Source: Bacillus kwashiorkori
Lineage (GTDB): Bacteria > Bacillota > Bacilli > Bacillales > Caldibacillaceae
Reading direction: 5' to 3'
Length of the DNA stretch: 64,000 nucleotides
Assembly (NCBI RefSeq): GCF_001375515.1
Contig: NZ_CTDX01000012.1
Span: 100,389-164,388 of the forward strand
The position numbers and the translations under genes were made by a program. Shown here one piece after another: positions 1 to 64,000 of this stretch. The notes beneath the pieces are model-generated. The model was not told the origin of the DNA. It searched no databases and saw only the letters and a program-made list of their open reading frames with translations. Within the stretch, counting starts at the first letter, position 1, and every line of letters starts with the position of its first letter.

Positions 1-10
1 TTACAATAAA

Positions 11-276
11 GCTATGTTAAAGATTGGTGTTGATTTCCGTTCCAAATTTATTGGTGACTTAAGCGAATGGACAGGAACAGGCGGACGCTTTCCGCGGGTA
101 CGGCCTCAGCCGCTTCGATGCACCGCGTCTCCTTATTTCTGGCTCGTGCTGTTCCCGCAGGACAAGGAACGCTTCGATAGCTGCGCATTCCACGAAGGAA
201 AAAGCGAATGCTTTTTTCGAGGAGTCACCGCCTGACACTACAATCAACAACTGCCTAAAAATCAACAAAGATAAAC
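11..276 (-). repeat. MITE-like dispersed repeat, copy 1 (long form)
   Basis: This is the reverse-complement copy of an element found five times in the window (19012, 27397, 51554, 60486). It begins GCTATGTTAAAGATTGGTG, which is the 3' inverted end of the element. It then carries the GC-rich core with CAGGCGGACGCTTTCCGC and the AAAAAGC/GCTTTTT hairpin near 200-218. The far end near 276 is decayed and I see no clear target duplication. A 73-codon open frame runs through it, but this is a by-product of the repeat and not a gene. Confidence 0.8.
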
Positions 277-355
277 TTTTACCATTCGGTTTTAATAGGA
301 TAAAATCCGGAAACGGCTTTACTATAGATGTATCGCAATTAAAGGAAGTGGAGTT

Positions 356-790
356 ATGGAAAGGACTGGTTTGCCAGTAAAAATATCATTAAAGACTCAT
401 ATTAATCAAGATGGAGTATATGAAGACTTTGAGTTGATAGTTTTTGGACATTACTATTTAAAGGGTGACTCCCATTATTTAAAGTATGAAGAAGTGACAG
501 ATTCTGGGTCCATACATTCATTAGTGAAAATTTCAGAGAATCGGGTAATGATTTCCCGCAGAGGTGCCGTGAACATGCGCCTAGTGTTAATTCCAGGATA
601 TGAAATGACAGGAACTTTTCAAACGGAACAAGGTACATTTGTATTATCGACAGAAACGAAGGCGATAGAATTTACGAAATTAAGCAATGGACAAGTTGGG
701 CATTTACAATTAAAATATCAATTATTTATGGAGCATATTGATGTCGGTTTATATCAGTTAGACTTCACTTTCAAGGAGGCAAAACAATGA
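356..790 (+). CDS. ywiB: DUF1934 family protein YwiB
   Basis: This 144-residue protein resembles the DUF1934/YwiB family of small calycin-like beta-barrel proteins, whose function is unknown. The sequence is mostly alternating beta-type segments, with no signal peptide or membrane segment. It sits directly upstream of argS, as in other Bacillaceae, and its stop overlaps the argS start by four bases (ATGA), so the two are probably translationally coupled. The ATG at 356 follows a GGAAGTGGAG ribosome binding site. The assignment rests on family resemblance plus conserved neighbourhood; no catalytic residues are known to check. Confidence 0.85.
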
Positions 791-2460
791 ATATTGTAAT
801 GGCAGTAGAGGAAAAGTTAAAATCTGCAATAAAAATGGCATGTATCGCATCCGGTTTAGTAGAGGAAGCCGTCATACCAAATATTATTTTAGAAACACCG
901 AAAGAAAAAGCATTCGGAGATTATTCTACCAATATCGCAATGCAACTAGCGCGTGTTGCTAAAAAAGCACCGCGTCAAATTGCCGAGGCAGTAATTGCGA
1001 ATATAGATAAGCAAAGTGCATCCATTGAAAAAGTAGAAATTGCCGGCCCTGGTTTCATTAATTTTTTCTTGAATAATAGTTATTTGGTGGACTTAATTCC
1101 TACTGTTTTACAGGAGGGGGAAAAGTATGGTCGCACCAATTTTGGCAACGGAGAAAAAATCCAAGTAGAGTTTGTTTCTGCTAATCCTACTGGTGACTTG
1201 CATTTAGGACATGCCCGGGGAGCGGCTGTTGGGGATTCTTTATGTAATATTTTAGATGCAGCTGGGTATGATGTTACTCGGGAGTATTATATTAATGATG
1301 CGGGAAATCAAATTCATAATCTTACTTTGTCAACAGAAGCCCGCTATTTTCAGGCGTTAGGATTGGATAAGCCGATGCCAGAAGATGGATATCATGGTGA
1401 AGATATCATTCAAATAGGAAAAAAATTGGCCGAGGAATACGGGGATAAATATGTCCATGTTAGTGATGAAGAACGATATGAGTTTTTCCGTAAGTATAGT
1501 TTAGCGATTGAAATGGAAAAGTTGAAGACAGATTTAGAAAATTTCCGTGTAAAATTTGATGTATGGTTTAGTGAAACGTCCTTATATGAAAATGGAAAAA
1601 TTGATGAAGCATTACAGGCGCTTCGGGAAAAAGGTCATATATATGAGAAAGACGGGGCAACTTGGTTACAAACGATGCCATTTGGTGATGACAAGGACCG
1701 CGTTTTAATAAAACAAGACGGTACTTATACGTATTTGACACCGGATATTGCTTACCATAAAGATAAGTTTGAGCGTGGCTTTGCGAAAGTAATTAATATT
1801 TGGGGTGCAGACCATCATGGATATATTCCGCGGATGAAAGCTGCAATGGAAGCACTTGGATTTGATCCGAATGCATTAGAAGTGGAAATCATTCAACTCG
1901 TTCATCTGTTTAAAAATGGTGAAAAAATGAAGATGAGTAAAAGAACTGGAAAAGCGGTGACGATGCGCGAGCTTGTCGAAGAAGTTGGTTTAGATGCGGT
2001 TCGCTATTTCTTTGCGATGAGAAGTGCAGATACTCATCTTGATTTTGACCTTGATTTAGCAGTGTCGAAGTCTAATGAAAACCCAGTGTATTACGCTCAA
2101 TACGCCCATGCACGAATATGCAGCATTCTTCGTCAAAGTGAACAGTTAGGAATAGAAGTTCAGGCACAAGATGGGGATTATTCAAGTATAGGAGCAGAGA
2201 AGGAAGTTGATTTACTGAAAAAGCTTGGGGAATATCCGCAAGCAATTGTAGAAGCAGCTGGCAGAAGATCGCCACAGCGGATTACGAACTATATACATGA
2301 ACTAGCTTCTGCCTTCCATAGTTTCTATAATGCAGAAAAAGTGCTCGAAGAAAACAATCTCGTACAAACAAAAGCAAGACTTGGACTAATCAAAACCGTC
2401 CAAATCACGCTAAAAAACGCACTCACCCTAATCGGCGTTGAAGCACCACAACAAATGTAA
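787..2460 (+). CDS. argS: Arginine--tRNA ligase
   Basis: This cytoplasmic class I aminoacyl-tRNA synthetase charges tRNA-Arg. At 557 residues it has the usual bacillar length. The N-terminal Add-1 domain (about 1-110) includes the family segment [14 protein letters not shown]. The catalytic HIGH-type motif is HLGH near residue 139, and the KMSKR loop is intact near residue 382. The C-terminal anticodon-binding helical domain follows. The start at 787 is fixed by AAGGAGG six to seven bases upstream and by the ATGA overlap with ywiB. A GGGGGAC-T-GTCCCCC palindrome begins eight bases after the stop and may act as its 3'-end hairpin. Confidence 0.97.
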
Positions 2461-2467
2461 AAAAAAG

Positions 2468-2482
2468 GGGGGACTGTCCCCC
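2468..2482. repeat. Palindromic 3'-end repeat, core only (copy R1)
   Basis: A perfect 7-1-7 palindrome, GGGGGACTGTCCCCC, lies just after the argS stop. It shares its core with the 34-bp repeats at 3939, 13607 and 22696 but lacks their TTAAAGCG extension. There is no run of T after it, so it is at best a weak terminator or an RNA-end stabiliser. Confidence 0.7.
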
Positions 2483-2600
2483 GGTATTTTCCACCATTGA
2501 CTTTTTGCATTGTTTTACTAGAATAATATTTGTGGCTCTTCGGCGTTCGTTAGCTAGAAGAGCGGGTCGGGAGAGGGATAAGCATTAAAGAAGGTTAACA

Positions 2601-3893
2601 ATGAAACAAACGTTTAATGGAGGGATTTTTCAACTAGAGAAACATGGAACGACAGTAAAGCAAGAAATAGTTGCCGGTCTCGTTGGGTTTTTTACAATTG
2701 TGTATATTATCGCTGTTAACTCCTTAATTTTATCGGAAGCGGGCATGCCGATTGAAGGAGCTATTTTAGCTACTATACTTACTTCCTTTGTCGGCTGTGT
2801 ATTAATGGGGTTGTGGGCAAATGCTCCCATTCTCGTCGTTCCAGGAATGGGGATTAACGCTTTATTTACTTATACACTTGTACAGACGATGAACTTGACG
2901 TGGCAAGAAGCGTTAGCTGTTGTCTTTGTTTCTGGTGTCATTTTTACCATTATTGCCTTCACATCTTTAACGCGTATCTTAAGTGAAGCGATACCGAAGA
3001 CATTAAAGGAAGCTATTAATGTTGGTTTAGGGCTATTTTTAATGTTAATCGGTTTGGAAAAAGGACAGTTAGTGGAAAGAGGCACAAATTCTATAATTGC
3101 ATTAGGAGATTTAAGTAGCCCTATCGTACTTGCAACAGTTTTGACTTTACTCATCGCACTCGTATTATTTATTCGTGATGTGAAAGGTCACTTTTTATGG
3201 AGTATTTTTATCGGGACCTTCATTGCCTCGGTATTCGGTATTTTACCCGAGCAGCAATTAGAAAGTTTTTCCATCGCCAGTTATTTAAATATTTTCGGAG
3301 CGATGTCCTTTGCGAAATGGTCTTCTTTTCCATTTTTAGTAGCCGTATTTTCAGTAACGATGGTCGTTGTATTTGAAAATATTGGACTAATTTCTGGACA
3401 CACATCTTTTTTAAAACAGAATGGCAAATATCAAAAAGCAATCCAAGCAAACGGGATATCAGTGATGCTATCAGGCCTTTTCGGATCAAGTCCAACAGTA
3501 GCGACTGTGGAAACAACGGCAAGTATTGCTGCTGGCGGAAAAACAGGGTTAACAGCTGTAACGACAGGAATGCTATTTTTATTATCCATCTTTTTTATTC
3601 CGTATATTAAAATGGTACCTGATAATGCCATCTCCCCTGTATTAATTATCATTGGGGGATTAATGGTACAAAACATTCGCCATCTTGATTTGCGTGACTT
3701 AACGGAAGCTTTTCCAGCCATCACTATTATTGCTATGATTCCATTCACATACAGTATCGCCGATGGAATTGCCATCGGATTTATCTTATATCCACTACTA
3801 AAAATGACGATGGGAAAAGCCCGAGAAGTATCAACAGCCCTATACATCATCGCGGGCCTATTCCTCGTCAACTACATCATTCAAATAATATAA
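2601..3893 (+). CDS. AzgA/PbuG-type purine permease (NCS2 superfamily)
   Basis: This 430-residue polytopic membrane protein starts with the AzgA-subfamily pattern GTTVKQEIVAGLVGFFTI and contains the PGMGINALF segment typical of guanine/hypoxanthine permeases (PbuG/PbuO of B. subtilis). About a dozen hydrophobic segments are visible. It likely imports hypoxanthine, guanine or adenine by proton symport. The ATG follows GAAGGTT. I looked for a purine riboswitch in the 140 bases upstream and did not find its conserved core. It is monocistronic: a strong terminator follows. Which purine it prefers cannot be read from the sequence. Confidence 0.88.
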   Translation: MKQTFNGGIFQLEKHGTTVKQEIVAGLVGFFTIVYIIAVNSLILSEAGMPIEGAILATILTSFVGCVLMGLWANAPILVVPGMGINALFTYTLVQTMNLTWQEALAVVFVSGVIFTIIAFTSLTRILSEAIPKTLKEAINVGLGLFLMLIGLEKGQLVERGTNSIIALGDLSSPIVLATVLTLLIALVLFIRDVKGHFLWSIFIGTFIASVFGILPEQQLESFSIASYLNIFGAMSFAKWSSFPFLVAVFSVTMVVVFENIGLISGHTSFLKQNGKYQKAIQANGISVMLSGLFGSSPTVATVETTASIAAGGKTGLTAVTTGMLFLLSIFFIPYIKMVPDNAISPVLIIIGGLMVQNIRHLDLRDLTEAFPAITIIAMIPFTYSIADGIAIGFILYPLLKMTMGKAREVSTALYIIAGLFLVNYIIQII

Positions 3894-3898
3894 AAAAC

Positions 3899-3932
3899 GA
3901 AGCTCCCTGCTACAAGCATCGGGAGCTTTTTG
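3899..3932 (+). terminator. Intrinsic terminator of the purine permease
   Basis: AAGCTCCC (3900-3907) pairs with GGGAGCTT (3921-3928), with TGC/GCA extending the stem into the loop, and the stem is followed by T residues. It starts six bases after the permease stop codon. Confidence 0.85.
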
Positions 3933-3938
3933 CTAATT

Positions 3939-3972
3939 GGGGACAGTCCCCCACCGCTTTAAAGCGCTAAAG
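3939..3972 (+). repeat. 34-bp palindromic 3'-end repeat (copy R2)
   Basis: The GGGGACAGTCCCC core is followed by CCGCTTTAAAGCGCTAAAG. It matches the complement of 13607-13640 at 33 of 34 positions and 22696-22729 at about 31 of 34. It lies between the permease terminator and the 3' end of the araC-type gene. Confidence 0.85.
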
Positions 3973-3986
3973 TGCGTGCTTTCTGC

Positions 3987-4727
3987 TTAGTATTCCCCTT
4001 CTAGTTCGCGGAATTTTTTTGGCGTGAGGCCATTGATTTTTTTAAATAGGGCGGTATAGTAGCTTTGATTACAAAAGCGGAAGAGGTTGGCGATTTCTGA
4101 AATGGATATATCTGAGTGCAACAAGAAATATTTGGATTCCTCAATTTTCTTTTGGTTCACGTAATTTATAAGCGTTGTTCCCGTCTCTTTTTTAAAAATA
4201 CTAGATAAATAGCTAGCATTAACGAATAGGTCTGTGGCAATTTTTTCTAAAGAAAGCTCTGCAAGTATATGTTCATGAATATATGAAATAGTTTTTGTCA
4301 CAATAGCGGTATACTTCGGAATCTGTTCTTCTTTTAACATTTCGATAAACGTATGAACCATATTATATTCAAACTCTTCCACGTCCTCTTTTGTCTCCAA
4401 CTGTTCTATTTGTTGAATAAGAACGTCACTCAAATTATAAGCATTCTCCGGACTAACCCCTCCTTCAATACATGCCCTTGTAAATAAAGTGCAGGAGCAA
4501 ATAATCGAGTTTTTTAAGGAACGTAAGGAGTTATTAGATAATCTCGCTCGCTCCCTTCCATTAATTTCTTTCAACGTTTTAACCGCTTCGATCTCATTAC
4601 CTAGTTTAATAGCAGTCAGTAATTTTTTCTCCAAATAGTAGGGAGGATGTACATATTCATTTTGCTTATTTTTAATTCGTTCTTTATAAAACTGGTTAAT
4701 CAACCTTCTTTTAGCTTCTGTTTTCAT
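3987..4727 (-). CDS. AraC family transcriptional regulator
   Basis: This protein of 246 residues (from the ATG at 4727) has a C-terminal AraC-type double helix-turn-helix (about 140-240). It includes LSLEKIATDLFVNASYLSSI for the first HTH and ISEIANLFRFCNQSYYTALF for the second, then the usual TPKKFRE end. The N-terminal half is a helical domain I do not recognise; it could sense a sugar or its phosphate. The gene is divergent from the ABC importer operon and is its probable regulator. The frame is open upstream to a TTG at 4766 without a ribosome binding site. The ATG itself has only a weak one, so the start is uncertain. Confidence 0.85.
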   Translation of the reverse strand: MKTEAKRRLINQFYKERIKNKQNEYVHPPYYLEKKLLTAIKLGNEIEAVKTLKEINGRERARLSNNSLRSLKNSIICSCTLFTRACIEGGVSPENAYNLSDVLIQQIEQLETKEDVEEFEYNMVHTFIEMLKEEQIPKYTAIVTKTISYIHEHILAELSLEKIATDLFVNASYLSSIFKKETGTTLINYVNQKKIEESKYFLLHSDISISEIANLFRFCNQSYYTALFKKINGLTPKKFRELEGEY

Positions 4728-4835
4728 ATGAATACCAACTTTCACAAAAAAATTAATAAAAAACAAAAATATTTAATATAAAGATAAATGATTTCAACTT
4801 AAAATTCAAGGTAAAGAGGCATGTTTGAGAGAAAA

Positions 4836-4849
4836 ATAAAGCGGTTACA
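4836..4849 (+). promoter_or_regulatory. Putative CcpA site (cre) upstream of the sugar importer
   Basis: ATAAAGCGGTTACA agrees with the cre consensus TGWNANCGNTNWCA at every fixed position except the first two. It lies about 87 bases before the start of the substrate-binding protein gene, where catabolite repression by CcpA would be expected. The assignment is from motif and context only. Confidence 0.5.
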
Positions 4850-4935
4850 TTTTAAAGTTCTTCACAACTATTATTATTTAACCATTCACATCAATCAATG
4901 GGAATGGGTTAAAAAAATATTAAGGGGGAAGTACA

Positions 4936-6198
4936 ATGGTTATTAAGAGAAAAAAAGTATGGTTTATGGCAATTTTGCTTTCTGTCATGGTTTTGTTTTT
5001 AGGGGCTTGTAGTGGCGGTGGCGATGATAAAGAAAAAGCCGGAGAAAATGGAAACAAAGGAGACGCCAAAAAAATTACCATATTTCAGAGTAAGGTGGAA
5101 ATCTCAGATCAATTGGAGGCGTTGGCAAAAGAGTATGAGAAAGAAACAGGAGTAGAAGTTGAAGTATGGGGAACGACAGGTGATGACTATTTCCAACAAT
5201 TACGAATTCGTCTAAATAGTGATCAAGGACCATCGATCTTTACCCTTGAAGGACTAAGACAAGCTCAACAACTAGAATCATATGTGGCGGATTTAAGCGA
5301 TGCAGATTTTGTAAAAAATATTGCTCCAAATATGGATTTAAAATTGAATGATAAAGTAGTAGGCCTTCCTTACGGTGTAGAAGGATTTGGTATTGTTTAT
5401 AATAAAGATTTAGTTAAACCAGAGGATATCAAAGACTATGAATCCTTTGCTAATACATTAAAATCATTAAAAGATAAAGGAATTAATCCATATGGACTAT
5501 CACAAGAAGCTTATTTCTTGATTGGACATATGAGTAACTATCCGTTCTCCATACAAGCAGATAACTACGCTTTCATTGATAAAATGGTTGCGGGAGAAGT
5601 AACAATGGCAGAAACTCCTGAATTCCAAGAGTTTGGTAAATTTATGGAAGTAATTAGAGAATACTCGACCAATCCTCTAGAAGTAACTTATGATGAAGAA
5701 GTAGGAGATTTTGCAACAGGAAAATCTGCTATGATGCACCAAGGTAACTGGGCTTGGGGAATGTTCGCTGATTATAATTTAGACTTTGAAGTAGGTATGT
5801 TGCCATTTCCATTGGCTGGAAATGATAAATTAGCTGTAGGTGTAGGTGCTTTCTGGGCGGTTAATGGAACAAAAGACGAAGCGGAAGTAAAGGCAGCTAA
5901 TGATTTCCTAAATTGGTTAGTATCGAGTGAAATTGGCCAAAAGTATATTGTTGAGGAATTTGGATTTGTCCCAGCAATGACTAACATTAAAGCGAATGAT
6001 CTTGATCCACTATCCCAAGCTGTATTAGAAGCTTCCAATAGTGGTCAAACAATCCCATGGTCACATAGCTACTATCCACCAAACATGATTGTAAATGATT
6101 TTACACCAGTTGCACAAGAGTTCTTCTTAAAGAAAGATATGACTGGTCAACAATTAATAGAAAAATTAGATGCTGGATTCAAAAACGCCATTAAGTAA
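4936..6198 (+). CDS. Sugar ABC transporter substrate-binding lipoprotein
   Basis: This 420-residue extracytoplasmic solute-binding protein belongs to family 1 (MalE-like). A lysine/arginine-rich start, a hydrophobic stretch and the lipobox LGAC place the acylated cysteine at residue 25, followed by a Gly/Asp/Lys-rich linker. The mature part has the periplasmic-binding-protein look, including the YGVEGFGIVYNKDL and GKSAMMHQGNWAWG segments seen in oligosaccharide binders. Translation starts from an ATG after AAGGGGGAAG. It heads an operon with two permease genes, and a stem-loop between it and the first permease probably boosts its relative expression. The ligand is not known; the downstream enzymes point to an alpha-glucoside. 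Confidence 0.93.
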   Translation: MVIKRKKVWFMAILLSVMVLFLGACSGGGDDKEKAGENGNKGDAKKITIFQSKVEISDQLEALAKEYEKETGVEVEVWGTTGDDYFQQLRIRLNSDQGPSIFTLEGLRQAQQLESYVADLSDADFVKNIAPNMDLKLNDKVVGLPYGVEGFGIVYNKDLVKPEDIKDYESFANTLKSLKDKGINPYGLSQEAYFLIGHMSNYPFSIQADNYAFIDKMVAGEVTMAETPEFQEFGKFMEVIREYSTNPLEVTYDEEVGDFATGKSAMMHQGNWAWGMFADYNLDFEVGMLPFPLAGNDKLAVGVGAFWAVNGTKDEAEVKAANDFLNWLVSSEIGQKYIVEEFGFVPAMTNIKANDLDPLSQAVLEASNSGQTIPWSHSYYPPNMIVNDFTPVAQEFFLKKDMTGQQLIEKLDAGFKNAIK

Positions 6199-6220
6199 AA
6201 AGTAATAAAAATTATTAAAC

Positions 6221-6260
6221 AAAATTGGACACGTCAAACTTATGGCGCGTCCAGTTTTGT
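6221..6260 (+). terminator. Intercistronic stem-loop between binding protein and permease
   Basis: AAAATTGGACACG (6221-6233) pairs with CGCGTCCAGTTTT (6246-6258) around a 12-base loop. Such stems after binding-protein genes commonly cause partial termination or protect the upstream message, giving excess binding protein over permeases. Confidence 0.65.
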
Positions 6261-6294
6261 TAACAGGAAAATAAAAACGGAAGAAGGGAATGCA

Positions 6295-7170
6295 TTGTCA
6301 AAAACTAAAAATCGATTATGGTTTGCCGTGTTTACATTACCTTCCATCTTTATCTTTTCAATAGTCGTCATTATTCCTTTTTTAAGTGGTATTTATTATG
6401 CCTTTTTCGATTGGGATGGAATAGGAGCAAATACAAAAGAATTTGTTGGAATAGAAAACTTTATTAAGTTATTGGATGATGAACGCTTTCTCCAATCAGC
6501 ATGGGTTACTATTAAGTTTACTGTGCTAGCACTAATATCCGTTAATCTAATTGCTATCACTTTTTCTTTACTCGTCACCTCTTCATTAAGAACTGCTAAA
6601 ATTACTAGAACGATGATCTTTATGCCCAACTTAATTGGGGGACTAATTTTAGGTTATATTTGGAATTTCGTTTTCTCAGATGCATTTGCAATCGTGGGGG
6701 AAAGTATTGGACTTAAATCTGTTTTTAATAATTGGCTATTAGATCCTAAATCAGCAGTATATGCATTAGTACTTGTATTCACATGGCAAATGGCAGGTTA
6801 TATGATGATTATTTATATTGCTGGCCTACAAAGCATACCAGAGGAGCTAATGGAAGCGGCTAAAATAGATGGGGCAAATTATTGGCAAAGATTGAGGAAA
6901 ATAGTGTTTCCTTTATTAATGCCATCAATAACAATTTCTTTATTTTTAACCTTATCTTTTGCTTTTAAAATCTATGATGTAAACCTTTCACTAACAGGTG
7001 GGGGTCCAATCAATTCAACAGAGATGTTCGCCTTAAATATATATAATGAAATTTTTGGATATAGCAATTATGGTTATGGACAAGCAAAAGCAATTGTATT
7101 CTTCATAGTAATTGCAATTATTTCACTAACTCAAGTATATATAACGAAGAAACGGGAGGTAGAAATGTAA
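6295..7170 (+). CDS. Sugar ABC transporter permease (MalF/UgpA type)
   Basis: This 291-residue inner-membrane permease has six predicted segments. The EAA loop that docks the ATPase is visible as EELMEAAKIDGANYWQRLRK near residues 182-202. It starts at a TTG at 6295 after GAAGAAGGGAATG, a plausible but non-ATG start. Its stop overlaps the next permease start (TAATG), so the two are coupled. No ATP-binding subunit is encoded nearby. In B. subtilis several such importers share the MsmX ATPase encoded elsewhere, and the same is likely here. Confidence 0.93.
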   Translation: MSKTKNRLWFAVFTLPSIFIFSIVVIIPFLSGIYYAFFDWDGIGANTKEFVGIENFIKLLDDERFLQSAWVTIKFTVLALISVNLIAITFSLLVTSSLRTAKITRTMIFMPNLIGGLILGYIWNFVFSDAFAIVGESIGLKSVFNNWLLDPKSAVYALVLVFTWQMAGYMMIIYIAGLQSIPEELMEAAKIDGANYWQRLRKIVFPLLMPSITISLFLTLSFAFKIYDVNLSLTGGGPINSTEMFALNIYNEIFGYSNYGYGQAKAIVFFIVIAIISLTQVYITKKREVEM

Positions 7171-8003
7171 TGAAAAAAGGTAAGATATTTTATGAAATAC
7201 TTCTTTTCATAGTCGCTCTTTTCTACCTTTCGCCAATCTATATTATGCTAGTAAACTCGTTCAAAAACCGAGCTGAGCTATACGAAAATGTTTTAGCTTG
7301 GCCATCAAATTTTTCTTTTGAATATTATATGGCTGCGATAGAAAAGATGAACTTCTTTAAAGCATTTGGCAATTCCTTATATATAACGGTATTGTCTGTC
7401 ATATTTATCGTAATTCTATCATCAATGACAGCTTGGATGTTGGCAAGGACTAATAATTTATTAAGTAAGATTATTTTTATGACATTTATTGCGACTATGT
7501 TAATACCATTCCAAACTATTATGATGCCATTAATGCAAGAAATGAACTGGATTATGAAAACTACAGGTATTCCAATGCTCAATACCCGTGGTGGATTAAT
7601 TTTTATGAATATTGGTTTTAATACTAGTATGGCAGTGTTCCTTTATCATGGCTTTATTAAATCTATCCCACTCTCCCTTGAAGAGGCAGCAATGATAGAT
7701 GGAGCAACAAAATTCGGTATTTTTTGGAGAATTATTTTCCCAATGTTAAAACCTATTACCGTAACAGTTATGATATTAAATGTTATTAGTATTTGGAATG
7801 ACTACTTATTACCATCATTAACTTTAACGGACAAGGACTTAAGAACGATCCCACTATCGACTTTCTATTTCTTTGGTGAATTTACAATCCAATGGAATCA
7901 AGCAATGGCAGGGTTAGTATTAACGATTATACCAGTTGTTATTTTCTATGTGTTCGCACAAAAGTATATTTTAAAGGGAATTGCCGATGGTGCAATTAAG
8001 TAA
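7170..8003 (+). CDS. Sugar ABC transporter permease (MalG type)
   Basis: This 277-residue partner permease of the same importer has the typical N-terminal pattern YLSPIYIMLVNSFKNRAEL and the ATPase-docking loop SLEEAAMIDGATKFGIFWRI. Six hydrophobic segments are apparent. Translation starts at an ATG overlapping the previous stop by one base, preceded by GGGAGGT inside the upstream gene. The three genes form a complete carbohydrate uptake type-1 importer except for the ATPase. The region after its stop contains a terminator-like structure. Confidence 0.94.
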   Translation: MKKGKIFYEILLFIVALFYLSPIYIMLVNSFKNRAELYENVLAWPSNFSFEYYMAAIEKMNFFKAFGNSLYITVLSVIFIVILSSMTAWMLARTNNLLSKIIFMTFIATMLIPFQTIMMPLMQEMNWIMKTTGIPMLNTRGGLIFMNIGFNTSMAVFLYHGFIKSIPLSLEEAAMIDGATKFGIFWRIIFPMLKPITVTVMILNVISIWNDYLLPSLTLTDKDLRTIPLSTFYFFGEFTIQWNQAMAGLVLTIIPVVIFYVFAQKYILKGIADGAIK

Positions 8004-8025
8004 AGTAAAATGCTGTAATTCTAGG

Positions 8026-8108
8026 AAAACATGGGTTGGTAATACTTAGTTATTTATCATCCGTAAAAAGCGAATGATTGATCCTAGGTTGAACACACCC
8101 ATGTTTTT
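8026..8108 (+). terminator. Long-loop terminator-like hairpin after the ABC operon
   Basis: AACATGGGT (8028-8036) pairs with ACCCATGTT (8097-8105) followed by T residues. The roughly 60-base loop contains a smaller ATCAT/ATGAT hairpin and two CTAGG motifs. It could terminate most importer transcripts before the yesL-like gene, or act as a switchable leader. Confidence 0.5.
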
Positions 8109-8133
8109 CTTGCTTAAAAGGAGTTGCTTGGAA

Positions 8134-8811
8134 ATGAGAGGTAGTAATTTTTTAGAAGCTGCCAATGAGATAGTCGACTATGTTATTCGGTTTTTTATAG
8201 CAAATTTTTACTGGTTTTTACTCAATATCCCAGTATGGTTTGTAGTATGGAACTTTTTATACAATCCAGTAAAAATAGGTGTTTTATATTATGTGTTAGC
8301 ATTCTTACTGTTTACGACCCTCTTGTTTTTTCCAAGCACCGTTGCATTATTTGCAACTGTCAGGGACTGGATATTGAAACGACCGCAGCGTTCAACAACG
8401 AAGTCATTTTTTAACTATATGAAAATAAACTTCTCGAAAAGTTTTAAAGCAGGTATCCTATTTACGGTTATTTGGTTAATATGGGTAGGTGACTTTTACT
8501 ATTTTCGAAATACTTCCACTTTCTTTTCTATCGTAATAATAGCTGTTGGGGCAGTTTTACTAGTAGTGACGATTCATTTTCTATCCCTAACGGTGCATTT
8601 GGAATTAAATTTAAAAAGTTTATTAAAAAATGCTTTCCTTATCACTATCGGAAAACCGTTAACTTATTTACTAACTTTACTCGTAACTACTTTATTTGGT
8701 TATGTAGGGGTTTTTAAAATATGGTTTTTATTTCCACTTTTTACAGGATCCCTTACAGCCTATTTTTCGTTTCTAATTTTTTATCAAATGTACAAAAAAA
8801 TAACAAGTTAG
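8134..8811 (+). CDS. YesL family (DUF624) membrane protein
   Basis: This membrane protein is about 225 residues long with roughly five hydrophobic helices. It resembles the DUF624/YesL family, which is habitually found next to carbohydrate ABC importers in Bacillaceae but has no proven activity. The open frame extends upstream to 8074, but the ATG at 8134 is preceded by AAGGAG at ten bases and matches the usual family start. The conserved FLLNIPVWFVVWNFL segment near the N terminus fits the family. It probably acts with the importer at the membrane; the function is unknown. Confidence 0.8.
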   Translation: MRGSNFLEAANEIVDYVIRFFIANFYWFLLNIPVWFVVWNFLYNPVKIGVLYYVLAFLLFTTLLFFPSTVALFATVRDWILKRPQRSTTKSFFNYMKINFSKSFKAGILFTVIWLIWVGDFYYFRNTSTFFSIVIIAVGAVLLVVTIHFLSLTVHLELNLKSLLKNAFLITIGKPLTYLLTLLVTTLFGYVGVFKIWFLFPLFTGSLTAYFSFLIFYQMYKKITS

Positions 8812-8870
8812 TAAGACTTGTTTAAAAAATTTTTATAACATCATTCGTATCTACGGAAGGAGTTAAATTA

Positions 8871-10931
8871 GTGGATTATAACGTAATCAAAGATGGCGAT
8901 ATTTTTTTACTAACAGAAATAACAGGCGATATTGATGAAAGTACTTCCGATTCTTACGGTCTTTTTATGAAAGATACAAGGTTTCTAAGTAAATTAGTAC
9001 TCACTATTGATGGTACAAAACCAGTTTTATTAAGTTCATCTAATCCAAAAAGTTATAAAGCTGTGTTTCACTCAATGGTAGATGAAAAGGATAAGGGAAC
9101 GCTAGAAATCAAAAGAGAAAGATTTATTTTTAATGGAGTTTTATATGAACGAATATCTTTTATTAATCATTTTTTAACTGCAAAACAACACGATATAACT
9201 TTACATTTATCCGCTGATTTTCAAGATATGTTTATCGTACGTAAATATAGAGATGGTCAGGTAGGAACTCCACTTGGGCAACAAAAGGGAGAAAAACAAC
9301 TATCCTTCCATTATGTAGGTAGTGACAAAATCAAAAGAGAAACATTAATAGAATGGAACATACAGCAACACTCAATATTTGATCATGGAACGGTTTGCTT
9401 TACAATGGATTTCCAACCTAGTGAAAGAAAAGAGCTGTTAATTACCATTAACCCAATAATAGAAAATCAGAAATCAATGAATTATTCTTTCGACGATGCA
9501 GAAGGGCTGCTACATAATCAGTACGAAAATTGGAAACGATCCATCACAAATTTTGCAACAGATAATGAACAAGTTAATAAGTTGTTTGAACAAAGCATCC
9601 AAGATTTAAAAATGTTAATGACAGATGTTGGTTATGGAGAGATCCCGACTGCAGGAGTACCTTGGTATGCAGTTCCTTTTGGTCGTGATAGTCTAATAAC
9701 ATCATTATTTATGTTGCCTTTAAATCCTTCGCTAGTAAAAGGTACGATTGAAACGTTAGCAGCATTTCAAGGGAAAGAAGAAAATGTGTGGAGAGATGAA
9801 GAACCAGGGAAAATTATGCATGAGCTTCGTAGTGGGGAATTAGCGAATACAAATCAAATTCCTTTTACACCTTACTATGGGACAATTGATGCTACCCCAC
9901 TATTCCTCATTTTGATTGCAGAATATTATCAGTGGACGGCTGACTTGGATTTTATTAACCAACTGAAACCAAATATCGATCAGGCACTAATGTGGATGGA
10001 TAAAAAGGCAGATCCAGAAACTGGCTTTATCTCCTATAAACAAAATGCAGAAAAAGGGTTTCCAAATCAAGGTTGGAAGGACTCAAGCAACTCAATTATT
10101 CATAAAAATGGGGAATATGGAGAATCTCCAATAGCTTTAATAGAAGTACAAGGTTATGCTTATCAAGCAAAAAAAATGCTTGCTCCTTTATTGAAAAAAA
10201 TGGGCGATGATGCCTTAGCGGATAAACTAGAGGCCGAGGCAAATATATTAAAAAGAAATATTAATGCTTATTATTGGATGGAAGACGAGCAGTATTACGC
10301 AATAGCTCTTGATCAAAATAATAATAAAGTAGAATCCGTTACCTCCAACCCTGGCCATTTATTGTTTTCTAGTGTAGTGGAAAGCAAAAATAGGAGCCAA
10401 GTTGTTAAACGATTAACTGCAGAAGATATGTTTTCAGGATTTGGAATCCGAACAATGAGTTCTCTTTCTACAGGATATAACCCGTTAAGTTATCATAACG
10501 GTTCTGTCTGGCCACACGATAACGGGATGATTCTTTTAGGATTGTCAAAGCATAAATATAGCGAGGAAGCAGAAAAGGTGATAACAGGACTAGTTAAATC
10601 GTCCAAACACTTTGAATACAGCAGACTCCCAGAACTCTTTGCTGGTCACAGCTCCGAAATAGGATATCCTATACCATACCCAACTACATGCTCACCTCAA
10701 AGTTGGTCAGCGGCAACGGCTATTGTTATATTACAAGTGATGATGGGATTAAAACTGGACGGAATAAACAAACGCATAGAACTAACTCCTGTATTTCCTG
10801 AGAATACAACATATATGGAGATTTCAAAGATGCCAATCGGAAAAGGTTTCTTAACTTTAACCATTGAAAAAAACCACAATGACTATCATGTCATAATACA
10901 TGAAAATTCAACGGGATATTCTATTAGTTAA
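8871..10931 (+). CDS. Glycogen-debranching-like amylo-alpha-1,6-glucosidase family protein
   Basis: This 686-residue protein has no signal peptide, so it is cytoplasmic. Residues 1-200 form a beta-rich N-terminal domain of the glycogen debranching N-terminal type (MKDTRFLSKLVLTIDG is characteristic). Residues 230-670 look like the (alpha/alpha)6 barrel of GDE_C enzymes, with segments GVPWYAVPFGRDSLITS, IDATPLF, YHNGSVWPHDNGM and PTTCSPQSWSAATA. It likely hydrolyses an alpha-glucosidic bond in an imported oligosaccharide, but the linkage is unknown and enzymes of this build are often misannotated. The GTG start follows GGAAGGAG at eight bases. It lies between the importer and a GH65 phosphorylase. 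Confidence 0.8.
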   Translation: MDYNVIKDGDIFLLTEITGDIDESTSDSYGLFMKDTRFLSKLVLTIDGTKPVLLSSSNPKSYKAVFHSMVDEKDKGTLEIKRERFIFNGVLYERISFINHFLTAKQHDITLHLSADFQDMFIVRKYRDGQVGTPLGQQKGEKQLSFHYVGSDKIKRETLIEWNIQQHSIFDHGTVCFTMDFQPSERKELLITINPIIENQKSMNYSFDDAEGLLHNQYENWKRSITNFATDNEQVNKLFEQSIQDLKMLMTDVGYGEIPTAGVPWYAVPFGRDSLITSLFMLPLNPSLVKGTIETLAAFQGKEENVWRDEEPGKIMHELRSGELANTNQIPFTPYYGTIDATPLFLILIAEYYQWTADLDFINQLKPNIDQALMWMDKKADPETGFISYKQNAEKGFPNQGWKDSSNSIIHKNGEYGESPIALIEVQGYAYQAKKMLAPLLKKMGDDALADKLEAEANILKRNINAYYWMEDEQYYAIALDQNNNKVESVTSNPGHLLFSSVVESKNRSQVVKRLTAEDMFSGFGIRTMSSLSTGYNPLSYHNGSVWPHDNGMILLGLSKHKYSEEAEKVITGLVKSSKHFEYSRLPELFAGHSSEIGYPIPYPTTCSPQSWSAATAIVILQVMMGLKLDGINKRIELTPVFPENTTYMEISKMPIGKGFLTLTIEKNHNDYHVIIHENSTGYSIS

Positions 10932-11306
10932 ATGATTTTTTAACAGGTGGGCGATAAGTAAAGACGGTAAAAAATATTAATTAAACACTACTTTGTACCT
11001 AGAGTGGCAAGTTATTCATAATAGCCCTCTAGCGTACTTACCATTCCATTCAACAAATCTAAATTTTTTTGTTGAACAAACAGTAATGCTTTACTAGTAA
11101 GTGAACCGATTTAACTTGTTTCATAAATATCCATCCTTTCACAAAGATTTTAACAAAATGCTAAAAAAAATAATATAGGAAGAGGCAGTTTCCCATTACA
11201 ATAGATGTAATTAATTTCACTTTCTCCCGCATTTAAGAATCTATCTAGTTATAATGGAGAAAATACGGAGGACGAAGAAAAATATATAGTAATCGGAGTG
11301 TTTCAT
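10932..11306. other. Intergenic region with possible gene remnant
   Basis: This stretch holds no intact gene. On the minus strand an ATG at 11124 after AAAGGATGG begins a 21-codon frame. The neighbouring frame then reads coding-like sequence ending LDLLNGMVSTLEGYYE at a stop at 11012, which suggests a decayed small gene or a gene end. A promoter for the GH65 gene probably lies near 11250 (TATAAT at 11250-11255 is the only clear -10). Confidence 0.3.
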
Positions 11307-13586
11307 ATGTCATGGACAATTAGCAGCAAATCGTTAACGACAGATTCGTTACTTTTAGAAGAAAGTTTATTCTCCCTTGCAAACGGTTTCCTAGGGGTGA
11401 GAGGGAATTTTGAAGAAGGGTATCCAGGACAGTCGGATACAATTAGAGGTACGTATATTAATGCTTTTCACGACGTAGTAGACATTTCATATGGTGAAAA
11501 ATTATATGGATTTCCATCTACTCAACAAAAAATTGTTAACATCATAGACGCACAAACATTAGAGATTTTTCTAGGAGAAGACGAAGAGCGATTCTCTCTT
11601 TTCGAAGGAGAAGTACTAGAGTATGAAAGAAATCTATATTTAAACAAAGGTTTTTTAGAAAGAATCATTCATTGGCGTTCACCAAAAGGAAGAGAAATTA
11701 AACTCACTTTCAACCGACTAGTTTCCTTTGAAAGAAAAGAACTGTTCGCCATTCAGGTGCGAATAGAGCCAATAAACTTCTTTGGTGATGTAAAAATTAT
11801 TTCCACTGTAAATGGCGATGTCACAAATTATGTAAATGAAAATGATCCGAGAGTCGGTTCTGGACATGCGAAACTTTTGAATACATTGGAAGCGAAAGTA
11901 GAACAAGACTATGTAGTTGTAATGAATGAAACATCTAGATCCAATTTGCGAACCGCTTGTATTACTTCCTATGTAATGAATGAGGGCACTCGCAAAGATT
12001 TTATAGAGGAAAGAATAGTTCAAACAGAATGGAAATTTCGTTTGTCAAAACAAGCAGTAATTGAAAAACGAAATGTCTATGTTGATACGTTACGGCACGG
12101 TGAAAATTTAATAGAACAAGGAATTATTTTACAAGATGGACTAAAAAACTACTCTTTTACAGATTTTTTAAAGGAACAAGAGCAATACTTAAATGAGTTT
12201 TGGTCACATGCCAATGTAAAAATTATCGGTGATGAGAAAGTGCAAGAAGGTATTCGCTTTAACTTATACCACTTACTACAATCAGCAGGCAGGGATTCCT
12301 ACTCGAATATTGCAGCTAAAGGTTTATCAGGTGAAGGTTATGAAGGACATTATTTCTGGGATACGGAAATATATATGTTGCCAATCTTCATTATGACTAA
12401 GCCAGACCTTGCTAAACAATTACTTCTCTATCGCTATTCGTTACTTGATCATGCTAGAGAGCGGGCAATAGAGATGGGTCATAAGCAAGGTGCGTTATTC
12501 CCGTGGCGGACGATATCAGGAGGAGAATGTTCTCCATATTTTCCAGCTGGGACTGCTCAGTATCATATTAGTGCGGATATTGCGTACGGCTTTGTTCAAT
12601 ATTATTTGGCGACGGGCGACGAGGAGTTTTTCCACAAATATGTGGCGGAAGTATTGTTTGAAACGGCTCGGCTATGGTTGGAAACAGGACATTTTAAAGA
12701 TGATCAATTCCGGATTGATGATGTGACAGGTCCAGATGAATATACAGCGATTGTGAACAATAATTTTTATACGAATGTGATGGCAAAATATAACTTAAAT
12801 TGGGCTGTGAAAGCATTCGCAAAACTACAAGCGGAAGCCCCTAATTACTTTAAAGAACTTAACGGTCGTCTCCATTTAGAGGAGGCAGAAGTAGAAATGT
12901 GGCAAAAAGCCGCTACAAAGATGTATTTGCCATATGATGAAACATTAGAAATCCATGCACAAGATGATTCATTTTTACAAAAGGCTGTTTGGGATTTTGA
13001 GAATACACCAAAAGACCACTACCCATTGTTACTGCACTATCATCCGCTTACATTGTACCGTTATCAAGTGTGTAAACAAGCAGATACGGTTTTAGCACAT
13101 TTCCTGTTGGAAGATGAGGCAGATTTAGATACAATTAAAAATTCGTATCATTATTATGAAAAAATTACTACCCATGATTCGTCCCTTTCTTCCTGTGTAT
13201 TCAGCATTATGGGTGCGAAAATTGGTGAAATGAATAAGGCATATGAATATTTTATCGAAACAGCTCGCCTTGATTTGGATAATACCCACGGCAATACGAA
13301 AGACGGCTTGCATCTTGCCAATATGGGTGGAACGTGGATGGCAATTGTATTTGGATTTGCTGGACTTCGAATTAAAGAAACGGGAATTTCCTTCTGTCCA
13401 CGCGTACCAGAAAAATGGGACGGTTACGAATGCTCCCTTCAATTTAAAGGACGCGATATAAAACTATTTACTAATAAAGAGTCTGTGACAATCCAAATTA
13501 CCGGTGAACCTTTAGAAATCCATATTTATGATAAAAAATACACCGTAGAAGAAAAATTGTCACTCCCAGTAATTCCTAACATCTAA
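11307..13586 (+). CDS. Glycoside hydrolase family 65 phosphorylase
   Basis: This 759-residue cytoplasmic enzyme has the three-part GH65 build: an N-terminal beta-sandwich (about 1-270), a helical linker and an (alpha/alpha)6 barrel (about 320-690), then a small C-terminal beta domain. The catalytic acid is the Glu of VTGPDEY, residue 478. The segment YEGHYFWDTEIYMLP is also typical. GH65 members phosphorolyse alpha-linked diglucosides (maltose, trehalose, kojibiose or nigerose) to beta-glucose 1-phosphate plus glucose; which one is not decidable here. The frame opens at a GTG at 11298, but CGGAGTG six bases before the ATG at 11307 favours the latter. No beta-phosphoglucomutase gene is adjacent, unlike many GH65 loci. 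Confidence 0.9.
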   Translation: MSWTISSKSLTTDSLLLEESLFSLANGFLGVRGNFEEGYPGQSDTIRGTYINAFHDVVDISYGEKLYGFPSTQQKIVNIIDAQTLEIFLGEDEERFSLFEGEVLEYERNLYLNKGFLERIIHWRSPKGREIKLTFNRLVSFERKELFAIQVRIEPINFFGDVKIISTVNGDVTNYVNENDPRVGSGHAKLLNTLEAKVEQDYVVVMNETSRSNLRTACITSYVMNEGTRKDFIEERIVQTEWKFRLSKQAVIEKRNVYVDTLRHGENLIEQGIILQDGLKNYSFTDFLKEQEQYLNEFWSHANVKIIGDEKVQEGIRFNLYHLLQSAGRDSYSNIAAKGLSGEGYEGHYFWDTEIYMLPIFIMTKPDLAKQLLLYRYSLLDHARERAIEMGHKQGALFPWRTISGGECSPYFPAGTAQYHISADIAYGFVQYYLATGDEEFFHKYVAEVLFETARLWLETGHFKDDQFRIDDVTGPDEYTAIVNNNFYTNVMAKYNLNWAVKAFAKLQAEAPNYFKELNGRLHLEEAEVEMWQKAATKMYLPYDETLEIHAQDDSFLQKAVWDFENTPKDHYPLLLHYHPLTLYRYQVCKQADTVLAHFLLEDEADLDTIKNSYHYYEKITTHDSSLSSCVFSIMGAKIGEMNKAYEYFIETARLDLDNTHGNTKDGLHLANMGGTWMAIVFGFAGLRIKETGISFCPRVPEKWDGYECSLQFKGRDIKLFTNKESVTIQITGEPLEIHIYDKKYTVEEKLSLPVIPNI

Positions 13587-13592
13587 AAAAAA

Positions 13593-13640
13593 ACAGTCCC
13601 CCGCCGCTTTATCGCTTTAAAGCGGTGGGGGACTGTCCCC
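13593..13640. repeat. Palindromic 3'-end repeat (copy R3), shared bidirectional terminator-like hairpin
   Basis: Arms 13593-13611 and 13618-13636 are inverted repeats of 19 bases with one mismatch, with a six-base loop. Positions 13607-13640 are the inverted counterpart of R2 (3939-3972), differing at one of 34 positions. It lies between the convergent GH65 and cls genes, so the hairpin could end transcripts from both sides. A run of A (T on the other strand) flanks it on the left. Confidence 0.8.
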
Positions 13641-13642
13641 AA

Positions 13643-14845
13643 TTATAAAAGTGGTGAAATAATAATGGCGATGAGCTCTTTTAGTTTGCGCCATGGATGG
13701 AAGCCGAAGAGGAGTTTTTCCGGCATTTGGACAGATTTACTTATATCTTTTGCAACAATTGCTTTCATTTGCTCAATAAATTTTTGGTCCCGGAAAAAAC
13801 TGTTCATTTCATGATTTAAATATAAGCTACGCATATCGAAATTAGCCGTCCCAATCGAGCAAACAAAATCATCGATAATAATTAATTTAGCATGATAAAA
13901 ACCATTCTCATATTGAAAAACAACCGCCCCATTTTTCACCAACTTTCGAAAATAACGAAAGGAAGCTTCTTGCACAAAAATATGATCTTGTTTTTTCGGT
14001 ACAATGATCGTCAGCTTCACTCCCCTTTTCAACGCCGTAAGTAACTCATGAAACACTTTTTTTCCTGGAACGAAGTACGGTGTTCCGATAAATATCTCCT
14101 TTTTTGCCTGTCTTAATAAGCGACAATACGTATCTTCTAATTCGACCCCTTCTGATGCATAAAACCGATGATCGACCCTTCCAGCATATAATGGAGGATA
14201 ATAGTCGACTAACGCTGTTAAATCCTTCCCTGTTGCCTCTAACCAATCGATTAAAAATTGATCTTGTAAATCTTTCACCCCTTCACCAACAAACCGAACG
14301 TGGCAATCTCGCCAAGGGGACAAAACATCATCTTCATTAATATATTCCCGTCCAACATTAAAACCACCTAAATAGCCAATTTCCCCATCAATGACCGTAA
14401 TTTTCCGGTGATTTCTTGATTGCAATTTATAAAGGAAAAATGGAAATCGCGGTGTATGACAAAAGGCGACATGAACACCCTTTTTCTGCAATAATTTTAT
14501 TGTTTTTCTAGAAAAACGAAAACTACCAATCCAATCAAGTAAAAGTCGAACTTTCACCCCTTCTTGCACTTTTTTCATTAATAAATCAACAAACTCAGAC
14601 CCAAAATCATCATTGCGGACAATATAAAAAAGTAAATGCACATGATGTTTCGCCTTATCGACATCTTTAAATAAATTTTGAAACAACTGTGGACCAGAAG
14701 TATAAACTAACACATCACTTTTTCTAGAAGGAAATCGCTTTTTTGCTAGATTTTTAATGTGGCTTCTTCTTCCTAAAGCAAAATCCAAATAAACGAAAAA
14801 AATAAAAAGAAGGACAGCAAAAAATATCCACGTGAGCAAACTCAA
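13643..14845 (-). CDS. clsB: Cardiolipin synthase (phospholipase D family)
   Basis: This 400-residue membrane-anchored enzyme joins two phosphatidylglycerol molecules to form cardiolipin. One N-terminal transmembrane helix (about 4-22) is followed by two PLD domains. Their HKD motifs are NHRKITVIDG near residue 146 and YHAKLIIIDD near residue 318, both complete. It corresponds in position and size to YwjE of B. subtilis, next to fadF. The TTG start at 14845 follows AAAGAGGTGG. It is convergent with the GH65 gene and diverges from fadF. Confidence 0.92.
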   Translation of the reverse strand: MSLLTWIFFAVLLFIFFVYLDFALGRRSHIKNLAKKRFPSRKSDVLVYTSGPQLFQNLFKDVDKAKHHVHLLFYIVRNDDFGSEFVDLLMKKVQEGVKVRLLLDWIGSFRFSRKTIKLLQKKGVHVAFCHTPRFPFFLYKLQSRNHRKITVIDGEIGYLGGFNVGREYINEDDVLSPWRDCHVRFVGEGVKDLQDQFLIDWLEATGKDLTALVDYYPPLYAGRVDHRFYASEGVELEDTYCRLLRQAKKEIFIGTPYFVPGKKVFHELLTALKRGVKLTIIVPKKQDHIFVQEASFRYFRKLVKNGAVVFQYENGFYHAKLIIIDDFVCSIGTANFDMRSLYLNHEMNSFFRDQKFIEQMKAIVAKDISKSVQMPEKLLFGFHPWRKLKELIAIIISPLL

Positions 14846-15047
14846 AAAGAGACCACCTCTTTAAAAATAGACATAAAGACTGACTATTAGTGTAACCGGA
14901 AAAACCTATTTTATTCCATTTGCCTTCAACCCTTACTAATACCGATCCCAAAAATCCACCGTAATTTTCCAAAAAAACCATTACCTCCCATTCCTATCAA
15001 AAAAAATCGCCAAAAGACTAATTTTTTAAAAAAATATAGAATAACAG

Positions 15048-15078
15048 TTGACTGAATGCTCATTCATTATTGTATAAT
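15048..15078 (+). promoter_or_regulatory. fadF promoter with FadR-like operator
   Basis: TTGACT (15048-15053) and TATAAT (15073-15078) form a promoter with a long 19-base spacer. The spacer contains the perfect inverted repeat TGAATG-CT-CATTCA (15053-15066), which agrees with the fatty-acid repressor FadR site of Bacillus (TGAATGANTANNCATTCA core). Binding there would occlude RNA polymerase until long-chain acyl-CoA releases the repressor. Confidence 0.7.
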
Positions 15079-15224
15079 AGAAAATAGAATAGGCGAATTA
15101 ACTTCACTAATTAGGTTAGGGGTGTGGGAAAAACAGGAAATAGCATTATCCTCAAATAGCAAAAAAATTTCCTGGCATATCATCACGAGCACTTCATAAA
15201 TATTTTACAATAGGGGGAATGAAA

Positions 15225-17339
15225 GTGAGCCAAACATTATTATGGGTCAACTTACTTGCAACAATTGCTGTAATCGCTTACGGGGTATATTTATTCGTTT
15301 ATGTCGTAAAAACGAGAATTGCCTATATTAAACTTGGAAAACAGGAAGAGTTTGACCGTCGCTTCAAAGAAAGATGGGAAAAAATTTGGACGAATGTTTT
15401 TGGACAGAAAAAACTTTTAAAAGACAAAAAAAGCGGAATTATCCATGTCATGTTCTTTTACGGATTTATTCTCGTCCAATTCGGTGCCATTGATTTTATT
15501 ATTAAAGGGTTAAAACCAGGCTGGCATTTACCGCTCGGACCATTATACCCTGGATTTACATTTTTCCAAGAAATTGTTACCTTTACTATTTTAGTAGCGG
15601 TAGTATGGGCATTTTACCGCCGTTACATTGAAAAACTTGTCCGCTTAAAACGAGGCATTAAAAACGGACTTGTACTTATTTTTATCGGAAGTCTTATGTT
15701 AACAGTATTACTCGGGAACGGAATGACTATGATTTGGCACGGAACCGACCCAGTGTGGACAGAGCCAATCGCATCTGTCATTGCACTAGCCTTTGGATGG
15801 GCAAGCACACCGGTTGCTATCACGATTTTTTATATCGCTTGGTGGATTCATTTACTCGTATTACTAACATTTTTAGTATATGTGCCGCAATCCAAGCACG
15901 CCCACTTAATCGCTGGCCCTATCAACGTATTTCTTAATAGATTAGACAAACCAGGGAAACTAAAACCAATTGATTTTGAAGATGAAAGCCAAGAAAGCTT
16001 TGGTGTCGGGAAAATTACCGATTTTACTCAACTACAATTAGTCGACCTTTACGCCTGTGTCGAATGTGGTCGTTGTACAAATATGTGCCCAGCAACAGGT
16101 ACCGGAAAAATGCTATCGCCAATGGATCTCATCGTAAAGCTGCGCGACCATTTAACGAACTACGGGGCTGCTGTAACATCCAAATCGCCTTGGGTTCCAC
16201 AAGTGGCATTCGCAAACACCGTAGGAAACCAATTAGCGATGCAAGGTGCAAGCTCTGGTCAACAGGAAGCTGCTGCAACATTACAATATAATCCTAGTTT
16301 AATAGGAGATATTATAACCGAAGAAGAAATTTGGGCTTGTACCACTTGTCGGAATTGTGAAGATCAATGCCCGGTAATGAATGAACATGTCGATAAAATC
16401 ATTGATTTACGTCGCTATCTTGTGTTAACAGAAGGAAAAATGAATGCAGATGCCCAACGCGCCATGCAAAATATTGAAAGACAAGGTAATCCGTGGGGCT
16501 TGAATCGGAAAGAAAAAGAAAACTGGCGCAACTTACGTGATGATGTCGTTATTCCAACAGTAAAAGAACTAAAGAAAAATGGAGAAGAATTTGAATATTT
16601 ATTCTGGGTTGGCTCTATGGGATCCTTTGATAACCGCAGTCAAAAAATTGCTCTATCCTTCGCAAAACTAATGAATGAAGCTGGTGTGAAGTTTGCAATC
16701 TTAGGAAACAAAGAGAAAAACTCTGGAGACACAGCAAGACGGCTCGGAAACGAATTTTTATTCCAAGAACTTGCAACTAACAATATCGCCGAATTTGAAA
16801 AAAATGAAGTAAAGAAAATCGTAACAATCGATCCGCACGCATATAATATTTTTAAAAACGAATATCCAGACTTTGGTTTTACTGCTGAAGTGTATCATCA
16901 TACGGAGTTACTCGCTGAACTAATTAAGGCAGGCAGACTAAAACCAAAATACCCAGTTAACGAAAAAATTACCTTTCACGATTCCTGTTACTTAGGCAGA
17001 TATAATGAAGTATATGATCCGCCACGGGAAATTTTAAAATCAATTGCTGGTGTGGAACTTGTCGAAATGGCCCGGAATCGCGAAGATGGAATGTGCTGTG
17101 GTGCTGGTGGTGGGCTCATGTGGATGGAAGAAGATACGGGGCAACGGATTAACGTAGCAAGAACGGAACAAGCATTAGCAGTGAATCCTACGACAATTAG
17201 TTCTGGCTGTCCGTACTGCTTGACAATGCTATCGGATGGGACGAAAGCAGTAGAAGTAGAAGATACAGTAAAAACATACGATGTAGCAGAACTTTTAGAA
17301 AAAGCAGTTTTGGGGGAGGAAATAACAGTAGCCTCGTAG
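15225..17339 (+). CDS. fadF: FadF-type heterodisulfide reductase-related iron-sulfur protein
   Basis: This protein of about 704 residues has an N-terminal membrane region of five or so helices (nitrate-reductase-gamma-like, about 8-240). Two 4Fe-4S ferredoxin-like Cys clusters follow: CVECGRCTNMCP from residue 278 and CTTCRNCEDQCP about 95 residues later. It ends with two CCG-type domains (FHDSCYLGRYN, GMCCGAGGG, SSGCPYC). Such proteins (B. subtilis YwjF/FadF) are thought to carry electrons from acyl-CoA dehydrogenase and ETF to menaquinone. AGGGGG is seven bases before the GTG at 15225 but only one before the ATG at 15219, so GTG is preferred. A FadR-like operator overlies its promoter. Confidence 0.92.
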   Translation: MSQTLLWVNLLATIAVIAYGVYLFVYVVKTRIAYIKLGKQEEFDRRFKERWEKIWTNVFGQKKLLKDKKSGIIHVMFFYGFILVQFGAIDFIIKGLKPGWHLPLGPLYPGFTFFQEIVTFTILVAVVWAFYRRYIEKLVRLKRGIKNGLVLIFIGSLMLTVLLGNGMTMIWHGTDPVWTEPIASVIALAFGWASTPVAITIFYIAWWIHLLVLLTFLVYVPQSKHAHLIAGPINVFLNRLDKPGKLKPIDFEDESQESFGVGKITDFTQLQLVDLYACVECGRCTNMCPATGTGKMLSPMDLIVKLRDHLTNYGAAVTSKSPWVPQVAFANTVGNQLAMQGASSGQQEAAATLQYNPSLIGDIITEEEIWACTTCRNCEDQCPVMNEHVDKIIDLRRYLVLTEGKMNADAQRAMQNIERQGNPWGLNRKEKENWRNLRDDVVIPTVKELKKNGEEFEYLFWVGSMGSFDNRSQKIALSFAKLMNEAGVKFAILGNKEKNSGDTARRLGNEFLFQELATNNIAEFEKNEVKKIVTIDPHAYNIFKNEYPDFGFTAEVYHHTELLAELIKAGRLKPKYPVNEKITFHDSCYLGRYNEVYDPPREILKSIAGVELVEMARNREDGMCCGAGGGLMWMEEDTGQRINVARTEQALAVNPTTISSGCPYCLTMLSDGTKAVEVEDTVKTYDVAELLEKAVLGEEITVAS

Positions 17340-17446
17340 AATAATAAAAAATAACCGTTTTCTTTAATGTGATTTAGCAAGTAGTGAAAAACGACAGTGA
17401 AGCTACAGGGAGCATAATTATTGTATTTGGCGACTATTATGTAGAT

Positions 17447-17502
17447 CAGGAATTAGGAGTCCCTATTAGTGAGGACAAATCGCAAGGGTCTCCTAATTTC
17501 TG
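17447..17502 (+). terminator. Hairpin after fadF
   Basis: CAGGAATTAGGAGTCCCT (from 17447) pairs with AGGGTCTCCTAATTTCTG (ending 17502) over about 16 base pairs with few mismatches. No strong T-run follows, so it may be an RNA-end stabiliser as much as a terminator. Confidence 0.6.
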
Positions 17503-17545
17503 TAAAAAATTATAAGCTAGTGCTACTTTTTTATTAGCAATTGAT

Positions 17546-17592
17546 TGAGCGAGCGTTCAGTCACTTGCATGTTTTATAAAAAATACGATAAT
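17546..17592 (+). promoter_or_regulatory. Thiolase promoter with second FadR-like operator
   Basis: The imperfect palindrome TGAGCGAGCGTTCAGTCA (17546-17563; 12 of 18 positions symmetric) resembles the site in the fadF promoter. It abuts TTGCAT (17565-17570) and GATAAT (17587-17592), which are 16 bases apart and could be the promoter of the thiolase operon. The site is more degenerate than the fadF one. Confidence 0.45.
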
Positions 17593-17705
17593 CCTTGTAA
17601 AAATGCACAATATATTGAAAACGTTACCAAAGAATTGTCTAAAAGCAACCTAATTTAGACTAGATTCTTTAATCATTTTACATAAAAAATGAAAGGGGAA
17701 AGATT

Positions 17706-18893
17706 ATGGGGAGAACAGTTATTTTAGAAGGGGCAAGAACACCATTTGGCAAACTAGGAGGTGCACTTAGTACATTTCATGCTGCACAACTTGGCGGAAT
17801 TGCCATTAAAGAAGCGTTAAAACGATCCAACCTACAACCTGAAGAAGTGAACCACGTCATCTTAGGGACAGTATTACAAGGAGGTCAAGGACAACTTCCA
17901 TCAAGACAGGCAGCAAGAAATGCAGAAATTCCTTGGCATATTAGCACAGAAACGATTAACAAAGTTTGTGCTTCAGGAATGCGCAGTGTCACTATTGCAG
18001 ACTTATACATTCGCGCAGGGGAATGTGAAACGATTGTTGCTGGTGGGATGGAATCGATGTCCAATGCCCCTTACATACTACCAAAAGCTCGCACTGGGTA
18101 TCGCATGGGTCACGGGCAACTCATTGACTCGATGATTCACGATGGACTGACATGTAGCTTCACCGGTGTTCATATGGGCACGTACGGTAACTCTACATCA
18201 AAGGAATTAGAAATTTTACGCGATGACCAAGATCGTTGGGCGTATCGCAGCCATCAAAGGGCAATTGCCGCAATGGAATCAGGTAAGCTATCCGAAGAAA
18301 TAGTGCCGGTTCATATTCCTACCCGAAAAGGTGAGCCGATTATCGTATCTCAAGACGAAGCACCGAGAAAAGATACTAGTTTAGAAAAGTTAACAAAACT
18401 AAAACCTGTATTTGGTGAAGATGGATCCATCACCGCTGGAAACGCACCAGGGGTTAATGATGGAGCCTGTGCCCTCGTATTAATGAGTGAAGAAAAAGCG
18501 TTGAGAGAAGGAAGAAAGCCGTTAGCAACGATTATCGCCAATGCGCAAGTTGCCGTTGAAGCGAAGGACTTCCCGAAAACTCCAGGACTTGTTATTAATG
18601 ATCTGTTGAAAAAAACCGGAAAAACAATCGATGAAATTGATTTGTTTGAAATTAACGAAGCATTTGCAACTGTCGCCTTAGCTTCTAACAAAATTGCTGG
18701 CTTAGATGAAGAAAAGGTGAATGTGAACGGTGGGGCAGTCGCACTCGGACATCCAATTGGCGCAAGTGGAGCGAGAATTATTTTAACTTTAGCTTATGAG
18801 TTGCAGAGAAGAGGAGGCGGCCTAGGAATTGCTGCAATTTGTAGCGGTGGCGGTCAAGGTGATGCAATTTTAATTGAAGTTCCGAAACAGTAA
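17706..18893 (+). CDS. Acetyl-CoA C-acyltransferase (thiolase)
   Basis: This 395-residue thiolase has the acylated Cys in NKVCASGMRS (residue 88), the GHPIGASG histidine motif near 348 and the CSGGGQGDA second cysteine near 380, all intact. It cleaves beta-ketoacyl-CoA to acetyl-CoA and a shortened acyl-CoA, the last beta-oxidation step, or runs in reverse to make acetoacetyl-CoA. An ATG at 17706 follows GAAAGGGGAAAG. It is the first gene of the group running through hbd, two acyl-CoA dehydrogenases, the tetR-type gene and icmF. A repeat element separates it from hbd. Confidence 0.93.
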   Translation: MGRTVILEGARTPFGKLGGALSTFHAAQLGGIAIKEALKRSNLQPEEVNHVILGTVLQGGQGQLPSRQAARNAEIPWHISTETINKVCASGMRSVTIADLYIRAGECETIVAGGMESMSNAPYILPKARTGYRMGHGQLIDSMIHDGLTCSFTGVHMGTYGNSTSKELEILRDDQDRWAYRSHQRAIAAMESGKLSEEIVPVHIPTRKGEPIIVSQDEAPRKDTSLEKLTKLKPVFGEDGSITAGNAPGVNDGACALVLMSEEKALREGRKPLATIIANAQVAVEAKDFPKTPGLVINDLLKKTGKTIDEIDLFEINEAFATVALASNKIAGLDEEKVNVNGGAVALGHPIGASGARIILTLAYELQRRGGGLGIAAICSGGGQGDAILIEVPKQ

Positions 18894-18908
18894 GTGTAAG
18901 GAAAAAAC

Positions 18909-18932
18909 TAGCTCGAAATGGGCTATCTTTTT
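18909..18932 (+). terminator. Short terminator after thiolase gene
   Basis: TAGCTC pairs with GGGCTA around GAAAT, followed by TCTTTTT. A second hairpin built on GGCTG/CAGCC lies just downstream (18933-18958). Together they may separate thiolase transcription from the genes after the repeat. Confidence 0.6.
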
Positions 18933-19011
18933 GGCTGTTCAAACTTGTTTGTTCAGCCGTTATTCAGTCTTTCTTCGCTAAAAAATTATCTTTCTTTTTT
19001 TTAAAAAGAAT

Positions 19012-19282
19012 GGCTATGTTATTGTTGATTGTTGATTTATAGGTAGTTGTTGACTGTAGTGGAAGGCGGCGACTCCTCGAAAAAAGCATTCGCTTTTTCC
19101 TTCGTGCGATGCGTCGCGGTCGTTGCGTTCCTTACCCTGCGGGAACAGCACGAGCCAGAAATAAGGAAATGCGTAGCGTAGAAGAGGCTGAGGCCGTGCC
19201 CGCGGAAAGCGTCCGCCTGTTCCTGTCGCTGGATTCGTCACAAATAAATTTGAAACGGAAATCAACACCAATCTTCAGCTAG
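19012..19282 (+). repeat. MITE-like dispersed repeat, copy 2 (long form)
   Basis: It begins GGCTATGTTATTG and ends CACCAATCTTCAGCTAG, a slightly decayed form of the usual ATAGCC end. It contains the GAAAAAAGC/GCTTTTTCC hairpin and the GCGGAAAGCGTCCGCCTG core. Flanks AAAGAAT (19005-19011) and AAAGAAT (19284-19290) form a 7-base direct repeat, a likely target duplication. It lies between the thiolase and hbd genes. Confidence 0.85.
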
Positions 19283-19435
19283 GAAAGAATAAAGGGCTAG
19301 TTACGGTCAATGGAATTTTTATGAACAAAGTTTGCAACCAACTCAAACGGAGCTATCAATACAGTGGAAAAGGCTTTTTCAGTGACCTAACTTTTCATAG
19401 GGATTTTTTTAAGAGAAATCATGGGGGGGTTTGAC

Positions 19436-20287
19436 ATGGAAGTGAAAAAAATTATCGTTGTAGGTGCCGGACAAATGGGTTCAGGCATCGCTCAAGTATG
19501 TGCACAAGCTGGTTTTACAATAGTATTACACGATATAGATGGAGAACGAACAGCAAAAGGATTAGCTACTATTAGTAAAAATATCACCCGCCAAACGGAA
19601 AAGGGGCGGCTAACCGAAACGGAAAAAGAACAAATTTTACAGCGAATTACATTGTCTACTGATTTAGAAAATGCTCGAGATAGTGACTTAGTAATTGAAG
19701 CAGCGACAGAAAATATGTCGATTAAAAAAACGATCTTTCAACAGTTGGATAAAATCACATCTCGGAAGACTATTCTCGCCACAAACACATCATCACTCCC
19801 AATTACAGAAATAGCTGCGGTAACAGAGCGCCCAGAAAAAGTAATTGGCATGCACTTTATGAACCCTGTGCCAGTGATGAAACTCGTTGAAATTATTCGC
19901 GGCTTAGCAACATCTGACTCAACATATGCGACGATTCATGAAGTAACATTAAAACTGCAAAAAACACCAGTAGAAGTAGAAGACTATCCAGGATTTATTT
20001 CCAACCGAATATTAATGCCAATGATTAATGAAGCAATTTACGCATTATACGAGGGAGTAGCAACGAAAGAAGCAATCGATGAAATTATGAAACTAGGAAT
20101 GAATCATCCGATGGGTCCGTTAACACTAGCGGATTTTATCGGTTTAGACACTTGTCTTTACATTATGGAAACATTGCACGAAGGATTCGGTGATGACAAG
20201 TATCGCCCATGTCCTCTCTTGAAAAAGATGGTAAGTGCTGGTTGGCTTGGTAAAAAAACAGGAAAAGGATTTTATACGTATAATTAA
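19436..20287 (+). CDS. hbd: 3-hydroxybutyryl-CoA dehydrogenase
   Basis: This protein of about 283 residues has an N-terminal Rossmann domain with [12 protein letters not shown] as the NAD-binding loop. The [15 protein letters not shown] segment carries the catalytic histidine, and the C-terminal helical domain includes GMNHPMGPL and the closing [10 protein letters not shown]. It oxidises (S)-3-hydroxyacyl-CoA to 3-ketoacyl-CoA with NAD+. The open frame begins at 19421, but a run of seven G lies six bases before the ATG at 19436, which also matches the family start. The neighbouring acyl-CoA dehydrogenases supply its substrate through an enoyl-CoA hydratase that is not in this window. Confidence 0.93.
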
Positions 20288-20401
20288 ACGCGATCGATTC
20301 GTGAAAAAATGGTGCATGTGCTATTACAACTTTTAACATACTTTCCACCTAATAGACTAATAGTTTGCAAGTGGAAAAATTTTATCAGGAGGTGCATTAA
20401 T

Positions 20402-21532
20402 ATGATCGAGCAGCTTACTGAAGAACAGCAAATGTTACGAGATATGGTTAGAGAATTTGCTAAAACTGAGATCGCTCCATTCGTAGACAACATGGAAAAA
20501 GGCGAATTTCCCCGTGAAATAGTAAAAAAAATGGGTGAACTCGGTTTAATGGGGATTCCAGTTCCAGAAAGATATGGTGGAGCAGGAATGGACTTTTTAT
20601 CCTATATCATCGCTATTCATGAAATTTCTAAAGTTAGTGCTGCGGTCGGGGTAATTTTATCTGTCCATACATCGGTTGGGACGAATCCAATTTTAACATT
20701 TGGTACGGAAGAACAAAGACAAAAGTATGTTCCGAAATTAGCAAGTGGGGAATATTTAGGCGCCTTTTGTTTAACGGAGGCAACAGCAGGTTCCGATGCT
20801 GCTTCTTTAAAGACGAGGGCAATGAAAGATGGTGACGATTATATTTTAAATGGCAGCAAAATTTTTATTACGAACGGTGGAGAAGCCGACACATACATCG
20901 TCTTTGCGACAGTGAACCCAAATTTGGGCAGTAAGGGAATTACCGCGTTTATTGTGGAAAAAGATACACCGGGCCTCATTATTGGAAAAGATGAAAAGAA
21001 AATGGGGTTGAATGGATCAAGGACGGTCGAGTTAAGTTTTGATCAAATGCGAGTTTCTAAAAGTAGGCGGTTAGGCGAAGAGGGAGAAGGATTTAAAATC
21101 GCAATGGCAAACTTAGATGTCGGCAGAATTGGCATTGCCGCTCAGGCGCTCGGCATTGCAGAAGCGGCTTTCGAGGCAGCACACAACTATGCAAAAGAAC
21201 GAAAACAATTCTCCAAGCCAATTATCGCAAATCAAGGAATTTCTTTTAAACTAGCGGACATGGCGACAAAAATAGAAGCTAGCAAACAATTAATTACTAA
21301 AGCAATCCATTTAAAAATGCAAAACATGGCATGTAGCAAAGAAGCATCGATGGCAAAACTTTTTGCAACAACAACTGCGATGGAAGTTACGACCGAGGCT
21401 ATTCAAATTTTTGGCGGTTACGGCTACACGAAAGAATATCCAGTAGAGCGGTATTTCCGTGATGCTAAAGTAACAGAAATTTATGAAGGAACGAGTGAGA
21501 TTCAGCGGCTTGTAATTAGTAAACGATTATGA
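20402..21532 (+). CDS. Acyl-CoA dehydrogenase (first of tandem pair)
   Basis: This 376-residue FAD-dependent short-chain-type acyl-CoA dehydrogenase has the segments [16 protein letters not shown] (FAD/substrate contact) and [10 protein letters not shown] near the C terminus, which bears the catalytic glutamate of the family. The ORF is open from 20309, but AGGAGGTG seven bases before the ATG at 20402 and family length fix the start. It is about 60% identical by eye to the next gene, so the two are likely old duplicates with different chain-length or branch preference. In B. subtilis the acdA gene occupies this neighbourhood upstream of rpoE. Confidence 0.93.
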
Positions 21533-21559
21533 GGACGAAAAAGCAGAGGAGGAACAACA

Positions 21560-22693
21560 ATGAATTTTAAATTAACTGAAGAACATGAAATGATTCGAAA
21601 AATGGTTCGGGATTTTGCGAAAAATGAAGTAGCACCGACAGCAGCTGAACGGGATGAGGAGGAACGATTTGATCGAGAAATTTTTGATAAAATGGCGGAA
21701 CTCGGCTTAACAGGTATTCCTTGGCCAGAAGAATACGGTGGTATTGGTAGCGACTACTTAGCATATGCGATTGCGGTAGAAGAACTTTCGCGAGTTTGCG
21801 CTTCCACTGGTGTCACGTTATCAGCACACACTTCCCTTGCTGGCTGGCCAGTATATAAATTTGGTACAGAAGAACAGAAACAAAAATATTTAAGACCGAT
21901 GGCGCTTGGCGAAAAAATTGGTGCATACGGCTTAACAGAACCAGGATCCGGATCCGATGCAGGTGGAATGAGAACGACGGCAAGAAAAGAAGGCGATCAC
22001 TATGTGTTGAATGGTTCGAAAATATTTATTACAAATGGCGGTGTCGCTGATATATATATTGTGTTCGCATTAACGGACCCAGAGGCGAAAACTCGTGGAA
22101 CAAGTGCCTTTATTATTGAAAAAGACTTTCCTGGATTTAAAGTTGGGAAAAAAGAAAAAAAGCTCGGTATTCGCTCCTCCCCTACGACAGAGATCATTTT
22201 TGAAGATTGTGTTGTACCACGGGAAAATTTACTTGGTGAAGAAGGGCAAGGTTTTAAAATTGCAATGATGACATTGGATGGAGGCAGAAACGGCATTGCT
22301 GCTCAAGCAGTTGGTATTGCGCAAGGAGCTTTTGACGCTGCGGTTGCCTATGCGAAAGAACGGAAACAGTTTGGTAAACCAATTATTGCCAACCAAGGAA
22401 TTTCCTTTAAACTAGCTGATATGGCAACAAGCATTGAAGCATCGAGACTATTAACCTATCAAGCAGCATGGCTCGAATCTAAAGGACTAGCTTATGGAAA
22501 AGAGTCAGCCATGTCCAAACTAATGGCTGGTGACACAGCAATGAAAGTAACGACAGAAGCAGTCCAAATCTTTGGTGGTTACGGCTACACGAAAGAATAC
22601 CCAGTAGAACGTTACATGCGTGACGCCAAAATCACCCAAATATATGAAGGCACTCAAGAAATCCAGCGCCTCGTCATCTCCCGCATGATTTAA
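21560..22693 (+). CDS. Acyl-CoA dehydrogenase (second of tandem pair)
   Basis: This 377-residue acyl-CoA dehydrogenase has [17 protein letters not shown] for flavin/substrate contact and [16 protein letters not shown] at the C terminus with the catalytic glutamate. It starts at an ATG after GAGGAGG, 27 bases behind the first paralogue, so both are on one message. Electrons would pass to ETF (not present here) and on to FadF. A 34-bp palindromic repeat follows the stop by two bases. Confidence 0.93.
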
Positions 22694-22695
22694 AA

Positions 22696-22729
22696 GGGGA
22701 CAGTCCCCCACTACGTTAAAGCGCTAAAG
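22696..22729 (+). repeat. 34-bp palindromic 3'-end repeat (copy R4)
   Basis: The GGGGACAGTCCCC core is followed by a TTAAAGCGCTAAAG tail and differs from R2 (3939) at about three of 34 positions. It starts two bases after the acyl-CoA dehydrogenase stop codon and ends 12 bases before the regulator's start, so it may contribute its upstream context. Confidence 0.8.
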
Positions 22730-22741
22730 TGAGGTGGTTGT

Positions 22742-23383
22742 TTGTCAGTAAAGAGAGAGGTTCAGTCTTCGGTGAAGGATGAGAAGCTAATTAGATTGCG
22801 GCGGGAGCAAATGATTAAAGGGGCGGTTGCGTTATTTAAGCAAAAGGGATTTCACCGAACAACAACAAGGGAGATTGCCCGTGCATCCGGCTTTAGTATT
22901 GGCACTCTTTATGAGTATATTCGCTCAAAAGAAGATATTCTTTATTTAGTTTGTGACCAAATTTATGATGAAGTGCAAAACCGTCTGCAAACAGAACTAG
23001 ATTTAAACAAAGTGACAACCGACACGGTGAAGCGAAGTATCGCATCTTACTTTCGAATTATCGATGAGATGCAAGACGAGGTGCTCATCATGTATCAAGA
23101 AGCAAAATCTTTACCAAAGGAAACTTTACCTTACGTGTTAAAAAAAGAGCTCGAAATGGTAGCAATCTTTGAACAACTAATTGAAGGCTATTTACAAACA
23201 GAAGCAATCCATATTAGCAAAAGTCATCAAAAATTACTAGCCCATAATATATTCGTACAAGGACAAATGTGGGGTTTTCGCCGTTGGGCACTGCGAAAAC
23301 TCTATACATTAGATGAATATATCCATATTCAAACGGATTTATTTATTAACAGTATTAACAATTACACAAAATATCCATATTAA
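22742..23383 (+). CDS. TetR/AcrR family regulator (FadR-like)
   Basis: This 213-residue protein has an N-terminal TetR helix-turn-helix (about 25-70) in which [20 protein letters not shown] is the recognition region. A helical ligand-binding domain follows. TetR-type repressors with acyl-CoA ligands (FadR of Bacillus) control fatty-acid oxidation genes, and the operator-like palindromes at 15053 and 17546 are of the right kind. The TTG start at 22742 follows GAGGTGG. It lies within the operon, so it may autoregulate. That it is the repressor of these operators is an inference; another FadR could be encoded elsewhere. Confidence 0.88.
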
Positions 23384-23415
23384 GCAACAAAAAATCTATA
23401 AGGGGAGAGTGGAAG

Positions 23416-26400
23416 ATGAACACGGTCATTTACAAACCAAAACATTCAATCCGCTTCGTAACGGCATCCAGTCTTTTTGACGGCCACGATGCATCGATTA
23501 ACATTATGAGGCGGATCTTACAAGCAAGTGGGGCAGAAGTCATCCATTTAGGACATAACCGTTCCGTCGAAGAAATTGTGAACGCTGCCATTCAAGAGGA
23601 TGTTCAAGGAATCGCCATCTCGTCCTACCAAGGGGGACATATCGAATTTTTTAAATATATGTATGACCTTCTCCAAGAAAAAGGAGCTAGTCATATACAA
23701 ATTTTTGGTGGCGGTGGCGGAGTAATTATACCGAAAGAAATAAAAGAACTTCACGAATATGGAATTGCACGCATTTTCTCACCGGAAGACGGTCGCAAAC
23801 TTGGCTTGCAAGGTATGATCAATTTCATGCTGGAAAAATGCGATTTTTCAACCATTAATATGGATTTATCTCCGTATTTGCCAAAACTGCCAAAAAAAGA
23901 TCCAAATGCCATCTCGAAATTTATCACACTAGCAGAACAAATGGCAATAACAAAAACAGACTTGGAACTGGCAGCAACAACAGCTGAAACAATCTTAAAC
24001 GAAGTAAAAGCAAACCAACAGAAAGTGCCAGTTATCGGCATTACTGGCACTGGTGGGGCGGGAAAAAGCACTTTGACGGATGAAATAGTTCGCCGATTCC
24101 TCAATGAAATTCCAGATATTAAAATTGCGATTTTATCGATAGACCCGACAAAACAAAAAACAGGTGGTGCACTGCTTGGCGACCGAATTCGGATGAATGC
24201 CATTTTTAACCCGCGTGTTTATATGCGCAGCCTCGCAACGAGATATTCAAAATCGGAACTCTCTCTTGCGATTCATGACGCATTAGCAGTTGTAAAAGCA
24301 GCAAACTATGACTTAATAATCGTCGAAACGAGTGGAATCGGTCAAGGAGATGCAGAAATAACGCAAATCAGTGATATCTCCATGTATGTCATGACTAGCG
24401 AATTTGGGGCACCTACCCAACTGGAAAAAATTGATATGATTGATTTCGCGGATCTTATTGTCATTAACAAATTTGAAAGAAAAGGCTCTGAAGATGCAAA
24501 ACGTCAAGTGCAAAAACAATATCAGCGCAGCCACGAACTTTTCCACCAAGACTATGATCAAATGCCAGTATTTGGCACAATTGCTAGTCAATTTAACGAC
24601 ACAGGCACGAACGCCTTATTTGCAGCCATCATTGAAAAACTAAATGAGAAATGTGCAACGAACTACACAACAAAATACAAAAAAGAGGAACAAGTGGCAA
24701 AGCAAAATATCATTATTCCGAATAGCCGTCGCTATTATTTACGTGAAATTTCTGATACCGTTCGCAACTACCATAAACGTGCCAACGAACAAGTACAATA
24801 CGCAAGGCAACTTTTCCAAATTGAAGGCGCCCTGCAACTGGCAAAGGAAAAACAAACAAATGAACTCGTCATTGAATCACTAGAACAATTCAAAAAAGAA
24901 ATTCTAGAAAAACTAACCGAACAATCAAAAGCCATCATTATTAATTGGGATCAAGTAAAACAAAAATACGCCCAAGATAAATTCATTACAAAAATTCGCG
25001 ACAAAGAAATTGTCACCGAACTGAAAACGAAAAGTCTATCTGGACTGTTTATTCCTAAAGTAGCATTACCAAACTACAAAGATTATGGCGAAATATTAAA
25101 ATGGGTTTATAAAGAAAACGTTCCTGGATCGTTCCCATTTACCGCTGGAGTTTTCCCTTTCAAACGTCAAGGAGAAGATCCAAAACGGCAGTTTGCTGGT
25201 GAGGGAACACCAGATCGAACGAACCGCCGCTTTCATTACTTATGTAAAGATGATCCAGCGAAACGGCTAAGTACTGCCTTCGATTCCGTCACTCTTTACG
25301 GGGAAGACCCAAATTACCGTCCTGATATTTATGGGAAAATCGGTGAGAGCGGGGTTAGCGTCTGTACGTTAGATGATATGAAAAAATTGTATGACGGCTT
25401 CAATTTATGTCATCCGTCCACATCGGTATCAATGACTATTAATGGTCCGGCACCAATTATTTTGGCGATGTTCATGAACACGGCCATTGACCAGCAAATG
25501 AAGAAAAAAGAAACGGAACTTGCGAGACCGCTAACCGAAGCAGAGTTAGATGAAATTAAAGCTTATACTTTACAAACTGTTCGTGGCACCGTCCAGGCAG
25601 ATATTTTAAAAGAGGACCAAGGACAAAATACTTGTATTTTCTCTACCGAATTTGCTCTGCGCATGATGGGAGATATTCAAGCGTATTTTATCGAAAATAA
25701 AGTTCGTAACTATTACTCGGTTTCGATATCCGGTTACCATATCGCTGAAGCAGGTGCCAACCCGATTACTCAGCTTGCTTTTACACTTGCTAACGGATTT
25801 ACGTATGTTGAGTATTATTTAAGCCGTGGTATGCATATTGATGACTTTGCACCGAATCTATCATTTTTCTTCTCAAACGGACTAGACCCAGAATATAGCG
25901 TCATTGGCAGAGTTGCGAGAAGAATTTGGGCTGTCGTTATGAAAGAAAAATACGGTGCCAATGAACGGAGTCAAAAACTAAAGTATCATATTCAAACTTC
26001 CGGTCGTTCTTTACACGCCCAAGAAATTGATTTTAATGATATCCGTACAACGCTTCAAGCATTAATGGCATTACACGATAACTGTAATTCCTTGCACACG
26101 AACGCTTACGATGAAGCAATCACAACACCGACCGAAGAATCTGTCCGAAGAGCGATGGCTATTCAAATGATTATAACGAAAGAACATGGGTTAACGAAAA
26201 ACGAAAATCCACTACAAGGATCCTTTATTATCGAAGAATTGACCGATTTAGTAGAAGAAGCAGTACTCCAAGAATTTGAGAGATTAAATGATCGCGGCGG
26301 TGTCCTCGGTGCGATGGAAAGTCAATATCAGCGTGGGAAAATTCAAGACGAATCGATGTACTACGAGATGAAGAAACATTCTGGGGAACTACCAATCATT

Positions 26401-26688
26401 GGCGTTAATACGTATTTAAACCCTAACCCGCCAACAGAAGAAGAAATGAACAGCATTCAATTAGCAAGGGCAACGAAGGAAGAAAAAGAAACACAAATTT
26501 GCAACTTACAACAATTCCAAGAGCGAAATAAGGATAAAGTACAAATTGCATTAACAAAATTAAAGGAAACTGCGGTAACGAACGGCAATATTTTTGCAGA
26601 GCTAATGGAAACGGTGAAAGTCGCAAGTCTTGGTCAAATCACAAAGGCACTTTACGAAGTAGGCGGACAATACAGGAGAAATATATAG
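23416..26688 (+). CDS. icmF: Fused isobutyryl-CoA mutase IcmF
   Basis: This 1090-residue adenosylcobalamin enzyme interconverts isobutyryl-CoA and n-butyryl-CoA. Domains in order are: a B12-binding domain (1-150) with the lower-ligand His24 in DGHDAS, where the usual final Gly is Ser; a MeaB-like GTPase chaperone domain (about 190-420) with P-loop [11 protein letters not shown] at 208-218; a linker; and the substrate-binding TIM barrel (about 560-1090) with [14 protein letters not shown] and [13 protein letters not shown]. Full length is usual for IcmF of Geobacillus type. AAGGGGAG precedes the ATG. Its product would feed directly into the adjacent acyl-CoA dehydrogenase, hbd and thiolase steps. 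Confidence 0.95.
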
Positions 26689-27112
26689 AAAAATGGTGTA
26701 ACTCTTCCAAAAAGCTTGTTTTGTTGCGCTAACAAACGTATGCTTGTAAAAAATAACGCCCACATAAGTCCTTAATTTGATTAGGTTACAAAACAGAAGA
26801 GGGTAGTCAATTTCAATTTAGGCTCCCCTCTTTTAACTAACGTAGGAAGCATTGTTTGAATCTTGAATCTGCCCGCCAATATTGATAATCGCCCTTTAGT
26901 CCGCTCCGTAATTTACTTATCAGAAATAATAATCATAACATTTACATATTTTGAAGATGGATTTCTATTGTTTTCCGAAAAAACATCCTAATTTGTCCAG
27001 CATTCTTAAACAAAAATTCACGTATTTTCATAGAATAACCATTGTGCAAAGGGGATTTGTTGTTTATATTAATATTTGAAGCTATGTCTTTATTACAGGA
27101 TGTGATGGACAC
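26689..27112. other. icmF-downstream intergenic region
   Basis: This 424-base AT-rich gap contains the icmF terminator at 26795-26834. I find no convincing open frame, RNA gene or repeat in the remaining sequence up to the small membrane ORF at 27113. Confidence 0.5.
26795..26834 (+). terminator. Intrinsic terminator after icmF
   Basis: AGAAGAGGGTAG (26795-26806) pairs with CTCCCCTCTTTT (26823-26834) with one mismatch. The 3' arm ends in TTTT. It lies about 105 bases after the icmF stop. Confidence 0.7.
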
Positions 27113-27268
27113 TTGAAAAAAATTTTTCTTGCAATTATCATCATTTTAATTATATGTGTAGTAACAGTGTTTTTTTACAATGATCAGTTGGGAGCAATTC
27201 CGTTTTTATTACTCTCTATTTTTTTTGCGTTTAGTGCTTGGCGTATGTGGTCAAAAAATGAAAAGTGA
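27113..27268 (+). CDS. Small predicted membrane protein, 51 residues
   Basis: TTG at 27113 opens a 51-codon frame: KKIFLAIIIILIICVVTVFF, then YNDQLGAIPFLLLSIFFAF and a positively charged SAWRMWSKNEK tail. The two hydrophobic segments separated by a short polar turn look like a hairpin membrane protein with its termini inside. A weak AGGATGTGATGG ribosome binding site lies about 11 bases upstream. I do not recognise the family. It lies between icmF and rpoE, about 130 bases before repeat copy 3. Confidence 0.5.
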   Translation: MKKIFLAIIIILIICVVTVFFYNDQLGAIPFLLLSIFFAFSAWRMWSKNEK

Positions 27269-27396
27269 ACATTCCCTTGTCATAAATCGGTCACTACTTA
27301 TAATAGAAGAAAAAAGATGTTAGAAAAACTAGCATAAATGAATTGGTTTTGTTTATAATGGATAATATGATTTTGGCAATCATTTCTTATAATATA

Positions 27397-27572
27397 GGCT
27401 ATGTTATTGTTTATTTTTGGCAGTTGTTGATTGTAGTGCAAGGCAGCGGCTCCGGCGAGAACAGCACGAGCCGAAGACCATACAAACACGTAGCGTCGAA
27501 GCGGCTAAGGCCGTGCCCGCGGAAAGCGTCCGCCTGTTCCTGTCGATTCGCTTAGCAATCTATAACATAGCC
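27397..27572 (+). repeat. MITE-like dispersed repeat, copy 3 (short form)
   Basis: Its ends are GGCTATGTTAT and ATAACATAGCC, a perfect 11-base terminal inverted repeat. The core retains TTGTTGATTGTAGTG and GCGGAAAGCGTCCGCCTG but lacks the GAAAAAAGC/GCTTTTT hairpin of copies 1, 2 and 4. Flanks ATAATATA and ACTATATA agree at six of eight positions and may be a decayed target duplication. It ends 40 bases before the rpoE start. Confidence 0.85.
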
Positions 27573-27612
27573 ACTATATAAAGATGACCTCGTGCAAAAG
27601 AAAGGGTGTGTG

Positions 27613-28194
27613 ATGGTGAGTTTGAATCAACTAACACTAGAAGAAATTAATGAAATGTCATTAATTGAACTAACGTATGAAATTTTAGCAGAGAAAAAGC
27701 AAGCAGTACCATTTAATGCAATTATCGAAGAAATTATGGCGTTAACTGGTCTATCACAAGATGTAGTGAAAAGTAAAATTTCCCAATTTTACACAGAACT
27801 TAATATTGACGGCCGTTTCATGAATGTCGGTGGAAATACGTGGGGTTTGAAAGCATGGTACCCAATTGAACAGATTGAAGACGATATTGTGCCGACAACT
27901 CGTCCGAAAAAGAAGAAAAAAGCGAAATTATTCGAAGATGATTTTGACGATATCGATGATGAAGAATTAGTCGATGAGGACTTAATCGATGATGAAGTCT
28001 TTGATGAGTTTGATGACGAAGATGATTTAGAAGAGGAAGACGATGAAATTCTCGAAGACGAAGAGGAAGATGAATTATTAGTAGAAGACGACGATTTAGA
28101 GATTGATGATTTAGATATGGATGATGACGAAATAGAAGACGATGAACTACTCTTAGATGAAGAGGAAGATTTGGAAGACGAGGACGAGGATTGA
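27613..28194 (+). CDS. rpoE: DNA-directed RNA polymerase delta subunit
   Basis: This 193-residue protein has an N-terminal globular HARE-HTH domain (about 1-90). It is followed by a very acidic, almost pure Asp/Glu tail from about residue 105 to the end, the hallmark of RpoE. Delta binds core RNA polymerase, promotes release from DNA and sharpens promoter selectivity. The frame opens at a GTG at 27592 without a ribosome binding site. The ATG at 27613 follows AAAGGGTG and matches the family start, so it is chosen. Repeat copy 3 lies immediately upstream, so its promoter is either inside or beyond that repeat. Confidence 0.93.
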   Translation: MVSLNQLTLEEINEMSLIELTYEILAEKKQAVPFNAIIEEIMALTGLSQDVVKSKISQFYTELNIDGRFMNVGGNTWGLKAWYPIEQIEDDIVPTTRPKKKKKAKLFEDDFDDIDDEELVDEDLIDDEVFDEFDDEDDLEEEDDEILEDEEEDELLVEDDDLEIDDLDMDDDEIEDDELLLDEEEDLEDEDED

Positions 28195-28208
28195 TAAAAA
28201 TTCACTCC

Positions 28209-28248
28209 TTGACAATTATTAAGACAACTTGTATTATCTTATTTGGGC
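28209..28248 (+). promoter_or_regulatory. pyrG promoter with GGGC start for reiterative transcription
   Basis: TTGACA (28209-28214), a 17-base spacer, TATTAT (28232-28237), then a predicted start at GGGC (28245-28248). In B. subtilis the pyrG transcript begins GGGC, and low CTP makes polymerase stall before C and add extra G residues. All required bases are conserved here. Confidence 0.85.
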
Positions 28249-28287
28249 TCACAAAAAATGAACGTCTTTAAGAAATAAAAACATACT

Positions 28288-28324
28288 GCTCCCTTACTTT
28301 TGTAAGTGGGGCTTTTTTGTTTTT
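28288..28324 (+). terminator. pyrG attenuator with pyrimidine-rich 5' arm
   Basis: GCTCCCTTAC (28288-28297) pairs with GTAAGTGGGGC (28302-28312), with one bulged T, followed by TTTTTTGTTTTT. The 5' arm can alternatively pair with a poly-G 5' leader, which would prevent termination when CTP is low. Confidence 0.85.
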
Positions 28325-28439
28325 ATTTTTATTTTTTTTTATGAGTTTTTAGGATTTCATCGATAAACGGTTTATCAGAACGTGAAAACTAAATCCACTC
28401 ATGAAAGCAATAATCTTGGTAAATAATAAACAAAAATAG

Positions 28440-30059
<1,620 letters not shown>

Positions 30060-30065
30060 TAACAA

Positions 30066-30127
30066 GACGCGACTTAACGAATCAAACATAGTCAATGGTG
30101 TTTGAAACGTTAGTCGCGTTTTTTTAA
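30066..30127. terminator. Long terminator between convergent pyrG and ywjG
   Basis: ACGCGACTTAACG and CAAACA on the left pair with TGTTTG and AACGTTAGTCGCGTT on the right, followed by TTTTTTT. The stem exceeds 18 base pairs with short bulges and lies seven bases after the pyrG stop. Confidence 0.8.
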
Positions 30128-30143
30128 TTCCGCCCCAAAATAA

Positions 30144-30671
30144 TTAGTAATCTTCCATAATTTCATCCATTAAAATTTTCATATTATGGAACACATATAG
30201 TGCACAAATTAAATAAGGGTAACCTACTCGACTCCCATCTTCTATTGGGACTAACCCACGCTCCATCTTTAAATCAATAAAGACATCAGCTACATCAACG
30301 AGAGACTCATCACCATCAGTACGTGAACGTGAACTAATGGCTACAAAAGGTATCATCCTTTCTGCTAATTGGCTAGCGAGAGCAATTGCCTCCAAGTCAT
30401 CTGCATGGCGAGAAAAAACTAGAACTCGATCGGCAGAAGTAAGACTCCCTCTATTTTCCTCAGTTAACAAATGGACACCTGTCAGCGGTTCTTGTCCGCT
30501 ACTAGCTTCTACAAAAACTCCATAAAATTCATCTGGAGCATATAAATAAATGTGACCGTCACCAATTAATGCCTGTGCTAATAATCTAGCACCGTCCTCC
30601 AAATTAAACTCTTCATCCGCCTCGATTTTTTTTAAACGTCCAACTAATTGTGTTGTAAAAATTTTTAACAT
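30144..30671 (-). CDS. ywjG: DUF2529 family protein YwjG
   Basis: This 175-residue protein resembles the DUF2529/YwjG family, whose fold is close to SIS phosphosugar-binding domains. The VLVFSRHADDLEAIALASQL and PFVAISSRSRT segments look like SIS core strands and loops. No function is established. It is encoded on the minus strand between pyrG and spo0F, the position of ywjG in B. subtilis. AAAGGAGTG lies six bases before the ATG at 30671. It is divergent from spo0F with about 180 bases between. Confidence 0.8.
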   Translation of the reverse strand: MLKIFTTQLVGRLKKIEADEEFNLEDGARLLAQALIGDGHIYLYAPDEFYGVFVEASSGQEPLTGVHLLTEENRGSLTSADRVLVFSRHADDLEAIALASQLAERMIPFVAISSRSRTDGDESLVDVADVFIDLKMERGLVPIEDGSRVGYPYLICALYVFHNMKILMDEIMEDY

Positions 30672-30854
30672 CTTTTCACTCCTTTAACCCCATTTTAACA
30701 AAAAGTTTATCATTGGCAAAAGCGGGTAATTAAGTAATTGGTGACTAAAATTAGTAACAGTAAAAAATTATCAGAATTTTATTGCGTGAGTTATTTAATT
30801 GTAATATTATTAATATATAGAAATTATATATTTCAAGATTGAAGTGGGGAGTAA

Positions 30855-31220
30855 ATGATGGCTGGTAAATTACTAATTGTTGATGATCAATTCGGTATTC
30901 GCGTATTGTTAAAAGAAATATTTCAAAGAGAAGGTTATGAAACATATCAAGCAGCAAATGGAAAAAGAGCACTGGAAATTGTTAAACAAAAAAAACCAGA
31001 CTTAGTGCTCCTTGATATGAAAATCCCAGGAATGGATGGCTTGGAAATATTAAAACGAATGAAGGAAATAAATGAAGAAATTCGTGTCCTAATCATGACA
31101 GCATATAGCGAACTTAATTTGTTACAAGAAGCAGTCGATCTTGGTGCTTTAGGTCATTTTAAAAAACCATTTGATATCGACGAAATTCGTGAAGTTGTAA
31201 AAAAATATATAAATTTATAG
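30855..31220 (+). CDS. spo0F: Sporulation phosphorelay response regulator Spo0F
   Basis: This 121-residue single-domain receiver passes phosphate from sensor kinases to Spo0B at the start of sporulation. The acidic pocket (DD at 10-11), phospho-acceptor Asp54 in [10 protein letters not shown], Thr82 and Lys104 (HFKKP) are all at the canonical positions. It lacks an output domain, as expected. The start is the first ATG of ATGATG, following AGTGGGGAG; the second ATG would also serve. The upstream 180 bases are AT-rich; I could not identify a convincing sigma-H promoter or Spo0A box by eye. Confidence 0.96.
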
Positions 31221-31432
31221 TACTAATAGGAAATAATTTTTGTGCATTAATGTTCATAATATTGCCCTTCATTGAAAAAAATTATTAATAGTAACGTGGT
31301 AAAATAATAGTAAATTTGTTAATATAACAAGTGTGAACAAATTATGCCATTTCCTGTAAGTATCATACATATGACACGCTTGGTAACAATATATAGTGAA
31401 ATGGAAATTAAAATTTTTAAGGAGGAGCAATT

Positions 31433-32293
31433 ATGCCTTTAGTATCAATGACTGAAATGCTTCAAAAAGCTAAAGAAGAACATTATGCAGTTGGTCAATT
31501 CAACATTAACAACTTGGAATATACCCAAGCAATTTTACAAGCTGCAGAAGAAGAAAAATCACCAGTTATCCTTGGTGTATCTGAAGGTGCGGCAAGATAT
31601 ATGGGCGGTTTCAAACTTGTAACAGCTATGGTAAAAGCATTAATGGAAGAATATAAAATTTCCGTTCCGGTAGCAATCCACTTAGATCACGGTTCCAGCT
31701 ATGAGTCTTGTGCGAAAGCAATTCATGCTGGTTTTACTTCTGTAATGATCGATGCGTCTCATCATCCATTTGAAGAAAACATTGAAATTACAGGAAAAGT
31801 AACCGAACTTGCCCACTTCCATGGCGTTTCTGTCGAAGCGGAACTTGGAACGGTTGGTGGACAAGAAGATGATGTAGTTGCAGAAGGTATTATTTACGCT
31901 GATCCACAAGAATGTGTGGAACTAGTAAAACGTACAGGTATTGATGCATTAGCACCTGCATTAGGTTCTGTTCATGGTCCATACAAAGGCGAACCAGTAC
32001 TTGGTTTTAAAGAAATGGAAGAAATTAGCAACTTAACAGGGCTTCCTTTAGTTCTTCACGGAGGAACTGGAATCCCAACAAAAGATATTCAAAAAGCAAT
32101 TTCATTAGGTACGGCAAAAATTAATGTAAATACAGAAAACCAAATTGCTTCAGCAAAAACAGTTCGTGAAGTTCTTGCGGCAGATGCTGACGTATATGAT
32201 CCAAGAAAATTCTTAGGACCAGCTAGAGAAACAATTAAAGCAACTGTTATCGGCAAAATGAGAGAATTTGGTTCCTCAGGTAAAGCACTATAA
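31433..32293 (+). CDS. fbaA: Class II fructose-1,6-bisphosphate aldolase
   Basis: This 286-residue zinc-dependent aldolase of glycolysis and gluconeogenesis cleaves fructose 1,6-bisphosphate. It has [12 protein letters not shown] with the Zn-ligand His and catalytic Asp, [14 protein letters not shown], the second His in [11 protein letters not shown], and VLHGGTGIP with the third. The ATG follows AAGGAGGAG. A terminator lies 20 bases after the stop. It lies in the conserved spo0F-fbaA-tal-murAB order. Confidence 0.97.
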
Positions 32294-32312
32294 TAAATAA
32301 ACATTTCTAAAG

Positions 32313-32343
32313 AAAAACCGTCTAATTAATAGGCGGTTTTTTT
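32313..32343 (+). terminator. Intrinsic terminator after fbaA
   Basis: AAAAACCGTCTA pairs with TAGGCGGTTTTTT around ATTAA; the T-run is part of the 3' arm. Confidence 0.85.
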
Positions 32344-32495
32344 AAATGGTCAATTGTTGCAAATTTCTTATTTTATTGCCGTATATCTGCTATATTTATT
32401 ATGAAAGGAAACGCCTTTTTCTATAGTCTGTAGTAAATTTGATAAAAATTTAAAACAGTAATGAAATAATAAAAAGTAAAATAGGGGGAATTCAA

Positions 32496-33143
32496 ATGAA
32501 ATTTTTTATTGACACGGCAAACATGGAAGAGATTAAAGAAGCATTTTCTATAGGGGTAATTGATGGGGTAACAACTAACCCATCATTAGTAGCGAAAGAA
32601 AACATCTCCTTTGAAGAACGGTTAAAAGAAATTACTGAACTCGTTCCTGGGTCCGTGAGTGCAGAAGTCATTTCTTTACATGCAGAAGGGATGTTAAAGG
32701 AAGGAAGAGAATTAGCAAAAATTGCACCAAACATTACAATCAAAGTTCCTATGACAAAAGAAGGGTTGAAAGCTGTTTCTACTTTTGCAAAAGAGGGAAT
32801 AAAGACAAACGTAACTTTAATATTTAGTGCTAATCAAGCATTGTTAGCGGCAAGAGCGGGTGCTACATACGTCTCACCTTTTCTAGGCAGATTAGACGAT
32901 ATTGGACATAATGGATTAGAATTAATTAGTGATATTGCCGACATATTTGCCATTCATCACATTCATACAGAAATTATTGCTGCCTCCATTAGGCATCCAG
33001 AACATGTGAAAGAAGCAGCATTACGAGGGTCCCATATTGCAACAGTTCCATATAAAGTGCTTATGCAACTAATCAACCATCCACTAACAGACCGAGGAAT
33101 TGAACAATTTTTAACAGACTGGGAAAAACGAACGAACAAATGA
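32496..33143 (+). CDS. tal: Transaldolase (small, TalC/FSA-like)
   Basis: This 215-residue TIM-barrel enzyme is of the short transaldolase class (B. subtilis YwjH). It opens [17 protein letters not shown] and has [10 protein letters not shown]. The Schiff-base lysine lies in NITIKVPMT (about residue 84), followed by [13 protein letters not shown] and [11 protein letters not shown]. It moves a dihydroxyacetone unit between sugar phosphates in the pentose phosphate pathway; fructose-6-phosphate aldolase activity is a less likely alternative. The ATG follows AGGGGGAA. Confidence 0.93.
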
Positions 33144-33411
33144 GACATGTTAAATAGAGAAAATAGCTAGTAATACATGTCCCTTCCGATAAAATTGGCC
33201 ACCTATGAATAAAAATTAACAAACTCATATATGTTTCCCTTTCTTTTTTTAAAAATATCTTGAATAATAGAGGGGGAATGCTTTTTTAAGTTTTCCTTAT
33301 TTTTCTTTATAAAAGATGGCAATACTGTTAGTATAATAAACTTTATATAATACAAAAATGACATATAGAATTCGTAATGGTCGATACTTTCTATACTGGA
33401 AGGAGATAATC

Positions 33412-34698
33412 ATGGAAAAAATTAAAATTATAGGTGGCCAACCATTACAAGGTTCTGTACGAATAAATGGGGCGAAAAATAGTGCAGTTGCTCTAATACC
33501 AGCCTCGATATTAGCAGAATCACCAGTAACAATTGAAGGTCTTCCGGAAATATCGGATGTAGAAATATTAAAAGATTTGCTTGAGGAAATTGGTGGGACA
33601 GTTCACTTTGACGGGCAAGATATGACAATCGATCCATCTAATATGACCTCCATGCCATTACCAAATGGTAAAGTGAAAAAATTGCGCGCATCCTACTATT
33701 TAATGGGTGCGATGCTTGGCAGGTTTAAAAAAGCTGTCATCGGCCTTCCTGGTGGGTGTCATCTAGGACCGAGGCCAATTGACCAACATATTAAAGGGTT
33801 TGAAGCATTAGGTGCGAAAGTAACGAATGAACAAGGTGCGATTTATTTGCAAGCGGACGAATTAATCGGAGCCCGTGTTTATTTAGACGTAGTTAGCGTC
33901 GGGGCAACTATTAATATTATGCTTGCAGCTGTTCGGGCAAAAGGAAGGACAGTTATTGAAAATGCTGCGAAAGAACCGGAAATTATTGACGTTGCCACAT
34001 TACTTACTAATATGGGTGCAAAAATAAAAGGTGCTGGTACCGACGTTATCCGCATTGACGGAGTAGAACATCTTCGCGGCTGCCGTCATACAATTATTCC
34101 TGACCGCATTGAGGCAGGAACGTATATGGTAATTGCTGCCGCTATCGGAGAAGGGGTCATGATTGACAACGTAATTCCTCATCATTTGGAGTCGTTAACT
34201 GCCAAGTTGCGTGAAATGAACGTATCGGTAGAAACAGCAGATGATCAAATATTTGTCAGCCGCGCACCAATTATGAAACCAGTAGACATTAAAACATTAG
34301 TTTATCCTGGCTTTCCGACCGATTTACAACAACCAATTACAGCCTTATTAACGCAGGCCAACGGAACAAGCGTAGTAACAGATACTATTTACAATGCCCG
34401 ATTTAAACATATTGATGAATTAAGAAGAATGAATGCGCGCATCAAGGTAGAAGGCAGTTCAGCGATCATATCTGGACCTGTTCAATTACAAGGGGCAAAG
34501 GTACGGGCAACCGATTTGCGTGCAGGAGCTGCGTTAATTATCGCTGGTCTATTAGGGAATGGTTTAACAGAAATAACTGGAGTAGAACATATTGATCGCG
34601 GTTATAGCCATGTCGTTGAAAAGCTTCGCGGACTCGGTGCGAACGTATGGCGTGAAAAATTATCGGAAGAAGAAATGGAACAAGTGAAAAACTTGTAA
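33412..34698 (+). CDS. murAB: UDP-N-acetylglucosamine 1-carboxyvinyltransferase (second MurA)
   Basis: This 428-residue enoylpyruvyl transferase makes the first committed step of peptidoglycan synthesis. [14 protein letters not shown] at the N terminus is the UDP-GlcNAc site, and the fosfomycin-target cysteine is present in [13 protein letters not shown] (about residue 118). By position after fbaA-tal this is the MurAB/MurZ paralogue rather than the murA encoded near atp. The frame is open from 33358, but AAGGAG seven bases before the ATG at 33412 and family alignment fix the start. Confidence 0.95.
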
Positions 34699-34756
34699 TA
34701 TATAACACAAACTTATTTAGCTCAAGATGAACAAGAATATAAAGGCAAATATTAAA

Positions 34757-34818
34757 GGCGTCTGGCTTCTTATAACACAAAGTTTTATTTGTGTTGGTTG
34801 CCCGGCTCTTTTTTTTAT
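34757..34818 (+). terminator. Probable terminator after murAB
   Basis: AACACAAA (34774-34781) pairs with TTTGTGTT (34788-34795). A GGC/GCC outer pairing precedes a run of eight T. The spacing between the inner stem and the T-run is loose. Confidence 0.55.
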
Positions 34819-34950
34819 AGAAAAATTGCCCATTTCGTTTGGGACATTTTGCAACAAAATTAGGCACAAAAATCCCCTATACCCCATATAATGTGTTACA
34901 ATATTTTATATTAGTGTTATACAATTTATAGAGCGATCAGGGGGATAGGG

Positions 34951-35913
34951 ATGGAAAGAAGTTTATCAATGGAATTAGTTCGAGTAACAGAAGCTGCTGC
35001 ACTATCATCAGCCAGGTGGATGGGACGAGGTAAAAAAGAAGAAGCAGATGAAGCGGCAACATCGGCAATGCGCGACGTCTTTGATACAGTTCCGATGAAA
35101 GGCACCGTTGTCATTGGAGAAGGGGAAATGGATGAAGCACCAATGTTATACATCGGTGAAAAATTAGGTACTGGCTACGGTCCGCGAGTGGATGTCGCGG
35201 TAGATCCGTTAGAAGGCACAAATATTGTTGCTTCTGGCGGTTGGAATGCTTTAGCGGTCGTAGCGGTGGCAGACGACGGGAATCTCCTTCATGCACCAGA
35301 TATGTATATGGAGAAAATTGCTGTTGGACCAGAAGCCGTCGGTCAAATTGATATTAACGCTTCTATTTTAGATAACTTAAAGGCGGTCGCAAAAGCGAAA
35401 AATAAAGATATAGAAGATGTAGTTGCAACGGTTCTAAATCGCTCAAGACATGAAAAAATTATTAATGAGCTAAGAGAAGCTGGAGCAAGAATAAAATTAA
35501 TTAATGATGGGGATGTGGCTGGGGCAATTAATACAGCATTTGACCAAACGGGTGTGGATATTTTATTTGGCATTGGTGGCGCACCTGAAGGAGTATTAGC
35601 TGCAGTCGCATTAAAATGTCTTGGCGGAGAAATTCAAGGAAGATTAATTCCACAAAACGATCAAGAACTTGCCCGTTGTATAAAAATGGGTATAGATATT
35701 AATAAAGTGTTACAAATGAGAGACTTAGTTCGCGGGGACGATGCCATTTTTGCCGCAACAGGAGTTACCGATGGAGAATTATTACGTGGCGTTCAATTTA
35801 AAGGTTCCTATGGACAAACTCATTCCATCGTCATGCGAGCTAGATCGGGCACCGTTCGATTTATTGAAGGCAGACATTCATTAAAGAAAAAACCAAATTT
35901 AGTCATAAAATAA
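34951..35913 (+). CDS. glpX: Class II fructose-1,6-bisphosphatase
   Basis: This 320-residue GlpX-type phosphatase hydrolyses fructose 1,6-bisphosphate in gluconeogenesis. It opens [20 protein letters not shown]. Metal and phosphate ligands are visible in [26 protein letters not shown] and [21 protein letters not shown]. The ATG follows AGGGGGATAGGG. It is the conserved left neighbour of rho. Confidence 0.95.
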
Positions 35914-35982
35914 AACGTAACTATCCATCAGAGTGGACCTCCTATTCCAATGCGGATGGAAAAGTTATTTTGGAAAAGGCAG

Positions 35983-36015
35983 AACATCTTCGTAGATAAT
36001 CAACGGAGATGTTTT
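35983..36015 (+). terminator. Weak terminator-like hairpin after glpX
   Basis: AACATCTTCGT pairs with ACGGAGATGTT with one mismatch, followed by TTGCGGTTTG, a poor T-tract. Confidence 0.5.
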
Positions 36016-36379
36016 GCGGTTTGTAGGAACAATCTAATTTCTTAGAACAAATCAAGAGCAAACATTCTTAATCTTATGAGGAGAACACGAACCTTGTCTA
36101 TATTTGTAGATAATTTTCTTGAAATCAGTATAAACAAAGTCTTTTTCTATTTTTCTTAATATGATAAAATGGAAAAGGATGATATACTATGTAATTGTGC
36201 CGACCACTGTTTGATTTTTCAAAAATATGGGTAAAATAACTATTGTATTTAATAGAGAAAAAAGAGCTGCCCCAACAGCAAATAGAAAGTACTTCTATCA
36301 TTTTCCCTTCTCAAATTGCTAATCCATTAAAGAAAAAACGATATAGTAAATGTAAAATTAAAAAAAGTGTGGTGTCAAA
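36016..36379. other. rho upstream region
   Basis: This is 364 AT-rich bases with no open frame that has a ribosome binding site. Plausible -10 sequences (TATGATAAAAT near 36161) occur, but I cannot single out one promoter. Nothing else is recognised. Confidence 0.4.
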
Positions 36380-37672
36380 ATGGACGAGATTAATGTTAAT
36401 ATATCAGCGCTAGAGAGCATGAAGTTGAAAGAACTTTATGAACTTGCGCGCAAATACCAAATTTCCTATTACGGGAAATTAACGAAGAAAGAATTAATTT
36501 TTGCTATTTTAAAAGCAAGAGCAGAACGAGAAGGATACTTCTTTATGGAAGGTGTCCTTGATATTATTCAATCAGAGGGATTTGGATTTTTACGGCCAAT
36601 TAATTATTCAGCGAGCTCTGAAGATATTTATATTTCAGCTTCGCAAATTAGACGGTTCGATTTGCGAAATGGTGATAAAGTATCTGGTAAAGTTCGACCT
36701 CCAAAGGAAAATGAACGCTATTTTGGTCTGCTTCACGTTGAAGCTGTAAATGGGGAAGATCCAGAAACAGCGAAAGAACGGGTTCACTTCCCGGCACTAA
36801 CGCCACTTTACCCAAATCTTCAAATTAAGTTAGAAACGAAATCAAATATTTTATCGACAAGGATAATGGATTTAATTACACCGGTCGGCTTCGGTCAACG
36901 TGGATTAATTGTTGCTCCGCCAAAAGCAGGAAAAACGATGCTGTTAAAACAAATTGCTAATAGCATTACAGCCAATCATCCAGATACGGAGTTAATTGTC
37001 CTATTAATCGACGAACGTCCAGAAGAAGTGACCGATATTGAACGTTCAGTTGATGCAGAGGTCGTTAGTTCCACATTCGATGAAGTGCCAGAAAACCATA
37101 TAAAAGTAGCTGAACTCGTATTAGATCGAGCAATGCGATTAGTGGAACATAAACGCGATGTTGTCATTTTAATGGATAGCATTACGAGATTAGCACGAGC
37201 ATACAATTTAGTTATTCCACCAAGTGGCCGTACGTTATCTGGTGGTATCGACCCTGCAGCATTTCATAGACCGAAACGTTTCTTTGGGGCGGCAAGAAAT
37301 ATTGAAGAAGGTGGCAGCTTAACTATTTTAGCTACTGCATTAATCGATACCGGCTCCCGGATGGACGATGTTATTTATGAAGAGTTTAAAGGTACTGGTA
37401 ATATGGAGCTCCACTTAGACCGTTCACTTGCGGAAAGACGAATTTTCCCTGCAATCGATATTCGTCGTTCAGGTACGAGAAAAGAAGAACTGCTAATTCC
37501 GAAAGATCACCTAGATGTTCTTTGGGCAATCCGGAAAACTATGTCCGACCAGCCTGATTTTGCCGAGAAATTTTTACGGAAATTACAACAATCCAAAACA
37601 AATAGTGGTTTTCTAGCAGATCTTCAAGATGAACTAAAAACATCTGGTATTAACAAATATTCCATGCTATAA
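36380..37672 (+). CDS. rho: Transcription termination factor Rho
   Basis: This 430-residue hexameric RNA helicase has a Rho-N domain (about 8-45), a cold-shock-like RNA-binding domain (about 50-120, with GFGFLRP), and the RecA-type ATPase with Walker [12 protein letters not shown] near residue 182 and Walker [14 protein letters not shown]. The Q/R loops [10 protein letters not shown] are present. The ATG at 36380 is preceded by a weak GTGTGGTGTC site. It lies between glpX and rpmE, the usual bacillar order. Confidence 0.97.
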
Positions 37673-37822
37673 AAGTATTGGCGATAATTGCTAACAATCT
37701 TGAATCAATCAAATATTGCATTTCATTTCATGCCTTGTTATAATAATAACAGTGTTTTTTAAATGAGTATGATTATAATAGATTAACTCTGTTTCAAAAT
37801 GATTCAGGGCAAAAGGAGTTGA

Positions 37823-38029
<207 letters not shown>

Positions 38030-38055
38030 TTGGATTAATTTTTTTAGAACAAACA

Positions 38056-38143
38056 AAAACGGAACTGTCCAGAAAGTGCTTAATTTCGACGGAAGCGAGC
38101 AAAACTCCTTTCGTCATCTACTTTTAGACAGCTCCGTTTTTTT
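38056..38143 (+). terminator. Large terminator after rpmE
   Basis: AAAACGGAACTGTC (38056-38069) pairs with GACAGCTCCGTTTT with one mismatch. An inner GACGGAAG/CTTTCGTC hairpin stacks in the loop, and seven T follow. Confidence 0.85.
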
Positions 38144-38282
38144 ATCGGTACCTTTTTGTTTAGCAAATTTGTAATAAAAAACATTACAAAAATAAAGCCA
38201 TATGGATTAATATATAGAAAGGTACAAAAACTAATTTGAGAGCAGAAAAGGGAGTTATTGAATGGAAGGAGCAGCCACTTAC

Positions 38283-38906
38283 ATGTACGTAATGAAACAA
38301 ACAGGATGGATAGAAGTTATTTGCGGCAGTATGTTTTCCGGAAAGTCAGAAGAACTAATTCGTCGGGTGCGCCGCTGCCAGTTTGCCAAACAAAAAGTTG
38401 TCGTATTTAAACCAAAGTTGGATGATCGATATAGCAAAGATGCGGTAGTGTCCCATAATGGGGAAACCGTATATGCAACACCAATTAACGATGCAGAGGA
38501 AATATTTTCCCATTTAACAGAAGAGGTAGAAGTAATTGCGATTGATGAAGCACAATTTTTCGGTGAAAATATTATAGACATCGTGCAAGGTTTAGCAGAT
38601 GATGGCTTTCGTGTCATTTTAGCTGGTCTCGATCAAGACTTCCGTGGGGAACCTTTTGGCCCAATGCCCCATCTGTTAAGCGTTGCAGAGCAAATTACGA
38701 AATTACAAGCTGTCTGTGTTGTGTGCGGATCACCTGCCAGCAGAACTCAACGATTAATTAATGGGAAACCAGCTTCCTATTACGATCCAGTCATATTAGT
38801 TGGTGCTAGTGAAAGTTATGAACCGCGCTGCAGACATCACCATCTCGTACCAGAGGCACCAAGGAATGAAAATCCGTTATTTGAAAAACGAACGGTTATT
38901 AAATAG
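38283..38906 (+). CDS. tdk: Thymidine kinase
   Basis: This 207-residue type II thymidine kinase salvages thymidine. The P-loop is [12 protein letters not shown], Walker B AIDEAQFF, and the lasso and zinc-binding [13 protein letters not shown]...CRHHH segments are complete. Homologues start at MYVMKQTGW (38283, AAGGAG 11 bases upstream). An in-frame ATG at 38262 with AAGGGAG at seven bases would add seven residues and cannot be excluded. Confidence 0.94.
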
Positions 38907-39047
38907 CTGGATTAATTAGTAAAAAAATGATGACCGCCCTACAAATTAAACAATCAATAGTGGTAATGTAATTCACTTTTAGAATAGAAATTATTTAGTA
39001 GTAAGAAAGTTGAATAAATTTTTATAGAGGTTTGAGGTGAACTCTTC

Positions 39048-40115
39048 ATGTTTGATCGGCTCGAAGCAGTTGAAGATCGTTATGAGAAATTAAACGAATT
39101 ACTTAGTGACCCAGAAGTCGTAAGTGATCCGAAAAAATTACGCGAATACTCAAAAGAACAGTCAGATATTCAAGAAACGGTAGAAACATACCGTGAATAT
39201 AAACTTGTAAAAGAACAATTACAAGAAGCAAAATTAATGATGGAAGAAAAACTCGATGCAGAAATGCGCGAAATGGTAAAAGAAGAAATAGATGAACTAG
39301 AAACGAAAATAGAAGAATTGGAAGAACGGCTGAAGCTTTTATTAGTACCGAAAGACCCGAACGATGACAAAAACGTCATTATGGAAATTCGTGGAGCTGC
39401 TGGTGGCGAAGAAGCAGCTTTATTTGCTGGTAACTTATATCGGATGTATAGCCGATATGCGGAATCGCAAGGGTGGAAAACAGAAGTCATTGAAGCCCAT
39501 GCAACAGGCCTTGGCGGCTATAAAGAAATTATTTTTATGATTAATGGAAAAGGTGCGTACTCTAAATTAAAGTATGAAAATGGGGCACACCGAGTTCAAC
39601 GGGTACCTGAAACAGAATCAGGGGGACGCATCCATACATCTACAGCAACAGTTGCCTGTCTTCCTGAGGCAGAAGATGTGGAAGTGGAAATAAACGAAAA
39701 AGACATCCGTTTTGATACGTATGCCTCTTCAGGTGCTGGCGGACAAAGTGTTAATACGACTATGTCTGCAGTACGTTTAACACATATTCCAACTGGCATT
39801 GTTGTTACATGTCAAGATGAAAGATCGCAAATAAAAAACCGTGAAAAAGCGATGAAAGTTTTACGTGCGCGCATTTATGATAAGTACCAACAAGAAGTGC
39901 AAGCAGAGTATGATGAAAACCGCAAAACTGCCGTAGGAACTGGCGACCGTTCTGAACGAATTCGCACTTATAATTTTCCGCAAAATCGTGTGACAGATCA
40001 CCGCATTGGGTTAACAATCCAAAAGCTGGATCAAATACTAGAAGGCAAGCTTGATGAAATTATTGAGGCACTCGTACTTGAAGAGCAGGCGGAGAAGTTA
40101 AAAAATGAAGAATAA
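39048..40115 (+). CDS. prfA: Peptide chain release factor 1
   Basis: This 355-residue RF1 recognises UAA and UAG stops. The peptidyl-hydrolysis motif [10 protein letters not shown] (GGQ about residue 230) is intact, and the anticodon-like tip region fits PxT (the sequence contains [11 protein letters not shown] before it). The ATG follows GAGGTG. The last 11 bases overlap prmC, whose product methylates the GGQ glutamine, so enzyme and substrate are coupled. Confidence 0.97.
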
Positions 40116-41010
40116 GAACAATGTAAAAGTTTACGAAGCTCTCCAATGGGCTTCTTCTTTTTTAGTACAACATGAACGAGATGAAAATATTGCGGAAATG
40201 AGTTTAAAGCATGTATTACAATCCGATCGTACCCAATTATTAGCAAACTTACATCGACAGTTGTCAGAAACAGAATATGAGCAGTTCGCATCCTTAATTA
40301 ATCAACACATAAAAGGCGTGCCCATCCAATATTTAATCGGCAGTGAGGAATTTTATGGTAGGAAGTTTATCGTCAATGAACATGTGTTAATTCCTCGTCC
40401 TGAAACAGAGGAGCTTGTATATGGAATTTTACAACGGGCAAAACGGTTGTTTCCTATGCGTTTTAGCGCACCTGGAATGCAAATAGTTGATATAGGAACT
40501 GGGAGCGGGGCAATTGCCATTACATTGAAGCTAGAAAATCCTACCTTTCAAGTCGTCGCAACGGATATTTCCGCTAGTGCACTTCGTGTAGCGAAGCAAA
40601 ATGCACTTAACTTACAGGCGAATATTGAATTTGTAGAAGGTGACTTATTTTCTCCGTTTCTTAATGTGGAAAACAGTAAAGAGGTGCGTAAGTTTGATAT
40701 TGTTATCTCCAACCCACCTTACATACCATTAACTGAAGAAACACAAATTTCAACGGTTGTTAAAGATTATGAACCAGCATCCGCACTTTTTGCAGGGGAA
40801 GATGGGTTAGATTGTTACCGACGGATTATTGAACAACTCCCACTAGTCATCCAGCCGAAAGCGCTTATAGGATTTGAAATCGGTACTGGACAAGGTAAGG
40901 CAGTTTCTGGATTACTTACTCAACAGTTTGGCAATTTAGTAACAATTGAAATTGTAGATGATATTAATGGGAAAGAACGGATGGTATTTGCGGAAATAAA
41001 TACCCAATGA
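40105..41010 (+). CDS. prmC: Release factor glutamine methyltransferase
   Basis: This 301-residue SAM-dependent enzyme methylates the GGQ glutamine of RF1/RF2. It has an N-terminal helical domain, then a Rossmann fold with [14 protein letters not shown] and the signature ISNPPYIP that holds the target glutamine. The start overlaps prfA by 11 bases, with GGCGGAG upstream in prfA. The downstream 180 bases before the insertion sequence hold no convincing gene. Confidence 0.95.
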
Positions 41011-41246
41011 ACAATTAATTCATGAATAGAAAGAAGAGGTAATGGCGGGTACAACGCGAGACGGAGGGCTTACAAAGGTTGCGATACACTATTGTCCATT
41101 ACATGTTTAACGGCAAGCTCCAACCCCGAATTTTAGAATAGTTGTTTAGTGAGGCGGCCCGAGGACTAACCAAGGGCCCCTTAACATTTATGGCTCTTCG
41201 CTATTTAGTGTGGGTATAAAAGAATCTCGGACCATAATAAGTGGTA

Positions 41247-41356
41247 AGCTCCTTCTCAACTTTTGATAGTTTTCCATTTTACGGGGAGGCTGTCAAGGAA
41301 AGCACTTGACAACCTCCCCGTAAAATGGAGCTGGGTCTGTAAGTTGAGAAGGACCT
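41247..41356 (-). terminator. Nested inverted repeat at the 3' end of the transposase gene
   Basis: The outer arms 41247-41262 and 41341-41356 pair with 14 of 16 matches. The inner arms 41274-41297 and 41305-41328 pair with 23 of 24 around a seven-base loop. The structure begins at the transposase stop codon and could terminate or insulate transcription across the element. Confidence 0.75.
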
Positions 41357-42641
41357 ACCCTAGCTTATGTGGTTCTACACTAATCAATAACTTATTAGCT
41401 GTTGCGTAGATCATCGCAATAAAGTTCTTTGTGGTTCTGTAGCCCCTAGCTTTTCTCTTTGCAGCTTGAACTAGACTATTGATACCTTCGAGTAGACCAT
41501 TAGTCATTTTTGAAACGAACCATCTTAATATCCCTTGTTCGTGTTTCTTTAATGTTTGGGCAACCTTTATTATTGGTTCTAACTGAGAACGGGTGGCCCA
41601 TTGGTACCACTCATTAAAATGAAGGGTGGCAAAGCGTTCAGTTTTGGTCCACATTTCTTGAAGCGAAAGCTTCAATCTATAAGCTCTAGCTGTTTTTAAA
41701 TTGGTATCCTTTAATTTTAGGATCTTTTCCTGTTGTTCGGTGTTTAGATTTTTATGGTTTTTTAACCATAAATAACGTGTCTTTTTAAGGCCTGGTTGTT
41801 CAATTTGCTCATTGCGTCGTACCTGATCTAGCGCCTCATTCATAAGTTTCATGACATGAAATTTATCAAAGGTTATGTGTGCTTCTGGAAATTCTGTTTC
41901 GACACCCTTTTTGAATGCTGGGGACATATCACTACAGACTTCTTTAATGTTATTAGGCTCAACATTATGATCCTTTAAGAAGGAAGAAAATTTTTTAAGA
42001 ACATTCGCGTCTTTTCCTTCTGTAGCGAATAAAACAAGCTTTGTATCCATATCTACAAACAGAGTGACATATTCATGTCCTCGCCGGCTAGATGTCTCAT
42101 CAATGGCTATTCGCTTAACATTGGAAAAGTCCAATTCTTTCATGGCTTTATCAACATAATAATGAAAGACACGCCACAACCTAGTATCATGTTCACCTAC
42201 TTTTCGGGCCACTGTAGCAACGGGCATTTCTTTCATTAATTGCATTAATTCAGATTCAAAAAACCATGTAAACCCAGCACCAGGGCGAGACCATTCTACA
42301 TGAATGGTACGAATCTTATTACAAAGATTACATTTTGTTCGAGGCAATCTTGCGTGTAAGATGGTTTGATACTGCCAGAAATTAAGGTGCCTCCACGTAC
42401 GATCATCATTTACTATGTCATGAACTTTTGCCTGAGGATGACCACAATGAGTGCATACAAATTCAGAACCACGTCTAAAATCTAAATAAATATCAAGAAT
42501 ATAATCATTTTGGTTCAATTCGTAATCAATAACATACCATGGATCTTCAATACCTAATGCCTTTTGGAACACACTATATTCTTGGTTAAAATCTCTCATT
42601 TTGGGCCACCTCGGATAATAATATTTTAATTTATTATCCAT
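41355..42641 (-). CDS. ISL3 family transposase
   Basis: This 428-residue DDE transposase has N-terminal zinc-ribbon cysteines (CTHCGH and CNLCNK) and a helix-turn-helix. The catalytic domain has first acidic residues in IAIDETSSRRGHEYVTL, the second in VCSDMSPAFKKG with the FDKFHVMKLMNEALD segment, and Glu in NGLLEGINSLVQ. It is full length and uninterrupted, so probably active. The ATG at 42641 is about 50 bases inside the right end. Confidence 0.95.
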   Translation of the reverse strand: MDNKLKYYYPRWPKMRDFNQEYSVFQKALGIEDPWYVIDYELNQNDYILDIYLDFRRGSEFVCTHCGHPQAKVHDIVNDDRTWRHLNFWQYQTILHARLPRTKCNLCNKIRTIHVEWSRPGAGFTWFFESELMQLMKEMPVATVARKVGEHDTRLWRVFHYYVDKAMKELDFSNVKRIAIDETSSRRGHEYVTLFVDMDTKLVLFATEGKDANVLKKFSSFLKDHNVEPNNIKEVCSDMSPAFKKGVETEFPEAHITFDKFHVMKLMNEALDQVRRNEQIEQPGLKKTRYLWLKNHKNLNTEQQEKILKLKDTNLKTARAYRLKLSLQEMWTKTERFATLHFNEWYQWATRSQLEPIIKVAQTLKKHEQGILRWFVSKMTNGLLEGINSLVQAAKRKARGYRTTKNFIAMIYATANKLLISVEPHKLG

Positions 42642-42694
42642 TATGGTCTTACCTAGGAATCTTTAAACCAATACTATCTAGCGAGGAAGCACAT

Positions 42695-43423
42695 TTATTT
42701 AAAAATCGATAAAATTTTATCAATCAGTTCAAACAGGAAAAACTTTACTTCCGTTTTCTCCTCTTTTTCTTCTACAAATAAGGAATTACTAGATTTCATT
42801 TCCTTATCCAATTTATTTTCCTTATTATTTTTACTATCCACTTTATCCACAGACTTTTTCTTTTGCTGCTCATCTTTTTTATCCACATGTGAATCTTCAA
42901 AACCATCACTAACAGCTGACCCACTGGAAAAGTCTAAGAAACATAATGGTGGAAATAACACACACCACCAATTGGCACCAGTTCCTTCTCCAATGGTGAT
43001 TAAAATTGCTTCGTACTCACCAGCAGGGTACAAGAAATTTCCGTACAATTTCGTTGGAAAGGCGACACGGTCAAAATCAACATGGACCGATTGATTCACC
43101 TTCTCCTCTTGTAAAATTTCTCTAGCGATATTTTCAACTTCAGGCAAATTAGTTTGAATTACTTGGCGAGCTTCTTCTAAAGAAGTTAACTGTTCCACCC
43201 ACTCGGTAATTTGAGCATTCACTAAATCCCTAACTTTTCTTTTAATCTCTTGATCTTGTTCAGAGTTGCTATTCGCTAGAATTCTTAGCCGGATAGCTTC
43301 ATTTGGAATTACTACCACATCATCGTGTGCGGCCATACTTTTCGGTATATATAAACTTATAATACTTGCAAATGTAATAAAAATAAAAAAACTTGCTAAT
43401 AAATGATTTTGCTTTCCTGTCAT
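42695..43423 (-). CDS. spoIIR: Stage II sporulation protein R
   Basis: This secreted signalling protein of about 242 residues is made in the forespore; it triggers SpoIIGA processing of pro-sigma-E in the mother cell. An N-terminal hydrophobic signal segment (about 8-30) is followed by the conserved IPNEAIRLRILANSNSEQDQ and the GNFLYPAGEYEAI region. The C-terminal 70 residues are a Lys/Glu/Ser-rich, low-complexity tail. The frame opens at a GTG at 43435, but AGGGGTGAGG six bases before the ATG at 43423 is better placed. The stop lies in the target duplication of the adjacent insertion sequence and was preserved. Confidence 0.92.
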   Translation of the reverse strand: MTGKQNHLLASFFIFITFASIISLYIPKSMAAHDDVVVIPNEAIRLRILANSNSEQDQEIKRKVRDLVNAQITEWVEQLTSLEEARQVIQTNLPEVENIAREILQEEKVNQSVHVDFDRVAFPTKLYGNFLYPAGEYEAILITIGEGTGANWWCVLFPPLCFLDFSSGSAVSDGFEDSHVDKKDEQQKKKSVDKVDSKNNKENKLDKEMKSSNSLFVEEKEEKTEVKFFLFELIDKILSIFK

Positions 43424-43724
43424 TGTTATCCTCACCCCTCATTAGCACATTGTGAACAAAATCTATCAATCTTATACATTGGTTTTGAAAAATAATAATA
43501 AAAAATATGCCATGTGAGTTTAGGTCAATGACACAATGAAAGAAACCGGTTTCCTCTTTCACAAATAACAACATCACATTTTAAAACAATAGAAATTTCT
43601 CTTCCCCATTAATAAGGACAATGTTTCTATTAGAAAAACTAGAACATTACTTGAAAATTTATGTTAAAAGTCGTACAATTGCCTCCGAATTCATAAAAAA
43701 ATGTGGAATGAAGTTCAGAGGATA

Positions 43725-43827
43725 TGTGGAAAACAATGAAGTTATACACAGAAGTTATGCACATTTCTAACAAAGTTATTCACAAAATGTGGATAAAACC
43801 TTTAACTATTGTATTTAATGTGGAAAA
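43725..43827. promoter_or_regulatory. DnaA-box cluster between spoIIR and ywlC
   Basis: Within about 100 bases lie TGTGGAAAA (43725), TTATACACA (43742), TTATGCACA (43755), TTATTCACA (43776), TGTGGATAA (43788, perfect box on the complement) and TGTGGAAAA (43819). Additional perfect TTATCCACA boxes lie at 42843, 42879, 44271, 44796 and 46113. In B. subtilis the ywlC region is one of the stable DnaA-binding loci as I recall, so this is likely a conserved DnaA titration or regulatory site. Confidence 0.8.
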
Positions 43828-43910
43828 ATAGTACATATCCACCTATAAAAAATATAGTGATGATACGGGATAATAAATTTCCTAATTTTTTCGAAATAGA
43901 GGCGATAAAA

Positions 43911-44957
43911 ATGAACACAAAAGTATGGGTAGTGGATAAGTCTGTTAATAAATCACATATATATCCACAAGTGAAAGAAGCAGCTGAAGTACTGAAACAA
44001 AATGAACTAGTCGCTTTTCCAACCGAAACAGTATATGGACTTGGGGCAAACTCAACAAGTGACGAAGCGGTAAAAAAAATATATGAAGCGAAAGGGAGAC
44101 CGAGTGATAATCCGCTAATTATTCACATTAGCGATATAGCTGAAGTGGAAAAGTTCGTTACTCATATACCAGAAACAGCGAAAAAGTTAATGGAGACGTT
44201 CTGGCCGGGTCCATTAACGATTGTTTTAACAAAAAAGAGCGGTGTATTATCAAAAGTGGCAACAGCGAACTTATCCACAGTCGCTATCCGCATGCCAGAA
44301 CATCCAATTGCTCTTGCATTAATAGAAGCGAGTGGGCTACCAATTGCGGCGCCAAGTGCCAATATATCTGGAAAGCCAAGCCCAACTAAATTTTCTCATG
44401 TTGAGCACGATCTCACAGGGAAAATTGCAGGTATTATCAATGGCGGTGATACAGGAGTTGGCGTAGAATCAACAGTGATTGATTGTACTAGTGAAATTCC
44501 AACCATATTAAGACCTGGTGGTATATCAAAGGAAGCCATTGAAGCTATCATCGGTGCTGTCGATGTCGATCAAGCGGTAAAACAAGCGGTAATCAACCCG
44601 AAATCACCTGGAATGAAGTATAAACATTACGCCCCATCTGCAACAATGTATTTAGTAAATGGCAGTAAAAACTATATCCAACATTTAATCAGTCAGTATC
44701 AAAGCGAAGGAAAAAAAGTCGGTGTGTTAACAACAGAAGAAAATGCTTCCTTCTATCATGCAGATATAATTAATGTGTGTGGAAAACGGAGTGATTTATC
44801 CACAGTCGCACAACGTCTTTATGACACTTTACGTTTATTCGATCAACAACATGTGGATATTATATTAAGTGAAGTATTTCCACCACAAGGAATCGGTTCT
44901 GCAATAATGAACAGATTAATGAAGGCTGCAAATCACCAAATAATGACAGAAAAGTAA
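43911..44957 (+). CDS. ywlC: Threonylcarbamoyl-AMP synthase
   Basis: This 348-residue Sua5/YwlC-type enzyme makes threonylcarbamoyl-AMP for the t6A37 modification of ANN-decoding tRNAs. The N-terminal YrdC domain (about 15-205) has VAFPTETVYGLGANSTSDEA and KGRPSDNPLIIHI. SPGMKYKHYAP starts the C-terminal Sua5 domain. The open frame runs from 43809, but AGAGGCGAT before the ATG at 43911 and the family start MNTKVW fix it. The gene itself contains two perfect DnaA boxes. Confidence 0.94.
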   Translation: MNTKVWVVDKSVNKSHIYPQVKEAAEVLKQNELVAFPTETVYGLGANSTSDEAVKKIYEAKGRPSDNPLIIHISDIAEVEKFVTHIPETAKKLMETFWPGPLTIVLTKKSGVLSKVATANLSTVAIRMPEHPIALALIEASGLPIAAPSANISGKPSPTKFSHVEHDLTGKIAGIINGGDTGVGVESTVIDCTSEIPTILRPGGISKEAIEAIIGAVDVDQAVKQAVINPKSPGMKYKHYAPSATMYLVNGSKNYIQHLISQYQSEGKKVGVLTTEENASFYHADIINVCGKRSDLSTVAQRLYDTLRLFDQQHVDIILSEVFPPQGIGSAIMNRLMKAANHQIMTEK

Positions 44958-45108
44958 AACAGTATTCAAGAGGATTCCTTAAGTCTAAACCCCTATATGT
45001 GTGCATATGTTGAATAGAGGCTAGTCCGAGATTGAATTTGTCGCATTCATTTCAGCTCAATCTTAGATAAATAGCTATGCATATCGTATTCAAGGGGGTC
45101 GTTTTTTT

Positions 45109-45663
45109 ATGACAATGCAAATAAATGAATTAATAACTATATCCATCATGGCCTTTGCGATGAGTTTAGATGCTTTTTCCGTAGGCTTAGGGATGGGGAT
45201 GGTCCCGTTAAGATTAAGACAAATTTTTCATATTGGAATAATAGTAGGTATTTTTCACGTCATTATGCCATTGCTTGGAATACTAACTGGACAATTTTTA
45301 TCGGAGAGAATGGGTGTTTTCGCAACTTATACTGGCGGACTGCTGTTAATATATATTGGCTTGCAAATGTTCACTTCTAGCTTTAAAGAAGAAGAAGGTG
45401 CCCGTTTTAAGCCGGTTGGATCAGGGGTTTTTATGTTTGCTTTAAGCGTGAGTATTGATAGTTTTTCCCTCGGCCTATCTCTAGGAATTATTGGTGCAAG
45501 ACTAGTAACAGCTATTGTCCTGTTCGGTATTTTTGCCACTTGTTTAACATGGTCTGGCTTATATTTTGGGAAGAAGATGAAATCATTGTTCGGCTCCTAT
45601 AGTGAAGCGTTAGGGGGCGTCATATTACTTTTTTTCGGACTAAAACTTCTTTTACCGATATAG
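45109..45663 (+). CDS. mntP: Manganese efflux pump MntP
   Basis: This 184-residue protein has six predicted helices and two MntP-type motifs, [16 protein letters not shown] and [16 protein letters not shown], whose Asp residues bind Mn2+. It exports manganese from the cytoplasm (B. subtilis YwlD). An ATG follows AAGGGGG at ten bases. I saw no recognisable yybP-ykoY manganese riboswitch in the 150 bases upstream. Confidence 0.93.
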
Positions 45664-45749
45664 CTTTTGATAAAAGCGGAAATTACTATGCAAAAGTTTA
45701 GTTCTTTTTTACGTATCTGCTATAATTAGGTATAAAGGAGGATGGAATA

Positions 45750-46205
45750 GTGACTAAAGTTCTATTCGTTTGTACAGGAAACACATGCCGCAGTCCAATG
45801 GCAGAAGCAATTTTAAGAAGTATGAATATTGAAGGTTTGGAAGTAAAATCAGCAGGGTTGTTTGCAAATGATGGCGGAGATGCTTCAGAACATGCAAAAC
45901 AAGTATTAAAAAAACATAATATGTACCATCCGCATAAATCAACAATGTTAAAAAAAACAGAAATAGTGTGGGCAGATATCATTTTAACGATGACGATCGC
46001 TCACGCAAATTCCATTTTGCAAACGTTCCCAGAATCACACGGAAAAGTATTCCCACTCAAAAAATTTGTTCATGATGATAATGCGGATGTATTAGATCCA
46101 TTCGGTGGTTTATTATCCACATACGAGAGTACATATACCGAATTAAAAGAACTTATTATGGAACTACCGGCAAAAATGAAATCGATGGACATAAAGGGTT
46201 CCTAG
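45750..46205 (+). CDS. ywlE: Protein arginine phosphatase
   Basis: This 151-residue low-molecular-weight phosphatase has the loop CTGNTCRS (nucleophile Cys8, Arg14) and the catalytic Asp in LDPFGG near residue 118. The Thr12 inside the loop is the residue that gives YwlE its phospho-arginine specificity, so it should reverse McsB kinase activity in protein quality control. The GTG start follows AAAGGAGG. A perfect DnaA box lies within the gene at 46113. Confidence 0.93.
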   Translation: MTKVLFVCTGNTCRSPMAEAILRSMNIEGLEVKSAGLFANDGGDASEHAKQVLKKHNMYHPHKSTMLKKTEIVWADIILTMTIAHANSILQTFPESHGKVFPLKKFVHDDNADVLDPFGGLLSTYESTYTELKELIMELPAKMKSMDIKGS

Positions 46206-46322
46206 CAAGTACGAGGAAATAAAAATCAGTTAAATGTAATACGTTGAAATATTTTAGTTTAATAAATGTTGAAAAATTCGCTGCTAAAATTAAAAATGAA
46301 TTCGCCGTAATGGAGGAGCCGG

Positions 46323-47618
46323 ATGATGGAGAAAAGAACAAAATACAAATTTGGTCTAAGAAAAAAACTAGTTATTTTTACTACCACTCTTGCAGTCATT
46401 ACATACTCTACTAGCGCTATTTTTATTTATGTGCTCTATCCGATGTTTTTTAGTGATTATATCAACCAATTTATTTTTACAATGTCAACGTTATTATTAG
46501 GAATTATTTGGTCAGGTGTTCTAGCATTTTTTGCAGCCCAATTATTAATTAAACCGTTAAAACAGTTAGAAGAGGCGGCAAAGAAAACCGCGTTAGGCGA
46601 TATAACACATGATGTTGTATTGTCTAAATCCGATGATGAAATCCGTGCCGTTGGAAAAGCATTTAACCAAATGTTAGCGAACTTAAGAAATATGGTTGCA
46701 ATGATTGATACAAATTTTACAGCGACAAATGAAAAGGTAATTGAAATCTCAAAAGAGGCTACTCGTGCTCATGACCAGGCTGAATGTATTTCTCGAACGG
46801 TTTCCGAGATTTCTCACGGGGCAGAAAATTCAGCGGTAAGCGTAGCCGCCACTGCAGAAGCAATAGAAGATGTGATGTTCATTGCAAAAGATGTTTTACA
46901 TAATGCTAAAACGGCAGAAACAATCTCAGATGAAATGATTAACGAATTACAAACAACAAGATCCATTCTTAATTCATTAATTAGCGGTGTGGAACAAATG
47001 GCTAGTCAAAATAAAGAATCCCTTTCTGCAGTAAAAAGATTAGCCGATACCGTACAAAAAATTGAGCAAATCATTCTCCTAGTCGGTGAAATTGCGAAAC
47101 AAACGAACTTACTTGCATTAAATGCATCGATTGAGGCAGCAAGGGCAGGAGAACATGGTAAAGGATTTGCCGTTGTTGCCGAAGAAGTTCGCAAGCTTGC
47201 AGATGAAAGTGAGAGCGCTGTAAAAAATATTTCTGAACTAATTACAAGTATTCAACAGGAAGTACATCACGTCGTCGAGGAAATTGCCGAACAAGTAGAA
47301 GAAGCCCAAAACGAGGTGAAAAAAGGAGAGCAATCCAATGAATCGTTAGAAAAAATGACGAAGACTATTTTTGAAGTTGCTAACTCTGTTAAAACGATCG
47401 CCAATTTAGTAGACAAACAAATGATTAGCATCGAGCGAACATCTTCCCAATCACAGGATGTTGCTGCAATTGCTGAAGAAACATCTGCTGCAGCAGAGGA
47501 AGTCGCTGCATCCACCGATGAACAAACAAATGTTATCGGTAACCTCGAAGAAATTGCTATCGAGTTAAAATTACAGGCTGAGAAATTGCACGATACGATT
47601 AAAGAGTTTCATAGATAA
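46323..47618 (+). CDS. Methyl-accepting chemotaxis protein without extracellular sensor
   Basis: In this 431-residue protein two transmembrane helices (about 15-38 and 47-70) are separated by only a few residues, so there is no extracytoplasmic ligand domain. A HAMP domain (about 72-125) and the MA signalling coiled coil (about 150-431) follow. The hairpin tip is [20 protein letters not shown] with [18 protein letters not shown]. It should signal to CheA/CheW from a membrane or cytoplasmic cue. The ATG follows TGGAGGAG. The gene interrupts the ywlE-rpiB order known from B. subtilis. Confidence 0.93.
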
Positions 47619-47982
47619 TTAGGTTTGTGATTTCTTATGCCTAGACAAAGGAGTTGCTGGAAAGCTACAAGTCATAAATTTTCCACACAAAATAGTATTA
47701 CTAACTTTGGAAATATACAATCATTCATCGTGGATATTTATGTGGCTTTCCAGTGGTCTCACTGCGCCCCAACCTTTATATATTAAATGCGCGCTACACG
47801 TCTTCTAGCAATGCCTATCCAACAAATTCAACTAAATAAATCCCTCTGATTCGCACCTATAGAAAGAAAAATATTGTTTATCAGCTATGGTGTTTCTTTA
47901 TAATTCCAATGAAGTATGGCAAAATAAAGGTGAGAATTAGGTTTTGCAAGGTAGTATGATAATAAATATAGAGGTGAGTTAA
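47619..47982. other. Intergenic region upstream of rpiB
   Basis: This is 364 bases without a gene. It contains CTGGAAAGC (47657-47665) and its inverted copy GCTTTCCAG (47745-47753) about 80 bases apart, and a DnaA-like TTTTCCACA between them. No open frame with a ribosome binding site is seen until rpiB. Confidence 0.4.
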
Positions 47983-48423
47983 ATGAAAATAGCAATAGCT
48001 TCTGATCATGGTGGTATTCATATTCGTGAAGAAATCAAACATTTATTAGACGAAATGGGCATGGAATATGAGGACTTTGGCTGTAACTGTGAAACATCGG
48101 TTGATTATCCAGATTATGCATTACCTGTTGCAGAAAAAGTGGCAAATGGAGAATTTGATCGCGGTATTTTAATATGTGGAACAGGAATCGGTATGAGTAT
48201 TGCTGCCAATAAAGTGAAAGGTATTCGCTGTGCACTTTGTCATGACGTATTTAGTGCAAAAGCAACGCGGGAACATAACGATTCGAATATTTTAGCGATG
48301 GGTGAACGGGTTATCGGTCCAGGACTGGCACGGGAAATTGCAAAAACATGGCTTACGACGGATTTCACTGGTGGTCGCCATCAAAATCGGATTGGCAAGA
48401 TCAGTAAATATGAAAATAATTAA
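47983..48423 (+). CDS. rpiB: Ribose-5-phosphate isomerase B
   Basis: This 146-residue RpiB/LacAB fold enzyme interconverts ribose 5-phosphate and ribulose 5-phosphate. It has IASDHGG at the N terminus, VDYPDYA, and the active-site CGTGIGMSIAANK with the catalytic Cys, then HNDSNILAMGERVIG. The ATG follows GAGGTGAG. It heads the rpiB-ywlG-glyA-upp run. Confidence 0.95.
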   Translation: MKIAIASDHGGIHIREEIKHLLDEMGMEYEDFGCNCETSVDYPDYALPVAEKVANGEFDRGILICGTGIGMSIAANKVKGIRCALCHDVFSAKATREHNDSNILAMGERVIGPGLAREIAKTWLTTDFTGGRHQNRIGKISKYENN

Positions 48424-48623
48424 TTAGTTATAAACAGGTGGATAACTTACAATAGAACTATTAACATGTGAATAGTTTAGTTTTCCACAAGGTAAAACAA
48501 TTATTTTCATTCATAATGATTGAATGAACAACTTCTTCCACATATATTGCTATGCACAAAATGATAAAATGCAAAAACCGGATCTCCACGAAGTTGCTTC
48601 ATAACAAAGTAAAGGTGATAACA

Positions 48624-49199
48624 TTGTTAGACGAGTTAAAAACTTGGGGTGGACAATTAGAACAAATTCTGGCTGATTTTAGCCAACATATAGATTCAAC
48701 TAAGGAAGGGATACTTGTTATTGGTTGCTCCACATCGGAAGTTGCCGGAAAACAAATAGGAACTTCCGGATCAGAACAAATCGCAGCTATGATTTTTGAA
48801 AAGCTGCAACAATTTGCCACACGATACAATGTAAATTTAGCATTTCAATGTTGTGAGCATCTGAACAGAGCATTAGTAATAGAGCGTACGGTACAAGAAA
48901 AACATCAGTGGGAAGAAGTGACGGTAGTGCCTGTAGCCAATGCCGGCGGATCAATGGCAACAATGGCATATAAAAAATTTACCAACCCTGTTGTTGTCGA
49001 ACATATTAAAGCGGACTATGGTATCGACATCGGTGATACCTTTATTGGCATGCATTTAAAACATGTAGCTGTACCGGTGCGAGTAAGTGTAAAAGCTCTT
49101 GGTAGTGCCCATGTAACATTGGCGAAAACTCGTCCGAAATTAATCGGTGGAGAAAGGGCAGTTTATCAAAAAACAATAGAAAATAATACTTGTCATTAA
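48624..49199 (+). CDS. ywlG: DUF436/TIGR01440 family protein YwlG
   Basis: This conserved Firmicutes protein of about 191 residues has unknown function and carries the family segments [16 protein letters not shown] and [16 protein letters not shown]. The open frame extends to 48552. However, AAAGGTGAT immediately before the TTG at 48624, and the usual family start near LLDELKTW, favour the later start. It lies between rpiB and glyA as in B. subtilis. Confidence 0.85.
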
Positions 49200-49325
49200 A
49201 TTGCTACACAGCTTTCCCACTATAGCTTAAACAACTTCACCGAAACAAGCGTAAGTAAAAATGAATCTAGTAGTAAAAAGTGATAAAATAATGTTGTTGT
49301 AGGAAACTAAGGGGGTATGGAGCCT

Positions 49326-50561
49326 ATGAGTTATCTTGAAAAACAAGACGAACAAATTTTTGCAGCCATTCAAAAAGAATTAACGAGACAACGGAAACAT
49401 ATCGAACTGATTGCTTCTGAAAACTTTGTCTCCGAAGCAGTAATGGAAGCACAAGGATCAGTACTAACGAACAAATATGCGGAAGGTTATCCAGGTCGCA
49501 GATATTACGGTGGTTGTGAATTCGTCGATATTGCGGAAAATATAGCTAGAGAACGGGCGAAACAACTTTTCGGGGCAGAACATGCGAATGTACAACCACA
49601 TTCAGGTGCACAGGCAAATATGGCAGTCTATTTTACTGTATTAAAACCTGGGGATACAGTGTTAGGAATGAATTTATCCCATGGAGGACATTTAACTCAC
49701 GGTAGTCCTGTTAATTTTAGTGGAATTCAGTATAATTTTGTCGATTATGGTGTCGATGAAAAAACAGAAACAATTGATTATGATGCCGTTTTAGCAAAGG
49801 CTCGCGAAGTGAAACCGAAATTAATCGTCGCTGGAGCAAGCGCTTATCCACGGGTGATTGATTTTAGCAAATTCCGAGAAATTGCTGATGAAGTCGGTGC
49901 CTATTTAATGGTTGACATGGCACATATAGCCGGTTTAGTCGCGGCTGGTGTTCATCCAAATCCTGTCCCATATGCTGATTTTGTCACAACAACAACTCAT
50001 AAGACATTACGTGGTCCGCGTGGTGGAATGATTCTTTGTAAAGAGGAATTTGCCAAAAAGATTGATAAAGCTATTTTCCCTGGCATTCAAGGTGGCCCAT
50101 TAATGCATGTTATTGCTGCAAAAGCAGTAGCCTTTGGTGAAGCATTGCAAGACAACTTCAAAGAATACATACAACAAGTAGTAGCTAACGCCAAACAGCT
50201 AGGCGAATCTCTAACAGAACAAGGGTTAGCACTAGTTTCTGGTGGAACGGATAATCATTTATTACTAGTTGATCTTTGTTCCCTCCAAATTACAGGGAAA
50301 CTGGCGGAAAAAGTATTAGATGAAATTGGTATAACGGTAAATAAAAATACCATACCATTTGATCCAGAGAGCCCATTTGTAACAAGCGGTATTCGCATCG
50401 GTACTCCAGCGGTAACTACGAGAGGTTTCAAAGAAGCTGACATGGTGGACATTGCTGAAATTATCGCAACTACGTTAAAAAATCATGACAACAACGATTG
50501 TTTAGAGCAAATGAAACAAAGAGTAGCCAATTTAACAAATAAATACCCATTGTATGAATAA
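49326..50561 (+). CDS. glyA: Serine hydroxymethyltransferase
   Basis: This PLP enzyme of about 411 residues converts serine plus tetrahydrofolate to glycine plus methylene-THF. It has [11 protein letters not shown] near the N terminus, [13 protein letters not shown], and the PLP lysine in [14 protein letters not shown] (about residue 226). GGGGG lies one base before an ATG at 49317 but ten before the ATG at 49326, so the latter start is chosen. A clean terminator abuts the stop codon. I found only a poor PurR-like CCGAAACA sequence upstream. Confidence 0.96.
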
Positions 50562-50587
50562 AAAATCCCCGTCCACGGGGATTTTTT
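50562..50587 (+). terminator. Intrinsic terminator after glyA
   Basis: AAAATCCCCG pairs with CGGGGATTTTTT around TCCA, beginning directly after the TAA. Confidence 0.92.
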
Positions 50588-50892
50588 ATGGAAATAGGTT
50601 TGAAATAGGAGCAAACGGTTATAGTAACATAGATATTTCTTAGCTCACTAATTCTTGGAATGAATAATAAAACTACAGTAGCTCGTAATTTCAAATAAAA
50701 TGAAACATTTATTTCAATCCTATTGATGATTCTTATGATATTATGTAAAATGAATCGAAGCGAAAAAGGGCAAAATACGACAAAGTTCACCAAATGCAAC
50801 AGCTTTTTCTTCGTAAAGGTGGGTTTGCTCATGTTTTGTCAAACTTATTATTGGAAACGTGACGCGAAAAAATTTTTAAAGGAGAGATAGAA
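50588..50892. other. upp upstream region
   Basis: This is 305 AT-rich bases. TATGAT-like and TAAAAT sequences suggest a upp promoter between 50730 and 50755, but I cannot assign it firmly. No open frame is supported here. Confidence 0.35.
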
Positions 50893-51522
50893 ATGGCAAA
50901 AGTCTATGTGTTTGACCATCCATTAATTCAGCACAAACTAACGTACATAAGACAAAAAGAGACAGGTACGAAAGAATTCCGTGAATTAGTAGATGAAATT
51001 GCAACATTAATGGCGTTTGAAGCAACTCGTGATCTTCCTCTAAGTGAAATTGAAATTGAAACACCGGTATGCAAAACAACATCCAAAGTAATTGAAGGAA
51101 AAAAACTTGGAGTTGTTCCCATTTTACGTGCGGGAATGGGGATGGTTGACGGTATTTTAAAATTAATTCCAGCAGCAAAAGTTGGCCATATTGGCTTATA
51201 TCGAGATCCAGAAACATTAAAGCCAGTAGAGTATTATGTTAAATTACCAACTGACGTAGAAGAACGTGACTTTATCGTAGTCGATCCAATGTTAGCAACA
51301 GGCGGATCAGCAATAGAAGCCATTTCAGCTCTGAAAAAACGAAAAGCAAAACATATTATTTTCATGTGCTTAATCGCAGCACCAGAAGGCTTAGAAGCTT
51401 TAAAAGACGCACATCCAGATGTGGACATTTATATTGCAGCATTAGATGAAAAATTGAATGAAAAAGGCTACATCGTACCTGGTTTAGGCGATGCCGGTGA
51501 CAGATTGTTCGGTACAAAATAA
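50893..51522 (+). CDS. upp: Uracil phosphoribosyltransferase
   Basis: This 209-residue enzyme salvages uracil to UMP with PRPP. It carries [15 protein letters not shown], the PRPP-binding [12 protein letters not shown] and the uracil-recognising [14 protein letters not shown] end. The ATG follows AAAGGAGAG. Its natural terminator (51841-51883) is now separated from the gene by repeat copy 4. Confidence 0.97.
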
Positions 51523-51553
51523 AGCTGAACAGGGAGAACATATTTAAATTAAT

Positions 51554-51825
51554 GGCTATGTTGTTTGATGGTGATTTTTAAGCAGTTGTTGATTGTAGTG
51601 TAAGGCGGCGACTCCTCAAAAAAGCATTCGCTTTTTCCTTCGTGCGATGTGTCGCGGCCGTTGCGTTCCTTGTCCTGCGGGAACAGCACGAGCCAGAAAT
51701 AACGAGACGCGTAGTGTTGAAGCGGCAGAGGCCGTGCCCGTGGAAAGCGTCCGCCTGTCCCTGTCGCTGCGATTTCGTCACAAATAAATTTGGAACGGAA
51801 ATCAACACCAATCTTTAATATAGCC
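51554..51825 (+). repeat. MITE-like dispersed repeat, copy 4 (long form, with target duplication)
   Basis: Its ends are GGCTATGTTG and TTAATATAGCC, flanked by a perfect 8-base direct repeat AAATTAAT (51546-51553 and 51826-51833). It contains the GAAAAAAGC/GCTTTTT-type hairpin near 51615 and the GGAAAGCGTCCGCCTG core. This is the clearest evidence that the family moved by transposition. Confidence 0.92.
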
Positions 51826-51840
51826 AAATTAATAAAAGAT

Positions 51841-51883
51841 ACCTAAATCCGTAATGAGCCAAGGGGCGGGTTTAGGTTTTTTT
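51841..51883 (+). terminator. upp terminator, displaced by repeat copy 4
   Basis: ACCTAAATCCG (51841-51851) pairs with CGGGTTTAGGT (51867-51877), followed by TTTTTTG. No gene lies between upp and this terminator, so it most likely served upp before the repeat inserted 30 bases after the upp stop. Confidence 0.8.
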
Positions 51884-52266
51884 GTTCATTATGACTTTAA
51901 CTACAACGTAATTTCATTTGTGCACCTGCACTAATAGTAAAGGTCCAAGCAATTTAAGTAAGAAGACAAACAGCAGGAAATCTTGAACAGCCAAAAAAAC
52001 CTCCACTTCCGCCAAAAAATTACTCGAATATATCTCCAATAAAATACCACTAATAAAATTATTTTTACGAAAAATACTAAACAAGGAAAGGTAAAACTTG
52101 TTCCAGTCGTAACTAAAAATGGATGAAAAATGATATGGAAAGCAACACGTATTTATAACGTTGCACTTGAAAGCGATATGTCCAGTATAATCTCCAATAT
52201 TATCTTTTCATTCTTTTTTAAGGCAGAGACCTTTCAATTCGAATTCGAATATAAAGGGGAATTTTT
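51884..52266. other. Region upstream of the subtilase gene
   Basis: This is 383 AT-rich bases with no supported gene. The inverted sequence TTCGAATTCGAA (52235-52248 area) precedes the ribosome binding site AAAGGGGAA of the protease gene. No promoter could be singled out. Confidence 0.35.
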
Positions 52267-54726
52267 ATGCATAAAAAGGCATTATTCATTTACATACTTA
52301 TCTGTCTTTTAATCGTTGGAACGTCTTTAAAAGACAACAAAACTTATTCCAAAGTGCAGGCACAAGTTCCGAACAAAATAGGAGATCGTTCAACTGGAGA
52401 AAACGAAATTCATTGGGAAGTGCAAGGAAATGTCCACGAGCAGGAGCAAAAACAACATCTTGATAAAATTCAAAGGAAACAGCAATCAAATATACAAATG
52501 CTCCATAAGATAAACAAATTTTTGTCCGAAACAAATCCACAACGAAATGATAGCATATTAAATAGGAAGGTTTTCACCAAAATAAATAAACGACATGACA
52601 AAGACGAAATAGAAACAGCAATCATTAAAACAAATATTCCCCTATCAAAACAAGAAATTCAACAACTATTAAAGCCATACGATAACGTAAAACTACGTTA
52701 CATATACAAACATGTTTTTCCAGGTTTTTCCATCGTAGGACCAAAGGCAGTAATTCACCAACTAAAAGCGAGCAAAAAAATAACGAACATATACCCATCC
52801 ACTTTTTACCAACTAAACACACAACCAACAGCGAACCAATTCAGTATCACATCGGGAATCGATTATATTGGTACAAAAGAGGTGCACCGACGGTTAGATA
52901 AAGACGGTAATCGCTTAACAGGGAAAGGAATCAAAATAGGTATTATCGATACTGGAATCGACTATACCCATCCAGACCTAAAACATGCCTACGTTAGCGG
53001 CTACGACTTCGTGGATAACGACTCAGACCCGATGGAAACAAAAAATCTTGGCGAATTTAACACTGTTCACGGAACCCATGTAGCAGGTGTTATTGCAGCT
53101 AATGGTAAAATGACAGGAATCGCCCCTGATGCAAAAATTTATGCATACCGTGCACTCGGACCAGGTGGTTTCGGATCCACTGAACAAGTACTTGCCGCCA
53201 TCGAACAGGCAATTAAAGATAAAGTTGACATTTTGAACTTATCATTAGGCATTACGATAAACGGCCCCGATTTGCCGACAAGTCTTGCTCTAGATAAAGC
53301 AGTAGACAAAGGAATCGTTGCCGTCACATCGAGTGGCAATTCAGGGCCAAATATTTGGACAGTGGGAACACCTGGTACATCAATAAAAGCGATATCTGTC
53401 GGAGCCTCCACACCACCATTAAAAGTACCGTATATCGACTATTTAGGATTCAAAACGAAAATGACTCCCTTTCCTAATTCAAAACCGTGGGATTATCAAA
53501 AATCGTATGAAATTGCTGATGGAAAAATGGGAGAAACAGCGGAATTGACAGAAATAAAGGGAAAAATTGCCCTAATTAAGCGGGGGAAGCTTACTTTTAC
53601 GGAAAAAGCTAAATATGCCTATGAACAAGGGGCAATTGCAGTAATTATTTATAACAATACAGATGGAGATTTTTTAGGAGAACTAGAAGAACCAATCCCA
53701 ATTCCAGTAGCCTCCATTTCTAACAGAGCTGGAAAAAGACTACTCCAACTTATGACAGAGCATCCGTCATTAGTAAAATTTACTTTTCAAAAAGAGGAAG
53801 ATTTCTTAGCCGACTTTAGTTCACGCGGACCTGTCACTTATAATTGGGATATTAAGCCGGACATCGTTGCCCCAGGAGTTGCGATTGAAAGCACAGTTCC
53901 AAACGGCTATTTACCTTTACAAGGAACAAGCATGGCAGCCCCTCATGTTGCGGGAGCAGCTGCCTTAATAAAACAAGCCCATCCAGACTGGCACCCTGAG
54001 AAAATAAAAGCATTATTAATGAATACAAGTAAAACAATTAAAGACGAAGAAAATGTGGAATACCATACATTCGAACAAGGGGCTGGTAGACTCCAACTAC
54101 CTGAAGCAATTAAATCAACGTCCATCATAACACCCGCGACAATTCGTTTAGGAAAAGCAATGGGACAACCTTTTGAGGAGAAAAAAACAACATTAACAAT
54201 AGAAAATATAAGTAACCAACCGATCCGATATACTTTTTCTATCCCAAAGCGGCAAGACGAATTAATATGGGATCTTCCAACCCCATTTTATTTACAGCCT
54301 GCCGAAAAAAAACAAATTACTGTAGAACTAGAATTAAAAAAGAAACATCAGAAAAATCAATTGTATGACGGGTTTTTGGAACTAATAGCCGGCAGCGAAA
54401 AAATCTCCATACCTTATTTATATGTGGTGGATGAACCGAATTATCCACGGATAATGAGTTTTGCATTTGTCGAAGGGGACAAGGTGGACAGTTATCGTTA
54501 TGAAGTATATTTACCTGGTGGTGCCGATGAACTCGGAATTTTCTTATACAACCCAGACACGGAACTATTTCACTCCATCTTAGACAAGCGCTCGAGTGTC
54601 CCACGCGGATTAATCGAACAAGAAATAAATTTGGCACAACTAGAAAAAGGAGTATATAAAGCAATTGCCTATGCGAAAAAGGGGAAAAAAGAGGATTATT
54701 TAGAACAAATCATTGAAATACAATAG
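52267..54726 (+). CDS. vpr: Secreted subtilisin-like serine protease (Vpr type)
   Basis: This 819-residue S8 protease has an N-terminal signal segment (about 5-19), then an unusually long basic Lys/Gln-rich stretch and an I9-type propeptide (about 100-190). In the catalytic domain the triad is Asp228 (GIIDTG), His268 (HGTHVAG) and Ser555 (GTSMAAPHVAG), with oxyanion Asn358. A PA domain is inserted at about 400-510, the Vpr layout. The C-terminal 180 residues form a beta-rich Fn3-like region. Vpr is exported and matures other exoproteins in B. subtilis. A terminator follows. The symbol is by domain layout, not by synteny. Confidence 0.85.
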   Translation: MHKKALFIYILICLLIVGTSLKDNKTYSKVQAQVPNKIGDRSTGENEIHWEVQGNVHEQEQKQHLDKIQRKQQSNIQMLHKINKFLSETNPQRNDSILNRKVFTKINKRHDKDEIETAIIKTNIPLSKQEIQQLLKPYDNVKLRYIYKHVFPGFSIVGPKAVIHQLKASKKITNIYPSTFYQLNTQPTANQFSITSGIDYIGTKEVHRRLDKDGNRLTGKGIKIGIIDTGIDYTHPDLKHAYVSGYDFVDNDSDPMETKNLGEFNTVHGTHVAGVIAANGKMTGIAPDAKIYAYRALGPGGFGSTEQVLAAIEQAIKDKVDILNLSLGITINGPDLPTSLALDKAVDKGIVAVTSSGNSGPNIWTVGTPGTSIKAISVGASTPPLKVPYIDYLGFKTKMTPFPNSKPWDYQKSYEIADGKMGETAELTEIKGKIALIKRGKLTFTEKAKYAYEQGAIAVIIYNNTDGDFLGELEEPIPIPVASISNRAGKRLLQLMTEHPSLVKFTFQKEEDFLADFSSRGPVTYNWDIKPDIVAPGVAIESTVPNGYLPLQGTSMAAPHVAGAAALIKQAHPDWHPEKIKALLMNTSKTIKDEENVEYHTFEQGAGRLQLPEAIKSTSIITPATIRLGKAMGQPFEEKKTTLTIENISNQPIRYTFSIPKRQDELIWDLPTPFYLQPAEKKQITVELELKKKHQKNQLYDGFLELIAGSEKISIPYLYVVDEPNYPRIMSFAFVEGDKVDSYRYEVYLPGGADELGIFLYNPDTELFHSILDKRSSVPRGLIEQEINLAQLEKGVYKAIAYAKKGKKEDYLEQIIEIQ

Positions 54727-54779
54727 CATTTTAAAAAAAACATTGAAAGCAGTAATGAAAGGAAAGCAGGTGCTAGATT

Positions 54780-54818
54780 AAAGTGACCGAAAGTGAAAGC
54801 GGAGTTCGGTCACTTTTA
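54780..54818 (+). terminator. Terminator after the subtilase gene
   Basis: AAAGTGACCGA (54780-54790) pairs with TCGGTCACTTTT (54806-54817). Confidence 0.8.
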
Positions 54819-55057
54819 CGTGTCCTAAGTGCCTGGAAAAGAGGAGATTGTTCCCAAAATTTGCCTCTAATGATAGATTTAATCTCAATACATTTCCTTA
54901 TCCACAATTCAACCATTCCCAACTAACCTTAAAAAACTACTAAAAAAAATCTCGTATCAATAATTCCAGAAATGAATGCAAAGTGAACAGGAAAAATCCT
55001 TACAAGCCAATCTATCATTAAGTGACAATAGACGTTTAAGTAAATTTAAATAAACAT

Positions 55058-55077
55058 TTTGTGACTAAAATCACAAA
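55058..55077. promoter_or_regulatory. Rex/FNR-like operator upstream of atp operon
   Basis: TTTGTGA and TCACAAA flank six bases (CTAAAA) in perfect symmetry. TTGTGA-N6-TCACAA is the Rex (NADH-sensing) spacing, and TGTGA-N6-TCACA also fits FNR/CRP sites. It lies about 110 bases before the predicted transcription start and 320 before atpI. Confidence 0.6.
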
Positions 55078-55152
55078 CAAACGTAAAATATGTCATTTTT
55101 GTGAACGAAAATATTAAATTGAAAGAACTATGAAATTTTCAATAGTGATTAA

Positions 55153-55181
55153 TTGACAATTTAAATGTCATATTGTATTCT
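55153..55181 (+). promoter_or_regulatory. Probable atp operon promoter
   Basis: TTGACA (55153-55158) and TATTCT (55176-55181) are separated by exactly 17 bases. The -35 overlaps a TGACA-N7-TGTCA palindrome (55154-55170) that could bind a regulator. Confidence 0.6.
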
Positions 55182-55393
55182 CATAAAGTATGGGATGATA
55201 GGGTTTTCAACAACCTAAATAACAAGTTATATTTATCCTTATATTCATAGTTAAAAACTGTTAAAGGATATCGAAAATAAGCATCCACTAAGTCAAAAAA
55301 ATTGACATGAAAGATTCACTGTTTGTTCACGGACAACAAAAAATGCTATTGTATAATAGTACCATTACTTCTAAGATAGGGGATAAACCGACC

Positions 55394-56791
<1,398 letters not shown>

Positions 56792-56868
56792 TAACTTGAA
56801 ACTGATGGCGAAGATGAGTTAATATCCTTCGCCATTCCTTTATGTAAAAATTAAGAGTTTCACAATAA

Positions 56869-57965
<1,097 letters not shown>

Positions 57966-57972
57966 GGGGTGA

Positions 57973-59490
<1,518 letters not shown>

Positions 59491-59576
59491 TTTTTTAACA
59501 GCGCCTCTCGAATCATTCAGGAAACGAGAGGTTCTAATCCATTAAAATAGCGATGAAAAAATTACGAAGGTGGTGA

Positions 59577-60440
<864 letters not shown>

Positions 60441-60485
60441 TAGTCTTTTCAGTAGCTAAATATTTTTTATGCTATTTAATAAGAA

Positions 60486-60685
60486 GGCTATGTTATTGTT
60501 TATTCTTGAATTTTAGGCAGTTGTTGATTGTAGTGTAAGGCGGTGACTCGGGCGGAACAGCATGAGCTAGAAATAAGGAGACGCGTAGCATCGAAGCGGC
60601 CGAGACCGTGCCCGCGAAAAAGAGTCCGCCTGTTTCTTCGCTACGCTTTCGTCAACGAAAATCAACACCAATCTTTAGCATAGCC
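60486..60685 (+). repeat. MITE-like dispersed repeat, copy 5 (short form) inside the atp operon
   Basis: Its ends are GGCTATGTTATTG and CTTTAGCATAGCC. TTGTTGATTGTAGTG and a degenerate GAGTCCGCCTG core are kept, but the GAAAAAAGC/GCTTTTT hairpin block present in the long copies is absent. It lies 45 bases after the atpG stop and 181 bases before the atpD start. I find no target duplication. Confidence 0.88.
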
Positions 60686-60791
60686 TACAAAATAGATGCT
60701 GTTACTTGAAAAACATTTTTACAGTTACCATTTATTGATAACGAAAATTAGTCGGGTTTCGGTGTTGAAAATAATAGGTGTTTCCAATTAA

Positions 60792-62288
<1,497 letters not shown>

Positions 62289-62309
62289 ATTTGGGAATCG
62301 AGGGGATAA

Positions 62310-62723
<414 letters not shown>

Positions 62724-62760
62724 ACATATCTTTTAAGTGGCTGACCCCATTTACAATAAC

Positions 62761-62815
62761 AAAAACTGATTTTTACTCAATCCAATGATGGTTGAAGTAA
62801 AAATCAGTTTTTTTT
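62761..62815 (+). terminator. Terminator of the atp operon
   Basis: AAAACTGATTTTTACT pairs perfectly with AGTAAAAATCAGTTTT, with CAA/TTG extending the stem, followed by further T residues. Confidence 0.93.
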
Positions 62816-63075
62816 GCTATAAAAAGCATCAAGTACAAAATCTGTCTCACAAAAACCCAATTAACGGACAATCTTTTACAAAAAGGACTAATACTATTAT
62901 TTTTCTGTCATATATTTAGTAATGATATACGACTGACAATCTCATTGAAAAGCCTTGATGAAGAGAATAATTTTTAAAAATAACAAGCAAATCTATACCC
63001 GATGTATTAACAACAATTAGAATTATGATTATTTTTGGCTCGCAACGTTTTTAAAAAAACAATAGTTGAAACGGG
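62816..63075. other. atpC-nuoA intergenic region
   Basis: This is 260 bases after the atp terminator, AT-rich and without a supported gene. A promoter for the nuo operon should lie here, but several weak AT-rich candidates exist and none stands out. Confidence 0.35.
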
Positions 63076-63456
63076 GTGTTGTCTGTTGGGGTAAATACAT
63101 ATTTTAATAGTTATTTAGTTGTAATTATCTTTCTAATATTAGCAGTGTTGTTACCGATTATTGCCCTTCAATTTGGGAAGCTGTTACGACCAAACAAGCC
63201 AGATGAGAAAAAATATTTAACATATGAGAGCGGAATAGACCCTTTTCATGATTCGCGGGTGCGATTTTCCATTCGTTACTACATGTTCGCTCTACTTTTT
63301 GTCATTTTTGATTTGGAGGCGATTTTCCTTTTTGCATGGGCAGTCGCATACGAAAAACTCGGGATTTTTGCTCTTATTGAAATGTTAATATTTGTCTTTA
63401 TGTTATTTCTAGGACTAATTTATGCATGGAAAAAGAAAGTGTTGAAATGGATATAA
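63076..63456 (+). CDS. nuoA: NADH-quinone oxidoreductase subunit A
   Basis: This 126-residue protein has three hydrophobic helices and the family segment [20 protein letters not shown], followed by [15 protein letters not shown]. It is a membrane-arm subunit of complex I next to the quinone site. The start is unclear: GTG at 63076 and TTG at 63079 both lie close to ACGGGGTG. It opens the nuo operon directly after atp, an arrangement absent from B. subtilis, which lacks complex I. Confidence 0.93.
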
Positions 63457-63500
63457 TTAGTTATTAATGTGAATTGGTCATCACAAGGGAGCGGTTTCAT

Positions 63501-63584
63501 TTGGTAGGAGTGACAATTATTTCACTCGAAAAATTTGTAAGCATCGTAACGTTGGAAAAAGAAGGTGAAGAGAATGGTAAGTAA
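63501..63584 (+). CDS. Small ORF, 27 residues, overlapping nuoB start
   Basis: TTG at 63501 opens a frame of 27 residues ending at TAA 63582-63584. AAGGGAG lies eight bases upstream, a stronger signal than that of nuoA. The frame overlaps the first codons of nuoB, so its translation could deliver ribosomes to nuoB. I do not recognise the peptide, and it may not be conserved. Confidence 0.3.
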
Positions 63585-64000
63585 TTTTAGTGTAGAGGAA
63601 CAGATTCAACGAAATGTGTTTTTTTCCTCATTGGAGCAGTTAAAAGGATGGGCTCGCAGCAGTTCCTTATGGCCGATGACTTTTGGGCTCGCTTGCTGTG
63701 CGATTGAAATGATGGGGGTAGGTGGTGCACATTATGATGCGGACCGCTTTGGTTCATTTTTCCGAACATCTCCACGTCAATCCGATGTAATGATCGTTTC
63801 AGGAACGGTAACGAAAAAAATGGCTCCCGTCATAAAACGATTGTATGAACAAATGCCAGAACCGAAATGGGTCATAGCCATGGGTTCCTGTGCAACGGCA
63901 GGGGGTCCGTACATTTACTCTTATTCTGTCGTTAACGGGGTCGACCAAGTCGTTCCAGTCGATGTTTATATTCCAGGATGCCCACCAAATCCTGCTGCCC
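63574..64000 (+). CDS. nuoB: NADH-quinone oxidoreductase subunit B (partial)
   Basis: The first 142 codons are present; the gene runs past the window edge. NuoB holds the terminal 4Fe-4S cluster N2. Ligand cysteines are visible in [21 protein letters not shown] and IPGCPPNP. The ATG at 63574 follows GAAGGTGAAGAG. The N terminus matches bacillar NuoB ([20 protein letters not shown]). Confidence 0.96.

What the first reader, a model, noticed from the sequence alone, without database searches (positions are those of the whole stretch)
51546..51833. Five-copy MITE-like family with inverted ends and 8-bp target duplication
Elements at 11-276 (complement), 19012-19282, 27397-27572, 51554-51825 and 60486-60685 share GGCTATGTTA-type ends and a GC-rich core. 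Copy 4 is bounded by a perfect 8-base duplication AAATTAAT and copy 2 by a 7-base AAAGAAT. Copy 3 has an 11-base perfect terminal inverted repeat. They have no transposase, so this is a non-autonomous element that has spread between housekeeping genes. One copy per about 13 kb implies hundreds per genome.
Basis: seen in the sequence. Interest (0 to 1): 0.75.

Follow-up and report, generated by a model that had tools for sequence, protein, structure and literature searches.

The report
Miniature transposon carrying a conserved hairpin
Five copies of a short element in this window are miniature transposons without their own enzyme, likely moved by the enzyme of an IS1595-type jumping gene present elsewhere in the same genome, and their core belongs to a family of sequences, predicted to fold into a hairpin, that turns up whole or in part in more than half of the sampled genomes of the same bacterial order, lying more often in the sense than in the antisense direction of neighbouring genes, which would fit a role in RNA.

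Summary
The five copies are at the stated coordinates, with AAATTAAT duplicated around copy 4 and AAAGAAT around copy 2. Two points fail. Copy 1 lies in a 2,330-bp exact duplication around a single N (probable assembly artefact). This genome has 38 matching loci (37 distinct), not hundreds, although 4 of 12 relatives tested exceed 130.

The element is a MITE. Of 19 own-genome copies with both ends, 12 have 8-bp flanks matching at 7 or more positions, against 3 of 342 mispaired flanks. Its ends match an intact IS1595-family element in the same genome (22 and 24 of 29 bases, same 8-bp duplication). The ISL3 element inside the window does not match. A precise empty site was found for the same MITE type in another genus.

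Two alignments (60 and 49 cores) show compensatory changes at 23 of 43 and 27 of 44 pairs. G·T outnumbers A·C, and cores are co-directional with flanking genes 44:15. The core also sits in other end types and without any recognised shell. A sense-strand RNA element spread by MITEs is inferred. The window's own cores are decayed.

The parts
51546..51553 (.). left target duplication of copy 4 (AAATTAAT)
51554..51825 (+). MITE copy 4, 272 bp; ends GGCTATGTT / AATATAGCC
   Evidence: 90% identical over about 267 bases to copy 2
51826..51833 (.). right target duplication of copy 4 (AAATTAAT)
51616..51672 (+). extra module (about 57 bp) splitting the core of copy 4; absent from short copies and from the core in the 30 seed sequences of other genomes
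   Evidence: piece boundaries 70/128 of the query; cores of 124-130 bp elsewhere
51758..51793 (+). second extra module (about 36 bp) in copy 4
   Evidence: piece boundaries 212/249 of the query
19012..19282 (+). MITE copy 2; right end damaged; 7-bp duplication AAAGAAT at 19005-19011 and 19284-19290
   Evidence: core model hit 19049-19230
27397..27572 (+). MITE copy 3, 176 bp, 11-bp perfect terminal inverted repeat
   Evidence: core model hit 27426-27547, E 2e-15
60486..60685 (+). MITE copy 5, inside the spacer between the atpG-like and atpD-like genes
   Evidence: core model hit 60523-60644
11..276 (-). MITE copy 1, left end truncated; duplicated by the assembly
   Evidence: core model hit 89-162

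Best explanation
The copies are miniature inverted-repeat elements whose terminal sequences and 8-bp target duplications match those of an IS1595-family (Merlin-related) insertion sequence in the same genome, so they were most likely moved in trans by an IS1595-family transposase, and they carry a GC-rich core that belongs to an order-wide covarying family predicted to fold as a hairpin, which would act, if at all, in the sense RNA strand. Shown: ends, duplications, partner IS, an empty site in a relative, compensatory changes, strand bias. Inferred: that the transposase binds these ends in trans. Inferred too: that the hairpin is maintained because copies transcribed in sense orientation are tolerated or useful (for instance as a folded spacer in untranslated RNA), and that this lets the element persist and be re-packaged in other transposon ends. 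In this genome the window's cores are decayed, so here the element is mainly a relic of past transposition.
For: Own-genome IS1595 (L138 966-2420, 1,455 bp): open 342-aa transposase, NF033547 212 bits with cut-off 75, PF12762 and a zinc ribbon; flanks AAAATAAA/AAAATAAA. Ungapped identity over 29 terminal bases, with representative MITE ends typed from own copies: MITE left vs IS right 24/29, MITE right vs IS right 22/29 (vs IS left 21 and 20); MITE vs window ISL3 ends 10-11/29, chance level. Of 8 IS1595 elements with both ends located, 6 have 8/8 flank duplication, the others 5/8 and 6/8. Own MITE duplications: 12 of 19 versus 3 of 342. Empty site: G285 has a 183-bp element between ATTTTTAA copies; G195 has one ATTTTTAA, and the joined flanks align with it over 316 bases at 93% without a gap; G242 and G220 align through the same junction with small gaps at about 83%. 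Core: 43 pairs, 93.4% of cells paired, 23 pairs with double changes, 0 of 500 shuffles on all five measures (A1); 44 pairs, 95.2%, 27 double changes, 0 of 500 (A2; no sequence shared with A1). G·T 50 vs A·C 20 (A1) and 28 vs 6 (A2). Tandem gene contexts: co-directional 44, opposite 15, of 106 loci.
Against: 7 of 19 own copies lack a clear duplication. Only 7 of 19 genomes tested hold a PF12762 gene, so the partner is often absent now. Some own copies end in a different long end (GGCTACCCTGAAAATA...) that does not resemble the IS1595 ends, and its transposase was not found. Fold energies of the window cores of copies 3 and 5 are no better than shuffles (z -0.4 to -1.1 on either strand), and in the better own copy L028 both strands fold well (z -3.0 and -3.3), so energies do not single out a strand and no RNA role is supported for these very copies. 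My scan found IS1595-type ends in 41 of 80 core places; 39 had other or no recognised ends, so IS1595 does not explain the spread of the core everywhere. Strand bias in the own genome alone is 14:6, not significant; the 44:15 count pools several loci per genome. The pair counts are not corrected for relatedness. The empty site is from another genus, and in three of six relatives (G119, G090, G146) the site is not a clean one.
Confidence: 0.88

Rival explanations
1. The MITE is driven by the ISL3-family element that lies in the same window (41192-42690) and in three more copies of the genome.
For: ISL3 copy in the window with a GGCT start and an 8-bp duplication ACATTTAT; ISL3 transposase 334 bits.
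Against: Beyond GGCT the ends agree at chance level; 12 of 16 genomes chosen for strong MITE matches have no PF01610 gene.
Confidence: 0.03
2. The arms of the core match because replication errors on quasi-palindromes copy one arm onto the other (mutational bias), not because the folded RNA or single strand is selected.
For: The element is a long imperfect inverted repeat, the substrate for such template switching (recalled mechanism). Control (b) of the pair counts favours any structure derived from the alignment, and relatedness is not corrected for.
Against: Such correction should be strand-symmetric, yet G·T exceeds A·C 50:20 and 28:6; conserved unpaired positions persist inside the stem; cores are co-directional with genes 44:15.
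Confidence: 0.2
3. The core is a chromosomal small-RNA or cis-regulatory family, of which Rfam's S. aureus tsr24 is a relative, and the transposon ends are incidental.
For: tsr24 matches below its gathering score in 3 of 9 core loci (E 3e-4 to 0.72) and in 6 of 6, two of which were chosen because they had matched before; best E 3.3e-5 over model positions 1-238 in L148. Cores without recognised ends occur.
Against: Every match is below the gathering score of 50 (best 35.7). The ends and duplications show that many copies moved as transposons. Copy number (136 or more in 4 of 12 genomes) is too high for one gene-like RNA.
Confidence: 0.15

Closest known systems
IS1595 family insertion sequences (bacterial relatives of Merlin)
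   Same: 8-bp target duplication and matching terminal repeats. Passages read from PMC8101967 give 8-bp duplications, a zinc finger and a DDE domain for the IS1595 family, and terminal GG for its eukaryotic Merlin relatives.
   Different: No transposase; own copies 96-325 bp; interior unrelated to the IS.
bcr1-bcr18 repeats of the Bacillus cereus group
   Same: Short repeats with mobile features in a related group (passages of PMC6542083).
   Different: The passages describe the first BCR element as restricted to that group and tie mobility to TTTAT motifs; this family matches in 74 of 116 sampled genera and uses IS1595-type ends with 8-bp duplications. The bcr1 sequence itself was not compared.
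Rfam RF02577, S. aureus tsr24 small RNA
   Same: The core aligns to model positions about 129-205, in one locus 1-238.
   Different: All matches below the gathering score; Rfam files tsr24 as a small RNA, not as a mobile repeat.
Enterobacterial RU-type small mobile repeats
   Same: Similar idea: MITE-like intergenic repeats of 103-168 bp (start of the abstract of PMC2759123 seen in the listing).
   Different: Another lineage; no sequence comparison made.

Membership tests
IS1595-related MITE | terminal repeats shared with an IS1595 element | tested here: met
   22-24 of 29 bases with the own-genome IS right end
IS1595-related MITE | 8-bp target duplication | tested here: met
   12 of 19 own copies at 7/8 or better vs 3 of 342
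IS1595-related MITE | no transposase inside, partner IS present | tested here: met
   elements of 96-325 bp; open 342-aa transposase at L138
IS1595-related MITE | empty sites with one target copy | tested here: met
   for a sister copy in G285: clean in G195, with small gaps in G242 and G220; not testable at the window's own loci
IS1595-related MITE | mobilisation in trans | not testable with these tools
   needs an assay
ISL3-related MITE | terminal repeats shared with an ISL3 element | tested here: not met
   10-11/29, chance
Rfam tsr24 | score at or above the gathering score of 50 | tested here: not met
   best 35.7 bits
structured RNA | compensatory changes beyond shuffled controls | tested here: met
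   relatedness of the sequences not corrected for
structured RNA | the window's own copies fold better than shuffles | tested here: not met
   z -0.4 to -1.1 for copies 3 and 5, either strand (copies 1, 2 and 4 not folded); own copy L028 z about -3

The most novel reading that the evidence does not exclude
The 127-bp core is a mobile structured RNA in its own right. It is a sense-oriented hairpin family spread across the Bacillales order, with well over a hundred copies in some genomes, that has been packaged in several transposon ends (two IS1595 subgroups, a GGCTACCC type, a GGGGCTGTCC type) and also spreads without any recognised shell, so that selection on RNA rather than on any one transposase keeps it alive.
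Probability: 0.33. Interest if true: 0.82.

Novelty: new variant of a known kind. Interest (0 to 1): 0.6.

Why it matters
MITEs are usually read as decaying transposon debris with a dispensable interior. Here the interior is the conserved part: the same hairpin family, with compensatory changes and a coding-strand bias, sits inside different transposon ends over an order of well-studied bacteria. If it acts in RNA, it would be one of the commonest untranslated structures in some of these genomes. I saw no paper on it among the results listed by the searches (several list only part of what they found; subscription journals are mostly not held), and a 14-base core string, typed on both strands, occurs in none of the held full texts.

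Tried and rejected
ISL3 as partner: tested and dropped. Replication-strand orientation as the cause of the strand bias: 83 vs 67 of the 150 matches listed, assuming records start at the origin and using partly rounded genome lengths; no bias seen. Orthologous empty sites at the window's own copies: the closest named relative found, Fervidibacillus halotolerans (AtpG 77% identical), shows no element in the atpG-atpD spacer or in the 160 bases after upp, but is too diverged to show the target sequence. Autonomous element with the long GGCTACCC end: not found; end fragments lie at contig ends or beside no transposase ORF. Promoter or terminator content of copies 4 and 5: 2 promoter-like and 1 terminator-like site in each region, shuffles 1.0-1.3 and 0.6. 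Phage carriage: no match. Plasmid carriage: 9 records, 7 of them matching only about query positions 57-187, i.e. the core without the shell. A 1,566-bp 'plasmid' record matched by copy 4 is annotated as linear with one gene. Rfam at gathering score on the window: only an L31 leader. The label IS1182-like, which I first gave in my notes to the GGGGCTGTCC shell, is recalled and was not tested.

Full report
OBSERVATION. All five stated copies are present. Copy 4 is flanked by AAATTAAT on both sides and copy 2 by AAAGAAT. With the copy 4 region as query the genome gives 56 matching pieces in 38 loci, many of them fragments. One is a duplicate: 2,330 identical bases, including copy 1, lie on both sides of a single N at the left edge of the window. 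That leaves 37 distinct loci in 2.78 Mb (80% complete), not hundreds. Eight further places carry the long end described below with at most a remnant of the rest.

MITE. I located both ends of 19 own copies and compared the 8 bases on either side: 12 of 19 agree at 7 or 8 positions, against 3 of 342 mispaired flanks, and 0 of 10,000 permutations reached 12. The 7 misses are copies 3 and 5 of the window, L013, L016, L025, L033 and L039. Own loci whose ends could not both be placed were left out of this count. No transposase gene lies inside.

PARTNER. The window has an ISL3 element (41192-42690, minus strand, ACATTTAT on both sides), one of four near-identical copies. Its ends agree with the MITE only in GGCT; the rest is at chance. 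The one PF12762 match of the own genome, an IS1595-family element in contig 11 (L138 966-2420), fits instead. Its 342-aa transposase frame is open (NF033547, 212 bits), it is flanked by AAAATAAA twice, and its right end agrees with representative MITE left and right ends at 24 and 22 of 29 bases. Of 8 IS1595 elements with both ends located, this one included, 6 have a perfect 8-base duplication and two have 5/8 and 6/8; seven have GGCTCTGTTA-like ends and one (L389) a GGCTGTTTTC type. An 8-bp duplication and a zinc finger are described for the family, terminal GG for its Merlin relatives (passages of PMC8101967). PF12762 was found in 7 of 19 genomes and 5 of 10, so many carriers have lost the partner or hold it outside the assembly.

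EMPTY SITE. For a 183-bp sister element in genome G285, six other genomes of its genus were searched. In G195 the joined flanks align over 316 bases at 93% without a gap, with one ATTTTTAA. In G242 and G220 the joined flanks also align through the junction, at about 83% with small gaps, again with one ATTTTTAA. In G119 the left flank ends in one ATTTTTAA but other sequence follows. G090 and G146 have TATTTTTAG there and diverge after it. No second genome of the window's genus is held.

TWO END TYPES. Several own copies have a longer end, GGCTACCCTGAAAATACAGC..., that extends about 60 bp beyond the short end. Four hybrid copies, one long and one short end, have 7/8 duplications (L014, L017, L022, L023); two more hybrids do not (L016 4/8, L033 5/8). 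So both ends seem to have served in one transposition. The 16-base long-end pattern occurs in 16 of 397 genomes of the order (reversed control 0 in each listed genome), up to 53 times in one. One genome has a hybrid with ttttttaa twice, another a 32-bp element of two ends only, with ttcattaa twice. Its transposase was not found. This is unexplained.

CORE. A search of 299 genomes of the order with the short element L028 gave matches in 174, in 74 of 116 genera; only the two best candidates of each genome were scored. Most of the listed matches cover the GC-rich interior. It is a unit of 124-130 bp in 30 seed copies, from GTTGATT to AATCAAC. Of 80 fetched places, my scan, which scores end and duplication together and so favours duplications, assigned IS1595-type ends to 41; 39 had other or no recognised ends. 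Some of those have GGGGCTGTCC-type ends (G003, G005). A GGCTnTTTTC...GATTGTTGC type, seen around cores of G250, resembles the ends of another IS1595 element (L389, duplication 8/8). In the 20 fetched loci of G232 the unit has no shell that I recognise. With the covariance model R1, 4 of 12 one-contig genomes have 136-150 matches (150 is the scoring cap) and the other 8 have 12-67.

STRUCTURE. On 60 cores (A1) the predicted fold has 43 pairs, 93.4% of cells paired, 23 pairs with changes on both sides, and none of 500 shuffles as good on any measure. A second set of 49 cores (A2), aligned and folded apart and sharing no sequence with A1, gives 44 pairs, 95.2% and 27. One example is the GTTGCTT/AAGCAAC ends of G232 against GTTGATT/AATCAAC elsewhere. 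Relatedness is not corrected for. Among well-paired columns G·T outnumbers A·C 50 to 20 and 28 to 6, which points to one strand. On that strand the core is co-directional with both neighbours in 44 loci and opposite in 15, of 106 loci examined (15 convergent, 29 divergent, 3 undetermined; genes called as ORFs of 80 aa or more; several loci per genome). The own genome alone gives 14:6. Around atpG in 80 named genomes, 25 model matches fall in 14 loci, 23 on the atpG strand and 2 on the other; 6 of them are tandem copies in one locus, and flanking genes were not annotated one by one. Along whole chromosomes no replication-strand bias is visible (83 vs 67).

LIMITS. The window's own cores are decayed or split by inserted modules; copies 3 and 5 do not fold better than shuffles on either strand, and in the better own copy L028 both strands fold well. 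An RNA role is therefore not supported for the window copies, and fold energy does not single out a strand. Copy 5 sits between atpG-like and atpD-like genes, where 80 relatives have spacers of 25-426 bp (median 89.5; window 426, equal to the largest).

KNOWN RNA. Rfam's tsr24 (an S. aureus small RNA) matches the core below its gathering score in 3 of 9 sources and in 6 of 6 (two of those six chosen); the best match is end to end (35.7 bits against 50, E 3.3e-5). I found no paper on tsr24, and none on this repeat among the listed results. Of papers I saw search listings, and passages of PMC2267715, PMC8101967 and PMC6542083. PMC2267715 lists two repeat families in B. halodurans (Bhal-1, Bhal-2) that I did not compare.

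VERDICT. A real MITE family of the IS1595 group: the kind is known. The new part is its conserved, covarying, sense-biased hairpin core, shared by different transposon ends across an order.

Noticed in passing
window 41192-42690 (-): ISL3-family insertion sequence, 428-aa transposase, flanked by ACATTTAT twice; four copies at least 99.5% identical in the genome, one of them starting 14 bp from the right end of a MITE copy (L018).
   Followed up: yes
window 1-2330: Exact 2,330-bp duplicate of the sequence just before the window, separated by a single N: probable assembly artefact.
   Followed up: yes
window 3934-3974, 13584-13650, 22691-22731: Another small repeat with GGGGACAGTCCCC palindromes.
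   Followed up: no
window 21374-21516 and 22535-22677: 143-bp direct repeat, 76% identical, 1,161 bp apart.
   Followed up: no
window 37787-37818: L31-Firmicutes ribosomal protein leader (Rfam RF03156).
   Followed up: no
L226, L228, L254 (atpG-atpD spacer): A different repeat (GAAAAGCGGAAGCGCC-like) occupies the same atpG-atpD spacer in other Bacillaceae.
   Followed up: no
L014, L016, L017, L022, L023, L359, L380: Second, longer end type GGCTACCCTGAAAATA, used in hybrid with short ends; transposase unknown.
   Followed up: partly
window 51616-51672; L076, L082: A hairpin module (TCAAAAAAGCATTCGCTTTTTCCTTCGTGCGATG...) is inserted into the core; similar modules occur in tandem in genome G003.
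   Followed up: no
L138 2144-2308: Small membrane-protein-like ORF downstream of the transposase inside the IS1595 element (possible passenger gene).
   Followed up: no
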